Shown: positions 1 through 58,806 of the stretch, one piece after another
How positions within the stretch are numbered: position 1 is the first letter of the stretch
How the letters are laid out: the number at the start of each line of letters is the position of its first letter
Origin: Thermomicrobiales bacterium
Lineage (GTDB): Bacteria; Chloroflexota; Chloroflexia; Thermomicrobiales; UBA6265
Reading direction: 5' to 3'
Assembly: GCA_020432165.1 (NCBI GenBank)
Contig: JAGQGU010000019.1
Coordinates: 1-58,806 of the forward strand
DNA: 58,806 nt
Made by a program: the position numbers and the translations under genes
The notes under the pieces: model-generated
Database searches by the model: none
What the model was told of the DNA's origin: nothing
The model's input: only the letters and a program-made list of their open reading frames with translations

Positions 1-25
1 TCACCTCAGAGTGCCAAACTTAAGG

Positions 26-50
26 TGAGCCGGGTGCAATACCCGGCTCA
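26..50. terminator. Perfect 10-bp hairpin beyond the binding-protein gene
   Basis: A perfect 10-bp inverted repeat (arms 26-35 and 41-50) encloses the five-base loop gcaat. It lies 14 bases beyond the stop of the minus-strand binding-protein gene, so it could end that transcript, although no strong T-run follows. Its design, a GC-rich stem ending in GT/AC around a five-base AT-rich loop, matches other intergenic hairpins in this window (18038-18058, 38875-38997, 46257-46277), so it may instead belong to a dispersed repeat family. Confidence 0.5.
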
Positions 51-64
51 TCCGGTTACGCCTG

Positions 65-1240
65 TTAGCTTTGAGTCTCGCGGTCCGCGAAGAAGATACC
101 CTTGTACTCAATCGGCAGGAAGCGTTCGTGCAATGCCTGGAAGTTTGCCGAAGGATCGACATCCTCAAACAGATCAGGATGCAGCCACTTGGCAAACTGC
201 TGCAGGGCAATGAACGAATATGGTGAGATGTAGAACTGATGCCAGATGGTGTGGACATTGTTCTCGACCACGGCTGGGAGATCCTGCCAGTTCGCATCCA
301 CAATCACCTGCTCGATCTCGGTCTGGATAGCCTCCATCGTCGCCTCATAGCCCATCGAGATGAAGTGACCCGGTTCAACAGAGCCGTTATCGCTCCAGTT
401 GGCGCCGGTCATGATCAGAACGTCGAAATCACCGACGAGGATCTGCTCCGGATTGACCGTGCCATGTACTGTACCGACATACTGTTCGGCCCAGTTGATA
501 CCACCAGCGCGATCGATAAACTCACCAAAGTTGCCCGCACCAAAAGTGAGGCCAGTATCCGCAACACCGGGAGCACGCTGAATGAACGCGCTCGGTCGCG
601 GGGCTTCAGGGTCAAGAGCGGCCACACGATCATAGACCTTGTTTGTTTCGGCGAGATAGAAGTCGCTGAACTCCAACGCTACATCGAGACGATCCAGCAA
701 CCGACCAAGCGCCTGGACTGAAGGAACCGTGTTCTCGAGCATATGCTCGCGGAAATCGACTACTACAAACTGAATACCAGCCGCTTCCAAAATGTCGGTG
801 GTGCCTACTTCCTTCGCACCGTTGTATCCACTCAGATCGATCACGATGAGGTCAGGATTCAGGTCCAGGATCACTTCGGTGTTGAAGTCGTCGGCACCGA
901 TGCTACCGATTACCGGCAGATCAGCTGCTTCCGGGAACATCGCAAGATACTGGTCGTAGGAATCCTTATCCGTGGTGCGGAGGTCATCGTTCCACGCCAC
1001 CACGCGTTGGAACGGATTGTCGCGATCCAGCATGGCGATGGTGTAGAAGCCGGTGCGACTCGTGATCACCACCCGCTCGGCGGCGCCAGGCAGAGTGACC
1101 GTACGCCCAACAACATCTGTGACGGTGATACCTTCGGCAACGGGTGTCTGCGCGAAGACGGATCGGGAGAGAGGAGTCGCGACGCCGACCGCAGCCGCGC
1201 CAGCAACGAATTTGCGGCGGGAAAGAGATGAGTTGAACAT
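65..1240 (-). CDS. Tat-exported iron/siderophore-type ABC substrate-binding protein
   Basis: A 391-residue periplasmic-binding protein of the FepB/FecB/BtuF type, which captures ferric chelates or related ligands outside the membrane for an ABC importer. The start at 1240 is chosen because a GAGGAAGG ribosome site lies just upstream and the protein then opens with a twin-arginine signal (SRRKFVAG, hydrophobic stretch, cut near VFAQ). The mature part begins with the typical 'ITVTDVVGRTVTLPGAAERVV' type of first strand and contains the DFNTEVILDLNPDLIVI segment that joins the first lobe. No permease or ATPase gene is beside it in this window. It is read divergently from superoxide dismutase. 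Ligand is not determined; iron chelate is an inference from the family. Confidence 0.85.
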   Translation of the reverse strand: MFNSSLSRRKFVAGAAAVGVATPLSRSVFAQTPVAEGITVTDVVGRTVTLPGAAERVVITSRTGFYTIAMLDRDNPFQRVVAWNDDLRTTDKDSYDQYLAMFPEAADLPVIGSIGADDFNTEVILDLNPDLIVIDLSGYNGAKEVGTTDILEAAGIQFVVVDFREHMLENTVPSVQALGRLLDRLDVALEFSDFYLAETNKVYDRVAALDPEAPRPSAFIQRAPGVADTGLTFGAGNFGEFIDRAGGINWAEQYVGTVHGTVNPEQILVGDFDVLIMTGANWSDNGSVEPGHFISMGYEATMEAIQTEIEQVIVDANWQDLPAVVENNVHTIWHQFYISPYSFIALQQFAKWLHPDLFEDVDPSANFQALHERFLPIEYKGIFFADRETQS

Positions 1241-1399
1241 GACGTGTACCTTCCTCGTGTGCGATGACACGAAACAAACGAGAGAATGTGTGGTGAGAAA
1301 GCGAATGAACATCGCATCATACGAACGGCCTCGGCGGGTACCCAGTGTCGGGCCATTGCCTACGCAACGTTCTTCTCTCGCTCCCCCAATATGCCAATC

Positions 1400-1415
1400 G
1401 TTAATTCCGATTAAC
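1400..1415. promoter_or_regulatory. Operator-like palindrome GTTAAT-N4-ATTAAC
   Basis: A perfect 6-bp inverted repeat with a four-base spacer lies just downstream of the predicted transcription start of the iron-type binding-protein gene. Its position at about +3 to +18 suits repression. The regulator is unknown. A metal-dependent repressor (Fur, DtxR or MntR class) would fit the gene, but the sequence does not match any consensus closely enough to name one. Confidence 0.45.
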
Positions 1416-1424
1416 ATACTCGGG

Positions 1425-1453
1425 ATTATATGGAGGGGGATGGAATCTGGCAA
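1425..1453 (-). promoter_or_regulatory. Sigma-70-type promoter of the binding-protein gene
   Basis: Read on the minus strand, TTGCCA (1448-1453) and a consensus TATAAT (1425-1430) are separated by exactly 17 bases. The start of transcription would fall near 1418, about 180 bases upstream of the start codon at 1240, leaving a long leader. The palindrome at 1400-1415 sits directly downstream. Confidence 0.6.
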
Positions 1454-1631
1454 CAGCGTCGACTGCGTAACGGTCTGATGCGGGTCCCCCGGAGGGTGAA
1501 TCGCAGTGTCGCGCGCTAGCCAGATTGCCCATATGGTGCTATATAAAAGTTAGTAGAGACATACGCGCTCGATGCCAGTGGTGACAGTTGGCTGCGTATG
1601 TTGCGAAGTTCACTACAAGGAGTTCTCAGGC

Positions 1632-2231
1632 ATGGCCTTTACCCTTCCCCCGCTTGGATACGCTTTCGACGCTCTGGAGCCGCACATCGATGCGCGCACC
1701 ATGGAGATCCATCACGACAAGCATCACAACACCTACGTCACCAATCTGAACAATGCCACCGAAGGCACCGAATTCGCTGATATGGACGTCAACGACCTCA
1801 TCGCCAATCTGGCGGCCGTGCCTGCGGACAAGCAGACTGCTGTGCGCAACAACGGTGGCGGTCACGCCAATCACAGCTTCTTCTGGGTTCTGCTGACCCC
1901 CGGCGGTGCCAGCGAGCCAACCGGTGCACTGGCTGATGCAATCAATGCGTCCTTCGGCTCATTCGACGAGTTCAAGACCAAGTTCGAAGCCGCCGCTGCC
2001 GGTCGCTTTGGCTCCGGTTGGGCCTGGCTGGTGAAGGATGGCGATGCCCTCGCAATCGTCTCCACCCCGAATCAGGACAGCCCGGTCATGGAGAGCCAGA
2101 CGCCGATCATTGGTGTCGATGTTTGGGAGCACGCCTACTATCTGAACTATCAGAATCGTCGCCCGGATTACCTGAAGGCGATCTGGAACGTGATCAACTG
2201 GGATGTAGCTGGCGAGAACTTCGCCAAGTAA
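1632..2231 (+). CDS. sodA: Superoxide dismutase, Mn/Fe family (Mn-like)
   Basis: A 199-residue Fe/Mn superoxide dismutase, full family length, which converts superoxide to oxygen and hydrogen peroxide in the cytoplasm. Metal ligands are visible at His27, His81 ([11 protein letters not shown]), Asp163 and His167 (DVWEHAYYL). The GG before the HxNH motif and the QDSP segment are typical of manganese forms, but metal choice cannot be proven by sequence alone. The start at 1632 is chosen over the upstream in-frame ATG at 1572 because AAGGAG lies 9 bases before it and the protein then begins with the family's usual [15 protein letters not shown]. Confidence 0.95.
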
Positions 2232-2257
2232 TCTCCCGGCATCGAATCAACGTATAC

Positions 2258-2287
2258 ATGGGGTGGAGCGGCAACGTTTCACCCCAT
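2258..2287 (+). terminator. Hairpin after superoxide dismutase
   Basis: An 8-bp inverted repeat (ATGGGGTG at 2258-2265, CACCCCAT at 2280-2287) lies 27 bases past the sod stop and is followed by a short T-containing stretch. It probably ends the sod transcript. Confidence 0.5.
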
Positions 2288-2378
2288 TTGTGTGCGTGCT
2301 GTTTGACGTGGGCACCGCAAATGCGTAGGGTTATGCCACTGGCGTTCCGTAATCACCCGCCTATCGTAAGGATGCCCC

Positions 2379-3551
2379 GTGAAGCCAATATCACTTTGGA
2401 AGCAAATGAGCCGTACTGCACGCGTTATCGTGCTCCTGATGCTCAGCACAGTCTCTCTTACTACCGCCCTCGCCCAGGGGTTCGGCCCGGCAGGGCCATC
2501 GGCCGCAACCGGTCACGCTTCGGTCGTTGCCAGTGGCACGATCAGATTCAGCGAAACCAGTGGCCGCTGGCATATCACCAGACATATCAGTAGTGATGCC
2601 ACCGAAGTTCATTCCTCCAGCAAGCTTGGATTCATCATCGTGGAGAATACCCCGCTCCTGGTGACGATCGAGGGATTCGGGCGCACACGTTTGGCAGCTG
2701 GCGAGACAATCGCCATTCCCGCCAACGTCGAGTTCACAGTTGAGAGCTTCGGTACACCGGATTCGTTCCTCTTCGTTCAACTTTTGCCAGAATCCGTCGA
2801 CCAGCTTGCCGGTGCCGATAGCCGCGTGCTTACCAGTGCCTCGTTCGATATCGAGGAAGCTGCTTACGATGTTGATCTGATCCGTGATGTTCTGTCCGAA
2901 AACGAAGAGGGCACGATCCCCGGTGGAGCGGCTCCGACGGCTATCTATGTGATGGTCGGTGAGATCAAGGTTACGAGTAATCGTGGCACAACCGATCTTT
3001 ATCAGGGCGATAGCGCCATTTTCGACGGTGATGTCACGATTACCGCGGTGGCCGATGGCAGCGTCTATTACGCCGGTTTTGTCGGCACAGAGCTTCCTGC
3101 CCCCGCGACGCCGGTACCAACCGATGTGCCGGCAACGCCGGAGACTCCAGCGACACCAGAACCAACAGAAGTGGCGGCAACGGCCGAACCCGAGGATTCT
3201 GCTGACACCGATGGCGATGGCCTGAGTGATGCCAAAGAGAAGGAGCTCGGTACCGACATCGATAATCCTGATACCGATGACGACGGTATCTCCGATGGCG
3301 ACGAAGTGAACACCTGGAAGACCGATCCGCTCAATTCCGATACCGATGCCGACAACTTCTACGATGGCGGCGAGTTGGTCCGCGGTTCCGATCCGAATAA
3401 CGCGGATACCGATGGTGACGGTCTCCTGGACGGCGACGAAGAGTACATCTACAAAACCAGTCCAACCAAGGCCGATACGGATGGTGACGGTGTGAACGAT
3501 CTCAACGAGGTACGCAACGGCACCGATCCCCTCGATGCGGATAGCAACTAA
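2379..3551 (+). CDS. Secreted protein with cupin-like domain and thrombospondin-3-type calcium repeats
   Basis: A 390-residue exported protein. A hydrophobic signal sequence ends near residue 32 (TTALAQ). Residues about 45-235 form a beta-rich region resembling two successive cupin-like folds, without a clear metal-binding His set. A Pro/Thr/Ala linker (about 240-270) leads to four or five DxDxDG-type repeats at 272-390 (DTDGDGLSD, DTDDDGISD, DTDGDGLLD, DTDGDGVND), the classic calcium-binding thrombospondin type 3 pattern. The GTG at 2379 has a TAAGGA site; an ATG at 2406 with GGAAG is an alternative that keeps the signal peptide. The stop codon abuts the murB-like start with no gap. Role unknown; surface or extracellular structural protein is an inference. 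Confidence 0.8.
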   Translation: MKPISLWKQMSRTARVIVLLMLSTVSLTTALAQGFGPAGPSAATGHASVVASGTIRFSETSGRWHITRHISSDATEVHSSSKLGFIIVENTPLLVTIEGFGRTRLAAGETIAIPANVEFTVESFGTPDSFLFVQLLPESVDQLAGADSRVLTSASFDIEEAAYDVDLIRDVLSENEEGTIPGGAAPTAIYVMVGEIKVTSNRGTTDLYQGDSAIFDGDVTITAVADGSVYYAGFVGTELPAPATPVPTDVPATPETPATPEPTEVAATAEPEDSADTDGDGLSDAKEKELGTDIDNPDTDDDGISDGDEVNTWKTDPLNSDTDADNFYDGGELVRGSDPNNADTDGDGLLDGDEEYIYKTSPTKADTDGDGVNDLNEVRNGTDPLDADSN

Positions 3552-4454
3552 ATGGCGATTGACGGGCTGAACTTCGAGCACGATGTGCTGCTGGCACCCT
3601 ACACCACCTATCGCATTGGTGGTCCGGCGGATCTTTTCCTGCATGCTCGTAACGAAGAGGAGTTGGTAGCGGGCATCACCTATGCGCGCGAACACAACCT
3701 GTCCTGGTTTCTGCTGGGTACCGGTGCCAATATCCTCATCGGCGATGGTGGCTTTCGCGGATTGGTAATCCACAACGAGGCCGATGGCATTGTCTTCGAT
3801 GGTGCTCGCGTCACTGCTGCCAGCGGTGTCACCATAGCCGAACTCATTCACCAGTCCGCAACCCGCAACCTCTCGGGATTCGAGCATTTCGCCGGCATTC
3901 CCAGCAGTGTGGGTGGCGCGATCTGGCAGAATCTCCACTTCCTCGCTCCTGATCGCGTGAATACGCTCTTTATCGAGAGCATTGTTGAATCCGCGCGGGT
4001 GCTTCTGGCCAACGGCGAGATCGTGGATGTTGACCGCGACTGGTTTGCGTTCGGCTACGATGATTCACGGTTACACCATGAGGAGATCGTGGTGCTGGAT
4101 GTGACCTTCCTGCTCACGCCATCAACGCGCGCAGCTATCGAGGCACAGGCCGAAGCCAATCTGGCCTGGCGCGCGGAACGGCAACCACCGGTCGAGATCT
4201 ATCCCAGCTGTGGCTCGGTTTTTAAGAAGATTGCGGGAATCGGCGCTGGTCGACTCGTGGATGGGGCCGGGCTGAAGGGGTACCGTATCGGCGGGGTGCA
4301 TGTCTCCGAAAAGCATGCCAACTTCCTGGTAAACACCGATGGTGGCAGTGCCCGAGATGTGACCGATTTGGTACGCCACATCCAGTCGACAGTGAAAGCG
4401 CACTCCGGGTATGACCTGGAGATGGAGATTCGCTGCATCGGCGAGTTTGTGTAG
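3552..4454 (+). CDS. murB: UDP-N-acetylenolpyruvoylglucosamine reductase-like FAD protein (MurB family)
   Basis: A 300-residue type II MurB-family protein. MurB reduces UDP-GlcNAc-enolpyruvate with NADPH and bound FAD to make UDP-MurNAc for peptidoglycan. Visible are the YTTYRIGGPAD opening, the FAD loop GTGANIL (56-62), AGIPSSVGGA (114-123) and the SCGSVFK segment carrying the proton-donating Ser222. The conserved Y-R-x-S motif is changed: residues 169-172 read Y-D-D-S, so the family's catalytic Arg is replaced by Asp170, and the usual PG of the GIPGxVGG motif is PS. It may therefore be a divergent paralogue. It starts directly after the stop of the preceding gene, suggesting coupled translation. 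No other cell-wall gene is adjacent. Confidence 0.85.
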   Translation: MAIDGLNFEHDVLLAPYTTYRIGGPADLFLHARNEEELVAGITYAREHNLSWFLLGTGANILIGDGGFRGLVIHNEADGIVFDGARVTAASGVTIAELIHQSATRNLSGFEHFAGIPSSVGGAIWQNLHFLAPDRVNTLFIESIVESARVLLANGEIVDVDRDWFAFGYDDSRLHHEEIVVLDVTFLLTPSTRAAIEAQAEANLAWRAERQPPVEIYPSCGSVFKKIAGIGAGRLVDGAGLKGYRIGGVHVSEKHANFLVNTDGGSARDVTDLVRHIQSTVKAHSGYDLEMEIRCIGEFV

Positions 4455-4473
4455 AGGGGACAACAGAAACAGG

Positions 4474-4498
4474 AATGGCGGCCGATATGGCCGCCATT
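4474..4498. terminator. Bidirectional terminator between murB and ndh
   Basis: A perfect 10-bp inverted repeat (AATGGCGGCC / GGCCGCCATT, loop gatat) lies between two convergent genes. It ends with AAT/ATT pairs and short T-tracts on both strands, so it can serve both transcripts. Confidence 0.75.
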
Positions 4499-4502
4499 TC
4501 CG

Positions 4503-5858
4503 TTAGTCTTCAGCGTCGTGCTTGTAGTCCGTGATGATGCGGCCACTGCGGTTATAACCGACGTAATCCCACATCCACTTCCAGAAGACATAGACCTTGT
4601 TGCGAAAGTTCACCAGACGAAGAATGTGGATAAACGCCCACACCGCCCACGCCGGGTAACCGGTCAGCTTCATGCCACCGACATCAGCTACCGCGCGGTT
4701 ACGACCGATGGTCGCCATCGATCCGTAATCCTTGTAAACAAAGGGTTGGTATGCTTCGCCCTTGATCCCAAGCAGAATATTCCTGGCTGCTGCCCGACCA
4801 CCCTGCTGCGCTACTTGCGCCACGCCGGGTAGCGGTCGTCCTTCGGGACCCGGGATGTGTGCTGTATCGCCAACGACGAAGATCTCCGGATGGCCGGGGA
4901 TATTCAACTCTGGCGTCACCATGATGCGCTTGCCGCGATCGAGTTCGGCGACATCGGCCACACCCTGATTAATGCTGGCGCCCTGGATACCAGCCGCCCA
5001 AATGATCAGACCAGCTTCGATGCGCTCTTCCTTGTTGATCTCCACACCGGTGGCATCAACACTGGTAACCATCGCCTTGGTTCGAACTTCTACACCCAGC
5101 TTCTCCAATGCATCCTGCGCGGCGGCAGAAAGCTTGGGATCGAACGCGGGGAAGATACGATCGAGACCTTCCAGCAATACGATGCGAGTATCACCGGTAT
5201 CGATATTGTGATATTCCTTCTTCAGGGTGAAGCGACTAAGCTCGGCGATGGCGCCAGCCATCTCGACACCGGTCGGACCGCCGCCTACCAAGACATAGGT
5301 CAGCAGGCGCTTGCGCTCCTCGGGATCGTCGGTGACTTCCGCAAGCTCGTAGTTCAGCAACATGCGCTGCTGGATGCGATGCGCATCCTCCAGGCTCTTC
5401 AAACCCCAGGCATATTCCGCCCACTGGTCGTTGCCAAAATAGCTATCACGGGCACCGGCGGCAATGATCAGATAGTCGTAAGACACGGGCGCGTTCGCGG
5501 CAAGGACGACCTGCTTGTTCTCTTCGTCAATATCCACCGCTTCATCAAAGATGATGGTGACATTCTTTTGATGACAGAATAGGTGGCGCAGTGGCTCGGC
5601 GATATGCTCGGCCGAAAGCTGGCTGCTGGCTACCTGGTAGAGCAGTGGCACGAAGAGGTTGTAGTTACGTTTGTCAATCAACGTAACCTGGACATCATGA
5701 CCCTTGAATGCCTTCGCGGCATCAACGCCACCGAATCCGCCACCGATAATCACGACCCTGGTCGGCCCTGTAGCAGTGGGAGTAGCAGCACGTTCTGCAG
5801 TGGTCTGTGTGGCCAAACCGGGCTCCTGTTTCTTACGCGTATGCGATTCCTGGTACAT
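4503..5858 (-). CDS. ndh: Type II NADH:quinone oxidoreductase (NDH-2)
   Basis: A 451-residue single-subunit NADH dehydrogenase that passes electrons from NADH to quinone without pumping protons. The FAD-binding GGGFGG lies at 39-44 after a disordered Thr/Ala-rich N-terminal stretch, the quinone-site helix contains NLFVPLLYQVASSQLS, and the NADH-binding VGGGPTGVEMAGAIAEL is near 191-207. The second FAD contact EIFVVGDTAHI is present, and the C-terminal part (LTGYPAWAVWAFIHILRLVNF and following) is the amphipathic membrane anchor. Length and order are typical. Only one ATG fits; a weak GGTGGGG lies upstream. It faces murB across a shared terminator. Confidence 0.92.
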   Translation of the reverse strand: MYQESHTRKKQEPGLATQTTAERAATPTATGPTRVVIIGGGFGGVDAAKAFKGHDVQVTLIDKRNYNLFVPLLYQVASSQLSAEHIAEPLRHLFCHQKNVTIIFDEAVDIDEENKQVVLAANAPVSYDYLIIAAGARDSYFGNDQWAEYAWGLKSLEDAHRIQQRMLLNYELAEVTDDPEERKRLLTYVLVGGGPTGVEMAGAIAELSRFTLKKEYHNIDTGDTRIVLLEGLDRIFPAFDPKLSAAAQDALEKLGVEVRTKAMVTSVDATGVEINKEERIEAGLIIWAAGIQGASINQGVADVAELDRGKRIMVTPELNIPGHPEIFVVGDTAHIPGPEGRPLPGVAQVAQQGGRAAARNILLGIKGEAYQPFVYKDYGSMATIGRNRAVADVGGMKLTGYPAWAVWAFIHILRLVNFRNKVYVFWKWMWDYVGYNRSGRIITDYKHDAED

Positions 5859-6247
5859 AGATACCCCACCGGCATGTGAGAAATTTCACGTTGCCTGCAT
5901 AACAGTACCGCCGGTTGTTCGTTATTGCCAGAGCCTAAGCGGCGGTATTCTTTGGTAGTACCCCAACCCGCGAACGGAATCCACACCGAAAGCAAATCAA
6001 TCCGGATTACCGACAGCTCGTTCGCCGCGTCAGGTAAACATAACGTATAGTGATCTCAGTCCACAATCGTCATGAAATCGATTTTCCAAAATTGGTGAAA
6101 CGGTTTATAGTGACGTTAATCACCGCCAACAAAGTGCATGTCTACACTGTTGTTGGTGGATCTTGGGGCGTGTGGTGCCCCTGGCAACGGCGGAATCGCC
6201 CGAGCCGTAGTTCCGGTACGTGCAAGAGCACGAAGGAGTATCAGCAG
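5859..6247. promoter_or_regulatory. Divergent intergenic region between ndh and the ABC importer operon
   Basis: This 389-base gap must hold promoters for both divergent units. On the plus strand a candidate is TTTCCA (6083-6088) and TATAGT (6106-6111) with a 17-base spacer, about 137 bases before the start at 6248. The stretch GTGAAACGGTTTA (6095-6107) overlaps its -10 and has a short AAAC-G-GTTT symmetry like LacI-family sugar operators, which is suggestive only. No coding sequence is convincing here. Confidence 0.35.
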
Positions 6248-7720
6248 ATGACTTCACCTCTCTCTCGCCGACTGTTGGTCCAGCGCGGTTCCGTGCTGGG
6301 CGCGGCTGCCACCCTTGGCGGCCAACGATTTACATTCGCGCAGGATGCCTCGCCCGCGGCGACCGCGGTAGAGGCCGATGCCGATTTTCTGGCGGCACAA
6401 GACGCATTGGTCGAAAGCCTCAAGGAGTTTGCAGGCAGCAAGATCAAGATGCTGAGCGCAGTGGCTGGCGGCAAGGATCCTGAGGAAGATGTCCTCTTCG
6501 CTCAGGAGTTCCAGCGCCTGACCGGTGTTGAGCTGGAACTGGTGCATCCAACCGCGGAGTACAACCAGAAGCTCCAGGCCGATCTCACGGCCGGGGTTGA
6601 GTACGACCTGATCTACACCAACAAGTCCACCATGGATCTGTTTGTGGAGCAGGAAATCCTCACCGATCTCACCGATCAGATCTCTGCCTCCGGCGTTCTC
6701 GGCAATCCAACCGTGATCCCCGCCGAAGAGTGGGAAATGATCACCTATGATGGCCGTATCTACAGTGTCTTCAACAAGTTTGAGGGCAGCCGTATGATCA
6801 CCATGCGTCAGGATTGGCTGGACAAGCTTGGCCTGGAGACACCACGCACCCTCGAAGAGTTCTACGACACCATGGTCGCACTGCGCGATGGTGATCCGGC
6901 GGGCGATGGTGGCCAACCGATTGGTTTCAGCGCCACCGGCACCTATGACTTCCAGCCGTTCTTCAGCGCCTGGGGTCTGCGCAATGGCTATCGCTACACC
7001 GACGATGGCAGCAAGGTCATCGATTACGCATCGGACGAAGCGATTCCGGTCTACGAGTATCTGGCCAAGCTCTTTGCTGAGGGCCTGATTGATCCGAACT
7101 TCGCGACGCAGGATATGGCGGCTGTGCGCAATCAGTTCATGACTGACAAGCTCAGCAGCCTCTGCTACTGGGATACCTGGGTCGGACTCTTCAATGCGCA
7201 GATGTTGGCTGCCGATCCGGCAACCGAATTTGTGGCCGTGGGTGTTGCCGGTATTGCCGACGAGAATGACAACATTACCATCACCCGTGGTCAGCCAAGC
7301 GTTTGGATGATTCCGATCAATGCCCCGAATCCGGACCTCGCCTTCAAGATCCTGGAGTGGTGGCACACCTTCCCGGGTATCACCCTGACCTCGCTCGGTA
7401 TTTTGGATCACGACTACACGGTGACCGATGGCGTCTATGCCCTGACCGAAGTCGGCAAGCAGCACGCCATGGATCATGGCCAGCCGACCCCGTACAACAC
7501 CAATTGGGTGAATCCGATCGGTGAGAATCCGGGTCTGAAGGAAGCACAGGCCATTACCAAGCAGTACGCATCGCTGGACTACTACGGTCCGGATTGGGAT
7601 GCCACGATCAAACCGCTGGTGGATGCCGCCATTATCCAGATGATTCTGGGCGATGTCGCACCCGCCGATGGCGTGGCCGCACTGCAGGAAGATCTGCGCA
7701 GCCAGGGATTCATCGACTAG
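6248..7720 (+). CDS. ABC transporter family 1 extracellular solute-binding protein
   Basis: A 490-residue exported binding protein for a carbohydrate-type ABC importer of the LplA/family 1 kind. The start at 6248 is chosen over an upstream in-frame ATG at 6050 because AAGGAG lies 9 bases before it and the protein then begins with a Tat-like signal (SRRLLVQRGS, cleavage near FAQ). The mature protein shows family features such as the LQADLTAGVEYDLIYTN lobe and the hinge segment NKLSSLCYWDTW-like region; a central PAGDGGQPIGFS loop precedes the ligand-binding lobe. It is the first gene of a four-gene operon, and the 32-bp palindrome after it probably raises its level relative to the permeases. 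Ligand unknown; a sugar or oligosaccharide is likely. Confidence 0.88.
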   Translation: MTSPLSRRLLVQRGSVLGAAATLGGQRFTFAQDASPAATAVEADADFLAAQDALVESLKEFAGSKIKMLSAVAGGKDPEEDVLFAQEFQRLTGVELELVHPTAEYNQKLQADLTAGVEYDLIYTNKSTMDLFVEQEILTDLTDQISASGVLGNPTVIPAEEWEMITYDGRIYSVFNKFEGSRMITMRQDWLDKLGLETPRTLEEFYDTMVALRDGDPAGDGGQPIGFSATGTYDFQPFFSAWGLRNGYRYTDDGSKVIDYASDEAIPVYEYLAKLFAEGLIDPNFATQDMAAVRNQFMTDKLSSLCYWDTWVGLFNAQMLAADPATEFVAVGVAGIADENDNITITRGQPSVWMIPINAPNPDLAFKILEWWHTFPGITLTSLGILDHDYTVTDGVYALTEVGKQHAMDHGQPTPYNTNWVNPIGENPGLKEAQAITKQYASLDYYGPDWDATIKPLVDAAIIQMILGDVAPADGVAALQEDLRSQGFID

Positions 7721-7743
7721 ATCCCGGGTCTGACAGACAGACG

Positions 7744-7775
7744 TGTGGGGATGTTGGTATACCAACATCCCCACA
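7744..7775. repeat. Perfect 32-bp palindrome between binding protein and permease
   Basis: Bases 7744-7759 and 7760-7775 are exact reverse complements, giving a 14-bp stem with a four-base loop in RNA. It lies 23 bases after the binding-protein stop and before the first permease, without a following T-run. Such hairpins commonly protect the upstream message or partly end transcription, so more binding protein than permease is made. Confidence 0.75.
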
Positions 7776-7800
7776 GAATCTTTAGGGTTGTGGGGTGGTC

Positions 7801-8691
7801 ATGAACTTGGGTATGTCCGGCAATATGCGCAGATATGCGTGGCTCTATGTCATGATTCTGCCGATTATCGTTTACCTCGGTCTCTTCGTCTATTACCCGT
7901 TGGTGCAAGGGGTAATCTCCAGTTTTCAGGAGACGAAGCTTCTCGGTGCCACATCGTGGGTCGGCACCGAAAACTACCGTACGGCTATTGATACCCCCCA
8001 ATTTTGGCAGGTCGTGCGCAACACGCTCCTGATCGGTGGCGGAATCATTCTGCTTGGATTCTTTCCGCCCATCATGGTGGCGTTGGCACTAAACGAGGTG
8101 ATGAATATCGCCTTCAAGAAGATCGCGCAGACCACCGTCTATATCCCTCACCTCTTCAGTTGGGTGGTAATTGCCGGTATGTGGATGTATATTCTGGCAC
8201 CATCTGGCGGTCTTGTTAACGAATTCATCAAGTCTGTCGGCGGCGAACCCATTCGCTTCTTCACCAGTATCGGCTGGGCACGATCACTCATGATCGGTCT
8301 CCCCATCTGGCGCGATATGGGCTACTACGCCATCATTTATCTCGCTGCCATTACCAGTATTAGCCCATCGCTCTATGAAGCTGCTCGTGTAGATGGTGCC
8401 AGTCGCTTCCAGCAAACCTGGCAAATCACTCTACCGATGCTAAAGCCGACGATGCTGGTGGTCTTCATGCTCAACACACTCGGGATGCTGCGCATCTTCG
8501 ACCAAATCTTCATCATGCGCAATCCCGTCTCCAAACGCTATGTCGATGTGCTTATGACCTATGTTTATGATCTCGGTATTACCCAGGGCAAGATCGGCCT
8601 GGCCAGTGCGATCTCGGTTATGGTGCTCGGCGCGACCCTGGTGATGACTGCGATTGTCTGGACCGTAACCGGTTTCGGGAAGGAGGAATAG
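7801..8691 (+). CDS. ABC transporter permease, LplB/UgpA-like
   Basis: A permease of about 296 residues with six predicted membrane spans, one half of the channel for the importer whose binding protein is at 6248. The cytoplasmic EAA loop that docks the ATPase is clear near residues 195-215 (YEAARVDGASRFQQTWQ, then LPMLKP). The WxGxxNY-like segment after the first span (SWVGTENYRTAI) is typical of polysaccharide or sugar permeases. Start is uncertain: GTG at 7795 and ATGs at 7801, 7813 and 7825 are in frame with only weak ribosome sites. It ends one base before the next permease starts. Confidence 0.9.
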   Translation: MNLGMSGNMRRYAWLYVMILPIIVYLGLFVYYPLVQGVISSFQETKLLGATSWVGTENYRTAIDTPQFWQVVRNTLLIGGGIILLGFFPPIMVALALNEVMNIAFKKIAQTTVYIPHLFSWVVIAGMWMYILAPSGGLVNEFIKSVGGEPIRFFTSIGWARSLMIGLPIWRDMGYYAIIYLAAITSISPSLYEAARVDGASRFQQTWQITLPMLKPTMLVVFMLNTLGMLRIFDQIFIMRNPVSKRYVDVLMTYVYDLGITQGKIGLASAISVMVLGATLVMTAIVWTVTGFGKEE

Positions 8692-8692
8692 T

Positions 8693-9574
8693 ATGTCCGA
8701 GTCCCGACAGTCAGAGTTTGTGCATCGCACACTCGGTGACCGCATTTACCAGATCGTCGTCATTGTCATGCTCTTGCTGGCGATGAGTCTCATGATCATC
8801 CCCTTCTGGAACGTCGTCGCTGTGGCATTCTCCACGCCTCTGGGCTCCATGGAATCCGGCGTTATCCTGTGGCCACGCGGATTCAGCCTGAATGGATTCC
8901 AGATTATCTGGAAGAATCTCGGCCTGGAACGAGCGTTCCTCAATAGCGTGATCGTGACCTTCTTCGGCACCATCGCACACGTCTTCCTGGCCTGCCTGGC
9001 CGGATATGTTCTTATCCAGAAGGATCTGCCGGGACGACGGTTGCTGGTGGGCTTTATCCTGGCGACTATGGCTATCCCGGGTGAGTTGATCATCATTCCA
9101 CTCTTCGTGGTCTACAAGAATCTGGGATTGTTAAACAGTCTCTTCGCACTGATTCTGAGCGGTATGGTGAGCGGCTTCAGCATCCTGCTGATGCGCAACT
9201 TCTTCATGGGTGTTCCGTTCGATCTCGCCGAATCGGCACGCATTGATGGCGCATCCGACTTCCGTATCTTCCGCTCGATTTACCTGCCGCTGGCAAAGGC
9301 CGGTATCGCCACGATCGCCTTGTTCGAGATGGTGGGTCGCTGGAATATGTTCTTGCCCGTGATTCTGTACATTAACGATTCCAGCAAGTACACCTTGCAG
9401 GTGGTGCTGCGCAGTCTGGTGACGGAGAATCAGGGCAATAGTGGCACCAGCATGATCACACCCAATGTGCAAATGGCGGGTATTCTCATCGCGGTGATTC
9501 CGTTGTTGACGCTCTATCCAATCATGCAGCGCTATTTCGTCAAGGGCATCTCACTCGGTGCAGTGAAGGAGTAG
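8693..9574 (+). CDS. ABC transporter permease, LplC/MalG-like
   Basis: The second permease of the importer, 293 residues with six membrane spans. The EAA loop reads AESARIDGASDFRIF followed by YLPLAKAGIAT near residues 183-208. The start at 8693 has a strong AAGGAGG site and is separated from the previous stop by a single base, so the two permeases are translated together. No ATPase gene follows; importers of this class often share a multitask ATPase (MsmX/UgpC type) encoded elsewhere. Confidence 0.92.
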   Translation: MSESRQSEFVHRTLGDRIYQIVVIVMLLLAMSLMIIPFWNVVAVAFSTPLGSMESGVILWPRGFSLNGFQIIWKNLGLERAFLNSVIVTFFGTIAHVFLACLAGYVLIQKDLPGRRLLVGFILATMAIPGELIIIPLFVVYKNLGLLNSLFALILSGMVSGFSILLMRNFFMGVPFDLAESARIDGASDFRIFRSIYLPLAKAGIATIALFEMVGRWNMFLPVILYINDSSKYTLQVVLRSLVTENQGNSGTSMITPNVQMAGILIAVIPLLTLYPIMQRYFVKGISLGAVKE

Positions 9575-9577
9575 TCT

Positions 9578-10948
9578 TTGCCCCCGTCAATCACCTTCCA
9601 GGCCCGGTTCGAAACTGATGAAGAGAAGGTGTGGAAGCATATCCCCTTTGCCGTCCCCGCGGGGGTGACACAAATGCATATCTCCATCAGCTACAACGAC
9701 CGGATCGATTCCAGTCCCATGCTGAAGGGCGGCAATACCCTGGATATCGGACTCTTCGATCCGCTCGGGTATGCCAGCGGATCGCCAGGGTTCCGGGGCT
9801 GGAGTGGTAGCAACAAAACCGAGATCACCATCGCCGAGGACTGGGCGACTCCACCCTACCGGGGCGGCAAGATCGAGCCGGGCGACTGGTACCTGCTTCT
9901 CGGCAGCTACAAAACGGGGCCGAATGGACTAACTGCAGATGTCACGGTCGAGTTCAACTCGACGTACCCGGCACCCGAGAGACCACCGCTACCCGCGCTT
10001 GCCACGCTCCGCCGAGGCGAACTTCCCGCACCAGTTGAACCGAACTGGTATCGCGGCGATCTGCATATGCACACCGTCTACTCCGATGGTGATAGTTACC
10101 CACACGAACTGACTGTGGCGGCGTATGAACTCGGTCTCGATTTCTATGGCATCACCGATCACAATCGCGCGCAAAGTCCGGTTCCGCTGGTACCACATGG
10201 CGATGGCTGGCCGATTCTCATCCCAGGTGTGGAGGTAACCAGCTATGCGGGCCATTTCAATGTTTGGGGTGGATCTGATAGCTGGTATGACTTCCGCGAC
10301 TATTCGGAGGTCGGGCAACAAACCGCGGTGAATGCCGCGCTCGCGGATGGCGCCCTCATTTCGATGAATCATCCCAAACCATATGGGCCAATGTGGGACT
10401 ATCCGGATATCACCGGCTTTGTCTGCACCGAGCCGTGGAATGGTTGGTGGGGTGGACTCAACAACCTCGCCACGGAGTTCTGGGGAGATCAACTCGATAG
10501 CGATTCCGCCGCGCAATGGCGTATCGGTATCTGCGGCAGTGATATGCACAAGCTGAAATCACCGGGCGATCCCACATCTCCGCTCAGTAATGCAACGATG
10601 GGGTGGCCAACACTGTGGTTACAGATAGACGAGGAACTCACCCAGGCAGCGATCATCAGGGCTATTCGTGCGGGGAAGGCGTTCATGAGCGAATCGCCCT
10701 GGGGTCCACAACTCATTGTCTCTCGCGAGGGTGATCGCGTGCGGGTGCATGTGGCCGCTGCCGCCGGCGATGCACTGTTGGCGATCGGAACCAGCGGATG
10801 CGTAGCATCAACGGCGATTGGCTCAGATGATGAAGTCTTCTCCTGGGAAATTGAGGAACTCACACCGGGTGAGAATCGCTATGTCCGCTTCGAGATCCAT
10901 CACCCCGGTGGCAATGTACGAGCGTTGAGCAATCCTGTCTGGACGTAG
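9578..10948 (+). CDS. PHP-domain metal-dependent phosphoesterase (CehA/McbA type) with N-terminal beta-sandwich
   Basis: A 456-residue cytoplasmic protein, last gene of the importer operon. Residues 1-140 look like a beta-sandwich of the pre-peptidase/PPC kind. Residues 155-455 are a PHP hydrolase domain with the expected metal ligands: DLHMHT (His163, His165), TDH (Asp194, His195), GVEVT (Glu219), GHF (His226), NHP (His265) and SDMH (Asp322, His324). The family cleaves phosphodiesters, and CehA relatives act on carbamates, so the exact substrate is open. A TTG start at 9578 is set by AAGGAG six bases upstream, inside the tail of the permease gene. Its place in the operon suggests it processes the imported compound. 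Confidence 0.82.
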   Translation: MPPSITFQARFETDEEKVWKHIPFAVPAGVTQMHISISYNDRIDSSPMLKGGNTLDIGLFDPLGYASGSPGFRGWSGSNKTEITIAEDWATPPYRGGKIEPGDWYLLLGSYKTGPNGLTADVTVEFNSTYPAPERPPLPALATLRRGELPAPVEPNWYRGDLHMHTVYSDGDSYPHELTVAAYELGLDFYGITDHNRAQSPVPLVPHGDGWPILIPGVEVTSYAGHFNVWGGSDSWYDFRDYSEVGQQTAVNAALADGALISMNHPKPYGPMWDYPDITGFVCTEPWNGWWGGLNNLATEFWGDQLDSDSAAQWRIGICGSDMHKLKSPGDPTSPLSNATMGWPTLWLQIDEELTQAAIIRAIRAGKAFMSESPWGPQLIVSREGDRVRVHVAAAAGDALLAIGTSGCVASTAIGSDDEVFSWEIEELTPGENRYVRFEIHHPGGNVRALSNPVWT

Positions 10949-10978
10949 CGCGGGTTAGTTATAGGTTGGCTGGTAGCA

Positions 10979-10995
10979 GGGCAGATCAACTGCCC
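10979..10995. terminator. Weak hairpin after importer operon
   Basis: A 6-bp stem (GGGCAG / CTGCCC) with loop atcaa lies 31 bases after the operon's last stop. TTTT appears only 14 bases later, so this is a weak terminator candidate. Confidence 0.3.
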
Positions 10996-11050
10996 CGTAC
11001 GAGTTTTGCCTGTGCCCATACGTCCCACACGTGCCCTGGGCGAGACTGTA

Positions 11051-11488
11051 TCACCAGTCCTCCTCTTCTTCTTCCCAGTTCGCGGTCCAATTCGCACGCC
11101 AGGGATTGTCGCCCTCTACCTGGGCACCACCCCATAGCCCCATCTCCTCGAGATCACGTTCAGCAAGCGCGACCATCTGGGCGATAAAGGCATCTACATC
11201 CTGCTCGGCATCGTGAAAACGAAAGCGCCCCAGCTCGGTTAACAGCGTCGCACCCGGCGTGAAGATCTCACCAGAAAAAGCCACACGTTCCAATGCGGCA
11301 ATACGTTCATCATCTTCGGGCAAACTCGCAACCAGGGTTGCAAGCTCTTCCAGACCGGTGGCGGAACGACGACTGCGTTCCGCCACCTCTGGCCCTAAAC
11401 CAAGCATATCCTGAAACTCGCGCTCGCGGCGCCATTCCGCAATCGCCTGAATCCGTTCAACAATCGCCTGTCTACCTATAGCCGTCAT
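11051..11488 (-). CDS. Hypothetical protein, helical, acidic Trp/Glu tail
   Basis: A 145-residue protein not recognised as any family. The start at 11488 is favoured by GAAGGG six bases upstream; longer in-frame starts (11494, 11512, 11641) would run towards or into the divergent transporter gene. The body is predicted almost wholly helical with many charged residues (AEWRREREFQDML, ALERVAFSGEIFTPG). The C-terminus is unusual: NPWRANWTANWEEEEEDW, rich in Trp and Glu. No signal peptide or membrane span. Probably cytoplasmic; function unknown. Confidence 0.65.
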   Translation of the reverse strand: MTAIGRQAIVERIQAIAEWRREREFQDMLGLGPEVAERSRRSATGLEELATLVASLPEDDERIAALERVAFSGEIFTPGATLLTELGRFRFHDAEQDVDAFIAQMVALAERDLEEMGLWGGAQVEGDNPWRANWTANWEEEEEDW

Positions 11489-11589
11489 ATCCATCCCTTC
11501 ACAGGTAGTCATTATCTCAGTACTGGATCCACTATTGGCACGGGACAAGGAATCAACGAAGATTCGACCAGCATCCGCCCCCATGAGGC

Positions 11590-12531
11590 ATGGTATTGAA
11601 CCGATCGTCCACCGATTCCAATCTGCTTGCCTACACCGCACTGGCTGTCAGCATGGCCTTTGTCGGCACGAGTATGACCGCCAATAAGTTCATCGTTGGC
11701 AATGTACCCGTGATGCTGGCGGGTTTCATCCGTTTCCTGGCAGCAACCGTTTTCATGGTCGCCATCACGATGGTGATCGATGGTCGACTCCCAAGACTCG
11801 GGCGCCAAACAAAGCTCATCCTCGCCGCGCAGACCTTCTTCGGGTCATTCCTCTTTACCATTCTCACCCTCTATGGTGTGGACATGACCACCGCCATGGT
11901 CAGCGGCATCGTGCTGGCGGCCACACCGGCGATGGTAGCAATCATGTCCTGGATATTGGGTGACCGCCTGGCCCGAACCGCCTGGATCGGTGTGCTCATT
12001 ACGATCGGTGGTGTGCTGGTCGTTAATGTGCTTGATGCCTCTAGCGGCGATCAGGCGCGACGACCAATCCTCGGGGCTGTGCTCATCTTCCTCGCGGTCA
12101 TCTGCGAAGCGCTCTACACGATGTTTGGCCGCCTGATCGCAGAAAGTGGCTCGGCGCTCGGCATTACGAGCTGGTATTCGATCTATGGCGCATTGATGTT
12201 CCTGCTACCAGCGTTATGGAATCTGCGCGACTTCTCGATTTCCACCATCCCCCAGTCCGCCTGGCTGGCCATGATCTATATGGGAGCTGTGCCGGGAGCC
12301 ACCTCCGTACTGCTCTGGTACTACGGTTTGCGCAGCGTACCGCCGAGTATCGCCGGTGCATTTACGGGTGTCATGCCAATCACAGCGGTCCTTTCCGCAT
12401 CGCTGATTCTGGATGAATCCATCGGCTGGTCCCACATTATTGGCATGGCATTGATCGTCTTCGGGATCGTGCTCGTCGCCCGATCCCGCGGCAGAGAAGT
12501 AACCGACCGGATCGAATCACTCGACCGGTAG
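11590..12531 (+). CDS. EamA/DMT-superfamily transporter
   Basis: A 313-residue inner-membrane protein with ten predicted spans arranged as two EamA repeats (about 10-147 and 165-300), the drug/metabolite transporter pattern. Repeat one ends with WILGDRLARTAWIGVLITIGGVLVV and repeat two with LILDESIGWSHIIGMALIVFGIVLV, the matching glutamate/aspartate-containing hairpins. Substrate unknown; relatives export amino acids or metabolites. ATG at 11590 follows a short GAGG. The 3' end overlaps the convergent phosphatase gene by 15 bases. Confidence 0.9.
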   Translation: MVLNRSSTDSNLLAYTALAVSMAFVGTSMTANKFIVGNVPVMLAGFIRFLAATVFMVAITMVIDGRLPRLGRQTKLILAAQTFFGSFLFTILTLYGVDMTTAMVSGIVLAATPAMVAIMSWILGDRLARTAWIGVLITIGGVLVVNVLDASSGDQARRPILGAVLIFLAVICEALYTMFGRLIAESGSALGITSWYSIYGALMFLLPALWNLRDFSISTIPQSAWLAMIYMGAVPGATSVLLWYYGLRSVPPSIAGAFTGVMPITAVLSASLILDESIGWSHIIGMALIVFGIVLVARSRGREVTDRIESLDR

Positions 12532-13425
12532 ATCGTCCGCCGGTTCACGACTTGGTGGTACTTCCCGCAAGAAGGGACGCAATGCTGCCAACACCCGGGC
12601 GTGAATCTCGGGATCTGCGCTGGCTAACAGGCCTCCGCTGAAGTGGGTGTTCTTCTTGTTGTAGAGATGCCGACGACCATACATATCGGTGTAAACACCG
12701 CCCGCCTCATTGATAACGAGATCGGGAGCGCAGAGATCCCATTCCTGGCCCGGACTCGTCCCTGGTGCCTGCGGGAATCCCAGGAAGACATCATATGTGC
12801 GCACGTGATCATCGAATGCTCGTGCCTGCACGCCCACCTTCATCTCCACGGGATCGGCGGCGCCGAACTCCGCAGCCACAGCCTTCACCGCAGTCTCCGC
12901 ACCTTCAGCAAGATAGTAGACACTGGTGACCATCCGCGGCGGATGCTGCGATGGCGCGATGCGGAATGGTTCCCAAATGCCGTTCTCCCGTCGCCATGAC
13001 CCCTGACCTGCGATAGCGGCGTGCATGATACCGGTGGTCGGCTGGAGGGTCACCGCGACCTGGGGATGGTGATCGATAGCGAGGGCGATCAGGACATCGA
13101 AGAGACCGTTGGCAGCGATGTACTGGGCGGTACCATCGATAGGATCGACAATCCAGACACGATCATGCTGAAGCCGCTCCTCGTCCTTGGCACCCTCTTC
13201 GGTAAGGAGGGCATCGCCCGGAAACGCAGCTGTCAGACGTTCGCGGATCAACTTGTCCGACGCCAGATCGGCATCGGTTACGGGGCTGCCATCATCCTTT
13301 TCGTATTCGCTGGCGGAATGAGCATTGTAGAAACCAAGAATGACGTCGGCTGCAGCATCGGCGGTATCAATGGCGACCGAGAGTTCACGAAACCATGGCT
13401 CTTCGGAGCTAATCGGGTAGGACAT
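12517..13425 (-). CDS. Inositol monophosphatase / CysQ-type phosphatase
   Basis: A 302-residue member of the lithium-sensitive, Mg-dependent phosphatase family, which removes phosphate from inositol phosphate, PAP or sugar phosphates. Signature residues are LLTEEG, WIVDPIDGTAQYI (first metal site) and EWDLCAPDLVINEAGG (second site with WD). The start at 13425 is chosen because AAAGG precedes it and the longer frame to 13518 adds a low-complexity basic stretch; a second AAAGGA lies directly against the start. Substrate cannot be set from the sequence. Convergent with the EamA gene, sharing 15 bases at their ends. Confidence 0.85.
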   Translation of the reverse strand: MSYPISSEEPWFRELSVAIDTADAAADVILGFYNAHSASEYEKDDGSPVTDADLASDKLIRERLTAAFPGDALLTEEGAKDEERLQHDRVWIVDPIDGTAQYIAANGLFDVLIALAIDHHPQVAVTLQPTTGIMHAAIAGQGSWRRENGIWEPFRIAPSQHPPRMVTSVYYLAEGAETAVKAVAAEFGAADPVEMKVGVQARAFDDHVRTYDVFLGFPQAPGTSPGQEWDLCAPDLVINEAGGVYTDMYGRRHLYNKKNTHFSGGLLASADPEIHARVLAALRPFLREVPPSREPADDLPVE

Positions 13426-13654
13426 TCCTTTGGCACCTTTCGCGGAATCAGTACATTTACCCCTGCAGTATCGTCCGAATTCGGTTCCACGAACAGATTT
13501 CCGGGCCAATTCCATCAAAAAGATGGCGGGATATGTAGCGTTTTCGCATCGGAGTCGCTAGGCTAGAGTCTGGACACCGCTGTCTTCATCGACCGTGTAA
13601 TCATCGTTCGCGTGGATGACCAGTGCATGCGCGCCAGAACCCCAGGAAACCGCA

Positions 13655-14653
13655 ATGAAGATGCCCCGCAATCGCAGACTCACGATCTTTGGCTCCGTTG
13701 CTCTATCGGCCACGTTGGTGCTCAGCGCCTGCGGTAGTGATGACGACGCAAGTCCGACTGCTACGACGGTACCTGCGACTACTGCTCCGACCGAAGTAGT
13801 CACACCTACAGAGATTGCACCGGAAGGCACACCTGAGGAAACGGTGGCAACTCCGGAAGAGACTGAGGCTGCCGTTGCCACGCCTGAGGAAACTGAGGTT
13901 ACAGTCGCAACTCCGGAAGAGACCGAGGTAGCGGTCGCGACGCCAGAAGAGACCGAGGTAGCAGTCGCTACCCCAGAGGAGACAGAGGTAGCAGTCGCAA
14001 CTCCGGAAGAGACTGAAGTAGCGGTCGCGACGCCAGAAGAGACCGAAATTGCGGTCGCTACACCTGAAGAGACTGAGGTAGCAGTTGCGACTCCGGAGGA
14101 AACCATGGCAGTGGTTGCCACACCGGAAGAGACCGAGGTTGCTGTTGCTACGCCTGAGGAGACCATGGCAGTAATCGCGACTCCCGAGGAGACTGAGGTC
14201 GCGGTTGCAACTCCTGAGGAAACCGTGGCAGTGGTTGGCACTCCGGAGGAGACTGAGGTCGCCGTTGCCACACCGGAAGAGACCATGGCAGTGGTTGCCA
14301 CGCCGGAAGAGACCGAGGTCGCCGTTGCCACACCTGAGGAGACCATGGCAGTGGTTGCCACTCCGGAAGCAACTGAAACTGTAGCCACACCCGCTGAGAC
14401 GATGCCGGTTGTCATCGCCGCGACTGAAATAGCGGGAACACCAGAAGCATCGCCGATCGCAACACCAATCGGTACGCCGATGGCATCCCCAGTTGCCTCT
14501 CCGATCGCCTCGCCACAGGCGACACCAGACGCAACTCCAGATGAGTCAGCATCTGCAGCCCAGGAGCATGCCTCGGCCACGATGGGAGAACTACTCGGAC
14601 GTGCTGCCCAGGGCATCCGCTCGACCATCGTAGTCAGTGGCCCCCGTAGCTAG
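13655..14653 (+). CDS. Lipoprotein with long TPEET decapeptide repeats
   Basis: A 332-residue predicted lipoprotein: a basic N-terminus, hydrophobic stretch and the lipobox LSAC put the lipid-bearing Cys near residue 26. Most of the rest is a repeat of ten residues built on V-A-T-P-E-E-T-E-V-A, about 18 units between residues 58 and 245. The first half is uniform; the second half alternates EVAVA with MAVVA so the true period becomes 20 residues. A Pro/Ala/Ser/Thr linker and a short tail end the protein. It has no catalytic domain and probably forms an extended acidic stalk on the cell surface. AGGAAA precedes the ATG at 13655. Function unknown. Confidence 0.78.
   Translation: MKMPRNRRLTIFGSVALSATLVLSACGSDDDASPTATTVPATTAPTEVVTPTEIAPEGTPEETVATPEETEAAVATPEETEVTVATPEETEVAVATPEETEVAVATPEETEVAVATPEETEVAVATPEETEIAVATPEETEVAVATPEETMAVVATPEETEVAVATPEETMAVIATPEETEVAVATPEETVAVVGTPEETEVAVATPEETMAVVATPEETEVAVATPEETMAVVATPEATETVATPAETMPVVIAATEIAGTPEASPIATPIGTPMASPVASPIASPQATPDATPDESASAAQEHASATMGELLGRAAQGIRSTIVVSGPRS
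13829..14387 (+). repeat. Tandem 30-bp repeats (60-bp higher-order unit in 3' half)
   Basis: About 18 copies of a 30-base unit encode the TPEET decapeptide. From about 14101 the units pair into a 60-base period (14101, 14161, 14221, 14281, 14341). Codons differ between copies (e.g. acc/act/acg/aca for Thr), showing that the peptide is kept by selection while the DNA drifts. The array is stop-free on both strands, which creates a long false reading frame on the minus strand. Confidence 0.9.
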
Positions 14654-14697
14654 CAGATAGCAGGTTTCAGCTGGCCTATGACAACTGCATAACAAAG

Positions 14698-14729
14698 AGG
14701 GAGTCGGTCACCAGATCGGCTCCCTTTTT
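14698..14729 (+). terminator. Rho-independent terminator
   Basis: An 11-bp stem (14698-14708 with 14715-14725, two G-T wobble pairs, six-base loop) is followed directly by TTTTTG. It ends the repeat-lipoprotein transcript before the malic enzyme gene. Confidence 0.85.
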
Positions 14730-14851
14730 GTCCCTATTCATTCTGAAATAGGCGATACTGTTGCAAGATATCGCGCAGGCCACGGCACGCGGGTACACCT
14801 CCTGTTCCCCTGCCTGTTGGTTCGCATTACGAACAAGATAGCGGAGGAAAT

Positions 14852-17410
14852 ATGGTCGCGACGAATAGCGGAGTTGGTCTGGAAATCAGCGATTACGATG
14901 AAGGGCTCGATTTTCGGCGACGATATCGGGGGCTGATCGGGGTCAATAGCAAACTCGCCATCCGCGATCGCTCGATCCTTTCGCTCGTCTACACACCTGG
15001 TGTTGCCGCCGCCTGCACAGCCATCGAACACGATCCCGTACGCAGCTACGATCTCACCTGCCGCGGTAATACGGTTGCACTGATGAGCGATGGCTCCGAT
15101 CTCTTCGGCTCCACCGCCGCAGCAGAGCCGAATCCGCTGGCCGAGCTTCCCGCCGCTGAAGGCAAATCCGTCATCTTCAAGACCTTTGCTGGCGTCGATG
15201 CGTTCCCGGTCATGCTCGCGACTACCGAGATCGACGAGATTGTCGAAACCGGCGTCGCACTGGCACCCACATTCGGTGCAATTTGTCTGGACGATATCGC
15301 CTCGCCGCGCGCGTTTACCATTGCCGAAACACTGGAACGAGCCGCCAATATCCCTGTCTTCAGCAATCAACATCACGGCACTGCTATCCTCGCGCTGGGC
15401 GCGCTCTACAACGCACTAAAGATCGTCGGCAAGGATCTGGAGACGGCACGCATTGTGCTCAGCGGCGCAGGTATCGCCGGAATCGGTGTCGCCCGACTCC
15501 TCACTCGCGCCGGTGCCAAGAACCTGGTTGTCTGTGATCGCGCTGGCGCAATCTACAACTATCGCCCCGACCGAATGAACTGGGCGAAAGCCTATGTCGC
15601 CAAGGAAACCAACTTCGAGGAGCGCAAGGGCAGCCTCGCAGAGATGATGGTGGACGCCGATGTCTTCATCGGACTCAGCTCCGGCGGCATCGTCACCGAA
15701 GAAATGGTGAGCACGATGGCCAGCGACGCCGTGGTGCTGGCCATGGCCGTACCGGCGCCTGAAGTAACACCAGAACTCGCCCGAGCCGGCGGGGCGCGAG
15801 TCATCGCGACTGGTCGTAGCGATTACGCCAATATGTTGGACACCAGTCTGGTCTTCCCTGGATTCTTCCGCGGGTTGCTGGACTCTGGTGCACGCAATAT
15901 CCGACTCCGCATGCTGCTCAATGCTGCTCGCGCACTGGCAGATATGGTGCGATCCGACGAGCTTCACGCCGATCATATCGTGCCGCATATCTTTGACTTC
16001 CGGGTCGCTCCGCAGATTGCTGCATCGGTTGTGCGCACCGCCATTCAGACCGGTGAAGCTACCCGCGAGATCACTCCAGAAGAGGTTGCCGAGAAAACCC
16101 TGCGATATGTTTACGAGGGCCGCCTGGAGAAACCGCGACCGAGCCTGCGCTCCAATGGCGATAGCCACAGCTTCGTGGAGGAAGCGATCGATCTACGCGA
16201 ACGTCATCATGGCATCATCGAGATCGAGAGCAAGGTGCCGATTCGGGATCACCATATTCTCAATATGCTTTATCTTCCGCCGGCTGCCCTGGCACCGAGC
16301 TACGTAATCCGCGAAGACGCCTCTCAGGTCTATGAACTCACTGGCAAGGGCAATCTGGTCGGGATCGTTACCGATGGTTCAGCTGTGCTGGGCCTCGGCG
16401 ATATCGGTCCGCAAGCAGCGATGCCAGTCATGGAAGGCAAGGCTGCTCTCTTCCGCTCACTGGCGGGCGTGGAAGCCTTCCCGATCTGCCTGGCTGAACG
16501 CGATCCCGACGAGATCGTCGCCCGGGCAGTAGCGATCTCCCCCAGCCTGGGTGGCATCAACCTCGAAGATATCGCTGCTCCGCGCTGTTTCGAGATCGAG
16601 GAGAAGTTGAAGGCAGCGCTCGATATGCCTGTCTTCCACGACGATCAGCATGGTACGGCCGTGGTTGTACTGGCAGCAATGCTGAATGCCACCAAGCTCA
16701 TTCGACGCGAATTGGGCGATCTCCGCATCGTCGTCAACGGGGCCGGTTCAGCGGGTATGGCGGTGACCAAACTCCTCATGCAGAGCGGCGTGAAGGATGT
16801 CATCCTCTGCGATCGCACCGGTGCGATCTACAAGGGTCGACCGACCAGTATGGGCAAATACAAGGACGAGATCGCGGAAATAACCAATCTGGAAGGGAAA
16901 CAGGGCAGCATGGCCGAAGTGCTGGTGGGAGCGGATGTCTTCATCGGCCTCTCTGCACCAAAGACGCTTACCACCGAGATGGTACGCACGATGGCACCGA
17001 ATCCGCTGATTTTCGCGCTGGCAAATCCGAATCCGGAGATTACGCCGGACGATGCCTTCGAGGGCGGCGCCTTTGCGGTGGCGACTGGTCGATCCGATTA
17101 TCCGAATCAGGTGAACAATTCGCTCGCTTTCCCGGGTATTTTCCGGGGCGCGCTTGATGTAAAAGCCACCGCTATCTCGGATGAGATGAAGATCGCCGCG
17201 GCGGAAGCGATCGCTGCACTGGTCCCGAACGCGAAGTTGAGCCCGGACTTCCTGATTCCGGATAGCCTCGATCTGCGGGTTGCACCACGTGTGGCCGCGG
17301 CTGTGGCAGCCAAGGCATACGAGCAAGGGCTGGCTCGCGGTACGATTACACCGGACGAGATTGAGGCACGCACCCGCGACATGGTTTATGAAGGCGTGGT
17401 GTTCAACTAG
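14852..17410 (+). CDS. Tandem malic-enzyme-like protein (two fused malic domains)
   Basis: An 852-residue protein made of two complete malic-enzyme-like halves (about 20-425 and 445-852). Malic enzymes oxidise malate to pyruvate with NAD(P) and a divalent metal. The second half keeps Tyr474, Lys530 (MEGK), Glu572-Asp573, the metal Asp597-Asp598 (FHDDQHGT), the dinucleotide loop GAGSAG and malate-binding Asn725 and Asn755-756, although the YTPGVA loop has become YLPPAA. The first half keeps YTPGVA (Tyr47), Lys105 and GAGIAG but has Ser171-Asn172 in place of Asp-Asp, Val300 for Asn, and Asp330-Thr331 for Asn-Asn, so it is probably not catalytic. This is not the MaeB layout, where the second part is a phosphotransacetylase-like domain. 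A GGAGGAA site precedes the ATG. Confidence 0.88.
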   Translation: MVATNSGVGLEISDYDEGLDFRRRYRGLIGVNSKLAIRDRSILSLVYTPGVAAACTAIEHDPVRSYDLTCRGNTVALMSDGSDLFGSTAAAEPNPLAELPAAEGKSVIFKTFAGVDAFPVMLATTEIDEIVETGVALAPTFGAICLDDIASPRAFTIAETLERAANIPVFSNQHHGTAILALGALYNALKIVGKDLETARIVLSGAGIAGIGVARLLTRAGAKNLVVCDRAGAIYNYRPDRMNWAKAYVAKETNFEERKGSLAEMMVDADVFIGLSSGGIVTEEMVSTMASDAVVLAMAVPAPEVTPELARAGGARVIATGRSDYANMLDTSLVFPGFFRGLLDSGARNIRLRMLLNAARALADMVRSDELHADHIVPHIFDFRVAPQIAASVVRTAIQTGEATREITPEEVAEKTLRYVYEGRLEKPRPSLRSNGDSHSFVEEAIDLRERHHGIIEIESKVPIRDHHILNMLYLPPAALAPSYVIREDASQVYELTGKGNLVGIVTDGSAVLGLGDIGPQAAMPVMEGKAALFRSLAGVEAFPICLAERDPDEIVARAVAISPSLGGINLEDIAAPRCFEIEEKLKAALDMPVFHDDQHGTAVVVLAAMLNATKLIRRELGDLRIVVNGAGSAGMAVTKLLMQSGVKDVILCDRTGAIYKGRPTSMGKYKDEIAEITNLEGKQGSMAEVLVGADVFIGLSAPKTLTTEMVRTMAPNPLIFALANPNPEITPDDAFEGGAFAVATGRSDYPNQVNNSLAFPGIFRGALDVKATAISDEMKIAAAEAIAALVPNAKLSPDFLIPDSLDLRVAPRVAAAVAAKAYEQGLARGTITPDEIEARTRDMVYEGVVFN

Positions 17411-17422
17411 ATTGCGGGTTGC

Positions 17423-17881
17423 ATGACCGATTCAGCAGATACGTTTCAATGGCACCCTGACTACGCGGGTCGCACTATCGAGAGCGTCCAGCGAGAGATC
17501 TCCGAGAATCTGCGACGGGATCAGCTGGCCTACCAGAATGCGCTGAATAACGCCGAAAGGGAAGAGTTTGGTGCCTTCGCCACAATCCGCGATCTGGAGC
17601 GAAAGTGGAGCCAGTACGACATGAGCTGGGCCGAAGTCGACTCCACGATGCTCGCGGAGCGGATCGTTGCCTTTGAGCATGCCCGCGACACGAGGCAAGA
17701 ACTCTTCAGTTGGCAGGAATGGAAGGCGAATCTGGAGCCGCTACCGGTAAGCGGTGCGAAATCCGACTGGCGCGAGAATATGAGCGATGAACAGCGTCGC
17801 AAGGTCGCCTCTGCGATCGCGATGGGCGTGATCGTTCTGAGTCTGATAGTCGTGTTGATTGCGTTGAGCCTGATTTTCTAG
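17423..17881 (+). CDS. Hypothetical tail-anchored membrane protein
   Basis: A 152-residue protein of unknown family, 12 bases after the malic enzyme and probably co-transcribed. Residues 20-115 are charged and likely helical. The only hydrophobic segment is at the very end (about 130-152, AIAMGVIVLSLIVVLIALSLIF), so the protein probably hangs in the cytoplasm from a C-terminal membrane anchor. The ribosome site is weak (GCGGGTTGC). Function not known. Confidence 0.6.
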   Translation: MTDSADTFQWHPDYAGRTIESVQREISENLRRDQLAYQNALNNAEREEFGAFATIRDLERKWSQYDMSWAEVDSTMLAERIVAFEHARDTRQELFSWQEWKANLEPLPVSGAKSDWRENMSDEQRRKVASAIAMGVIVLSLIVVLIALSLIF

Positions 17882-17931
17882 GCGGCGAGACGTCGTTCCG
17901 AAGCCGAGCGCAGTAACGGGATGACGAGGGT

Positions 17932-18165
17932 CAACGTGGCCCCGGGTTTCGACCCAGTTTCTCGCCATTTGCCAGGCTACCGATCGTTCGGTTGATCCCT
18001 CGACGCTTCGCGCTCGGAATGAAGGGAGCCAACGTAGCCCCGGGTTTTACACCCGGGGTTCGACCCGATTCTTCGCCATTTACCAGGCTACCGATTGTTC
18101 GGTTGATTCCTCGACGCTTCGCGCTCGGGATGACGTCCCCGGGGCTACGCAGGGTATGAGCCCCG
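17932..18165. repeat. Two imperfect tandem intergenic repeats with hairpins
   Basis: The gap 17882-18186 has no gene. It holds two copies of an about 90-104 base unit (17932-18022 and 18030-18133) sharing CCAGGCTACCGAT, GTTCGGTTGAT and TCGACGCTTCGCGCTCGG. The second copy contains an extra hairpin half, so that CCCCGGGT-tttac-ACCCGGGG (18038-18058) forms a perfect 8-bp stem where the first copy has only one arm. A further stem, CGGGGCT/AGCCCCG (18140-18165), lies before nagB's 3' end. These look like dispersed palindromic elements rather than regulators of either gene. Confidence 0.75.
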
Positions 18166-18186
18166 ACCTGGAATGACGGAGCAATC

Positions 18187-18930
18187 CTATGATTCCAGGA
18201 ATGCGGCGGCGGAGGTGTCCACAATCAGCTCGGCGCGGCTGCCAGCCAAACCCAACCAACTCCCAGGTAGATCGTTGGTCATCGGTCCCTCGACCATTTC
18301 CTTCACGATCTCGGCCTTGGCAGTACCGTTCACAATCATCACGATCTTCTCAGACTCAAGAATGGTGCCGATGCCCATGCTCATGGCCTGCTCGGGAATC
18401 GTCGCGCCTTCGTAGTAATGCGCATTCTGATCACGACTCTCCCGCGTCAGATTAACGATACGTGTGCGAGTCTCCGGACCCGAGCCTGGCTCGTTAAAGC
18501 CAACATGGCCATTAGGACCAAGCCCGATCACGGCAATCTTGAGTCCACCGGCAGCCTTGACCGCATCGTCGTATTCCTGCGCTGCTTTCGCCGGATCGGC
18601 GGCGGTGCTGGGAATGAAATGAACGTTATCGAGATTGATGTTCGCCGGCACCAGGAAATCGCGCAGGAGCAACTTGGTGAGCGCAGCAGGATCCTCCGGT
18701 GTGACACCGAGATACTCGTCCAGGCAGAAGATCTGGACGCGGCTGAAATCCAGCTCCCCGGCGTTGATACGGCGAGCAAGCTCCGTGTACATGCCAACCG
18801 GTGTTGAGCCGGTCGGGATCGTGATGGCACCCTCGGGATAACGGGAAACGACATCGGCGACTCGATCAGCGGCAGCGAGGCTCATCGCATCGTAATCAGC
18901 CACCACGGTGATCGTCGGTTTCTCGGTCAT
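18187..18930 (-). CDS. nagB: Glucosamine-6-phosphate deaminase
   Basis: A 247-residue NagB, the usual length for the short bacterial form. It converts glucosamine 6-phosphate to fructose 6-phosphate and ammonia in amino-sugar use. The phosphate-binding PTGSTPVGMY, the CLDEYLG with the catalytic Asp, and GLGPNGHVGFNEP with the ring-opening His and Glu are all present. The start at 18930 is set by GGAGAG seven bases upstream; an earlier in-frame ATG at 18966 has no such site. No nagA or transporter is beside it. Confidence 0.93.
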   Translation of the reverse strand: MTEKPTITVVADYDAMSLAAADRVADVVSRYPEGAITIPTGSTPVGMYTELARRINAGELDFSRVQIFCLDEYLGVTPEDPAALTKLLLRDFLVPANINLDNVHFIPSTAADPAKAAQEYDDAVKAAGGLKIAVIGLGPNGHVGFNEPGSGPETRTRIVNLTRESRDQNAHYYEGATIPEQAMSMGIGTILESEKIVMIVNGTAKAEIVKEMVEGPMTNDLPGSWLGLAGSRAELIVDTSAAAFLES

Positions 18931-19072
18931 GCTTGACTCTCCATAATTCCCAACACGAGGGCACATTAGCCCTCCCCACTATCAGATGATTGTACTCCGG
19001 AAACGTCACTCAACCCGGCATTTCTCCCGAAATTCGGAGACAATAGGACGACGTGGAATATGGAGTGAACGC

Positions 19073-20185
19073 ATGACCTTTGCGGCAGTGGCGGAATATA
19101 TCGATGAATGGGTGGAGAGCGGCACCGTACACGGTGCCAGCATCGCCATCTATCACAAAGGTGAGATGGTAGCCCGTCATCACATCGGCGAGGCTCAACC
19201 CGGTCAGCCGGTGAACGACGATACGCTCTTCGGATTGGCATCCTTGAGCAAGCCGATTACCGCGGCAACATTCATGACCGTGGTTGATGAAGGACTGGTG
19301 ACACTCGATACCCCGGTCGTGGATATGCTACCGGAGTTCGGTGCCGAGGTCGATCCCCTCACGGCGAATACGATGCTGGAAACCCGGCGTGACGAAATCA
19401 CCTTCCGTATGCTGTTGGCCCACACAAGCGGGCTACCAGAGAGTCCGGGTGGCTACGATCCCTCCACTCTGCCATCACGCGATGAACAGATCGATGCGAT
19501 GCTGCAAGTCCCATTGGATTCGCTGCCAGGCGAAGTATTGCGCTATAGCAATCTCGGACCTGGGATAGCGGCTCGCGCTGCGGAAGAACTTACGGGAACC
19601 GACTTCCTTACCCTCACGCGCGAACGTGTTCTGCAACCAATGGGGCTGAACAACATCGTGCTCGACCCCACAGCGGCGAAGACGGCACGCATCGCGACAC
19701 TGCAGGATCCTGCGAATCCCGGTACTGCCTGGGAGACCTACAACTCCGCCTGGTGGCGCACATGCGCAGTGCCATGGGGTGGCTACTATGGCAGCACCAG
19801 AGACATGCTGCGCTTCGGCGCGAGCTTTCTGCCCGGAGAAGCATCGGTCCTGAGTGATGCATCCTGCCGGGAGATGATTAGCGACCAGGTTGGCGGCGTT
19901 TCCGGCGGGGTCAATAGCATGTACGCCTGGTGGGATCCGGGATACTGGGGCGTTGGCTGGGAGGTAAAGGGCACCAAGACTCGCCACTGGACCGGGAACA
20001 AAACCAGCGCGCAAACCTACGTGCATTGGGGTTTTGCAGGCACGTTGGCCTGGTTTGATCCCACTCGCGCTCTCGGTGTAGCAGTATTCGCAAACCGCTC
20101 CGTCATGAACGGCTGGATGTTTCGACCGCAGCGTTGGGCCACCCTCAGCGACGCGCTCTGTGATGTGGCGGATGGACTGGCATGA
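19073..20185 (+). CDS. Serine hydrolase, beta-lactamase class C / penicillin-binding type
   Basis: A 370-residue member of the serine beta-lactamase-like hydrolase family. The nucleophile motif is Ser57-L-S-Lys60, the second motif is Tyr158-Ser-Asn160 and the third position has His318-Trp-Gly320 instead of KTG, as in many esterase-like members. There is no signal peptide, so it is probably cytoplasmic and more likely an esterase or peptidase than an antibiotic-resistance enzyme. The start at 19073 follows TGGAG by nine bases. Its stop overlaps the start of a cupin gene by four bases, indicating coupled translation. Confidence 0.85.
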   Translation: MTFAAVAEYIDEWVESGTVHGASIAIYHKGEMVARHHIGEAQPGQPVNDDTLFGLASLSKPITAATFMTVVDEGLVTLDTPVVDMLPEFGAEVDPLTANTMLETRRDEITFRMLLAHTSGLPESPGGYDPSTLPSRDEQIDAMLQVPLDSLPGEVLRYSNLGPGIAARAAEELTGTDFLTLTRERVLQPMGLNNIVLDPTAAKTARIATLQDPANPGTAWETYNSAWWRTCAVPWGGYYGSTRDMLRFGASFLPGEASVLSDASCREMISDQVGGVSGGVNSMYAWWDPGYWGVGWEVKGTKTRHWTGNKTSAQTYVHWGFAGTLAWFDPTRALGVAVFANRSVMNGWMFRPQRWATLSDALCDVADGLA

Positions 20186-20520
20186 GCAAACGAATCTTTG
20201 ATCTCGCGAATATCGACGACAACACACCCCGGATCGCCTGGTCGCCAGAGACAACGGAACTCCACATGAACGTGGTGCATCTGCGTGCTCACGAGGTGAT
20301 TCCGACACACACCAACACCTCTCTGGATGTCATTGTGACCTGCTTGCGCGGCACCGGCCTGGCGAATATTGATGGCGAAGAAACACCCATGCAACCAGGC
20401 ACGATTACGCTCATTCCCAAAGGGAGCGAACGCGAAATCACTGCTGGTAACGAGGGCGTCGTTTACACCACGGTTCACGCTCGCCGCGGCGGACTTATGC
20501 CGCAATCGCGTATCCTGTAA
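20182..20520 (+). CDS. Small cupin-domain protein
   Basis: A 112-residue single-domain cupin. The two cupin motifs can be followed: HxxEVIPTHTNTSLDVIVTCLRG and, later, PGTITLIPKGSEREI, forming a small beta barrel. A full three-His metal set is not obvious (His36-type and His43-type residues are present). It overlaps the serine hydrolase gene by ATGA and probably works with it. Binding of a small ligand is likely; the reaction, if any, is unknown. Confidence 0.75.
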   Translation: MSKRIFDLANIDDNTPRIAWSPETTELHMNVVHLRAHEVIPTHTNTSLDVIVTCLRGTGLANIDGEETPMQPGTITLIPKGSEREITAGNEGVVYTTVHARRGGLMPQSRIL

Positions 20521-20553
20521 CCATCAGTTGTTGCAGCCATTGGAGAGGATCGT

Positions 20554-21738
20554 TTGGAGATGACGACACACCTGGAATCGCGCACAGGACGCAATCTTGG
20601 TCTGGCAGCGTTTGCCCTCATCGTGACACTGGCGATGTTCGCACTCCCAATGCTTGGTTCGGCCAGCACCTTCTCCTCCGGCATCAATGTCAACCACGAA
20701 GGTGATCCCATTGAGAACGATCTCTATGTATCTGCCATCACCGCCAATATCACCGCGGATGTTCAGGGCGATGTGACACTGGCGACGTTGCGGGGCACGC
20801 TGGATAGCACCGTTGGCGGCAGCGTGCACGTTATCGCCGGTAATGTCACCATTCGGGGAACGATCGAAGGCACCCTCTATATCGCAGCTGGACGTGTCCA
20901 GCTCGAAGGGACCGTACAGGGCAATACCGTTGTTGCAGGGGGACGGCTGGAGTTTGGGGATGGTGCCCGTGTGGGCGGTGATCTCATCATCTTCGGAGCC
21001 CAGGCTCAGGTCGATGGTGTGGTTGATGGCAAACTCTACGGCTCTGTCCTGCACTACGATCAGGATGGCGATGTCAGCGGTAATGTCGAACTCCAGTCCG
21101 ATAGCATCACCCTCGGTAGCAATGCCAGCATCGGGGATGATTTCCGCTATCAGAGCCAAACTGGCGCGGATATTGATACGAACGCGCAGGTCGGTGGTGA
21201 AGTTATCCACACCGACAAGAGTCCCTGGAACGGTATCAGCAGCGGCGCAATGGCTCCGTATGGCGGATTTATGCGGCTTGTCTGGAGCCTGATGGTGGGT
21301 GCCGTTCTCGTGGCAATCGCCCCCCGCTTCTTCTATCGCGCATCCGGTTTCGCCAGCAAGATCGTTGCTCCGGGAATCTGGGGTGTCGTTGGGCTTGTCC
21401 TGATCCCGATACTGACCATGTTGGCGTTCCTGAGTGTATTGCTGATACCAATCGGATTCTTCGCGATGGCCTTCATGATGCTGGGGCTCTATCTCTCCCA
21501 AATCGTGGTTGGTCTTACTATTGGCCGCGCGATACTCCCACGCAAGTGGCGCGACGGCAGCAGGGGCTTCCTCCTCTTTGCTTTGACGATTGGCATCATC
21601 ATTATCGGAGCACTTCGTCTTGCGCCCCTACCCTATCTGGATGTGATCACATTGGTCATTGTTACGGTGTGGGGATTCGGTGCAGTGCTGATGGTATTCA
21701 CCGATCTGAGTTCCACTCGTACCCGCCAAACGATGTAG
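20554..21738 (+). CDS. Bactofilin-like beta-helix fused to four-span membrane domain
   Basis: A 394-residue membrane protein. After a signal-like N-terminal helix (about 15-38), residues 45-215 are Gly/Val/Thr-rich short strands (GSVHVIAGNVTIRGTIEGTLYIAAGR, GNTVVAGGRLEFGDGA) that look like the beta-helix of bactofilin/polymer-forming cytoskeletal proteins. Residues 230-385 hold about four to five membrane spans. The beta-helix would face outside if the first helix is a signal. TTG at 20554 is preferred because GGAGAGGA precedes it; ATG at 20560 is the alternative. Function unknown; an envelope scaffold is an inference. Confidence 0.75.
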   Translation: MEMTTHLESRTGRNLGLAAFALIVTLAMFALPMLGSASTFSSGINVNHEGDPIENDLYVSAITANITADVQGDVTLATLRGTLDSTVGGSVHVIAGNVTIRGTIEGTLYIAAGRVQLEGTVQGNTVVAGGRLEFGDGARVGGDLIIFGAQAQVDGVVDGKLYGSVLHYDQDGDVSGNVELQSDSITLGSNASIGDDFRYQSQTGADIDTNAQVGGEVIHTDKSPWNGISSGAMAPYGGFMRLVWSLMVGAVLVAIAPRFFYRASGFASKIVAPGIWGVVGLVLIPILTMLAFLSVLLIPIGFFAMAFMMLGLYLSQIVVGLTIGRAILPRKWRDGSRGFLLFALTIGIIIIGALRLAPLPYLDVITLVIVTVWGFGAVLMVFTDLSSTRTRQTM

Positions 21739-21875
21739 GGAGCGAACCGAGGTTACACACCCGAACTGCGCGCCGGGAGGGAACTCGTAATTCTCCCGAC
21801 ACCGCATCGCTATCACCTGTCCTAGAATCAATACAAGGATTCCGACTCAACAAGTCGTGATTAGGCAGGCACCAG

Positions 21876-22505
21876 ATGAATACCACCACGCTCACTCCCC
21901 AACTCATCCTCACCTCGCTCACCCGGATCGTGCATCCGGTGTATGGGATTGATGTCGTCAATCTCGGCACAATCTACGGTATCGAGCTTGATGGCGAGAT
22001 TGTCACGATCACCGTGGCGCACGCTTCCGATGATCCCACCGTGCGTCGTGAGGTAGAAGCGCGTATCGAATCCCGCCTCAAGTTCCGCCATCCGGGTCTC
22101 TTCGCCGTTCGCTTCGATATCTCGAACGATCCCCCCTGGCGAGAGGACTTTATTACCGCCGAAGGACGACTCCAACTCATCAATCCCCTCCCCGATACCG
22201 ATGAAGAGACCACCACAACCGATCTGATGGAAACGCTCAAATACGTCGTCGATCCAGAGGTCGGGGTGAATATCGTCGATCTGGGTCTCGTCTATGATGT
22301 CGATCTGACCGATACCCACGCAGTCATCACGATGACGCTAACCACACCCGGCTGCCCGCTGCATGCGACGATCGAGGAGGCCGCCCGACGCGTGATCGAA
22401 ACCCGACATCCGGCGATCACGGCCATCGATGTCAATCTCGTCTGGGAGCCACCGTGGGATACCGAGATGATCACGGATGAGGGTAGAAAGGCCTTGGGAT
22501 GGTAA
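21876..22505 (+). CDS. Tandem MIP18/DUF59 iron-sulfur assembly protein
   Basis: A 209-residue protein with two MIP18 (DUF59) domains, about 8-95 and 110-205. MIP18/SufT/PaaD-type proteins help insert Fe-S clusters. The second domain keeps the hallmark DPEVGVNIVDLGLVYDV and TTPGCPL with its reactive Cys. In the first domain the Cys-containing loop is replaced by HASDDPTV, so it probably has a structural or regulatory role. It heads a tightly coupled three-gene operon: the next gene begins seven bases before its stop. Confidence 0.85.
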   Translation: MNTTTLTPQLILTSLTRIVHPVYGIDVVNLGTIYGIELDGEIVTITVAHASDDPTVRREVEARIESRLKFRHPGLFAVRFDISNDPPWREDFITAEGRLQLINPLPDTDEETTTTDLMETLKYVVDPEVGVNIVDLGLVYDVDLTDTHAVITMTLTTPGCPLHATIEEAARRVIETRHPAITAIDVNLVWEPPWDTEMITDEGRKALGW

Positions 22506-23308
22506 GTGAACAGCGACCACCAATAGCGAGCGACTGGAAGATCAGTAAGGTGTTGGAGGTCTATCCGGAGTTACTGGATGTGATCGCTGGCATCCACCCG
22601 GCTCTGGGCAAGATCCGCAATCCCCTGATCCGCAAGGTGCAGACCAAGCTGGTAACGGTACAACAGGCGGCCGGAGTCGCTGGTGTTGACCCGACCGAGT
22701 TCCTGCAACAGCTGAACGCAGCAGTCGGGCATGAGTCTCCGGAATCGCAAGCTGCCGGGTCTCCAACCGAGCCCGCGGAGATCCCTGACTGGGTAACAGG
22801 TGTCACGATCGCGCGCGAGCTCGATGTCCGGCCAATGCTGCAGCGGGGCGATGAACCTTTCACGGTTATCTCTGAGGCATCCCGGGCAGTGCGGGTTGGC
22901 GAAGCACTCGCGCTGCGTACCACCTTCGATCCGATTCCACTCCGAGACGTGCTGGCCAAACAGGGCTTTGAATCACACACCACGGGATCGGGCGATGACT
23001 GGACAACGCTCTTCTATCGCGTGCGTGAACTGACTCCTGCTGCCAAACCAGCTGCCATTGCATCGGCGGAGCCAGCCACCGTCGAGATCTCAATCGATGT
23101 ATCAGAACTGGTACCGCCGGAACCGATGATGAAGATTCTGAATGCGCTCGAGGAGTTGCCGGATGGCGGTCGCCTGGTGGTGCATCATGTGCGTCGCCCG
23201 ATGCATCTCTATCCACGGCTGGATGAACTCGGCTATGCCCATGCCACCGAGGAGTTGGCATCAGATCACGTCGTGGTTACGATCGACAAGACGGTGAGTT
23301 ACTCATGA
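22499..23308 (+). CDS. DUF1858 - DUF2249 domain protein
   Basis: A 269-residue cytoplasmic protein with an N-terminal DUF1858-like segment (residues 12-70: ISKVLEVYPELLDVIAGIHPALGKIRNPL) and two DUF2249-like domains (about 98-180 and 195-268), each ending in a LLFYR/VVTID-type strand. These domains occur with Fe-S assembly, hemerythrin and nitrogen-oxide genes, which fits its position between the MIP18 protein and a heme-type membrane protein. The start overlaps the previous stop by seven bases and its own stop overlaps the next start by four. Exact role unknown. Confidence 0.78.
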   Translation: MVSEQRPPIASDWKISKVLEVYPELLDVIAGIHPALGKIRNPLIRKVQTKLVTVQQAAGVAGVDPTEFLQQLNAAVGHESPESQAAGSPTEPAEIPDWVTGVTIARELDVRPMLQRGDEPFTVISEASRAVRVGEALALRTTFDPIPLRDVLAKQGFESHTTGSGDDWTTLFYRVRELTPAAKPAAIASAEPATVEISIDVSELVPPEPMMKILNALEELPDGGRLVVHHVRRPMHLYPRLDELGYAHATEELASDHVVVTIDKTVSYS

Positions 23309-24609
23309 TGCCGCGGGCAGGCCTTGAGGTGCCGCTCCACATTCCCGCGCGATATATGCTGGTGGCGGTGCTGAGCCTGCTCGGGTGGATCGTGATGGCT
23401 CCGTGGATGATCACGGAAACCATCGCGGCACCCCTCTCCTACCCAGTGATCTCCTGGGTCCATCTTCTGACCGTCGGATGTATCGGTAGCATGATCCTCG
23501 GAGCAAGCATCCAATTGGTGCCCGTGGCACTGCAGGTGCCATTCCCGGCTGCAAGGATTGCTGGCTGGAGTTGGTTCCTCTGGATTATCGGATTAGTGAT
23601 TTTCGAGATCGGATTCAGTCGCGAAGTGCTCTCGCTACTGGTACCGGGAGCGACGTTGCTCGGTATAGTGCTGCTGCTCTATGCCCTTGCGATCACACAA
23701 ATGGTACGCACGGCACCACACCGTGATGCCGTGGCCTGGCATCTGTTGGCGGCGTCCTGGTTTGCTGTCATCGGTTTTGGCATCGGCTGGATGCTGGCGC
23801 TCACCAACGTGAATGGTGTTCTCGGCGGACGTATGCTCCCGATTCTGGGTGCACACATCATCTGTATGATCGTTGGCTGGGTGGTGCTGACGTTGCTGGG
23901 TGTGAGCTACAAGCTCATCGGTATGTTCACACTGGCGGAACGACAGCTTAACCAACGGCGAGCGCTCGCTTCGGGAATTCTCATCGCTTCGGGCACGCTG
24001 GTTATCGTCGCAGGCATTCTCCTGGCTTCACCCAGGTGGCCAATCACACTGGCGACACTCCTGATCTCTGTCGGCGTGGTGTTGGCGATTCTCGAGATCG
24101 CGCGCATGTATCGTAAGCGCATGCGCAAGGCGATTGACGTACACATGCCATTCGCAATAGTCGCGCTGACAGGGTTGAACGTAAGCGCGCTCCTCCTCGT
24201 GATCATCAGTCTTGAGGATATTCCGCTGGCCAGCAATCTGACCATTACCGCCATCTGGCTCGTGCTAACCGGTGCAATCATCGTCGCCATTCAGGGATTC
24301 TTCTACAAGATATCGACATTCCTGATCTGGCTCCGCACCTATGCACCCCTCGCAGGCAAGGGGCCGGTGCCACAACTCGACCAGATGTATCGCAAGAATC
24401 TCGCCTATATCGGCCTGGGAGCCTGGTTGTTCAGTGTGATCGCGATTGCGTTGAGTATGGTGGAGATCTTGCCACTCTGGAGTTGGTGGTGCGCAGGGCT
24501 CTGGATCGGCGGCGTACTCTGGTGTTTCAATGTGGTGAGGATAAGTCGGCACTGGTTCGGACCGAGGCCGCAGATATCCGCAACTCCGCAACCTCGATCC
24601 GCTCACTAG
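23305..24609 (+). CDS. Twelve-span NnrS/heme-oxidase-like membrane protein
   Basis: A 434-residue protein with about 12 membrane spans. The segments PVISWVHLLTVGCIGSMILG and GGRMLPILGAHIICMIVGW place conserved His residues in spans in the way seen in NnrS and cytochrome-oxidase-subunit-I-like proteins, which bind heme or metal. It is the last gene of the three-gene operon that starts with an Fe-S assembly protein, supporting a metal-dependent redox or nitric-oxide-related role. It lacks recognisable catalytic-centre motifs of true oxidases, so no enzyme activity is assigned. Confidence 0.7.
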   Translation: MMPRAGLEVPLHIPARYMLVAVLSLLGWIVMAPWMITETIAAPLSYPVISWVHLLTVGCIGSMILGASIQLVPVALQVPFPAARIAGWSWFLWIIGLVIFEIGFSREVLSLLVPGATLLGIVLLLYALAITQMVRTAPHRDAVAWHLLAASWFAVIGFGIGWMLALTNVNGVLGGRMLPILGAHIICMIVGWVVLTLLGVSYKLIGMFTLAERQLNQRRALASGILIASGTLVIVAGILLASPRWPITLATLLISVGVVLAILEIARMYRKRMRKAIDVHMPFAIVALTGLNVSALLLVIISLEDIPLASNLTITAIWLVLTGAIIVAIQGFFYKISTFLIWLRTYAPLAGKGPVPQLDQMYRKNLAYIGLGAWLFSVIAIALSMVEILPLWSWWCAGLWIGGVLWCFNVVRISRHWFGPRPQISATPQPRSAH

Positions 24610-24722
24610 ACCAACTATAGAATCATTGCACTACTACCAGTTGCCAAGAATCAGGTGAGCCACTAGACTCCCCCTAACAGAATTCGTTCTGTATACACGC
24701 GATATCGGAGGAGAGCGCGGTT

Positions 24723-25091
24723 ATGGAATGGGTGCTCTGGAGCGTCGCGATTCTCCTTGCCATCGGGTTTGGCTTTGCTGGTATTACCAAGGTCACCAGG
24801 TCTCGAGCAGAAATGCTCAAGGCTGGTATGGGCTGGGTCGATCTTTACTCCGATTCCTTCATCAAGGCTCTCGGCGGTATCGAATTGCTGGGCGCGGTCG
24901 GGCTCATCCTGCCTGGTGCACTCGATATCCTGCCCATACTCACGCCCATCGCTGCCAGCGGATTCGTCATCTTCATGATCGGTGCGACCTGGATTCACCT
25001 CCGCCGCCACGAACCGATTTCGCCCACGCTCGTCCTCGGTGCACTTTCGCTCTTCCTGGCTATCATGCGCTTTGGGCCATATCCCTTCTAA
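24723..25091 (+). CDS. DoxX-like small membrane protein
   Basis: A 122-residue protein with four predicted spans, matching the DoxX-like family in length and in the start ILLAIGFGFAGITKV and the GGIELLGAVGLILP loop. DoxX relatives are linked to quinone or thiosulfate chemistry but most are uncharacterised. GGAGGA is about 10 bases upstream of ATG 24723. It stands alone between two longer gaps. Confidence 0.82.
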   Translation: MEWVLWSVAILLAIGFGFAGITKVTRSRAEMLKAGMGWVDLYSDSFIKALGGIELLGAVGLILPGALDILPILTPIAASGFVIFMIGATWIHLRRHEPISPTLVLGALSLFLAIMRFGPYPF

Positions 25092-25168
25092 CATCGAATC
25101 CAAAATAAGGATGCCCGGCAACTACGATTCTCGTATTCGAGTAACGATACAGACGAGGAGAGCCAACG

Positions 25169-27286
25169 ATGAGCACACCAGCGACTGAACGCAAGTTCCG
25201 ACCAGATATCGAAGGCGTGCGCGCGATCTCCTCTGTCACCGTGATGCTCTACCACGCTGGCATCGCCGCCATGGCAGGCGGTTTCACCGGTGTGGATGTC
25301 TTCTATGTACTCTCCGGGTTCCTCGTCACGGGTGGTCTCTTACGCGAGGCGGAGAAGCGGGGCAAGATCGACTTTCCGGATTTCATGGGGCGTCGCTTCC
25401 GTCGACTCCTCCCCGTCAGCGCCATCGTTATCATCCTCACCGTGCTCGCCACGTATCACTGGCTTGGTCCTACCGCGGGTAATTCGGTTGCGGAAGATGC
25501 GATTTGGACAAGCATTTTCATGGCCAACTGGCATCTGATCAATGTCGGCACAGATTACCTCGGTGCACAAGGATCGGCCAGCCCGCTCCAGCACTATTGG
25601 ACGCTGGCCGTCGAAGGACAGTTCTACATCGCCTGGCCACTCATCATGGCAATTCTGGCGCTCATCACGAAGAAGCTGACAAATATCTCCACACGCATGC
25701 TCACCGGTGTTGTGCTGGCCATTATGTTTGTAGTCAGCTACTGGTGGAGCATCCACAGCACCGAAAGCGAAGCAACGGTCGCCTATTTCAGTACCTGGAC
25801 CCGCATCTGGGAGATCGCCGCAGGTTGTCTGCTGGCGGTCTTCCTGCCGCGTATTCTCTACATTCCCCGCGTTATTGGCACCTGGCTGATGGTCATCGGT
25901 ATCGCCGTCATCATCATCAGTTGTTTCATCATTGAGGGCGATACACCCTTCCCCGGCTGGATCGCGATCATCCCGGTCACGGGTGCCTGTGCGGTGGTTA
26001 CCGGTGGCTCGGTTGCGGGCGATAGCTGGATCGATCGCATTCTTCAACTCTCACCACTGCAGATGCTTGGTCGCTATAGCTACGGCATGTATCTGTGGCA
26101 CTGGCCGATGCTCCAGATCGGTCCCGGTGTGATCGGCCGTCCCCTGACCACCAACGAAAAACTCCTCGTGCTTGTTCTGGCAACCATCCTCGCGGCCATT
26201 ACCTACCATCTCATCGAAAACCCGGCCAGGAGCCTCATCTTCCTCAAGAATCACAACGCAATGTGGAGCTGGGGTTTCGGCGCGATCCTTATTCTGGCAC
26301 CAATTGGTGTGGCACAAGCCACCATGCGGGCGAATGTGGAGCCCGACGCGATTACCATTGCCGAAGCTGCTCCCAGCGACTATCCGAATGAGACTGACGT
26401 GCTTGCGGCTGTGCAGGATGCTGTAACCGTGACCGATTGGCCGCCGCAGGAACCGAAGATCGACAATCCGGCCTACAGTAAGGAGTGCGATGTCACCCGG
26501 GCGGCGACCAGCTCCAGCGCGTGTGTTCATGGCGATCCCAACGGTACCCGCACTGCCGTGATTTACGGTGATAGTCACGCGGCGATGTGGATTCCGAGTT
26601 TCGATCTCATTGGCAAAACCAATGGCTGGAAGATTATCCAACTCAACAAGCCGGGATGTGTTGCCCCGGATTTCCCAACCTACTCGAACGTTCTTGGTCG
26701 CGAATATACCGAATGCATTCAGTACCGGCAGTGGGCGATCAGCAAGATCGCCGAGATTCAGCCCGATCTGGTGATTGTCACCAGCGCCTATGATGGATCA
26801 CTCCGATCCGATAATGGCAAGGGCACCAGCGACGGCGTGGATGAAGCCTGGGAAGCGGGACTTGGCAAGACGATTGATGCCATCACTCCCAATGCCACGC
26901 GCGTGATCGTGCTGGGCGACCAGGCCTATCCAACCCAGGCCGGTATCAACTGTCTGGAGGCGAATCCGCACGATGTCGAGAAGTGCGGCGATGCCTATGC
27001 TGATGCCGTCCATGCCGATCACAACGCGATGGAGAAACGTGTTGCCGAGGCGCATGGTGCCGAGTATGTGGATATCATCCCATGGATGTGCACCGATACC
27101 TTCTGCCCGGCTGTGATTGGAGATATCACCGTGCGTCGTGATCGTATGCATATCAATGAGAGCTATGCTATCTGGCTCAGTGAGGTGTTAGGCAACGCCA
27201 CCGGCATGATCGATGGTGATCTCGGGAATCCGGTTTCGACGCCGGTCGCGGTTGTGCCCGATCGCACACGGTGGCTGGTTGCCTGA
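25169..27286 (+). CDS. Membrane acyltransferase (OafA/YrhL type) with C-terminal SGNH domain
   Basis: A 705-residue protein. Residues 10-395 are an acyltransferase-3 domain of about ten to eleven spans, starting with RPDIEGVRAISSVTVMLYH (catalytic His in the first span) and GGFTGVDVFYVLSGFL. Residues 450-690 are an extracellular SGNH domain with the serine motif IYGDSHA (about 467-473) and the Asp/His pair in RDRMHINE (about 658-665). Such proteins move acetyl groups across the membrane and attach them to cell-wall or surface sugars. GAGGAG precedes the ATG by eight bases. The acceptor sugar is not known. Confidence 0.92.
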   Translation: MSTPATERKFRPDIEGVRAISSVTVMLYHAGIAAMAGGFTGVDVFYVLSGFLVTGGLLREAEKRGKIDFPDFMGRRFRRLLPVSAIVIILTVLATYHWLGPTAGNSVAEDAIWTSIFMANWHLINVGTDYLGAQGSASPLQHYWTLAVEGQFYIAWPLIMAILALITKKLTNISTRMLTGVVLAIMFVVSYWWSIHSTESEATVAYFSTWTRIWEIAAGCLLAVFLPRILYIPRVIGTWLMVIGIAVIIISCFIIEGDTPFPGWIAIIPVTGACAVVTGGSVAGDSWIDRILQLSPLQMLGRYSYGMYLWHWPMLQIGPGVIGRPLTTNEKLLVLVLATILAAITYHLIENPARSLIFLKNHNAMWSWGFGAILILAPIGVAQATMRANVEPDAITIAEAAPSDYPNETDVLAAVQDAVTVTDWPPQEPKIDNPAYSKECDVTRAATSSSACVHGDPNGTRTAVIYGDSHAAMWIPSFDLIGKTNGWKIIQLNKPGCVAPDFPTYSNVLGREYTECIQYRQWAISKIAEIQPDLVIVTSAYDGSLRSDNGKGTSDGVDEAWEAGLGKTIDAITPNATRVIVLGDQAYPTQAGINCLEANPHDVEKCGDAYADAVHADHNAMEKRVAEAHGAEYVDIIPWMCTDTFCPAVIGDITVRRDRMHINESYAIWLSEVLGNATGMIDGDLGNPVSTPVAVVPDRTRWLVA

Positions 27287-27295
27287 GGGTTCGAC

Positions 27296-27321
27296 GGGCG
27301 GATGCCCTCAGCACTCCGCCC
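27296..27321. terminator. Hairpin between convergent acyltransferase and DUF488 genes
   Basis: A 7-bp stem GGGCGGA/TCCGCCC with a 12-base loop lies between two genes that end facing each other 47 bases apart. No clear T-run on either strand, so low confidence. Confidence 0.35.
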
Positions 27322-27333
27322 CAGAATCCACCC

Positions 27334-27879
27334 CTACGTCTCCGCGTCGAGATCACTAACTGCCGATTTCGGATAGGTGATCGTCGTCCCATGCACCACG
27401 GCGAACGGTGTCATCGTATGCATGCGCTCACTGGTGGCGCTGATGATTTCACAACTAGGTATGCCACGAACCAGTAATGCGTCGCTGACAAGTGACCGAT
27501 GGCAGCGCCAAGGGACAGCCTCCGCGCACATGATGACCGTCGTCTTCTGCTCGGCGAGCCGAATCAGTTCAGCGATACCCTCCGCAAACGCCGGGGTCTG
27601 CATGTAATCCGCATAGTTGCGGAAGGATGCATTCCGCCAGCCATCGTTGAGCTCGCTGTGCGTGGCCGATCGCAATCCGCCAAGTGCCTTGAGATAGACA
27701 TAGCTGATATCCGCGGCGGCCAGACTCTGCGGAAGCTCATCCTCGCCATATTGGGGATTGTGGCGTGACTTCGGGATCGTGCGGATATCCACCAATTGCT
27801 GAATCTCATGCTCCCGCAGGATGGCAATAAATTCGTCAATGGGACGAGTGGAGTGTCCGATTGTGAAGATGCACGTCAC
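27334..27879 (-). CDS. DUF488 family protein
   Basis: A 181-residue cytoplasmic protein with the DUF488 hallmarks: IFTIGHSTRPIDEFI at the start, VDIRTIPKSRHNPQ, and near residue 120 the MCAEAVPWRCHR segment with conserved Cys, Glu and His. Family function is not established. The start is GTG at 27879, which gives the usual family N-terminus. It begins directly after the last codon of the interrupted DUF805 gene (27880), so the two form one transcription unit. Confidence 0.88.
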   Translation of the reverse strand: MTCIFTIGHSTRPIDEFIAILREHEIQQLVDIRTIPKSRHNPQYGEDELPQSLAAADISYVYLKALGGLRSATHSELNDGWRNASFRNYADYMQTPAFAEGIAELIRLAEQKTTVIMCAEAVPWRCHRSLVSDALLVRGIPSCEIISATSERMHTMTPFAVVHGTTITYPKSAVSDLDAET

Positions 27880-28224
27880 TTACAGCAGTGAACCCTCTCG
27901 CGGTGGCGGTCCATAGTTGTTCGCACCCTGATCACCTGGCATGAAGCCGAGCATAACCAACGAGTAAATCCAACCGATGATGGGAATCAGGTTGATCAGC
28001 ACCCACCAGCCCGATTAGTTGAGATCGTGCCAACGACGGACGCTGAGCGAAATCTCGAAAACCCACAGGATCAGTGCGACGACCGCAAAGATCAGCGTGA
28101 TCAGCCAGAAGGTATCAGCATCGCGAATCTGATTGACGATACCGCTGATAATGCCGGTCAGGATACCGACGATCCACCAGCCCATGCGGCGGATACGACC
28201 ATCAAATGAGATATATGCTCCCAA
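27880..28224 (-). pseudogene. DUF805 membrane protein interrupted by an in-frame TAA
   Basis: Read from TTG at 28224, preceded by a strong GGAGGGAGGAG site, the frame encodes MGAYISFDGRIRRMGWWIV and two spans up to RRWHDLN, then TAA at 28015-28017 as codon 70. The same frame continues as SGWWVLINLIPIIGWIYSL to a normal TAA at 27880-27882, ending with NNYGPPP. DUF805 proteins have exactly this continuous pattern (HDxNxSGWW, LIP, GxNxYG), so one codon has become a stop. It may be a young pseudogene, a consensus error, or a read-through site. Flanking frame and codon use are intact, with no frameshift. Confidence 0.85.
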
Positions 28225-28332
28225 GATTTCTCCTCCCTCCAAACAGTCTGCTCCTCGAATGATTCCTCCTGATAATAGCGGGTCTGAACGAGTTACGATA
28301 CAGTCATCGACATCCATCGAAAGGCTGATCTG

Positions 28333-28875
28333 ATGACCATCTATATCGCCCTCCTGCAGGGAGTGAATATCGGCAAGAACAAGCGCATCGCCATGACGGA
28401 TTTCAAACGCATCGTCACTGAGCTCGGCGGTACCAATCCGATCACGATCGCCAATAGCGGCAATATCATCTTCTCATACGACGGCTCACTCTCTGACGAA
28501 GAGCTGCGCAAATCGATCGAAGAGTCCGTGACTGCGCACGTCGGCATCGATATCCCCACTGTGGTTCGCACCGAGGCAGAGCTGCTGGATGTGATCGCGC
28601 GCAATCCCTATCCGGATGCAGCCGCGGATACCAAAACGCTTCATGTCGATTTTCTTCTTACCGAGACGCCCGACGCACTGGATGGGATTGATCAGGGCGC
28701 CGATGCACTGACGCAGAGTGGTCGTGAGATCTACCTCTTCGCGCCCAACAAGCTGAGCGGTAGTACCTACGACGGGAAGACACTGGGCAAGCGGCTCGGC
28801 ACGCATCACACAAGTCGGAACTGGAATACCATCCTGAATCTGCGCGATGCGTGTGTGAAGGTCCGACAAACGTAA
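28333..28875 (+). CDS. DUF1697 family protein
   Basis: A 180-residue cytoplasmic protein of the DUF1697 family: the opening IALLQGVNIGKNKRIAMTDFK and ITIANSGNIIFSYDG, and the later DFLLTETPDA and NWNTILNL, are characteristic. Function is unknown; the fold is a ferredoxin-like alpha-beta domain. GAAAGG lies nine bases before ATG 28333. It ends three bases from the end of the convergent ArsB/NhaD gene, with no terminator between. Confidence 0.88.
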   Translation: MTIYIALLQGVNIGKNKRIAMTDFKRIVTELGGTNPITIANSGNIIFSYDGSLSDEELRKSIEESVTAHVGIDIPTVVRTEAELLDVIARNPYPDAAADTKTLHVDFLLTETPDALDGIDQGADALTQSGREIYLFAPNKLSGSTYDGKTLGKRLGTHHTSRNWNTILNLRDACVKVRQT

Positions 28876-28878
28876 CGC

Positions 28879-30132
28879 CTACGCCACCAGCCATAAGGTG
28901 ATCGATGTAGTCACCAACACCACTGGCACGGCGAGCAGACTCACGCGCAAATAGGTGCGCGTCGCGACATTCGTGCCGCGTTTCCGCAACAAACTGAGCC
29001 AGAGCATGGTCGCGAGCGAACCGTAGGTTGTCAGCGCGGGGCCGATATTCGCGCCGACCAGTGTCGCGTAGGCCATCACCTCTTGCGTGCTTCGTGGTAG
29101 CTGGGCCAACACTTCACCGGCAATGACCGTCGCGGGGACGTTATTAATCACATTACTGGCGGCTGTGGCCAGCACCACTCCGCTCACGATCTGGGCACCT
29201 GTACTATCTGCTGCCGAGATACTACGACCCGTGATGAACTGCACTTCGATCGCCTGCACCAGCATGGTCATGGCGATGACAAACACGAAAAGTGACAAGC
29301 TGAGATCATGAACGATATGGGTGACCGTGATGCGCCGGTTCGCGATGGCAAGCACAAGCATCACTGCGGCACCGGCCACTGCCGGTATCCAGATCGGCCA
29401 TTCCGCGAATCCAACCACTAACAGCGCCAGAATCACGGCAACCAGCAGCCCACCAATCAGCGCTCGCCAGCGAGGTGTAGCGACGCCAGGAATCACCTCC
29501 GGTTCTTCGCTGTGCGCAGTCTCCAACTGCTCTCGAAACAGCCAGAGGAACATCAGCAGTGTGGTCAGAAGCGCAACCATGTTCGGCAACCACATGACGC
29601 GCACGAAATCGCCAAAGGGAAGATCGAGCCTGTTCACCAGGAGCAGATTGGTGAGGTTACTGACCGGCAGGATCAATGAACCAATATTGGCCACAAACGT
29701 GCAGGCGAAAAGGAATGGCAGCGGGTCGAGCCCACGGCGCCTGGTTACGGCAAAGAGGATCGGCGTCATCATGATGATGGTGATATCGAGGCTCATCGTG
29801 GCTGTTACCACGGCAGAAAGCGCGAACATGGCGATATAGAGCACACGGGTGCTGCTCCCGCAGATTGCAGCTATCCTCTCCGCCACCACCTCGACCACAC
29901 CAACCTGCTCGACGATACCCGTGATGAGCATCATCCCAGCCAGGAAACCGAGCACAGTCGCTGTCTCCTGCATCGCCCGCGCACCCGCGTTCCACGGCAA
30001 AACGCCCTTGAGCAGCAACAGACCCACACCACCTGCAGCGAACCACGCCTCATTCAAGCCACGAGGTCGCAACAGCATCAACGCCAATGTGGCGATGGTA
30101 ACGATGGCGGTGATGGATTGGGCAAAGTCCAT
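28879..30132 (-). CDS. ArsB/NhaD-superfamily ion transporter
   Basis: A 417-residue membrane protein with about 11-12 spans, of the ArsB/NhaD/SLC13-like ion transporter group. The ETATVLGFLAGMMLITGIVE, DITIIMMTPILFA and ILPVSNLTNLL segments, with the two half-span hairpins NLTN and AASNVINNVPA, match this superfamily. Arsenite export or sodium/proton exchange are both possible, as no ars operon genes flank it. The start at 30132 is chosen because upstream in-frame residues are unrelated and overlap the divergent glycosyltransferase gene. Confidence 0.85.
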   Translation of the reverse strand: MDFAQSITAIVTIATLALMLLRPRGLNEAWFAAGGVGLLLLKGVLPWNAGARAMQETATVLGFLAGMMLITGIVEQVGVVEVVAERIAAICGSSTRVLYIAMFALSAVVTATMSLDITIIMMTPILFAVTRRRGLDPLPFLFACTFVANIGSLILPVSNLTNLLLVNRLDLPFGDFVRVMWLPNMVALLTTLLMFLWLFREQLETAHSEEPEVIPGVATPRWRALIGGLLVAVILALLVVGFAEWPIWIPAVAGAAVMLVLAIANRRITVTHIVHDLSLSLFVFVIAMTMLVQAIEVQFITGRSISAADSTGAQIVSGVVLATAASNVINNVPATVIAGEVLAQLPRSTQEVMAYATLVGANIGPALTTYGSLATMLWLSLLRKRGTNVATRTYLRVSLLAVPVVLVTTSITLWLVA

Positions 30133-30277
30133 GGTGTTCTCGGGAAACGAACGGTACGTCGCATGGATTCTACCCGAGACCGCGACCCTCCACCCATGTA
30201 TCGCGTATCCCGCATGACGGGGTGAAAGAACGCGCACATGCTCAATCAGCATTCCGCCACGAGAAAGGCGTTTACAG

Positions 30278-31066
30278 GTGCAAACGGCCTCTGGTATCTC
30301 ATTGCCTTCAGAAAACAGGAACGTTTCGGTATCAATTGTCATTCCGACTTTCAACGAGGTTAGCAGGATAGCGCAGACGCTCTCTATTCTCGCCACATGG
30401 GAACAGTCAGTTGCGTTGAATGTGGAACTTCTGATTGCCGACGACGGTAGCGATGACGGTACGTTGGCGAAAATCGCAGAATGCATCTCTACTCCCGGCA
30501 ATCTCCGCGTTCTGCAGTTACCCCATCGTGGCAAGGCCGCTGCGGTAATCGCCGGACTCACAGAATCCACCGGTGACATCGTTGGATTCATGGATGCAGA
30601 CCTCTCTACACCGCTATCTATGGTTGAGCCTGCGATAAGAACCATCGAGACCACCAATGGTGTTGCTATCGGATCGCGAGAAGGAACATATGCCAGCAGA
30701 ATGGGAGAACCGTGGTTGAGACATGTTATGGGACGCCTCTTTAACCTTATGGTCCAGATCCTCCTACTCCCAGGCATTCGTGATACGCAGTGCGGTTTCA
30801 AGTTCTACTCCCGTAGCGCAGTAGGCATCATTCTGGATCGACATCTTCTCTATCGGGATCCCCCCACAATCCTGTCGCCCAAGGTGACTGCCTTTGATCT
30901 GGAGCTTCTATACATTGCCAAAGTTCATGGATTCACCATCACTTCGCTTCCCGTGACTTGGAACTATGGCGAGGGAAGCAAGGTTCGCCCTGTCGCTGAC
31001 AGCATCCACAACGCGCGGGACGCACTCCAGATTCGGCTGAATGCCTGGCGAGGTTTGTACACCTAG
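30278..31066 (+). CDS. Family 2 glycosyltransferase, ALG5/dolichyl-phosphate type
   Basis: A 262-residue cytoplasmic GT-A glycosyltransferase. The nucleotide-sugar domain opens with SIVIPTFNEVSRIAQTL, has ADDGSDDGT and the metal-binding GFMDADLSTP (DxD near 110-115). CGFKFYSR and the second acidic segment VTAFDLELLYIA fit enzymes that make polyprenyl-phosphate glucose or mannose. It is not membrane-anchored in itself. GTG at 30278 is the chosen start, with GAGAAAGG upstream. It lies just before a polytopic glycosyltransferase that would use lipid-linked sugar, so the pair probably forms one pathway. Local base composition is lower in GC than in neighbours. Confidence 0.85.
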   Translation: MQTASGISLPSENRNVSVSIVIPTFNEVSRIAQTLSILATWEQSVALNVELLIADDGSDDGTLAKIAECISTPGNLRVLQLPHRGKAAAVIAGLTESTGDIVGFMDADLSTPLSMVEPAIRTIETTNGVAIGSREGTYASRMGEPWLRHVMGRLFNLMVQILLLPGIRDTQCGFKFYSRSAVGIILDRHLLYRDPPTILSPKVTAFDLELLYIAKVHGFTITSLPVTWNYGEGSKVRPVADSIHNARDALQIRLNAWRGLYT

Positions 31067-31100
31067 TCACCCGAACCCATCTCGATAGTGGAGAAAAATC

Positions 31101-33191
31101 ATGAGACGAATAGCTCGCCGCCGAACTCCAGGCGCGCTGGCCCTGGTAAGTGTTGTCTTCTTATACGCAGGCATCCGCCTGCTCGACCTCAATCGATTGG
31201 TAACAACCGATGAACCATTCTGGCTGGGCGCATCCGCAAACTTCTATCGTGCCCTCAGGACCGGAGAGTATGCCTACACATATCAGCTGGAACACCCTGG
31301 GGTGATGACCTTGTGGGCCGGGGCCATTGCGTTTTGGCTTAGGTTCCCAGAGTATTCCTCTCTCGTATCAGGCAACCTGGACGGCTTGGGAGGGATGTAC
31401 TCAATTGAGTCTGTTCTACGCAGTCTGAATCACGATCCTCTCGCTCTCATGGTTGCCGCCAAAGTTGTAAAGGTAATAGTGCAAACTGTTTTCTTTGGAT
31501 TTGGGCTGATTTTTCTCAAGAAGTGCATTGGTTCAATCATTGCGCTTTCTGCAGGGGTTCTCATAGCGTTTGGACGATTCCTCACGGGCCTTGATTCGGC
31601 GCTACATGTTGACGGAATGGCGGCGATCACCACTTTTGCTGGCTTCTGCGCAATTGTTTATGCAACCGAACAAAGCGACCTCACCGTCATCCAACTCAAA
31701 CCAGTGATGCTATGGATGGTTGCTGGCTTCTTCTGTGCGACTGCCTGGTTGACCAGGTATCCTGCCATCCTCATTCTCGGTGTTGTGGGCCTCGGTCTGC
31801 TGCTTCTGCTTGTCGATATGAGTCGGTCTCCTGCAAGACCCTCGACCTGGGTATTACTCCGCAACTCGCTCATCTATGGGTTGGCGTGGCTCACCAGTGG
31901 AGTTCTGACAACAGTTATTCTCTGGCCGGCATTGTGGGTAGCGCCACGAGCAACGTTGATCGATATATGGAACTACTCATTGCAAGCTGCAAGGAAAGGA
32001 CATGAAAATCCTCTCATCTTTATGGGGGTGGTGAAATACGGTGATCCGGGATGGCTCTTTTACCCAGTATCACTCCTCTACCGCGCTTCGGTAACTGACT
32101 GGATCGGTCTTGTCGCGATCTTTATCTTCGGAGTGTGGGGGTACAAAAAGCAAATTCTCACCAAACCGATGACTCGGATCACCATTATGGCTTTGGTATA
32201 CATCGTCGTCTTTGTGGTAACCCAGTCGTTTGGTGCCAAGAAATTTGATCGCTATCTTCTGCCTGTCTATCCTCTCTTGACTCTTGTAGGGACATTTGGT
32301 CTTTATGTATTCGGCAATTGGGTTGCTCAGCGTACCAGACGCCCCGCGATGTATATCGCGCCAATCATCTTGGGAATCGCTCTCAATATTGTGTTCGTTA
32401 ATTCTATCCTCCCATACAGACTGGACTACTTCAGCCCGCTGATGGGTGGTGCCAAGACTGCCATCACCAACATGCAAATGGGCTGGGGGCAGGGCGGCGA
32501 TCAGGTGGTGGATTACCTCGCGGAGCAAGAAGCAGATGGGCCGATTATTGTCCAAACCTCTGCCGTTCCCTCGGCTTTTACGTACTTTCTGACAGATAAT
32601 TCTTCGATACAGTTCAAGAGTTTTGGACTGGGTACACCGGCCGGCTGGTATGAGACCGACTACTACGTTGCCGGTATTCAACAAACACAGCGCAATCTGG
32701 ATCCGTGGTATGACCTGTTCACCGATCGGGATCCGGTCAAAAGCGTCGAGATTGGTGGCGTCTCCTATTTCGATATCTATGCAGTGCGCTCAGCACTCCT
32801 CCCCGCCCAGCTGAGCACAGCGACCGCCTGCAACTATTCATTTGGCAGCCAGATCACATTGATGCAAATCATCGGTCGCGATACCACCATTGACGTCTAC
32901 TTCCTCTCCGAAGAAGGAGTCACCAGTGATCCGGTAACACTCAACATCTCGATCAAACCAGGCGATGGCTCAACACTCATGCAGGAGGTGACCTTCACTC
33001 CGGCAAACCCGGGTCTGATGAACAAGGTAACCATCAATACAATTGATGGAGATTTGCAGACGGCACAATTCACGATTTCGGCGACGATATCCGGGGAGAC
33101 GGCTGAGGTGACCGCGCCCTGGCTCAGTGCGGCATCAACAGCAGCCACAACCCAATCGGAGTGCTACTACACCGAACCGCCGACCTCTTAG
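31101..33191 (+). CDS. Polytopic GT-C glycosyltransferase (PMT/ArnT-like)
   Basis: A 696-residue membrane protein: about 11-12 spans over residues 12-430, then a C-terminal extracytoplasmic domain. The first outer loop carries the catalytic acidic pair in VTTDEPFW (about residues 34-41), followed by HPGVMTLW, as in protein or lipid glycosyltransferases of the GT39/GT83 kind using lipid-linked sugars. GGAG lies nine bases before ATG 31101. It is 34 bases after the ALG5-like gene, which probably supplies its donor. The DNA is visibly less GC-rich than the rest of the window, possibly marking transfer. Confidence 0.82.
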   Translation: MRRIARRRTPGALALVSVVFLYAGIRLLDLNRLVTTDEPFWLGASANFYRALRTGEYAYTYQLEHPGVMTLWAGAIAFWLRFPEYSSLVSGNLDGLGGMYSIESVLRSLNHDPLALMVAAKVVKVIVQTVFFGFGLIFLKKCIGSIIALSAGVLIAFGRFLTGLDSALHVDGMAAITTFAGFCAIVYATEQSDLTVIQLKPVMLWMVAGFFCATAWLTRYPAILILGVVGLGLLLLLVDMSRSPARPSTWVLLRNSLIYGLAWLTSGVLTTVILWPALWVAPRATLIDIWNYSLQAARKGHENPLIFMGVVKYGDPGWLFYPVSLLYRASVTDWIGLVAIFIFGVWGYKKQILTKPMTRITIMALVYIVVFVVTQSFGAKKFDRYLLPVYPLLTLVGTFGLYVFGNWVAQRTRRPAMYIAPIILGIALNIVFVNSILPYRLDYFSPLMGGAKTAITNMQMGWGQGGDQVVDYLAEQEADGPIIVQTSAVPSAFTYFLTDNSSIQFKSFGLGTPAGWYETDYYVAGIQQTQRNLDPWYDLFTDRDPVKSVEIGGVSYFDIYAVRSALLPAQLSTATACNYSFGSQITLMQIIGRDTTIDVYFLSEEGVTSDPVTLNISIKPGDGSTLMQEVTFTPANPGLMNKVTINTIDGDLQTAQFTISATISGETAEVTAPWLSAASTAATTQSECYYTEPPTS

Positions 33192-33254
33192 TCCTCATAC
33201 CGATACCCCTTTTGCTCCTCGCGCGTATTCACTAGAGGCGAGGTGGAGGAAGGT

Positions 33255-33854
33255 ATGCGTGAAGTTGCGCGGGCGGGAAGATCGGCAGTGAATCACAACC
33301 CTGATCTCCGTCTGGTTAACGAACAGATGATGGTCGAGCGGGCATTGGCGAATCGTGATGATTTCGAGCCGATCTATATGCTCTACGCCGGCCCTGTCTA
33401 TCGCATGTGCCTGCGTGCCACCGGCGATCCAGACCTGGCCGATGATCTCACCGCCAAAGTCTTCCTCACGGTTATCGAAAAGCTTCACCTCTTTCAACCA
33501 GAAAAGGGGAGCTCGTTCCGAAGTTGGCTCTTCGCGATCGCCCAGAATGCCGTGCGGGACCACTGGCGACGCACGAATCGTATTCACCGCCTCCACGATG
33601 ACGGATTTGATGTGGTCGACCTCTCACCTGGACCGGACGAGATCGCGCTTCACCGTCTGGAGTTTGCCGATCTGAAGCGAGCACTGGAACGACTCAATGA
33701 TCGGCAGCGCACCATCATCGAATTACGACTATCCGGATTGACCACCACAGAGATTGCAGATGCGATGGGGATAACGATCCCGTCGCTCAAATCGGCACAG
33801 ACGCGCGCGTATGCCTCGCTGCGGCGATACCTCGATCATGAAGGAGGCCTTTAA
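33255..33854 (+). CDS. ECF-type RNA polymerase sigma factor, first pair
   Basis: A 199-residue sigma-70 factor of the ECF class, with region 2 (FEPIYMLYAGPVYRMCLRATGDPDLADDLTAKVF, about 36-70) and region 4 (DLKRALERLNDRQRTIIELRLSGLTTTEIADAMG, HTH about 140-195). Start at 33255 is preferred since GGAGGAAGG lies directly before it; a GTG at 33243 is in frame. Its stop overlaps the next gene's ATG by one base (TAATG). It probably controls envelope genes and its own operon, held by the adjacent membrane protein. Confidence 0.92.
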   Translation: MREVARAGRSAVNHNPDLRLVNEQMMVERALANRDDFEPIYMLYAGPVYRMCLRATGDPDLADDLTAKVFLTVIEKLHLFQPEKGSSFRSWLFAIAQNAVRDHWRRTNRIHRLHDDGFDVVDLSPGPDEIALHRLEFADLKRALERLNDRQRTIIELRLSGLTTTEIADAMGITIPSLKSAQTRAYASLRRYLDHEGGL

Positions 33855-34933
33855 TGAACGATGAGTTCGCTGGCAACTTCGAACAACAACTCGATGATGC
33901 GGTGACCCAGTTGCATCGCCGCATGCCTCGGGGAGAGATGCCATCGGCGAGAGTCTGGAGCCAGGTAAACGCCAGGCTGCAGGAATCCCGTGTCGAAACG
34001 AATGCAGACGTGAATCCGCTTGCCGATCAGCCGACGCCAGTGGTGGCCGAGAGCACTCCCCACCCGCCACATCGACGCACAGCGCCCATCGCAAAATCCC
34101 ACACCGACTATCTGCGCTGGTCCAGCTGGTTTGCGGTCGCGATTCTCATCGGTGCGCTCGGTATCGGCTGGTACTCGTTGATGACGCCGGCCAATGATTC
34201 ACAGAACTCGATCGCACTCGCACCAACAACACCTGACGTCAGCGCGGTTGCATCGAACCAAATCGCGACACCAGCAGCATCCCCGCAAGTGTATGATGCC
34301 GAATTTGCCTGCACCGTCGCGCCACTCACGGAAGAACAGGTGTACCAAATGGTGTTGAATCCGCATCAGTTCACGGAGACCTACTCGCTCTCAACCCCGC
34401 CGCCGCCGAAGTATGGATTTGAGGCAGACGGTGACTATCAGCGGTATCGAGATAATCTCCTTCAGTCACGCGGACAGTCAGTTACCGTTGAGGATACCGC
34501 GCTGAGACAGCAGCTGGTCGATACAGCCAACGTGTTCTGGAACTGCCTGATGACAGGCAGCGCGCTCCAGGTCTGGTCGCTGATGAATCCAGTAGCAGTC
34601 CAATACGAAGTACTCAGGTATCTCCCCATTCTTCGGGACGAAGCGATGGTGCGCAAATTCATCAGAGAGTGGGGGCCACGACGGTATAGCGCCGGAATCA
34701 CTATGACATTCCCTGATCTCGGCGGTATTGAGCAATATGACGCCAGCAAACATGCCGATGAGAGCTGGGACACTATCCGGGCATACTATATGTATGATGG
34801 CAATCCATGGTGGGCGGAGGTCCGCATGATCCCGCATCCGGAATCGACTCGGCGATGGTGGTCGCTGCATTTGGTCCTCACGCTGGCACCGGATGGCACG
34901 TGGTGGGTAGCCACCTTCTATGGGGAGGAGTGA
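33854..34933 (+). CDS. Membrane anti-sigma-like protein with unrecognised ectodomain, first pair
   Basis: A 359-residue protein with a short cytoplasmic part (1-90, FEQQLDDAVTQLHRRMP), one span (about 91-109) and a large exterior domain. It lacks the HxxxCxxC zinc motif of ZAS anti-sigma factors. The exterior domain shares with the protein at 35710 the conserved blocks ACTVxPLT, VLNP, FWNCLxTG, LQxW and RKFxxxxGPxxY. A GAAGGAGG site lies inside the sigma gene. Anti-sigma function is inferred from gene order, overlap and topology. It may sense an external signal through the exterior domain. Confidence 0.72.
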   Translation: MNDEFAGNFEQQLDDAVTQLHRRMPRGEMPSARVWSQVNARLQESRVETNADVNPLADQPTPVVAESTPHPPHRRTAPIAKSHTDYLRWSSWFAVAILIGALGIGWYSLMTPANDSQNSIALAPTTPDVSAVASNQIATPAASPQVYDAEFACTVAPLTEEQVYQMVLNPHQFTETYSLSTPPPPKYGFEADGDYQRYRDNLLQSRGQSVTVEDTALRQQLVDTANVFWNCLMTGSALQVWSLMNPVAVQYEVLRYLPILRDEAMVRKFIREWGPRRYSAGITMTFPDLGGIEQYDASKHADESWDTIRAYYMYDGNPWWAEVRMIPHPESTRRWWSLHLVLTLAPDGTWWVATFYGEE

Positions 34934-35122
34934 GACGGACAAAGGATCCGTACTGAGTCTTCCCTCAATCCTGGCCACTTGAGAGCAAACATCTCCGAAA
35001 CAGGCTGAAACAGCGTCCGTTTGCCCCCTAATTTTTAGTATCCACTTGGTACCAGTTTCGCTCCGACACCGCCACCCCTCTCCATGCTGCTGCGTTATAG
35101 AGTCAGCAGGAGAGGAGACGAT

Positions 35123-35713
35123 GTGCATGCACCCAAACCAGCAAACGACTGGCCGATGACCGAATCGAGTCTGCGTCTCGTAGATGACGATCTCGAAGTC
35201 GAACGGGCGCGCACCGATCCTGCGGCGTTCGCGACACTCTATGAACGCTATGTCACACCTGTCTGGCGGATGTGCCTACGCGCCAGTGGCGATGCCACCC
35301 AGGCGGACGATCTCACTGCAACCGTCTTTCTCAAGGCATTTGAGAGACTGAATCGCTATCAGCCACAGGGACCAGGGTCGTTCCGCAGCTGGCTCTATGC
35401 GATCGCACTGAATGTGGTTCGCGACGAATGGCGCAAGACCAAACGGTTAACACCCCTCCCAGACTTCGATGTCGCGGTTGACGACGGACCCGGACCTGAG
35501 GAGATCGCGTTACACCGGATCACGCTGGCAGAAGTGCGGGATGTACTGACGACCCTGAATGATCGTCACCGCAGCATCGTCGAACTCCGCCTCTCGGGGC
35601 TTTCCACACCTGAAATCGCCGAAACGCTTGATATGAGCATCTCCGCGGTCAAATCCGCACAGAAACGCGCCTATGCCACCATTCGGGAGTGCGTGAAAGG
35701 TGACCAGTTATGA
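35123..35713 (+). CDS. ECF-type RNA polymerase sigma factor, second pair
   Basis: A 196-residue ECF sigma factor closely resembling the one at 33255: region 2 FATLYERYVTPVWRMCLRASGDATQADDLTATVFLKAFERLN and region 4 RDVLTTLNDRHRSIVELRLSGLSTPEIAETLDMS. GTG at 35123 is chosen because an AGGAGAGGAG site is five bases upstream; ATG 35084 (no site) and ATG 35156 are alternatives. A 150-base gap before it suggests its own promoter, so the two sigma pairs are separate units. Its stop overlaps the following start by four bases. Confidence 0.92.
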   Translation: MHAPKPANDWPMTESSLRLVDDDLEVERARTDPAAFATLYERYVTPVWRMCLRASGDATQADDLTATVFLKAFERLNRYQPQGPGSFRSWLYAIALNVVRDEWRKTKRLTPLPDFDVAVDDGPGPEEIALHRITLAEVRDVLTTLNDRHRSIVELRLSGLSTPEIAETLDMSISAVKSAQKRAYATIRECVKGDQL

Positions 35714-36771
35714 GCAGTCCGAATGACGATGATACCTTCACCATGCAATTTGACGATGCCGTGAACAGCATGCATCAGCGACTCATCAGCGCGCCGGGTA
35801 CGCAGATATGGCAACAGATCGAAGGCAGGATGGCGAGCGACAGATCTCCCCGTGGCAAGAGCCGAAGCATCGTGGGGGACTTGGCAGGCGATTCTGGCAG
35901 CAGTCATGTATATGAAAGGAAGGCAACGATGGATGCAACACTCTCGACACCGATTCAACCAGAGCGCACATATAGCACGCCGGTGTGGATGGCAGTCGCT
36001 GCAGTTGCCCTGCTGGTGGTATCGGGACTCTATCTCAACCTGATCAAGGGCAATAGCGAGGGCGAACAGAATCTCGCCTGGGCACCAGCAGCGGTAGAGT
36101 CGACTCCTGTAGGAGACTACGCCTGCACAGTTGAACCACTCACCGCAGATGAGGTGATGGCGATTGTGCTGAATCCCACAGATGCCTATGTCGCGCGGGG
36201 CGAAACGCCAATCGACGCAGACTTCCCTATGACCTATTACGAAGCTGGAACATCGGATATCAACAATTGGACTGAGGTCAGTATGAATCCTGCCATTGGC
36301 GAGGACCAGGAAACCATGGCTGCATTTGGTAACGAGTTCTGGAACTGCCTGATCACCGGAACCTCGTATCAGATCTGGGCGATGACTGATCCAGCGACGC
36401 TGCAATGGGCGATTCTCAAGAACTTCCCGGTCATCCGCTCAGAAGAAGAGCTCCGAAAATTCGTAGAGGATATTGGACCAAAGCTCTATATGGATGGTCA
36501 GGATGGCTATCAATCCTTTGGTATCTTCCCGAATTTCCTCAATCAGGATCCAGCCGATGTGGCCAGGGTTGCGGATAGAAGTGAGGGTTCTATTCGGGTC
36601 TCGAAACCACGAGGTGAGACGGGGAATCAGTCCACGATTGGCATCATCACCATGGTTCCAGCGTCCGGCGAAAATCCATTCAACTATTTCGAACTCTACG
36701 TCACCGGTTATCCGGATGGGAGTTGGGGCGTCAACTGGACCATGCCGAATATGAACCAGAGCCGAGGATGA
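35710..36771 (+). CDS. Membrane anti-sigma-like protein with unrecognised ectodomain, second pair
   Basis: A 353-residue paralogue of the protein at 33854 with the same layout: short cytoplasmic part (FDDAVNSMHQRLISAP), one span near 90-111 and an exterior domain with ACTVEPLT, IVLNP, FWNCLITG, QIWAMTDP and LRKFVEDIGPKLY. It starts four bases before the sigma stop (ATGA). Outer residues after the conserved core differ from the first paralogue, which may tune the pair to another signal. Anti-sigma role is an inference. Confidence 0.72.
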   Translation: MSSPNDDDTFTMQFDDAVNSMHQRLISAPGTQIWQQIEGRMASDRSPRGKSRSIVGDLAGDSGSSHVYERKATMDATLSTPIQPERTYSTPVWMAVAAVALLVVSGLYLNLIKGNSEGEQNLAWAPAAVESTPVGDYACTVEPLTADEVMAIVLNPTDAYVARGETPIDADFPMTYYEAGTSDINNWTEVSMNPAIGEDQETMAAFGNEFWNCLITGTSYQIWAMTDPATLQWAILKNFPVIRSEEELRKFVEDIGPKLYMDGQDGYQSFGIFPNFLNQDPADVARVADRSEGSIRVSKPRGETGNQSTIGIITMVPASGENPFNYFELYVTGYPDGSWGVNWTMPNMNQSRG

Positions 36772-36875
36772 CGTCAGATGTAGGGGAGTTCGAGTATCTC
36801 CTCACACCCACACACGAAGAATCTGCGCTACACTGAAAGGAGTGTACGTACTATTCCGCTGGGGAGTTTTTCGAC

Positions 36876-37490
36876 ATGCTGCCAACCTGGATTCGCGCCT
36901 ATCGGCTGATCTTCGGTCTCCTCGCGCTGGTCGCGGTCTGGTGGAATTGGCAGGAATTCGACGATCCGAGATTCACGAGTTTCTTCACACATCAGAGCAG
37001 CGCGCTCGCAGGCGTCGTCCTGCTTCTGGGCGCGCTGATCTATGCACGAGTTCAGAATCCGCCCTGGTGGGATGTGATTCGCGGTATCGCCGTGATCGCG
37101 ATGTTGGTGACCGGTATCGTCTATGCACTCCTGCTGGATGGCCTCTACAACCCCTTCACCGGTAGCGATCATACCTGGGCGAGTTCGGTGATGCATCAGC
37201 TCATGCCGATCGTGATGCTGCTGGATATCCTCATCGTACCGTTAGGGGCACGAACCTCACGCTGGGTCGCCGCGATTTTCCTGGTCTATCCCCTCTCCTA
37301 TCTCGGCTGGTTTCTCTGGCACGGTACGAAGGATGAATGGTACCCGTACGATTTCATCGACCATCGCACCTATGACAATGGCTATGCCGGTGTCTGCATC
37401 ACCTGCGGGATGCTGATTGTGCTCTTTGTGGTGATCGGATTGTTGATTATCTCGTATAGCCGACTGCGGCGGATGCCATCGATGGCGTAG
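36876..37490 (+). CDS. Pr6Pr family membrane protein
   Basis: A 204-residue integral membrane protein with six spans, matching the Pr6Pr/FAR-17a-like family. The family pattern FFTxQS (FFTHQSSALAG, residues 35-45) and VMHQLMPIVMLLDILI are visible. The family is poorly characterised. GGGGAG lies before ATG 36876. No clear operon partner. Confidence 0.82.
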   Translation: MLPTWIRAYRLIFGLLALVAVWWNWQEFDDPRFTSFFTHQSSALAGVVLLLGALIYARVQNPPWWDVIRGIAVIAMLVTGIVYALLLDGLYNPFTGSDHTWASSVMHQLMPIVMLLDILIVPLGARTSRWVAAIFLVYPLSYLGWFLWHGTKDEWYPYDFIDHRTYDNGYAGVCITCGMLIVLFVVIGLLIISYSRLRRMPSMA

Positions 37491-37510
37491 ATGCAGTCCC
37501 AGAGTCACAC

Positions 37511-37648
37511 GTAGCCCGGGGTTAAGGGCAGCAAGCTGCCGCCTTCGGTGCCCCTGGCTTTGGCCAGCCAACTTCGCGACGGTGGCACTCACCGTGCACC
37601 CCGGGACTAAGGGCAGCGAGCTGCCGCCTTCGGCATCCCGGGGCTACG
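37511..37648. repeat. Duplicated 26-bp intergenic motif with nested palindromes
   Basis: The gap 37491-37752 has no gene. TAAGGGCAGC-x-AGCTGCCGCCTTCGG occurs at 37523-37548 and 37608-37633 with one difference. Each copy contains GGCAGC-GCTGCC, a small palindrome, and the stretch is flanked by GTAGCCCGGGG-like ends in opposite orientation (37511, 37637-37647). Another stem, ACGGTG/CACCGT, sits between the copies. This resembles a dispersed intergenic repeat unit. Confidence 0.7.
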
Positions 37649-37752
37649 CACTCAAAATGGGTTCACATCGCAAGCTATCGGCACTACAATCACTCCGAAT
37701 CGACGGGCCATGGGGCCCGTCTGCACAACGTTGTGATCGGAGTCATCACATC

Positions 37753-38874
37753 ATGAGCACCTCTCTCCTGCGCGTCGGTATTGTCGGTTCGGGCGGGATC
37801 GCGGCCCAGCATGCCATTGGCTGGAACGCCTATCCGCAGTATGCAACCATCGCGGCGCTCGCCGAAGTGGACACTGCTCGCGCCGAAGCCTTCAGCCTCA
37901 CACATACGGGTGGCAGCGCCGCCGTCTATCCGAGTCTCGAAGCAATGTTGGCGGCCGATGCTGTAGATGTGGTGGATATCTGCCTCCCGCATCACCTGCA
38001 CACCGAAGCGGTCATCACTGCGGCCAAGGCTGGCAAGGCAATCCTTTGCGAGAAACCCCTCTGCACCAGCCTCGCCGATGCCCGCGCGATCAAGGCCGCA
38101 GTCGAAGAAAACGGTGTCACGCTCATGAGCGCGCATAATCAGGTCTTCCAACCAAGCCTGATCGAGGCTCGACGCCTGATGGCGAGCGGTGTCATTGGCA
38201 AGCCCTTCCTCATGCGCAGTATCGAAACCTTCCGCAATCAGAGCTACGATCCCTTTAGCTATGCCCAACTGCCGCCAAGTGGACCGCGCGGTTGGCGCAC
38301 CGATGTGAAGAGCGCCGGCGGTGGCGAACTGCTGGATACCGGTTACCACAGCACCTATCGCCTGCTGGCTCTGGCTGGCGCGGATAAGCCGGTGGAAGTA
38401 ACCGGATTCCTCAGCCGCTTCCATCTGGCCGATTGGCCGACCGAGGATACCGGCCAGGTCACCATCCGCTTCGCCAGCGGCGCAGTTGGCGAAATTCTCA
38501 CGAGCTGGGCGTTCGATGTAGATGGTGCCCGCCAGTTTGAGGTTAGCGGTTCGCTCGGTGCGCTCGGCGGTGGCGCGACTTTCGTCAGCCACCAGATTTA
38601 CGGCTGGCAGAATGCAAACCGACGCGAGATTCCGGGTACGCATACCTTCACTGCGGAGATCGGTCAGTTCATCAAGGTTGTGCGCGAGGGTGCGAGCAAT
38701 CCGGCCGATCTCGATATGGCTGTGCGCGTTCTGCAGGTGATCAAGGCCGCATACCTCAGCGCGAAGCTGGGTCAGACAGTGAGCCTGCCGGACGATCCGA
38801 CCGCCGATCCGGTACCAGGCAAGGGTCCCGCCACGCCGTGGGATGTCGACGTGCTGGATGATGTATTGCTGTAG
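37753..38874 (+). CDS. Gfo/Idh/MocA family oxidoreductase
   Basis: A 373-residue NAD(P)-dependent sugar dehydrogenase-type protein. N-terminal Rossmann domain: RVGIVGSGGIAAQHAIGW (residues 7-24), then ICLPHHLHTEAV and the family's EKP motif with catalytic Lys (CEKPLCTSLADA). C-terminal domain includes GGGELLDTGYH with the conserved Asp/His. These enzymes oxidise or reduce sugars, inositols and related polyols. The start at 37753 has a weak GGAG site; the longer frame is not supported. Forms a likely pair with the TIM-barrel gene at 39104, 229 bases downstream. Confidence 0.9.
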   Translation: MSTSLLRVGIVGSGGIAAQHAIGWNAYPQYATIAALAEVDTARAEAFSLTHTGGSAAVYPSLEAMLAADAVDVVDICLPHHLHTEAVITAAKAGKAILCEKPLCTSLADARAIKAAVEENGVTLMSAHNQVFQPSLIEARRLMASGVIGKPFLMRSIETFRNQSYDPFSYAQLPPSGPRGWRTDVKSAGGGELLDTGYHSTYRLLALAGADKPVEVTGFLSRFHLADWPTEDTGQVTIRFASGAVGEILTSWAFDVDGARQFEVSGSLGALGGGATFVSHQIYGWQNANRREIPGTHTFTAEIGQFIKVVREGASNPADLDMAVRVLQVIKAAYLSAKLGQTVSLPDDPTADPVPGKGPATPWDVDVLDDVLL

Positions 38875-39095
38875 CACCGCATATGAAATGCGGTGAAATC
38901 CCGCACTTTATGTGCGGGCATACGCCCCGTAGATCAAACCCGGGGATCAACCCCGGGTCTACGGATGGTTGCGTGACACCGCGTGTAAAACGCGGTGCTA
39001 CCACCCTTCGGTAGCACAGGCGTACGCCGCGGGCATAGGTCGATCCCTATGCATCGCAAACCGAGATTCTTCGCTTCACTCAGAATGACGGGGTA
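38875..39095. repeat. Array of four perfect hairpins with five-base loops
   Basis: Directly after the oxidoreductase stop are four consecutive perfect hairpins: 38875-38895 (8-bp stem, loop atgaa), 38900-38918 (7 bp, tttat), 38938-38958 (8 bp, atcaa, itself inside an outer CCGTAGA/TCTACGG stem) and 38977-38997 (8 bp, gtaaa). A fifth stem, GCTACC/GGTAGC with loop acccttc, is at 38997-39015. The tail 39060-39092 has a TTCTTCGCTTC-CTCAGAATGACG motif similar to 18000 and common as a dispersed element. No gene is seen before 39104. Confidence 0.8.
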
Positions 39096-39103
39096 AAACT
39101 TAC

Positions 39104-39964
39104 ATGTATAACCTTCTCATCCCAGGTTGCATCGGTATCCACGATATCAATCTGGCCGATTCCATTAAGCTCGCTCGCGAGGCAGGATTCGAGGGTGTTT
39201 CATTTGACATCTTCGAAGCACAGGAATACGCCGACGCCAACGGTGTGGATGCGCTGAAGGAACTCTTCGGCGAGATTATTCCCGGCGTCTGGAATCACGG
39301 CGTCGATTGGCAGAACGACGAGAAGCGTGATGCCCAAATCGAGCGACTCAAGGGTGTGCTTGATCTCGCCAACGAGCTCGATAGCCTCAATGTCACCACC
39401 GGTATCATGCCCGCGAACAATGATCGCCCGTATGACGAGCAGTACGAGTTCCTGAGCACGCGCCTCAAGCCGCTGGCCGATGCGCTGGCGGAAGGCAATG
39501 TGCGCATTGGTATCGAGTTCATCACACCAAAGACACTCCGTGATAAGTTCACCTATCAGTTCATCTACAAGATGACCGATATGCTCGATTTCGCGAAGCA
39601 CGTCGGCGGGAATGTCGGGGTGCTCTTCGATGTCTGGCATCACTATTGCGCCCACGGCACCGTGGCTGATCTGGATGTGCTAACACCGCAAGATGTGCAG
39701 TTGATTCACACCAACGATGCCCCACTCGGTCTCGAGATCGATGAGCAGCAAGATCTGAGCCGCACACTGCCCCTGGAAACCAGCGTGATCCCGGCAGTTG
39801 AGATGCTGCGCAAGCTGGCGGATATCGGCGTGGATGTCGGAGTCGCTGCGGAACCCTTCAGCGCAGCGCTGAACGAGATCGCGGCGAGCGATCCGCTGCA
39901 GGCCGCAAAGATCACCCAGGCTGCCAACGAGAAGCTGTTTGTGGCGACAGGATTGCGCGGATAG
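39104..39964 (+). CDS. Sugar phosphate isomerase/epimerase-like TIM-barrel protein
   Basis: A 286-residue protein of the xylose-isomerase-like/AP-endonuclease-2 TIM-barrel family. Metal-site pieces expected at strand ends are visible: GIEF (Glu about 138), FDVWHHY (Asp and His about 175-178), IHTNDAP (His/Asp about 205-209) and AAEPF (Glu near 251). It likely isomerises or epimerises a sugar or inositol derivative together with the upstream Gfo/Idh/MocA enzyme. The ribosome site is weak (GGGGTAAAAC). Substrate unknown. Confidence 0.85.
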   Translation: MYNLLIPGCIGIHDINLADSIKLAREAGFEGVSFDIFEAQEYADANGVDALKELFGEIIPGVWNHGVDWQNDEKRDAQIERLKGVLDLANELDSLNVTTGIMPANNDRPYDEQYEFLSTRLKPLADALAEGNVRIGIEFITPKTLRDKFTYQFIYKMTDMLDFAKHVGGNVGVLFDVWHHYCAHGTVADLDVLTPQDVQLIHTNDAPLGLEIDEQQDLSRTLPLETSVIPAVEMLRKLADIGVDVGVAAEPFSAALNEIAASDPLQAAKITQAANEKLFVATGLRG

Positions 39965-39984
39965 TTCTTCGTCTCATACGCACC

Positions 39985-40019
39985 CAAAAGGAGGGAGCCG
40001 ATATGGCCCCCTCCTTTTG
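39985..40019. terminator. Strong bidirectional terminator
   Basis: An 11-bp perfect stem CAAAAGGAGGG/CCCTCCTTTTG with an inner GCC-GGC pair in the loop lies between convergent genes. A- and T-rich stem ends provide T-runs in both directions. Confidence 0.85.
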
Positions 40020-40043
40020 TCCTTCTCCCTGGGGTGGAGTTGG

Positions 40044-41441
40044 CTAGATATGAGTTGGCTTGCGCGTAACCGCGAAGCCGATGACGCCAATCACTGCGAT
40101 ACCAGCAACCGTCAGCGTCACGCCGATGCCGGGATGTGACGCCACACCCACGCCTGTCTTCGGCAGCGAAGTCACCGCATTTGCACTGCCGCTTGATGAG
40201 CCTGGCTGCGATGGCGCAGATGGCAGGGACGGCACGGTGGGTGGCAATGGTTGCTCCGGTGCCGCCGGTATGTTGCAGGTGCCAACATCAGCATCCTGCT
40301 GCCGGGTTGTGCCATCGGCAAACGTTACGCGCGCCACGACCTTGTCGTAGCCATGGTGATCGACTGGCGAGGTGAACGACCCTGCAGAGGGATCCGCGGC
40401 TAACCAACCGGATGTCCACTCATCGGATGTGTTGCTCAGGGCAAACTCCACTGTCTGCACGTTGCTGCCGCTCCAGGTGGCGCTGAACGTCTGATCGGCG
40501 CAGGCACGCATAGCCGTTGTGAGAGCGAACGCGTTCGGCACCGGCACCGGTGTGTTGGCGGGAGTTGTGGTCGCTGTCGCAGTTGTTGTGGCCGTAGCGG
40601 TTGCCGTGCTCGTTGCAGTTGCAGTAGCCGTTGATGTGCTTGTCGCTGTCACAGTGGCGGTTGATGTGCTCGTCGCTGTTGGCTGCGGATCAGGTATGGA
40701 GCAATCCAGTTGAATCGAGGAGCCTTTCGTCAGATCCGTTTCACCCTGGTGAATACCCTGGAAGTTGACGATCACATTCTTCGTCCCTGCCAAAGGTCCG
40801 AGCGAAAATGATTGAGACTGAGTCATGAAGAATTGCAGATATTGATGCGTCGTGCCCGGAACGAGCGCGCCAGTATCCGCATCAAAGGCTTGAACCATGA
40901 ACCCCTGAAGCTCTGTCCGCCTGGGGTCGATGGTGACGGTCACCCGGCCGGTTCCGTCGCACATCGCGGAATCCAGCGCGTAGGTTGTGGGGGAAAGCGG
41001 TGGACCCGTGAAACACGAGAGGGTGTCCGATCGCCCGGCATGAGAACCGGGATTTCCCTCGTTATCGGCCACGATGGCGAAGATCTTGTCCATCTTGTAA
41101 TTCTCCGACCAGGTGGACCCATTGGAGAACTGGTAGGAGTAGGAGGACTGGCCCTGTGTCAGCAGAAATAGTTCTCCCTGCTGTTGATCCCAGGAGTCGC
41201 CGCCGCCAAACAATTCCGTAATACGGTAGATAGAGATATAGGCTTCCCTGTTCGCACCGATATCGTTCGGATTGGCAACACTGAAGGTCACCAACCCTGT
41301 GCATGACAGGGTGACGTTCTCGATTGTTATCCCAGGTGGCGGTGGCTGAGGTGCGTCGTCATCGTGGGCGGATACACCCAAGGGAATTAGTGAACCGAAC
41401 GCCATCATCGCACAAACCGCTACCCATACCAGCCTTTTCAT
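40044..41441 (-). CDS. LPKTG-type cell-surface protein A
   Basis: A 465-residue exported protein. A classic signal peptide ends near VSAH (residue 26). Two Cys-containing beta-rich domains (about 35-145 and 150-250), then a Thr/Ala/Ser repeat linker near 255-305, then a domain of about 85 residues (ACADQTFSATWSGSNV). The end is a full sortase signal: LPKTG at 426-430, a hydrophobic stretch and RKPTHI. The protein would be covalently linked to the wall if a sortase is present; none is in this window. AAGGAGAG precedes ATG 41441. It is 48 bases downstream of paralogue B. Confidence 0.85.
   Translation of the reverse strand: MKRLVWVAVCAMMAFGSLIPLGVSAHDDDAPQPPPPGITIENVTLSCTGLVTFSVANPNDIGANREAYISIYRITELFGGGDSWDQQQGELFLLTQGQSSYSYQFSNGSTWSENYKMDKIFAIVADNEGNPGSHAGRSDTLSCFTGPPLSPTTYALDSAMCDGTGRVTVTIDPRRTELQGFMVQAFDADTGALVPGTTHQYLQFFMTQSQSFSLGPLAGTKNVIVNFQGIHQGETDLTKGSSIQLDCSIPDPQPTATSTSTATVTATSTSTATATATSTATATATTTATATTTPANTPVPVPNAFALTTAMRACADQTFSATWSGSNVQTVEFALSNTSDEWTSGWLAADPSAGSFTSPVDHHGYDKVVARVTFADGTTRQQDADVGTCNIPAAPEQPLPPTVPSLPSAPSQPGSSSGSANAVTSLPKTGVGVASHPGIGVTLTVAGIAVIGVIGFAVTRKPTHI
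40335..40502. repeat. 168-bp duplicate, copy in protein A
   Basis: This stretch is identical to 41751-41918 except for three single-base differences, while the flanking parts of the two genes have diverged strongly. It encodes the middle of the ACADQTF domain of both LPKTG proteins. Confidence 0.95.
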
Positions 41442-41489
41442 TACAATCTCTCCTTTATGCGAACCACCAATGACATATCTGGAAGTCGA

Positions 41490-42647
41490 TTACCGCGCAT
41501 GTTGCTTGCGCATCGTGGTGGCAATCACACCAGCAAGAGCTACCGCACCCGTAATAACGGCTAACTGCCGCAGCCCTCTCTGGGTATCGCCTGCTCCCGT
41601 CTTCGGGAGAGAGGTCACGGTATTTGCACTGCCGGAGGAATCTGCAGGCTGAGATGGCATCGAGGGGTGCTCAGGTTCCGCGGGCGTATCGCAGGTGCCC
41701 ACATCGGCATCTTTCTGACTGGTAGTGCCATCGACAAAGGTTGCGCGCACCACGACCTTGTCGTAGCCATGGTGATCAACTGGTGAGGTGAACGACCCTG
41801 CAGAGGGATCCGCGGCTAACCAACCGGATATCCACTCATCGGATGTGTTGCTCAGGGCAAACTCCACTGTCTGCACGTTGCTGCCGCTCCAGGTGGCGCT
41901 GAACGTCTGATCGGCGCATGCCCGTTGAGCCGATGTGAGGGCAAAGCTGTTCCCGACGGGAACCTGCGTGGGTGCGGGTGTGAGTGGAGTGCCACACGGC
42001 TCGACCCAGTATGACTTCCACTCACCCTGGTTACCGTTGGTGAATTGTGGTCGGACGCTAATCCAACCCCAATTAGCAAGGTTGACGGATATATGGATTG
42101 ACCCCACCGACGGATCCGTTATGTACATGTATGGGGTGCTGTACTCATCGTCCTGATCGACGAAGAAATAGGTCAATTTGGAGAGATTTGTGCCAGTCCA
42201 CGTCATCTTGAAACTGTCATCGGTGCAGACGCGAGCGTATCCCGTAACCTGAAAACTATTCGCTGTCGGCTTCGGGGATGGGCTCGGAGTCGGCTCGCCC
42301 AGGCAGCGTTCATCTTCCGTGTAAGCGATGAGTTCGTCGTTGTAGTAGAGATTCGCGCGGGTATTTAGGCCATTGAACCAGCCGGTGGTGTCGAACTTCA
42401 CCTGGTAGGACTTCTGGCCCACGATCATGGTGACTTCGATACTCCCCATATAGGCAGCACCGTTGGTGACCGTGACGCCGACATAATCACCTTCCACAAT
42501 GGCATCCGGATCGGTGATATCAAACGTCACTCGTCCATCACAGCTGAGCACAGCGTTGCTGAATATGGACTCCCCAGATGATTGTGCGCCGACGTTGCCA
42601 ATCATCATCGACAGCAGCAACGTGATTATGGTGATCAGTTTCCTCAT
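41490..42647 (-). CDS. LPKTG-type cell-surface protein B
   Basis: A 385-residue paralogue of protein A. Signal peptide ends near VGAQ (residue 22 to 23). An N-terminal beta domain (SNAVLSCDGRVTFDI) corresponds to the first domain of A. Two further domains follow: a divergent one (about 130-225, VCTDDSFKMTWTGTNL) and one nearly identical to A (about 230-320, ACADQTFSATWSGSNV). LPKTG at 347-351, a hydrophobic stretch and RKQHAR end the protein. The start at 42647 has GGGGAG six bases upstream; a longer frame to 42686 lacks it. A and B are read in the same direction, probably as one unit. Confidence 0.85.
   Translation of the reverse strand: MRKLITIITLLLSMMIGNVGAQSSGESIFSNAVLSCDGRVTFDITDPDAIVEGDYVGVTVTNGAAYMGSIEVTMIVGQKSYQVKFDTTGWFNGLNTRANLYYNDELIAYTEDERCLGEPTPSPSPKPTANSFQVTGYARVCTDDSFKMTWTGTNLSKLTYFFVDQDDEYSTPYMYITDPSVGSIHISVNLANWGWISVRPQFTNGNQGEWKSYWVEPCGTPLTPAPTQVPVGNSFALTSAQRACADQTFSATWSGSNVQTVEFALSNTSDEWISGWLAADPSAGSFTSPVDHHGYDKVVVRATFVDGTTSQKDADVGTCDTPAEPEHPSMPSQPADSSGSANTVTSLPKTGAGDTQRGLRQLAVITGAVALAGVIATTMRKQHAR
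41751..41918. repeat. 168-bp duplicate, copy in protein B
   Basis: Partner of 40335-40502 with 165 of 168 bases the same by direct reading. The sharp borders suggest gene conversion or a recent module transfer between the two surface-protein genes. Confidence 0.95.
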
Positions 42648-42968
42648 GGTGCTCCCCTTTCGTCCCGCGGTGACGGCTACAAACACGGCAACGCCGGGAG
42701 TTCGGAGCAGAGACCATCTCAGCCTTAGCTTTCGAATGAGATAGCCGCTAAAGGTACTGATTTATGGACACAGCAGGGCTAACCCAGCATGTCTATCTGT
42801 TCACCTTCCGATTTCCGCTGTTACCAGTTCCATAGTGCCGGAGTTGATAATGCAGGTAAACTGTGAGCTTTCGCAGGATTCTTGCAACTCCTGCCAGGAG
42901 TCGACAAAAGCGGCCCCAACAGGCGCGGGAATGGCTGGATCAGCATCAAATGCTATATAGACGATTCT
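42648..42968. other. Intergenic gap upstream of LPKTG genes
   Basis: This 321-base gap must contain the promoter for the minus-strand LPKTG genes and the end of the regulator transcript. A 15-base palindrome, ACTCCTG-c-CAGGAGT (about 42889-42903), is the only clear structure and lies 66 bases beyond the regulator's stop. No TTGACA/TATAAT pair was convincing and no coding sequence was seen. Confidence 0.4.
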
Positions 42969-45422
42969 CTAGGCGGGGAGATTCCTGGCGGCCCAGGCAG
43001 CGGCTTCGGCCCGACTGGTGAGATCCAGCTTGCGCAGAATATTGCTCACATGAAAACCAACGGTGCGGGCTGACACAAAAAGCTCCTCGGCGATCTGCCG
43101 ATCGGTACGACCACCTGCCACGAGCCGGAGCACCTCGCGCTCGCGTTCGGTGAGATCTATGCCTTGTGTCTGGCGTTCGGGAATAGCCATGCGCTGCAAA
43201 CTCGTTGGGGTGAGATCGAGCGACATATCGACTCCCGTGGATTCGATAAGGAAATCAACAGCACTATGGAGCTCCGCCCTGTTGCTCATGGCGAGCAAGG
43301 TCTCCTTGAGTTGCTGTCGCGCCCCTGGTCTGCCACGATACCAACGACCCAGTGCGCGGTGAAAAACGATCAACTCCTTGGATGCGGAAATCTCGTCCAA
43401 CTCGGCGTCCGCGCGATCATTGTCTCCCGATTCGCGCCAACTACGGACCCGCTGAAACTGGGCACTCACGACCGAATGTCCGATGGTTCGCCTCATTTCG
43501 ATAAGTTCCTGCAGGAGCTCGCGTTCGGTCTCGTGGGCACCTCGTCCGCGCGCGATTGCCGCGCGACCACTGAGCGTGTTTGATTCGCCGGCAAGGCTAC
43601 CGAGGCTGCGCAACAGCGGTAAGGCCAGAGCCTCATAATGCTCAGCTTCATCCCATTGACGCAGACCAATCAGCGCACCAGCCAGGTTGACGTAGTTCAT
43701 AGCCATATTGCCGACATCTCCAACCATCTCGCAATAGCGGATATTGCCTTTGTGCAGCTTCACGGCCGTGCTGCAATCGTTCTGAAGTGTGGCCAAATAT
43801 CCTCTATTGAGCGTGATTCGGCTCTCATCAAGAATCGATCCGGATCCGCGCGCAAGGGCGAGTCCCATATCGAACCAGCGTGCAGCTTCATCCCAGCGGG
43901 CAATATCCATCTCGACACAACCAAGGCCATTGAGAGCCTTGATCCTGCCAGAAAGATCATCATGGTTGGCGAAGACTGCTTCAGCACGACTGAAGTGTTC
44001 GCGTGCTTCGTCGTACCGGGATTCGAGCCTGCGCAACGATCCGTACTCGTAATCCACCCAGGCCTGATATCCCGCCGAGCTATCCAGCGTTTGCGCGATC
44101 TCCAGTAAGAGACCACTTTGCACATACAAGGCCTGGAGTCGCGCAAGCCGGGCAGCCATGAGCACCAGCGCGGAATTGCCCGCGCAAGAGGGCAAGATCA
44201 ACAGGGCATTTGCCCAGCCCCAGGCTTCCGCGACGTGTCCTCGGGCAAACACTACATCCTCCAGCGATGTCAGCAATACCGCCGCAACCTCAGGCTGCGA
44301 GACAACAAGGCTTCTCATCAACGGCCGAATCGTGTTCCATTCGAGATTAACAGCATCCAACAGTACTCCACCATCGGCGTAATCTCGCCGACTCCCGGCC
44401 TCACGGGCCTGGGACGCAAGCATTCCTGCAAGACGAGATCGGGCGGCATCGGCAAAGGGATCACCGGCCAACATCTGATCTGCAAAGACGCGTATCGTCT
44501 CCAGCATGCTGTACCGTCCCGATGCCTCCGCAGTCACCAGGTGATGATCCTGCAGAATACCCAGATACAACTGGGCCTGATCGGGTGAATCGGAAAGTGC
44601 CTGGGCGATCGGCAGTGTCAGCCCTGCTGGGGCCAATGCGAGTCGACGAAAGAGCTGCTGCGCATCGGGCGGAATCAGTGCGTAGCTGCGGGCAATAGTT
44701 GCCTCGAGTGTATCTCCACGAGCGGGTAATCTCAGAACATGACGAGGATATTCGACGATGGAACCGAGAATATCGCGGGGGGACATCAACCTTACCTGGG
44801 CCGCGGCGATCTCGATGGAGAGCGGTAAGCCATCGAGCCGGTGACAGAGCTGATCGATCACGTCCAGATCATCGACGGTGGGAGAGAAGTCAGCCCAAAT
44901 CTTGCGGGCACTCCCGATAAACATGCGTGAGGCCATGCTGATTTCGTCGGCCTCGGCATGCAATGGCAGGGGAGCAAGGGTCATCACGTATTCACCAGCG
45001 ATACCCTGTGAGGTTCGACTGGTGGCCAAGACACGTAAATTAGGCAGACGAACAAGTAGTTCCGCCAGAGGTGATGAAAGCGTAGAAATCTGCTCAAGAT
45101 TATCGAATACCAGCAGTTCCGATGATCCGGCCAGCAGGCTGATGAGCGTGGTCCAGGGATCGGCGGTGTCCGGGATTTGGTGGCCATACGCCAAAGAAAC
45201 GGCGGCAGGCACGCGCGAAGATTCGGTAACGGTTGCGAGCGAGACCCAGATAGCGTCAGGGGCTATCCGATTCACCACTTCTCGTGCAAGGCGAGTCTTC
45301 CCCACACCGCCGGTACCGACGATGGTAGTCAACTGTGTCTGGCCCGACTCCAGTATTTGGCTCAGCTCCGTCAGTTCGCGGTTACGACCGACAAAGCCGT
45401 GGATATCTTCACCCGCAACCAT
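42969..45422 (-). CDS. Large NB-ARC/TPR regulator with LuxR DNA-binding domain
   Basis: An 817-residue transcription regulator of the LAL/MalT-like kind. An NTPase domain opens with FVGRNRELTEL and Walker A GTGGVGKT (36-43), has LLVFDNLEQ as Walker B and the ATSRT and GLPLSIEIAA motifs of the NB-ARC family. The middle (about 350-740) is TPR-like helical repeats. The C-terminus is a LuxR helix-turn-helix: LTEREREVLRLVAGG and RTVGFHVSNILRKL. The start at 45422 has an AGAGGCGAG site; upstream ATGs at 45485 and 45602 would run through the terminator of the preceding gene. It may regulate the LPKTG genes downstream, which is an inference from position. Confidence 0.87.
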   Translation of the reverse strand: MVAGEDIHGFVGRNRELTELSQILESGQTQLTTIVGTGGVGKTRLAREVVNRIAPDAIWVSLATVTESSRVPAAVSLAYGHQIPDTADPWTTLISLLAGSSELLVFDNLEQISTLSSPLAELLVRLPNLRVLATSRTSQGIAGEYVMTLAPLPLHAEADEISMASRMFIGSARKIWADFSPTVDDLDVIDQLCHRLDGLPLSIEIAAAQVRLMSPRDILGSIVEYPRHVLRLPARGDTLEATIARSYALIPPDAQQLFRRLALAPAGLTLPIAQALSDSPDQAQLYLGILQDHHLVTAEASGRYSMLETIRVFADQMLAGDPFADAARSRLAGMLASQAREAGSRRDYADGGVLLDAVNLEWNTIRPLMRSLVVSQPEVAAVLLTSLEDVVFARGHVAEAWGWANALLILPSCAGNSALVLMAARLARLQALYVQSGLLLEIAQTLDSSAGYQAWVDYEYGSLRRLESRYDEAREHFSRAEAVFANHDDLSGRIKALNGLGCVEMDIARWDEAARWFDMGLALARGSGSILDESRITLNRGYLATLQNDCSTAVKLHKGNIRYCEMVGDVGNMAMNYVNLAGALIGLRQWDEAEHYEALALPLLRSLGSLAGESNTLSGRAAIARGRGAHETERELLQELIEMRRTIGHSVVSAQFQRVRSWRESGDNDRADAELDEISASKELIVFHRALGRWYRGRPGARQQLKETLLAMSNRAELHSAVDFLIESTGVDMSLDLTPTSLQRMAIPERQTQGIDLTEREREVLRLVAGGRTDRQIAEELFVSARTVGFHVSNILRKLDLTSRAEAAAWAARNLPA

Positions 45423-45493
45423 CTCGCCTCTTATTCCAGTCCCCCGTACATGCCTAGGATACCCGGTGATTGGCGGAAGGTGCATGTCTGGTG

Positions 45494-45536
45494 AAAAACG
45501 AAACTGGCCCGCTCCTTCTGCCTCGGAGCGGACCAG
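45494..45536 (-). terminator. Rho-independent terminator of the 71-residue protein gene
   Basis: Read on the minus strand, a 12-bp stem (arms 45525-45536 and 45504-45515, one G-T wobble) is followed by TTTCGTTTTTC. It lies 27 bases beyond the stop at 45563 and separates that gene from the regulator. Confidence 0.85.
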
Positions 45537-45562
45537 CATCGTTTGTTGGGTCGGTTGGCGGA

Positions 45563-45778
45563 TTAGGCCTGAACCTTCTCGGCTGGGGTGAAGCCTGCGC
45601 ATCCGGAGACAACGCTGACCTTGAGGTTGAGAGCCTCATTCTCGGGCAGACCGCATGGCTCAACCAGCATTTCCGGAGCCTCGCCCTTCAGGCGAATCTG
45701 AATGAGCTGGGGCTGATCGGCAACATGCTCGCCGAAGTGGGCGCAAAGACCGCACTGACCTTCGTGGATCTGAATCAT
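45563..45778 (-). CDS. Small conserved cysteine protein (71 residues)
   Basis: A 71-residue protein beginning IQIHEGQCGLCAHFGEH and ending VSGCAGFTPAEKVQA, with four Cys residues in the pattern CxxC - C - C. Its regular composition and strong AAGGAGGT site six bases before ATG 45778, a clean promoter and a terminator mark it as a real gene. I recall similar short 'CGLCAHFGEH' proteins in diverse bacteria, but cannot verify this here. The Cys and His residues could bind a metal or act in redox sensing. Function unknown. Confidence 0.8.
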   Translation of the reverse strand: MIQIHEGQCGLCAHFGEHVADQPQLIQIRLKGEAPEMLVEPCGLPENEALNLKVSVVSGCAGFTPAEKVQA

Positions 45779-45816
45779 GATGTACCTCCTTGTAACGTCT
45801 ATGTAGTTTCAGAAAC

Positions 45817-45857
45817 AGGTGATCATCTCTGTGATCACATCCACAGTGTAGGTGATC
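45817..45857. promoter_or_regulatory. Operator candidates GTGATCA in the small-protein promoter
   Basis: A perfect inverted repeat GTGATCA-TCTCTG-TGATCAC (45819-45838) lies at the predicted transcription start, with TGTGATCACA palindromic inside it (45830-45839). The octamer AGGTGATC occurs at 45817-45824 and again at 45850-45857 in the promoter spacer. Several half-sites in such a short stretch suggest a dimeric repressor. The regulator is unknown. Confidence 0.55.
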
Positions 45858-45873
45858 GAAATTTGTTTGTCAA
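45845..45873 (-). promoter_or_regulatory. Sigma-70 promoter of the small cysteine protein
   Basis: On the minus strand a consensus TTGACA (45868-45873) and TACACT (45845-45850) are exactly 17 bases apart, placing the transcription start near 45838, about 60 bases before ATG 45778. Confidence 0.75.
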
Positions 45874-46316
45874 TAGTATGTTAGGTTGATGTCATTGTAT
45901 CAGCAATTCCAATTCCTACTTATCCACTATCTGTTCCTTAAATCTATTTCTGATGATTTCTATCAGAATATAGATAGGTGTTATTTCCGTGTGGTTTGGT
46001 CGGGATTCTGCAGAAGTCTAGCCATGGCGAGTAAGGGCAGGCACGGGTCTCGGCATGCCGAGGTACCTGTACTGAGGAAATAGATGATGATTGGGAAGCG
46101 ACAGCGTAAACCTGGGCCTCGCAAGATGTAGTCCCGTCCCTCGCTCGCGACATCCCGTCGAGGCGCCCCTGCGATCTCGAGCGGAGCCCCAGGGGGGCGG
46201 GTTCAAGTAGCCGCCCTACGAGAAATCCTGGAACAGGTGGCGGAGTTGACCGCATTCGCCGGGTATAAAACCCGGCGCTACCAAACCCGGGCAACTCGCT
46301 GCTGCGAGTCCCGTGT
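45874..46316. other. AT-rich spacer followed by palindromic repeats
   Basis: Bases 45880-46010 are unusually AT-rich for this genome and hold no convincing gene. From 46049 the DNA becomes GC-rich with a 14-bp palindrome CTCGGCATGCCGAG (46049-46062), the five-base-loop hairpin CGCCGGGT-ataaa-ACCCGGCG (46257-46277) and ACTCGC/GCGAGT (about 46291-46306). These belong to the same style of intergenic repeats seen at 18038 and 38875. Confidence 0.55.
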
Positions 46317-47804
46317 CTACGATGATTTGGTCTGGAGGGAGCTCTGACGGTCCTGCCAGATCGCGCGCCAGGCAGTTACTACCGCTTGCCGGTCCTCATT
46401 GGTCTCGCCATATCGCACATGCTCATAACGACGATTAATCTCGAGTAATGGCTCCCGGAGCTGCGGCCATTCGGTGGCGAGGCGATTGGTGAAATCATGA
46501 GCGGTCTCCGATGGAACCCGGGCAATATCGAGTCGGGACGCCAGTACCTGGAGGTACAGCATACCTTCGCGAACCGATTCGGGGTCGCTGGCGAGATCGA
46601 TCTTGCGCGGCTTCTCTGCCCCGGCATTACGGCGGAAGAGATTCCGCAACTGATTGCGCAGCAACGAACCGCTAAACACGCTTTCGCGCTCCTCATCGGC
46701 GGCAGTACCATCATCCTGTCCGCGTGATCGGGCAAAGCGGAAGAGCAACGCCAAACCCACGATGACACCGCCGACAACGACAACAACGCGCAAGATTTCC
46801 GCAAACGGAAAGTCACCGGCCTGGGCCATGGGAGGTCCCATCGCGGGCGTGGCATCCGGTTGCGACGCCTCTGGCATCTCAATCGGGGAAAGCTTGATAT
46901 GGAAGAAGAGACCGAAGAACCAGGCAATCGCGCGCCAGATAAGGACCACGGCGTAGATAAAGCCATACATGATCCAGATCAGGAGTGTAGAAATGATATT
47001 CCAGGTCTCTCTCATGACATCGAGAGCAAACTTAATGAAGCCAGGACCAAATACGAGGATCGCTATAAAGACGATAGCCAGCAGAATCACCGAGCTCCCG
47101 CCAAATGTGCGCAACCATCGGGACCAGCCTGGAACGGTGGTACCGCGTCTGCGGGCAGCGGCGCGGGTCTCCCCCATTTCGCAAACACCCACTGCACCTA
47201 TGCCAGCAACCAGAGCCACCGGCAACGCCTGGAACGCGGCGTGAATGCCAGCATCGCCCATTTCTCCGCCGATCAACGCGGCGAGAACCGCACCGGCGAG
47301 GATAGCGACGAGTGCCCGCATCATGGTCTCGCGGAGAAGATCACCGCTACGTTCACGCGCATCGAGAGCGATACGAAGCGTGGTGACCCAGTAAACAATG
47401 GTGATGAGGAATGTCCAGACGAACTCACCATTGCTCCCAAAAATGGAGAATGGCGCCCGTAGCACATCCATGATCGGCCAGTCCGGCTCGATTGCCATCC
47501 ACGCGATCCAGCCACCGATGCCGATGATCAGATACACGACATTGAGAAGGGTGAAATTCGCGATCCATCGGGGCAGCAACCGAACACACCAGAACGCCGC
47601 AGCACCCAGAATGACGAGCCACCATACGCTCGGCGAATCATAGCCTCCGCTGAGCCCGAAGTCAGGACTGAGAAACATGGCGACAAAGGGCGCCAATGGC
47701 GCAATCCTTAAAGCGCCAATAAAGATGGGCAAGAGCGAGAATGTCGGATCGAACCAGGGAATCCGTTGTCTAGAGACGGATGAGTTGGATGTGTTCGATT
47801 GCAT
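46317..47804 (-). CDS. Membrane protein with C-terminal DUF4129
   Basis: A 495-residue protein with about eight predicted spans in residues 15-380 and a soluble C-terminus (about 400-495) that matches DUF4129: PSETAHDFTNRLATEWPQLREPLLEINRRYEHVRYGE. The start at 47804 is fixed by GAGGAGG six bases upstream and overlaps the DUF58 gene by 35 bases. It is the last gene in a moxR-DUF58-DUF4129 set. Many relatives carry a transglutaminase domain before DUF4129; none is seen here. Role: probably envelope protein or complex maturation. Confidence 0.82.
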   Translation of the reverse strand: MQSNTSNSSVSRQRIPWFDPTFSLLPIFIGALRIAPLAPFVAMFLSPDFGLSGGYDSPSVWWLVILGAAAFWCVRLLPRWIANFTLLNVVYLIIGIGGWIAWMAIEPDWPIMDVLRAPFSIFGSNGEFVWTFLITIVYWVTTLRIALDARERSGDLLRETMMRALVAILAGAVLAALIGGEMGDAGIHAAFQALPVALVAGIGAVGVCEMGETRAAARRRGTTVPGWSRWLRTFGGSSVILLAIVFIAILVFGPGFIKFALDVMRETWNIISTLLIWIMYGFIYAVVLIWRAIAWFFGLFFHIKLSPIEMPEASQPDATPAMGPPMAQAGDFPFAEILRVVVVVGGVIVGLALLFRFARSRGQDDGTAADEERESVFSGSLLRNQLRNLFRRNAGAEKPRKIDLASDPESVREGMLYLQVLASRLDIARVPSETAHDFTNRLATEWPQLREPLLEINRRYEHVRYGETNEDRQAVVTAWRAIWQDRQSSLQTKSS

Positions 47805-49077
47805 CCCACGCCTCCTCTCCGTCCAGGTGGTAAACAGCAAATCGACGCGCAACTTCCGGGAAGAGGGTCGGTTTCTCGCCGATAGCCACAATCACAAATC
47901 GATTCGCACCACCGGCCCGCGCCATCCGCAAGAGTGATCGCTGGAAATTGGCGGTGACCTGACTGGTGATGATAACGGCTGTAGCACCCCAGGGCAGGCG
48001 GTGCAGCTCCTGACCGATCATCTTTTCAATGCGGTCGCCAAAGGCTGGCTGCAGCATCGCCAGATTTTCCAGAATCTTCTGGAGCTGACCGCCGCGCCGA
48101 CCTGGAGAAATCCGCACGGTGCGCGTTCGATGTCCGGCCGGAGCGTTCGCATACAGACCGACCTGGTGACGACCATCGATCATCTGTCGACTCATCGATG
48201 CTGCGACCACGATCGAAAGTTCCAGCAGGTTGGAGTTCTGCCCCTCCCAGAGGTGCGAAAACGTAATGGTATCCAGGAAGATGGCCGCTACCGGCGAGGC
48301 GCTCGATTCAAAGACACGCGTCTGCAAATCTCCCGTGCGCGCCGTGGCCCGCCAGTGAATCCGTCGCGGACTATCGCCGGGCACATAGGGTCGAACTCCG
48401 GTGATACGCATGGGGTCATCAACCAGTGGCGTAGCCGGTTTCATATCGCCGAGCGGTTGCCGCGGAGAAACCACGAAGTTGCTCATGGGCACCATGCGTG
48501 GATAGACAAGCACACCATTACGGTCATCCAACCGGAGGTGTCGCACGGTCGCACCAAAAGGATCCCGCACCGTGAGTTTGGTGGGGCCAAAGGTCTGCCA
48601 GCCACGATGGTCGCATTCCAGGTGGTAGTGATGCACCACCCGCTCATACATCCCGAGACTGAAGACGGACTCGAACATGAGATTGCGCGTCTCCATCGAT
48701 GAGTAAAGATCGTGACCGAGGATCTTGCCCTGCGGACTCACCTGCTCGAAGACATCAATGCGAGTTAGTGGTAGCGGCTTCAGATTCTGCGCTGTCAATG
48801 TGAAGGGCACGGAACCGCCATAGAATGCGCGCGTATTCGCGAAGGTCCGCGCATAGGTGAGATTGCGTAACGAGTTATCCCACCACAGCCGCAGAAGCAC
48901 ACCCACAAAGAGCACCAGAAATCCGATGATAATCACCAGCGGCTCGCGTAAGATCGATCCTACTGCAATGATGAGCACACCATAACCGGCCCATTTGCGG
49001 ACGTTGATGTCCGCTTCGGGGTTCTCCCACCAATCGCGCAAGCGCGTGTACCAGTTCCGATTCTGCGTACGAGCCAT
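47770..49077 (-). CDS. DUF58 domain protein
   Basis: A 435-residue protein with two N-terminal spans (about 30-65) and a soluble part with a vWA-like DUF58 region. The family signature GVRPYVPGDSPRRIHWRATARTGDL is clear near residues 220-245, followed by SAIFLDT-like first vWA strand. DUF58 proteins work with MoxR ATPases in assembling or maturing surface or metal-binding complexes. It starts three bases after the MoxR gene ends and overlaps the next gene by 35 bases. Confidence 0.9.
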   Translation of the reverse strand: MARTQNRNWYTRLRDWWENPEADINVRKWAGYGVLIIAVGSILREPLVIIIGFLVLFVGVLLRLWWDNSLRNLTYARTFANTRAFYGGSVPFTLTAQNLKPLPLTRIDVFEQVSPQGKILGHDLYSSMETRNLMFESVFSLGMYERVVHHYHLECDHRGWQTFGPTKLTVRDPFGATVRHLRLDDRNGVLVYPRMVPMSNFVVSPRQPLGDMKPATPLVDDPMRITGVRPYVPGDSPRRIHWRATARTGDLQTRVFESSASPVAAIFLDTITFSHLWEGQNSNLLELSIVVAASMSRQMIDGRHQVGLYANAPAGHRTRTVRISPGRRGGQLQKILENLAMLQPAFGDRIEKMIGQELHRLPWGATAVIITSQVTANFQRSLLRMARAGGANRFVIVAIGEKPTLFPEVARRFAVYHLDGEEAWDAIEHIQLIRL

Positions 49078-49080
49078 TCG

Positions 49081-50046
49081 CTAGACCACGTTGCCGGATT
49101 CGACTGGAACTTCGATGCCTTCTATAACTGTGCCAATGATTTGCTGCTGGGTAGTACCGAGGAGCTCAGCTTCTGCGGTTGCCATAATGCGATGCGCCAA
49201 TACATCGGCGGCCATCTCACGCACATCATCGGGAATAACATAGTCACGGCCATTCGTGGCCGCAAACGCCTGACTGGCGCGCGCCAGCGCCAGTGCCGCC
49301 CGCGGGCTGGCACCGACATCAATTAGTTCGCTCTCACGGGTCGCACGAATGATCTCGAGCAGATAGCCTTCAACCACGTCGCTCACGCGAATATGGCGCA
49401 CCGCTTCGATGATCGAGAGAATCTCTTCAGTCGAGGCAACCGTGCTCACCGTTTCCAGCGGTCGATTCTCACGGAAACGCCGCAGCATTTCGCGCTCGTC
49501 TTCGATCTCCGGATAACCGATGGAGAGACGCATCAGGAAGCGGTCCAGCTGCGCTTCTGGCAGCGGGAATGTCCCCTCAAGTTCCACAGGGTTCTGTGTG
49601 GCTATGACAAAGAATGGCTTGGGCAAGATGACGGAATGACGCTCGACCGAGACCTGACGCTCTTCCATTGCTTCCAGCAGCGAGCTCTGGGTGCGCGGTC
49701 CGGCGCGGTTGATCTCGTCCGCTAACAGGATATTGGTGACAACCGGACCCTCACGATAGCTAAACTCCGCCGTGCGAGGATCAAAAACCATCGCGCCCGT
49801 GATGTCGGTCGGGAGCAAATCTGGCGTGAACTGCACGCGACTAAAGCTACCGCCAACCGCCGCCGCGAGCGAACGGGCCAACATGGTCTTGCCGAGTCCT
49901 GGCACATCCTCAAGCAGGACATGACCCTCACAGAGAATCGCAATCACGGCACGAGTAACAACGTGCCGCTTGCCGATAATTACCTTCTCGACTTCGGTAA
50001 CAATGCGATCAACGGTGCTGGAGATGTGGTGGGCGTCGGCGTGCAT
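49081..50046 (-). CDS. MoxR-type AAA ATPase
   Basis: A 321-residue MoxR-family AAA+ ATPase, first gene of the moxR-DUF58-DUF4129 unit. Walker A EDVPGLGKTMLA (46-57), Walker B LLADEINRA (Asp110, Glu111), sensor-type ATQNPVELEGTFPLPEAQLDRFLM and the C-terminal lid are complete. MoxR proteins act as chaperones for complex assembly. AGGAGAG precedes ATG 50046 closely. The three genes are tightly spaced and probably one operon. Confidence 0.94.
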   Translation of the reverse strand: MHADAHHISSTVDRIVTEVEKVIIGKRHVVTRAVIAILCEGHVLLEDVPGLGKTMLARSLAAAVGGSFSRVQFTPDLLPTDITGAMVFDPRTAEFSYREGPVVTNILLADEINRAGPRTQSSLLEAMEERQVSVERHSVILPKPFFVIATQNPVELEGTFPLPEAQLDRFLMRLSIGYPEIEDEREMLRRFRENRPLETVSTVASTEEILSIIEAVRHIRVSDVVEGYLLEIIRATRESELIDVGASPRAALALARASQAFAATNGRDYVIPDDVREMAADVLAHRIMATAEAELLGTTQQQIIGTVIEGIEVPVESGNVV

Positions 50047-50158
50047 GCGCTCTCCTGAGTGTTTGGTTGGAAATCCGCAGCCAGAGCGGATGGACGAATC
50101 TGTATAATCTTACCAGCGTATTTGTCTCCGTAACCGGCAGCGTCCGCCGGATATCTTC

Positions 50159-51523
50159 ATGCAGGAGCGCGCTCGTTTCCGGAAAGGATTCCCCACCCCG
50201 GTGGTTGGCTTAAACATTACGGTGATTCTGCTGCTGGTCGTGCTCAATGGCGTGTTGGCCATGACCGAGCTGGCTATTGTTTCTGCGCGCACGGGCCGAC
50301 TGCAACAAATGGCAGCCAACGGCAACAAGGGTGCCGCCACGGCGATCGAACTGGCCGCCGATCCTGGCAAGTTTCTCTCCTCGGTGCAGATCGGCATCAC
50401 GCTTATCGGTATCGCCAATGGTGCCTTCGGTGGGGCAACGCTCACCGAGCCGATGGCGAATCTGCTGAGCAAGATCCCGGGCATAGAGAGCTCCTCCAAG
50501 AGCATCGCTGGTCTGGTGGTGGTGGTCCTCATCACCTATCTCAGCCTCATCATCGGCGAGCTTGTGCCCAAGCGGATTGCGCTGCAGCGCGCGGAGAGTA
50601 TCGCCGCCACCATGGCTGGGCCAATGAAGGCGGTCTCCACCGCGTTCAAGCCCATCGTCTGGTTCCTGGCGGTCTCCAACGATGCGGTATTGGCGCTCCT
50701 GCGGATTAAGGAGAGCGATGAACCGAATATCACCGAGGATGAAATTCGGGTGATGCTGATGCAGGCAACCGATGCGGGCGTCTTCGAGCGGGCCGAGCAG
50801 GAGATGGTTGCCGGCGTCTTCGGACTTGGTGATCGTACCGCTGGCGAGCTGATGACCCCTCGCCACGCCATCAGTTGGCTGGATATCGCGGAATCGGATG
50901 CATCCAATATCCGCACGATCTCGAAAGGGAACTATGCCCTCTATCCGGTCATCGACGATGAACCAGATAACGTCGTTGGCGTGGTTAGTACGCGGGATAT
51001 CCTGCAGCAATCGCTTTCCGGCGAACCGCTCAGCATTCGCAAGGCTGTGAAACCGGCCCTCTTTGTACCCGAGATTCTGCCCGTGCTCCAGGTTCTGCGC
51101 GCGATGCGTGATACCAAGACCAATATGGCCATCGTCATCGACGAATACGGCGGTTTTGAGGGCATTATCACTAACAACGATGTTATCAGCGGTATGGTCG
51201 ATGAACTCGGATCCGACGATATTGATCGTCAGGAAGAGATTGAGGGTGTAAGTCAGCTTCCCGATGGAACCTGGCAGGTCCGCGGTCAACTTGGTGCTCA
51301 CCAGTTCCGCGAGCTCTTTGGCATCAAGGAGCTGGATGGAGAGGAAGCCGGACGGTTTGAGACGATCGCGGGCTACATTCTGGATAAGCTCGGTCACATT
51401 CCCAATCTGGGAGAAGCTGTTGAGGCCGATGGCTATCGCATCGAAGTAGTCGCCATGGATGGCTATCGCATCGAGACCGTGAAGGTCACTCCGCCGGTAA
51501 ACAACAGAACGGGCGAGGAATAG
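50159..51523 (+). CDS. CNNM/CorC-type transporter-like protein with CBS domains
   Basis: A 454-residue protein of the hemolysin-C/CNNM group: an N-terminal DUF21 membrane domain of about four spans (residues 18-190; NGVLAMTELAIVSAR, IGELVPKRIAL), a CBS pair (about 215-345; RTAGELMTPRHAI, MAIVIDEYGGFEGIIT) and a CorC-HlyC C-terminal domain (about 360-440). Such proteins are linked to magnesium or cobalt export. The ATG at 50159 has no strong ribosome site; an internal start before the first span is possible. Terminator follows directly. Confidence 0.9.
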   Translation: MQERARFRKGFPTPVVGLNITVILLLVVLNGVLAMTELAIVSARTGRLQQMAANGNKGAATAIELAADPGKFLSSVQIGITLIGIANGAFGGATLTEPMANLLSKIPGIESSSKSIAGLVVVVLITYLSLIIGELVPKRIALQRAESIAATMAGPMKAVSTAFKPIVWFLAVSNDAVLALLRIKESDEPNITEDEIRVMLMQATDAGVFERAEQEMVAGVFGLGDRTAGELMTPRHAISWLDIAESDASNIRTISKGNYALYPVIDDEPDNVVGVVSTRDILQQSLSGEPLSIRKAVKPALFVPEILPVLQVLRAMRDTKTNMAIVIDEYGGFEGIITNNDVISGMVDELGSDDIDRQEEIEGVSQLPDGTWQVRGQLGAHQFRELFGIKELDGEEAGRFETIAGYILDKLGHIPNLGEAVEADGYRIEVVAMDGYRIETVKVTPPVNNRTGEE

Positions 51524-51539
51524 TACCCCGCCCGTTCTG
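51505..51539 (+). terminator. Hairpin overlapping the stop of the CNNM gene
   Basis: An 11-bp perfect stem CAGAACGGGCG/CGCCCGTTCTG begins inside the last codons and spans the TAG stop. Extra GG/CC pairing reaches the loop. T-run is weak (TGTGATT). Confidence 0.6.
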
Positions 51540-51883
51540 TGATTCCACTGCGACGAAACGGCCCCCGCAGGCTCATCGTGCAATGAAAGTCAGGATGAAC
51601 ACCAAGGCTCATCGTGACGGAATCGGTACTGGCTGGTTCCGATGTCATCATCGGAGAACCGATCCCCGTCCACACGACCTCCTTTCGTTACGCCGCTGGA
51701 AGGAGTCTTCCGTGGCCCATGTATGCATAGTGCCAACTGGTGCATATGGTGGGCATATGGAGAATCTTTATTTTGGCAAATGATGAAAGACAAAGAACTT
51801 CCCGGAGCTAATGCAGTTCCGGGAAGTTCTTGTGGTCCCCTGATCATGGTGCCAGAGCAGACATATGGTGGAGATATGGTCCG
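51540..51883. other. Gap with duplicated CATATGGTGG motif
   Basis: This 344-base gap between convergent genes has no convincing gene. The 18-base sequence CATATGGTGGGCATATGG (51743-51760) recurs with two changes at 51862-51879, and CTCATCGTG recurs near 51570 and 51610. A hairpin at 51793-51831 is listed separately. Confidence 0.45.
51793..51831 (-). terminator. Terminator of the dioxygenase/YceI unit
   Basis: A perfect 14-bp stem AAGAACTTCCCGGA/TCCGGGAAGTTCTT with an 11-base loop. On the minus strand it is followed by TGTCTTTCATC and lies 53 bases beyond the small-peptide gene, so it should end that transcript. Confidence 0.65.
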
Positions 51884-52069
51884 TTAGTTACCAGGCGTGG
51901 CCGATGGTGTGGGTAGATCAGCAAACGGTGTCACCACTATCCGCGTCGGTTCCGGTTGCCAGGGAAGCACCCCCATCTGCCATGCGTCATAGAATGTCCA
52001 GCCACCGATCACAATTCCGGCCACCAGGACCAATGCTGCCACTGACAAGAGGAGTCGTTTCACTCTCAT
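51884..52069 (-). CDS. Small signal-anchored peptide (61 residues)
   Basis: A 61-residue protein with a single hydrophobic segment (residues 5-27, RLLLSVAALVLVAGIVIGGW) and a short exterior tail with Pro/Thr (TPFADLPTPSATPGN). AAGGGG is six bases before ATG 52069, and it lies 19 bases after the YceI stop, so it is probably translated from the same message. No family recognised; a small membrane-tethered peptide linked to the YceI protein is likely. Confidence 0.65.
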   Translation of the reverse strand: MRVKRLLLSVAALVLVAGIVIGGWTFYDAWQMGVLPWQPEPTRIVVTPFADLPTPSATPGN

Positions 52070-52088
52070 AGCATCCCCCTTCGCTCCA

Positions 52089-52772
52089 CTAGCTGGCAGC
52101 GACGATATCGATGGTCAGATTGATCTCATCGGCAATGCTGATCACCGGACCCATCGTTGGCTTTTCGACATCAAAATCATCGAAGGTGATCTGCGTGGTG
52201 GCTGTACCCGTAACCGTGCCATCCTGCAGGGTAACTGTCGCCTCGAAGCTGACCTGCTTCTCCACACCGTGGATACTGAGGTTACCGATCAGCACCAGTT
52301 CAGTCTCCTGACCCTCAACCAAAGCATCGCCCTGAACCTCGGTGATAATGAACGTCGCCACCGGGTAATTATTGATATCAAGGGCATTCAGCATATTGTC
52401 ATCGCGACGGGCTTCGTTGCTCTGCAGCGTGCGGAGATCGACATCGATGCGGCTGCAAGCCAGGGCGGTGCCATCACCATCGATCAAGATCGTGCCAGCA
52501 ATGGCGGTCGTGCTCGCCACCGCAGTGGTGTCGCCGGTATTCAATGATTCGTCGATCGTAAATCCAACGTTCGATTCATCGGCATTGACCACATATCCGG
52601 TGGCGCCATCCGGCACTTCTGCTGTGCCAAGATCGGTGACGCACTCGGTAGTGGTGGCATCCCCGAGAACGCCTGGCGTAGCCTCTGCGGCGTCCTGAGC
52701 GGAGGCGATAGCGACGCTGCTGGCCAGCATCAGACCGAGGGAGAGGCTTGTGAATGTCTTCTTGAGGTTCAT
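52089..52772 (-). CDS. Secreted YceI family protein
   Basis: A 227-residue exported YceI-like protein. The signal peptide (KKTFTSLSLGLMLASSVAIASAQ) ends near residue 25. The mature part has the family pattern: ESNVGFTIDE, IAGTILIDGDG, IDVDLRTLQSNEARRDDNML, YPVATFIITEV and GNLSIHGVEKQVSFEA. YceI proteins are lipocalin-like barrels that bind isoprenoids such as quinone-like lipids. The start at 52772 has AAGGAAAGG upstream; the longer frame is not plausible. It follows the intradiol dioxygenase in the same direction with a gap of 58 bases. Confidence 0.88.
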   Translation of the reverse strand: MNLKKTFTSLSLGLMLASSVAIASAQDAAEATPGVLGDATTTECVTDLGTAEVPDGATGYVVNADESNVGFTIDESLNTGDTTAVASTTAIAGTILIDGDGTALACSRIDVDLRTLQSNEARRDDNMLNALDINNYPVATFIITEVQGDALVEGQETELVLIGNLSIHGVEKQVSFEATVTLQDGTVTGTATTQITFDDFDVEKPTMGPVISIADEINLTIDIVAAS

Positions 52773-52808
52773 TGGTGTGTGTCCTTTCCTTGCATTTACG
52801 TCATTGAG

Positions 52809-52820
52809 GCATACGTATGC
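52809..52820. promoter_or_regulatory. Palindrome GCATACGTATGC upstream of the YceI gene
   Basis: A perfect 12-base palindrome lies 37 bases before the YceI start. A related ACGTATG appears in the gap before the dioxygenase gene (about 53874-53880), which could indicate a shared regulator, possibly the adjacent response regulator. Low confidence. Confidence 0.35.
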
Positions 52821-52830
52821 AAAAACGAAT

Positions 52831-53793
52831 TTAGTTTCCTGGAGGCGATGGTCGATCACCGCTGTTGCCCGGACCACCGTTGTTACCGCCGCCCGAGTTG
52901 TCCATACCGCCTTCGGTACTTTCAGCTGACGGATCAATGCCAACGGTGACGGTTGCCTTGAATCCCTGGGTGTAGTCTCCTTCCACATTGGGCGTCATGG
53001 TGAGCAGGAAGCCCGGCTCGGTGAGTGCGCCATTGAGTACGTTGTCCTCGTCGTTGCGAGTTCGATAGACATCCAACCGGGTGTTGTATGGATCGAGCTG
53101 GGCAACGGCGTCATTGAGTTCGTCATCGATAAAGAACTGACCGGTGTGTGCAGTGGTGCCTCCTATATAGGTGCCATCGTCAGCGGTTCCGCCAACATGC
53201 ACCTTCATGTGAATATGTATGGCGCGGCTGACGTACCAGCCGGGATAGATCGTGGTGATAGTGGCAACGCCATCGGTACCGGTGAGTTGCACACCACGTA
53301 ACCAGGTTTGACCACCAGTGTCATCGTTGCCATTCTGGCCGGTGATGCCGCTGTAGTCTCCCAGTGCATCGCAATGCCAGATATCCACCGCGGCATCGGC
53401 CATCGGCTCGCAGGTCGTGACATCAATGACGGTAACGCTGAGTTCCAGGGGAATCCCTTCCTTACCCTCGGTGATGTCATCCCGGAGCAGCAGGTCATCG
53501 ATGTAGTACGGGCCTTCGGTGCGCTCGGGAGTCAGCGTTGTGCAAACTGCAGCCGTGCTGGAGTCAGTAGTCGTCGTCTCCTGGGCGTACACTCTGCCAC
53601 CCAACGCAGTGAGAGCAATAACACCGGCGCTCCCGGCCAGGAATGTGCGTCGATTTGTCGACAGGGCGTTGGCAACAAGTTCCGGGTTGTAATCATGCGC
53701 GCGCACTGAGCAGCCCTGCGCAGGACAGATTTTGCACGATGTGCAGGTGATCGGCAGATCACTCAGCTTCCGCATTGTTGGGTCCTGAACCAT
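52831..53793 (-). CDS. Tat-exported intradiol ring-cleavage dioxygenase
   Basis: A protein of about 320 residues. The catalytic part matches the protocatechuate/catechol intradiol dioxygenase fold: EGPYYIDDLLLRDDITEG, VDIWHCDALGDYSG and YPGWYVSRAIHIHMKV, holding the Tyr and His iron ligands. It carries a Tat signal (NRRTFLAGSAGVIALTALGG) but only after about 45 residues that contain the cluster CTSCKICPAQGC, unusual ahead of a Tat motif. A Gly/Ser/Asn-rich tail ends it. Exported intradiol enzymes of this kind exist, with unknown substrates. Start is uncertain (53793, 53775 or 53847). Followed by YceI and a small peptide. Confidence 0.85.
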   Translation of the reverse strand: MVQDPTMRKLSDLPITCTSCKICPAQGCSVRAHDYNPELVANALSTNRRTFLAGSAGVIALTALGGRVYAQETTTTDSSTAAVCTTLTPERTEGPYYIDDLLLRDDITEGKEGIPLELSVTVIDVTTCEPMADAAVDIWHCDALGDYSGITGQNGNDDTGGQTWLRGVQLTGTDGVATITTIYPGWYVSRAIHIHMKVHVGGTADDGTYIGGTTAHTGQFFIDDELNDAVAQLDPYNTRLDVYRTRNDEDNVLNGALTEPGFLLTMTPNVEGDYTQGFKATVTVGIDPSAESTEGGMDNSGGGNNGGPGNSGDRPSPPGN

Positions 53794-53892
53794 ACTCCTA
53801 ATCCTCTCAGTCTGGTCAACTCCCGAGCCTCTCTCGGGGGTATGCATGTACTTTACGGATGCAGATGTATGGTTAACGTATGTTTGGTTAGC

Positions 53893-55041
53893 CTATGGTG
53901 CGGAAGCGAACTTCACTGTGAGATCGATACCACCACTCTCCCGGGCATGTGCTTCGAGCTCGCCATCGTGGGCAGCGGTGACGGCGCGAATGATCGCCAT
54001 ACCAAGACCAAATCCACCCTGCTTACGTGCGGATTGATCCAGGCCACGACCACGCTGGAAGGGCTGGAAGAGCCGATCCATCTCTTCCTGAGCGACCATA
54101 TCGCCACTGTTCTCGATCCGAACGTAGCTATAGTCATCGGCGGTCCAGACCCGAATCCGAAGCCAGCCGCCTTCGCGGTTGTATTGCACCGCGTTCAAAT
54201 AGAGGTTCGTGAGAAGTGATCCCAGCAGCACACGATCCCCCAGGATCGGCGCCGATGCGAGATCGAGATCAATGTCGATATGAGATCGATCAGCCAGGGC
54301 GATGACATCCTCAAGCGTGTCGCCAACAAGATCGGCCAGATCAATGCGCTCGCGATTGATGACGGTGCTATCGCTTCGGGCGAGCACAAGCAAACCCTCC
54401 ACCAAACGTTCGCTGCGATCGACCTGCGATCGCACCATCCGGGCGAGGGCTGCTGTCTGTTCGCTTCCGTCGGGATCGCTCAGAGCCAGATCTGCCTCGC
54501 CACCCATGATCGCGAGGGGCGTCCTGAGTTCATGCGAGGCCTGGGCGGCAAAGCGCTTTTGACTCTCGAAAGACTGCTCCAGCCGACTAAGCATCTCATC
54601 GATGGTATCGGCGAGTTCCTTCAGCTCATCATCCGGTCCCACCAGGTTGATGCGCCGATCCAGTGTTGATTCGCTCGCTTCCCTGGCATGTTCCGTGATC
54701 TCGGTCACCGGCCGTAACATACGTCCCGCAAAAACCCAGCCCACACCGAGCGCACCAACGCTGGCAACACCGAGTGCGATGGCAGCGGAGACCTTGACCA
54801 GCGAAAGGGCCTCTTCCCGTTGTTCACCCTTGGCATTATCGATCTGGTACTGCCATTCCTCCTCATTGGTCGGCATGGTAGTCTGGTTCGATTGCTCGTG
54901 TTGCTCATCCCGCGGCTTCGGAGGCGGATGATCCAGCGCGTTGCTCAGCATGACGTACATAAGGACAATCAGCACTGTTCCCGTAACCAGGAACAGTGCT
55001 GCGTACGTAAGCGTGAGACGGGCCCGTATGGTGCGCATCAT
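53893..55041 (-). CDS. Sensor histidine kinase
   Basis: A 382-residue kinase with two spans (about 10-32 and 85-105) around a short exterior loop rich in Glu and Gln. HAMP segment RPVTEITEHARE follows, then the H box QASHELRTPLA with His170, N box NLYLNAVQYN, and the G box GGFGLGMAIIR. It overlaps the response regulator gene by four bases (ATGA), the usual coupled pair. The outer domain is too short for a clear ligand-binding fold. Its targets may include the dioxygenase/YceI genes beside it. Confidence 0.93.
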   Translation of the reverse strand: MMRTIRARLTLTYAALFLVTGTVLIVLMYVMLSNALDHPPPKPRDEQHEQSNQTTMPTNEEEWQYQIDNAKGEQREEALSLVKVSAAIALGVASVGALGVGWVFAGRMLRPVTEITEHAREASESTLDRRINLVGPDDELKELADTIDEMLSRLEQSFESQKRFAAQASHELRTPLAIMGGEADLALSDPDGSEQTAALARMVRSQVDRSERLVEGLLVLARSDSTVINRERIDLADLVGDTLEDVIALADRSHIDIDLDLASAPILGDRVLLGSLLTNLYLNAVQYNREGGWLRIRVWTADDYSYVRIENSGDMVAQEEMDRLFQPFQRGRGLDQSARKQGGFGLGMAIIRAVTAAHDGELEAHARESGGIDLTVKFASAP

Positions 55042-55703
55042 GATGGTGCTTCCAACTTGTAGCCAGTGCCGACAACCGTCTGAATAAGGTTTGGTTCACC
55101 CAGTTTCCGCCGCAACGTCATCATGGTAATGCGAACGGCATTCGTGAATGGATCGGCCATTTCATCCCAGACCTTATCCAGGAGTTCCTCCGAGCTTACG
55201 ACCCTTCCTTCAGAATTAGCAAGCACTTCAAGGACACCGAACTCCTTGCGGGTCAGGTTGATGGCTTTCCCGCCGCGCGTGACCGAGCGCTTCGTTGTAT
55301 CAATCTCCAGATCGCCCACCGTCAACACCGGCGGCAAGGCGAGCGACGGGCGGCGAGCGATGGCACGCAGGCGAGCGATCAGTTCCGCCATAACGAACGG
55401 CTTGACGAGATAATCGTCGGCACCGAGCTCGAGCCCTTCTACGCGCGAATCAATATCACTGGCAGCAGTCAGCATGAGAATACGCGGACGCTCCGGCATG
55501 GCCACAACCTGTCGGCAGACTTCGTCGCCATGAATTCGTGGCATATTGCGATCGAGCACCAGCAAATCGTATGGCGTGACATCCACCTTGAAGAGGGCAT
55601 CTTCGCCATCATTGCTGATGTCCACAGCCATACCCGACTGACGCAAGCCACGTGCGATCACATCCGCCAATTCCGGTTCGTCTTCTACTACCAGCACACG
55701 CAC
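55038..55703 (-). CDS. OmpR-family response regulator
   Basis: A 221-residue response regulator. Receiver domain: VEDEPE with acidic residues near 7-9, phosphoacceptor Asp51 in VLDRNMP and Lys in YLVKPF. C-terminal winged helix of the OmpR type: LTRKEFGVLEVLANSEGRVVS and DPFTNAVRITMMTLRRKL. The GTG at 55703 is the likely start since GGAGGTG lies five bases upstream and family proteins begin RVLVVEDEPE. It precedes and overlaps the kinase gene. Confidence 0.94.
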   Translation of the reverse strand: MRVLVVEDEPELADVIARGLRQSGMAVDISNDGEDALFKVDVTPYDLLVLDRNMPRIHGDEVCRQVVAMPERPRILMLTAASDIDSRVEGLELGADDYLVKPFVMAELIARLRAIARRPSLALPPVLTVGDLEIDTTKRSVTRGGKAINLTRKEFGVLEVLANSEGRVVSSEELLDKVWDEMADPFTNAVRITMMTLRRKLGEPNLIQTVVGTGYKLEAPS

Positions 55704-55772
55704 AGGCCACCTCCACGCTTCAACCTTTGCGATAAGCATGGCATGCCAGGTATATGCCCCGCATATGGTGTC

Positions 55773-57617
55773 CTAAACGGGATCGAATCCGTCATTCAGA
55801 TTCCAGTTGGCGATATTCCAGAATGGCAGGACAAAGGATGGTCCGTTCGCGAGATTCTCGTTGCGAATGCGATTCTGGAGCGCGTACGAACCAACCGAGC
55901 GGTTCACAATCGGGATCTGGACAACATCGCCGATGAGAAGATCGTTCAAACCAATAAGCTGCTCAATCGCTGCATCGATATCGGTTTCCAGCAGGAGTGC
56001 CTCGTAGGCCGCATCGTACTCCGGATTGTTGTATCGCTGCGTGTTATCGCGCTGCCAATCGTTCTCGCGCTGGGCGATATTCTCGCCATCCGGTCCGGCA
56101 TACCACCGATTCATCCAGGTCACAGGAATCGGTGAGTATGGACCATTGGTCCACAAATCTGCATCCCAATACATATGGTAGAAGTTCTGATCGTTGCCAG
56201 CACCGGAATCGAAGAAGATGGATGCATCCACCGATTCGATCGCGAGCTTGACGCCGATCTGGGCGAACGACTCCTGAATGATGACCTGGGTTTTCTGGCG
56301 GACAGTGGACACCGAGGTATAGAGCGTGAAGGCAAGCTCCACGCCATCCTTCTTGCGCACATCACCATCCACCACCCAGCCCGCGTCATCGAGTGTGGCC
56401 GCGGCAGCATCGAGATCGTAACTCCAACTCGTGTTCGGAGAGTCGAACAATGCCAGACCAGCAAGCACATTTGCCGTCGGATGCTCATCCGGCGAGTAGA
56501 GTTCATCGGCAATAAGCTGTCGGGGCACGGCGAGATTCAGCGCCTGCCGCACAGCCGGATCACTGAAGATCGGGTGAGGTGTGTCCTTCTGACTAAACTG
56601 CCCATCCACCTCGGTGTGGGGATCGGAGAAGTTGAAGTTCACGCTCTCCACGGTCGTGCCGCCCGCGGAGTAAATGTTGCCGACGGAACCGTCACCAACG
56701 AGCTCCGCAAGCACAGCGGGTTCCACCTGCACATTCCATGCGTAGTCCATTTCCGCAGTTTGCAATACAGCCCGCGCCGCGCCTGCGGCATCACCGCCGC
56801 CCTTGAGCTCGATCCGGGCAAACGCAGGTTTGTTGGTCTCGCGGTAGTTTGGATTCACCACGTAACTGGCGGAGTCGCCCGCGGTAAAGCTCTCGATCAC
56901 AAAGGGACCGGTGCCGATCGGGGCGATGATAAAGCCCTCATTCTTGTTCGTCGGATCGTTGCCAAAGACGTGCGCGGGGTAGAGATTGCCGTCGTAATTG
57001 CCAGAGAAGGGTTCAAACCAGGTCACCGTGGAGTTCACGAAGGTCACACGCACGGTACGGTCATCAGTCGCCTCAATACCTGCGATATTGGCCCAGGCGC
57101 TGGCGGAAGTCGCCGCGTTATCCGGATTCGTTACCCACTGCCACGTGAAGATGATGTCGGCCGAGGTAACCGGCTCGCCGTCACTCCAGAGCAGACCTTC
57201 GAGCAATGTGAGATCAGCCCAGCTGGCATCCTCCGCGAGTGTGCCGGATTCCACACTCGGCACCGCCTCAACCAGATTAGGAATGAGCGACCCATCTGCT
57301 CCGTAATGGATCAGGGGTTCGATAACGGGTGATGCGGCAAGGTAATCCTTATCGCTGAGGGCACTGTGCGGTGCGGCTCCGGTGGGCGCCTGCCAGATGA
57401 TGACGCGGAGGGTGCCATCCTGACCGCGCGTTTTGCTCTCGCTGCCGAATGTCGGGCGGGAGGAATCCGCTGCTTCCGGGCTCGCCTCTGGAGTCTGGGC
57501 AACTACCGCCTGTGCGAGTGCAGGAACAGCACCGATGGCCGCAGCGGCGGCGAGAAAGTGACGCCGATCGATCTGGCCAGCGCGAAATGAATCTACAAGG
57601 GTGCGAAAAGTGCTCAT
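55773..57617 (-). CDS. ABC transporter family 5 (oligopeptide-type) solute-binding protein
   Basis: A 614-residue family 5 binding protein, which carries peptides, nickel or related compounds to Dpp/Opp-type importers. A Tat-like signal (IDRRHFLAAAAAIGA) leads to a cut near VVAQ. Signature segments LLWSDGEPVTSADIIFTWQW, GTGPFVIESF and FSDPAVRQALNLAVPRQLI are present. GAAGGAGG lies seven bases before ATG 57617. The next gene upstream is a close paralogue. No permease or ATPase gene is in view. Substrate unknown. Confidence 0.9.
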   Translation of the reverse strand: MSTFRTLVDSFRAGQIDRRHFLAAAAAIGAVPALAQAVVAQTPEASPEAADSSRPTFGSESKTRGQDGTLRVIIWQAPTGAAPHSALSDKDYLAASPVIEPLIHYGADGSLIPNLVEAVPSVESGTLAEDASWADLTLLEGLLWSDGEPVTSADIIFTWQWVTNPDNAATSASAWANIAGIEATDDRTVRVTFVNSTVTWFEPFSGNYDGNLYPAHVFGNDPTNKNEGFIIAPIGTGPFVIESFTAGDSASYVVNPNYRETNKPAFARIELKGGGDAAGAARAVLQTAEMDYAWNVQVEPAVLAELVGDGSVGNIYSAGGTTVESVNFNFSDPHTEVDGQFSQKDTPHPIFSDPAVRQALNLAVPRQLIADELYSPDEHPTANVLAGLALFDSPNTSWSYDLDAAAATLDDAGWVVDGDVRKKDGVELAFTLYTSVSTVRQKTQVIIQESFAQIGVKLAIESVDASIFFDSGAGNDQNFYHMYWDADLWTNGPYSPIPVTWMNRWYAGPDGENIAQRENDWQRDNTQRYNNPEYDAAYEALLLETDIDAAIEQLIGLNDLLIGDVVQIPIVNRSVGSYALQNRIRNENLANGPSFVLPFWNIANWNLNDGFDPV

Positions 57618-57686
57618 GGCAACCTCCTTCGGGAGATCATTGTTTCAAGCTCATCCTGTTTTCATTCTACAGGGAGGTTAACGAAT

Positions 57687-57714
57687 ACGGGAGGCAGGTC
57701 GACCTGCCTCCCGT
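57687..57714. terminator. Perfect 28-bp palindrome between paralogous binding proteins
   Basis: Bases 57687-57700 and 57701-57714 are exact reverse complements. The hairpin lies between the stop of the upstream paralogue (57722) and the start of the second gene (57617), so it may end or weaken transcription between them. Only a short T-run follows on the minus strand. Confidence 0.6.
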
Positions 57715-57721
57715 GAACAAC

Positions 57722-58806
57722 CTAGCGTGGGCTCTCACCCTCGGCAAGCGTCCAGTTCTCGATGTTCCAGAAGTAGCCGGTGAACCCGTTCTCGAATGCC
57801 TGATTCCGGAGTTCCAGGCGGTTCGAGATGGCGGTATAGAACGGGCGCAACACCAATGGAACCACAACAACCTCGTCAATCGTGAGATCGTTCAACTGCC
57901 AGAGCAACTGCTGTGCTTCATCCTCGGTCGTGGCAACACGCAGTGCATCGTAGGCGGCATCGTACTCCGCATTCGACCAGCGCTGCACGTTGTACCCCTG
58001 CCAGTTGTTGCTGGCCTGGCTGATATTCTCGCCATCGGGTCCCGCATACCAGTTACCCAACCAGGTGACCGGGATCTTCGTGTTCGGACCAGAGCTCCAG
58101 AGTCCGATATCGAAATACATCTTGTAGAGACTCTGGTCGTTACCGGCCGTGGAATCGAAGAAGACGGTGCTATCCACCTGCGGAATCCCGATACTGAATC
58201 CGATATTCTCCAGGTTCTGCTTGATGATCGCCTGTGTCTTCTGTCGCACCGCATTTACACTGGCCAGGACATCCAGTTCGAGCTTGACGCCATCCTTGGC
58301 GCGAACGTTGCCATCCAGCACCCACCCGGCATCTTCAAGAATCTGGGCAGCTTTCTCGGCGTTGAACTCCCATGTTGTGTTCGGGGAATCGTAGAACTCG
58401 ATACCGGTGAGGTTGTTCGAAGGAACAAGATTCTCATCACCATAAAGCTGGCCAGCGATGAGTGCGCGATCAACACCGAGCGAGATCGCTTGCCGTACCG
58501 CCTTGTCCGACAGGATCGGATGTGGTGTGTCCTTCTGACTGCGCTGGCCATCGACCTCGGTATCAGGATCGGAGAAGTTCAGATAGAGTGCCTCACGCGT
58601 AACGCCAGTCGTCTGTAGCAGGAAGCCATAGCGACTCCCCTCCTCCAGTTCAGCAAGCACATCGGGATCGGCCTGGATATTCCACGCCCAATCGAAGTCA
58701 CCCGTTTGCAGCACAGCGCGTCCCGCAGCGACAGCATCGCCACCACCCTTGACCAGAATTCGGCTGAAGTAGGGCTTGTTCGGCTCGCGGTAGTTCTCGT
58801 TGATGA
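57722..58806 (-). CDS. ABC transporter family 5 solute-binding protein, 5' end beyond window
   Basis: The C-terminal 361 residues of a paralogue of the protein at 55773. The frame stays open to the window edge (NENYREPNKPYFSRILVKGGGDAVAAGRAVLQ), so the start lies beyond 58806. It shares DTPHPI, AVRQAI and NWQ-type blocks with the neighbour, along with SDPDTEVDGQRSQKD and WYAGPDGENI. The two are a tandem duplication that has diverged, perhaps for different ligands. Confidence 0.9.
   Translation of the reverse strand, partial: INENYREPNKPYFSRILVKGGGDAVAAGRAVLQTGDFDWAWNIQADPDVLAELEEGSRYGFLLQTTGVTREALYLNFSDPDTEVDGQRSQKDTPHPILSDKAVRQAISLGVDRALIAGQLYGDENLVPSNNLTGIEFYDSPNTTWEFNAEKAAQILEDAGWVLDGNVRAKDGVKLELDVLASVNAVRQKTQAIIKQNLENIGFSIGIPQVDSTVFFDSTAGNDQSLYKMYFDIGLWSSGPNTKIPVTWLGNWYAGPDGENISQASNNWQGYNVQRWSNAEYDAAYDALRVATTEDEAQQLLWQLNDLTIDEVVVVPLVLRPFYTAISNRLELRNQAFENGFTGYFWNIENWTLAEGESPR

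Follow-up and report, generated by a model that had tools for sequence, protein, structure and literature searches.

The only malic enzyme gene of a Thermomicrobiales genome encodes two malic enzyme units in one 852-residue chain. Very probably this chain is the dimer of small bacterial-type malic enzymes in fused and asymmetric form, a pseudo-dimer within one polypeptide that has a single composite site for catalysis and a second pocket that is dead. Catalysis itself, and the presence of one site per chain in solution, are inferred from the evidence laid out below, namely complementary residue loss, a single phylogenetic origin, purifying selection and a predicted swapped-arm fold.

The argument starts from published structures of the parent class. 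Small malic enzymes of the bacterial type form entangled, domain-swapped dimers in which the Tyr of the YTPGV motif sits on an arm that reaches into the partner, and the Lys and metal ligands come from the protomer itself (PMC7902834, PMC11944484). Y52 of BbMaeB is supplied by the opposing protomer (PMC7902834), and in the Entamoeba enzyme EhME a 48-residue entangled segment brings 65-YTPGV-69 into the other protomer, placing Tyr65' 2.8 A from Lys120; both Lys120 and the metal-motif Asp193 belong to the receiving protomer (PMC11944484). Since the Tyr comes from the partner and the Lys and metal ligands are the protomer's own, each active site of a small malic enzyme combines the arm of one protomer with the body of the other. 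If the halves of a fused chain pack as an entangled dimer, the chain would need no more than a single functional arm and a single functional body, located in opposite halves.

The fused gene, its distribution and its origin

The window is the whole stretch of DNA that was analysed, 58,806 nucleotides in length. The gene and its principal parts are as follows (positions in the window; + is the forward strand).

14852-17410 (+): tandem malic enzyme ORF, 852 aa, an uninterrupted frame of 852 codons
14852-16135 (+): N half, residues 1-428; Tyr-arm donor with a degenerate metal/malate site and a Rossmann motif that looks intact
16118-16171 (+): linker between the halves, about residues 423-440, lying in the model between helices 409-422 and 441-452
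16136-17407 (+): C half, residues 429-852; Lys, metal and malate ligands intact, Tyr motif lost

Pfam matches both PF00390 (malic) and PF03949 (Malic_M) twice in the chain, bearing out the original prediction that two malic domains are fused in one 852-residue protein. A stop or frameshift between the halves of 14852-17410 was looked for and none was found, the frame being open throughout. Dozens of independent genomes contain this fused frame as well, which rules out a frameshift or assembly artefact. The chain had also been distinguished from MaeB, correctly, as no PTA model is present among its Pfam and NCBIfam matches and residues 429-852 form a malic unit. Within the 3.2 Mb genome PF03949 is found only in this ORF, so any malic enzyme activity of that family must come from this chain.

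Upstream of the gene, a putative lipoprotein ORF (13616-14650, +), with an LSAC lipobox and composed mostly of ATPEETEVAV repeats, has no Pfam or NCBIfam match. Downstream, a 152-aa ORF (17423-17881, +) that starts 12 bases past the malic enzyme stop and carries a hydrophobic C-terminal tail is without a family match; its counterpart in a genome of the same genus (G001, locus L004) is also a neighbour of the gene and is 56% identical. A conserved operon was considered as a clue to function and discarded, because only this small downstream ORF stays adjacent in the close relative. A neighbourhood of nagB, beta-lactamase and inositol-phosphatase genes occurs in one or a few family members, and Rfam gave no match in the window.

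The tandem form is present in most of the searched genomes of the window's order, and single units are found in other orders of the class. Tandem lineages extend over at least six phyla, with members in Thermomicrobiota, Chloroflexota, Methylomirabilota, Nitrospirota, Nitrospinota, Tharpellota, Deltaproteobacteria and Melainabacteria. A contig scan also recovered tandem genes from Candidatus Methylomirabilota, Nitrospinota, Nitrospirota, Anaerolineae, Candidatus Tharpella, two Deltaproteobacteria bins and Vampirovibrio chlorellavorus. Since several of the carriers are metagenome bins, individual taxa may be misassigned. In the tree, the N halves group into a single clade (SH-aLRT 99), as do the C halves (94); the two clades are sisters (95) and stand apart from the single enzymes. 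This topology rules out an independent origin in each phylum and argues for one ancient event of duplication and fusion, after which the fused gene was inherited or transferred. The well-supported pairs (L103/L113, L107/L110, L075/L085) and the Thermomicrobiales group are recovered alike in the N and C subtrees. Values of dN/dS between 0.0 and 0.22 were obtained for arm and body in both halves, indicating purifying selection.

One family member illustrates how the fusion can be overlooked. On NC_011961.1 of Thermomicrobium roseum (L033) the frame at 4013-6526 is open from 4013 and encodes 837 aa, but the PLSDB/RefSeq gene table begins the malic enzyme at 5291 and thus lists the C half only. 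The fusion is thereby hidden in the annotation, which is corrected here.

Active-site residues kept and lost in the two halves

The N half of the chain carries the following elements.

14942-15073 (+): crossover arm, residues 31-74, homologous to the EhME entangled segment and predicted to enter the C half
14990-15007 (+): YTPGVA (47-52), the catalytic Tyr motif; YTPGV invariant in 70/70 N halves
15284-15298 (+): CLDDI (145-149) in place of NLEDI, the Glu metal ligand having become Asp147
15362-15382 (+): SNQHHGT (171-177) in place of HDDQHGT, the metal-site Asp-Asp gone; first Asp lost in 70/70 N halves
15464-15481 (+): GAGIAG (205-210), nucleotide-binding loop kept; both scored Gly present in 70/70 N halves
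15749-15751 (+): Val300 in place of the malate Asn; Asn in 0/70 N halves
15839-15844 (+): Asp330-Thr331 in place of Asn-Asn; second Asn in 0/70 N halves

Those of the C half are as follows.

16220-16357 (+): crossover arm, residues 457-502, placed confidently only with the N half present
16271-16288 (+): YLPPAA (474-479) in place of YTPGVA; YTPGV in 0/67 C halves
16439-16441 (+): Lys530, the catalytic base position; 67/67 C halves
16559-16573 (+): NLEDI (570-574), with metal ligands Glu572 and Asp573; 67/67 C halves
16637-16657 (+): HDDQHGT (596-602), with metal-site Asp597-Asp598; 68/68 C halves
17024-17026 (+): Asn725 (NPxPE), malate Asn; 66/66 C halves
17114-17119 (+): Asn755-Asn756 (PNQVNNS); 66/66 C halves

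Most of these assignments had been anticipated. Alignment upheld Val300 and Asp330-Thr331 as the replacements of the malate Asn and of Asn-Asn in the first half, and located YLPPAA at 474-479 of a second half that keeps its metal and malate residues. Intact metal or malate ligands were sought in the first half by alignment, and none align. The proposed replacement of Asp-Asp by Ser-Asn (171-172) held as to the loss and failed as to the register: the residues in the Asp-Asp columns are Asn172-Gln173, and Ser171 occupies the position of the preceding His.

The pattern is general. The tandem set comprised 68 pairs (54 distinct sequences), of which 67 were scorable; 70 N halves and 66-68 C halves were scored. 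Complementary loss, in which the N half lacks the metal and malate ligands and the C half lacks YTPGV, was found in 67/67 scorable tandem proteins. Neither half of any of them carries the complete set (YTPGV, K, LED, HDD, N, NN), whose residues are all present once in the window's chain; the full set of ten scored residues is kept in 74 of 77 single-unit malic enzymes. The altered motifs themselves drift between lineages. The metal motif of the N half, nearly invariant as SNQHH across Thermomicrobiales, appears elsewhere as ANHQH, NNHGL, HNDQH, NNHQE, HADQH or HSDQH beside an unchanged YTPGV. The Tyr motif of the C half takes the forms YLPPA, YLSPN, YVSPG, YSAAG and YTQPE beside unchanged Lys, LED, HDD and NN. 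About 90% of the C halves do keep the Tyr of this motif, with His in 4/67 and Cys in others, so the motif is best described as altered and not always stripped of its Tyr.

The bias is not confined to the scored residues. Single malic enzymes share 123 columns with conservation of 90% or more, 11 of them in the arm and 112 elsewhere. Among the arm columns none is lost in the N half and 4 are lost in the C half; among the others the losses are 33 and 11, respectively. This difference between the arm and the rest is significant by Fisher's test (p=0.007) and by column permutation on 16 lineage representatives (p=2e-5). The arm shares the rank of most N-biased stretch with its two adjacent windows.

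Two further tandem genes are interrupted. L047 (G312, from another Chloroflexota class) was excluded from the counts for an in-frame TGA, which sits in the N half and reflects either a sequencing error or a broken gene; by eye its N half (HSHQQGT, with the Lys lost in EDAY) and C half (YLYPGLS) fit the pattern. The tandem enzyme of L095 (Nitrospirae bin NS_11) is split into three ORFs, with the N half and the start of the C half sharing a frame, through frameshifts or assembly errors.

Some features of the N half are retained beyond the arm. Lys105 (EGK) is present in the window's N half and in 67/70 overall, being lost in L096, L103 and L113, and the beta-2 Asp of the nucleotide unit is kept in 70/70. 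With its catalytic residues lost, its fold kept (pLDDT >90 over most of its length) and its dN/dS low, the N half qualifies as a pseudoenzyme.

Predicted fold, proposed composite site and alternative explanations

AlphaFold2 was run on 24 tandem sequences (the window's and homologues from the contig scan). The full-chain model of the window protein has a mean pLDDT of 91.9 and a pTM of 0.90, and its linker holds a short helix (432-435). Each half superposes whole on the Phytoplasma enzyme 5CEE over 387 residues, the C half at 1.3 A (assigned to that row from its 50% identity) and the N half at 1.6 A. Both arms therefore point away from their own bodies in the model, as they do in the swapped crystal protomer.

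Comparison with eukaryotic malic enzymes gives a different alignment, which runs from about residue 32 to 849 and in most rows includes 373-393 residues at 2.4-3.2 A. Given the extended N arm, the stretch from residue 32 can match a eukaryotic enzyme only jointly with the body of the C half; the model thus puts the N arm and the C body together onto one eukaryotic protomer. Identity in most Trypanosoma rows is 28-29%, the same as for the C half folded alone; one Trypanosoma row aligned the N half instead (6w2n, 13-429), at 21%. The full-chain alignment starts at residue 96 of human ME2, upstream of the catalytic Tyr112. When the C half was folded alone, its overall pLDDT was 82.4 and most of its arm scored only about 40-57, versus about 90 in the full chain. 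Most trimmed alignments of this lone half with eukaryotic enzymes start at its own residue 68-71 and cover about 340 residues at 2.5-2.9 A; those with human ME2 start at its residue 65-71, opposite ME2 residue 151-155. Some untrimmed control rows begin with residue 1 and fit at 3.5-4.3 A. The best structural matches are small-type enzymes, and in the model a eukaryote-like protomer arises only from the N arm and C body.

An entangled-dimer fold with swapped Tyr arms is accordingly present in the predicted model, and in that model only. The N-arm/C-body reading of these VIA rows was made from first and last residues, aligned counts and identities, and the proximity of Tyr47 to Lys530 is inferred. 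In addition, AlphaFold2 may give a fused homologue a dimer-like fold regardless of the real arrangement, and its handling of topology is described as poor (PMC10672856).

On the best explanation of these data, the two halves fold against each other within the chain in the manner of two entangled protomers. The arm of the N half would insert Tyr47 of YTPGV into the C half, beside Lys530, Glu572/Asp573, Asp597/Asp598, Asn725 and Asn755/756, so that every chain has a single complete site for the oxidative decarboxylation of malate to pyruvate and CO2 with NAD(P)+. By homology, Tyr47 would act as the acid and Lys530 as the base, Mg or Mn would be bound by Glu572, Asp573 and Asp598, malate would be held by Asn725 and Asn756, and NAD(P) would lie on the C-half Rossmann unit. 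The reciprocal pocket, built from YLPPAA of the C arm and SNQHH, Val300 and Asp330-Thr331 of the N body, would be catalytically dead, without the usual binding of metal and malate. With its Lys105 and Rossmann motif, it is probably a scaffold and perhaps a regulatory nucleotide site; that a nucleotide is bound or sensed there is a fair guess that has not been shown, the kept nucleotide motif being the only hint.

The original prediction had left open whether the first half is a regulatory pseudoenzyme or contributes to a mixed site. The mixed site is the better supported, because the arm motif is kept in the half without metal ligands and lost in the half that has them in 67/67 proteins, as expected from the swapped-arm structures; a pseudo-site in the N body is compatible with it, and any regulation remains an inference.

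A separate observation concerns the interface. Lys110 and Asp116 (residues 110-116, window 15179-15199) are invariant in N halves and align with Lys125 and Asp131 of EhME, which touch the partner's arm (PMC11944484). Their C-half counterparts (residues 535-541, window 16454-16474) are mostly Gln/His and Glu. This split, seen in the alignment alone, possibly represents co-adaptation of an asymmetric interface.

One could argue instead that the C half is an ordinary malic enzyme, working in a C-C' swapped dimer that tolerates YLPPAA, with the N half serving only as a regulatory or scaffold pseudoenzyme in the manner of the PTA domain of MaeB. The C half does have all of the own-protomer residues and usually a Tyr, and MaeB is regulated by its appended pseudo-domains (PMC7902834). 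A pure scaffold, however, would not need an invariant YTPGV, and a Tyr position that can be His or Cys is hard to reconcile with this arrangement, as are the loss of confidence in exactly the arm of the lone C half and the N-arm/C-body composition of the eukaryote-like protomer. We consider it improbable.

Other explanations turn on what the N half does by itself. Retention of Lys105 in 67/70 N halves is more than a plainly dead site needs and counts against our preferred reading. Together with an invariant GxGxxG (70/70), the near-constancy of SNQHH in Thermomicrobiales and strong purifying selection, it could mean that both halves are catalytic, the N half having another reaction or substrate in its SNQHH pocket. 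Such a shared new active site should not vary between phyla as this motif does, nor lose its Lys in three members, and the malate Asn and first Asp are lost in every N half; new chemistry here is very unlikely. At the other extreme, the loss of catalytic residues might mark the N half as a functionless copy drifting neutrally after duplication. This is barely credible for a sequence conserved across phyla with its full ORF and YTPGV intact, and is contradicted by dN/dS, mostly 0.01-0.2 in the N arm and body. The fused pseudo-dimer with one composite site remains the best explanation.

Relation to known malic enzymes and fused dimers

Neither the fold nor the chemistry is new, but no account of the fused, asymmetric, single-site form turned up in the open literature searched. 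That search, from which most subscription papers were absent, gave no hit for malic enzymes in tandem, fused or duplicated form. Evolution seems to have carried out a complementation test of the swapped-tyrosine model, with parts of the site lost only in opposite halves, and the family offers a ready system for studying single-site versus two-site behaviour and the asymmetry of fused symmetric dimers. It also bears on whether fusing an entangled dimer gives a natural knot. The Entamoeba dimer has been described as an inter-chain knot (PMC11944484) and fused dimers can knot, so a fused malic enzyme chain may be knotted; one survey of knots in AlphaFold models left out chains of >600 residues. 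That natural concatenation has produced a deeply knotted chain, in which one composite site has turned into a nucleotide-sensing allosteric control of the other, is a speculative and rather doubtful extension.

Among malic enzymes, the closest relatives are the small ones (AYWB Candidatus Phytoplasma, 5CEE; Thermotoga TM0542, 1VL6; EhME, 3NV9), which share the fold of each half, the swapped arm, the own-protomer Lys and metal ligands and the residues of the composite site. Those enzymes are homodimers with two equal sites, whereas the tandem enzyme has fused, diverged halves and one complete composite site. It resembles MaeB, a malic enzyme joined to an inactive PTA-like domain, in having a catalytic unit fused to a dead one and in chain length. 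Unlike in MaeB, the dead unit is an N-terminal second malic enzyme that would supply a catalytic residue, catalysis is assigned to the C-terminal unit, and there is no PTA. The large eukaryotic and MaeA-type enzymes, of about 550 residues with the arm unswapped within the protomer, do not match. Plant mitochondrial NAD-malic enzymes are alpha/beta hetero-oligomers of diverged, duplicated subunits that work together; unlike the tandem enzyme, they are encoded by separate genes, belong to the eukaryotic unswapped class and have no fused pair sharing one site.

The nearest parallels outside the family are fused intertwined dimers. Engineered HP0242 concatemers join an intertwined dimer into an artificial trefoil, the knots of natural double-domain SPOUT methyltransferases and of carbonic anhydrases are explained by dimer duplication and fusion, and malic enzyme is not among the families named in the accessible part of that literature. 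Like these proteins, the tandem malic enzyme is, going by its model, an intertwined dimer made into one chain with dimer-like packing; unlike them, it has lost catalytic parts asymmetrically from its two halves, and this is its new element.
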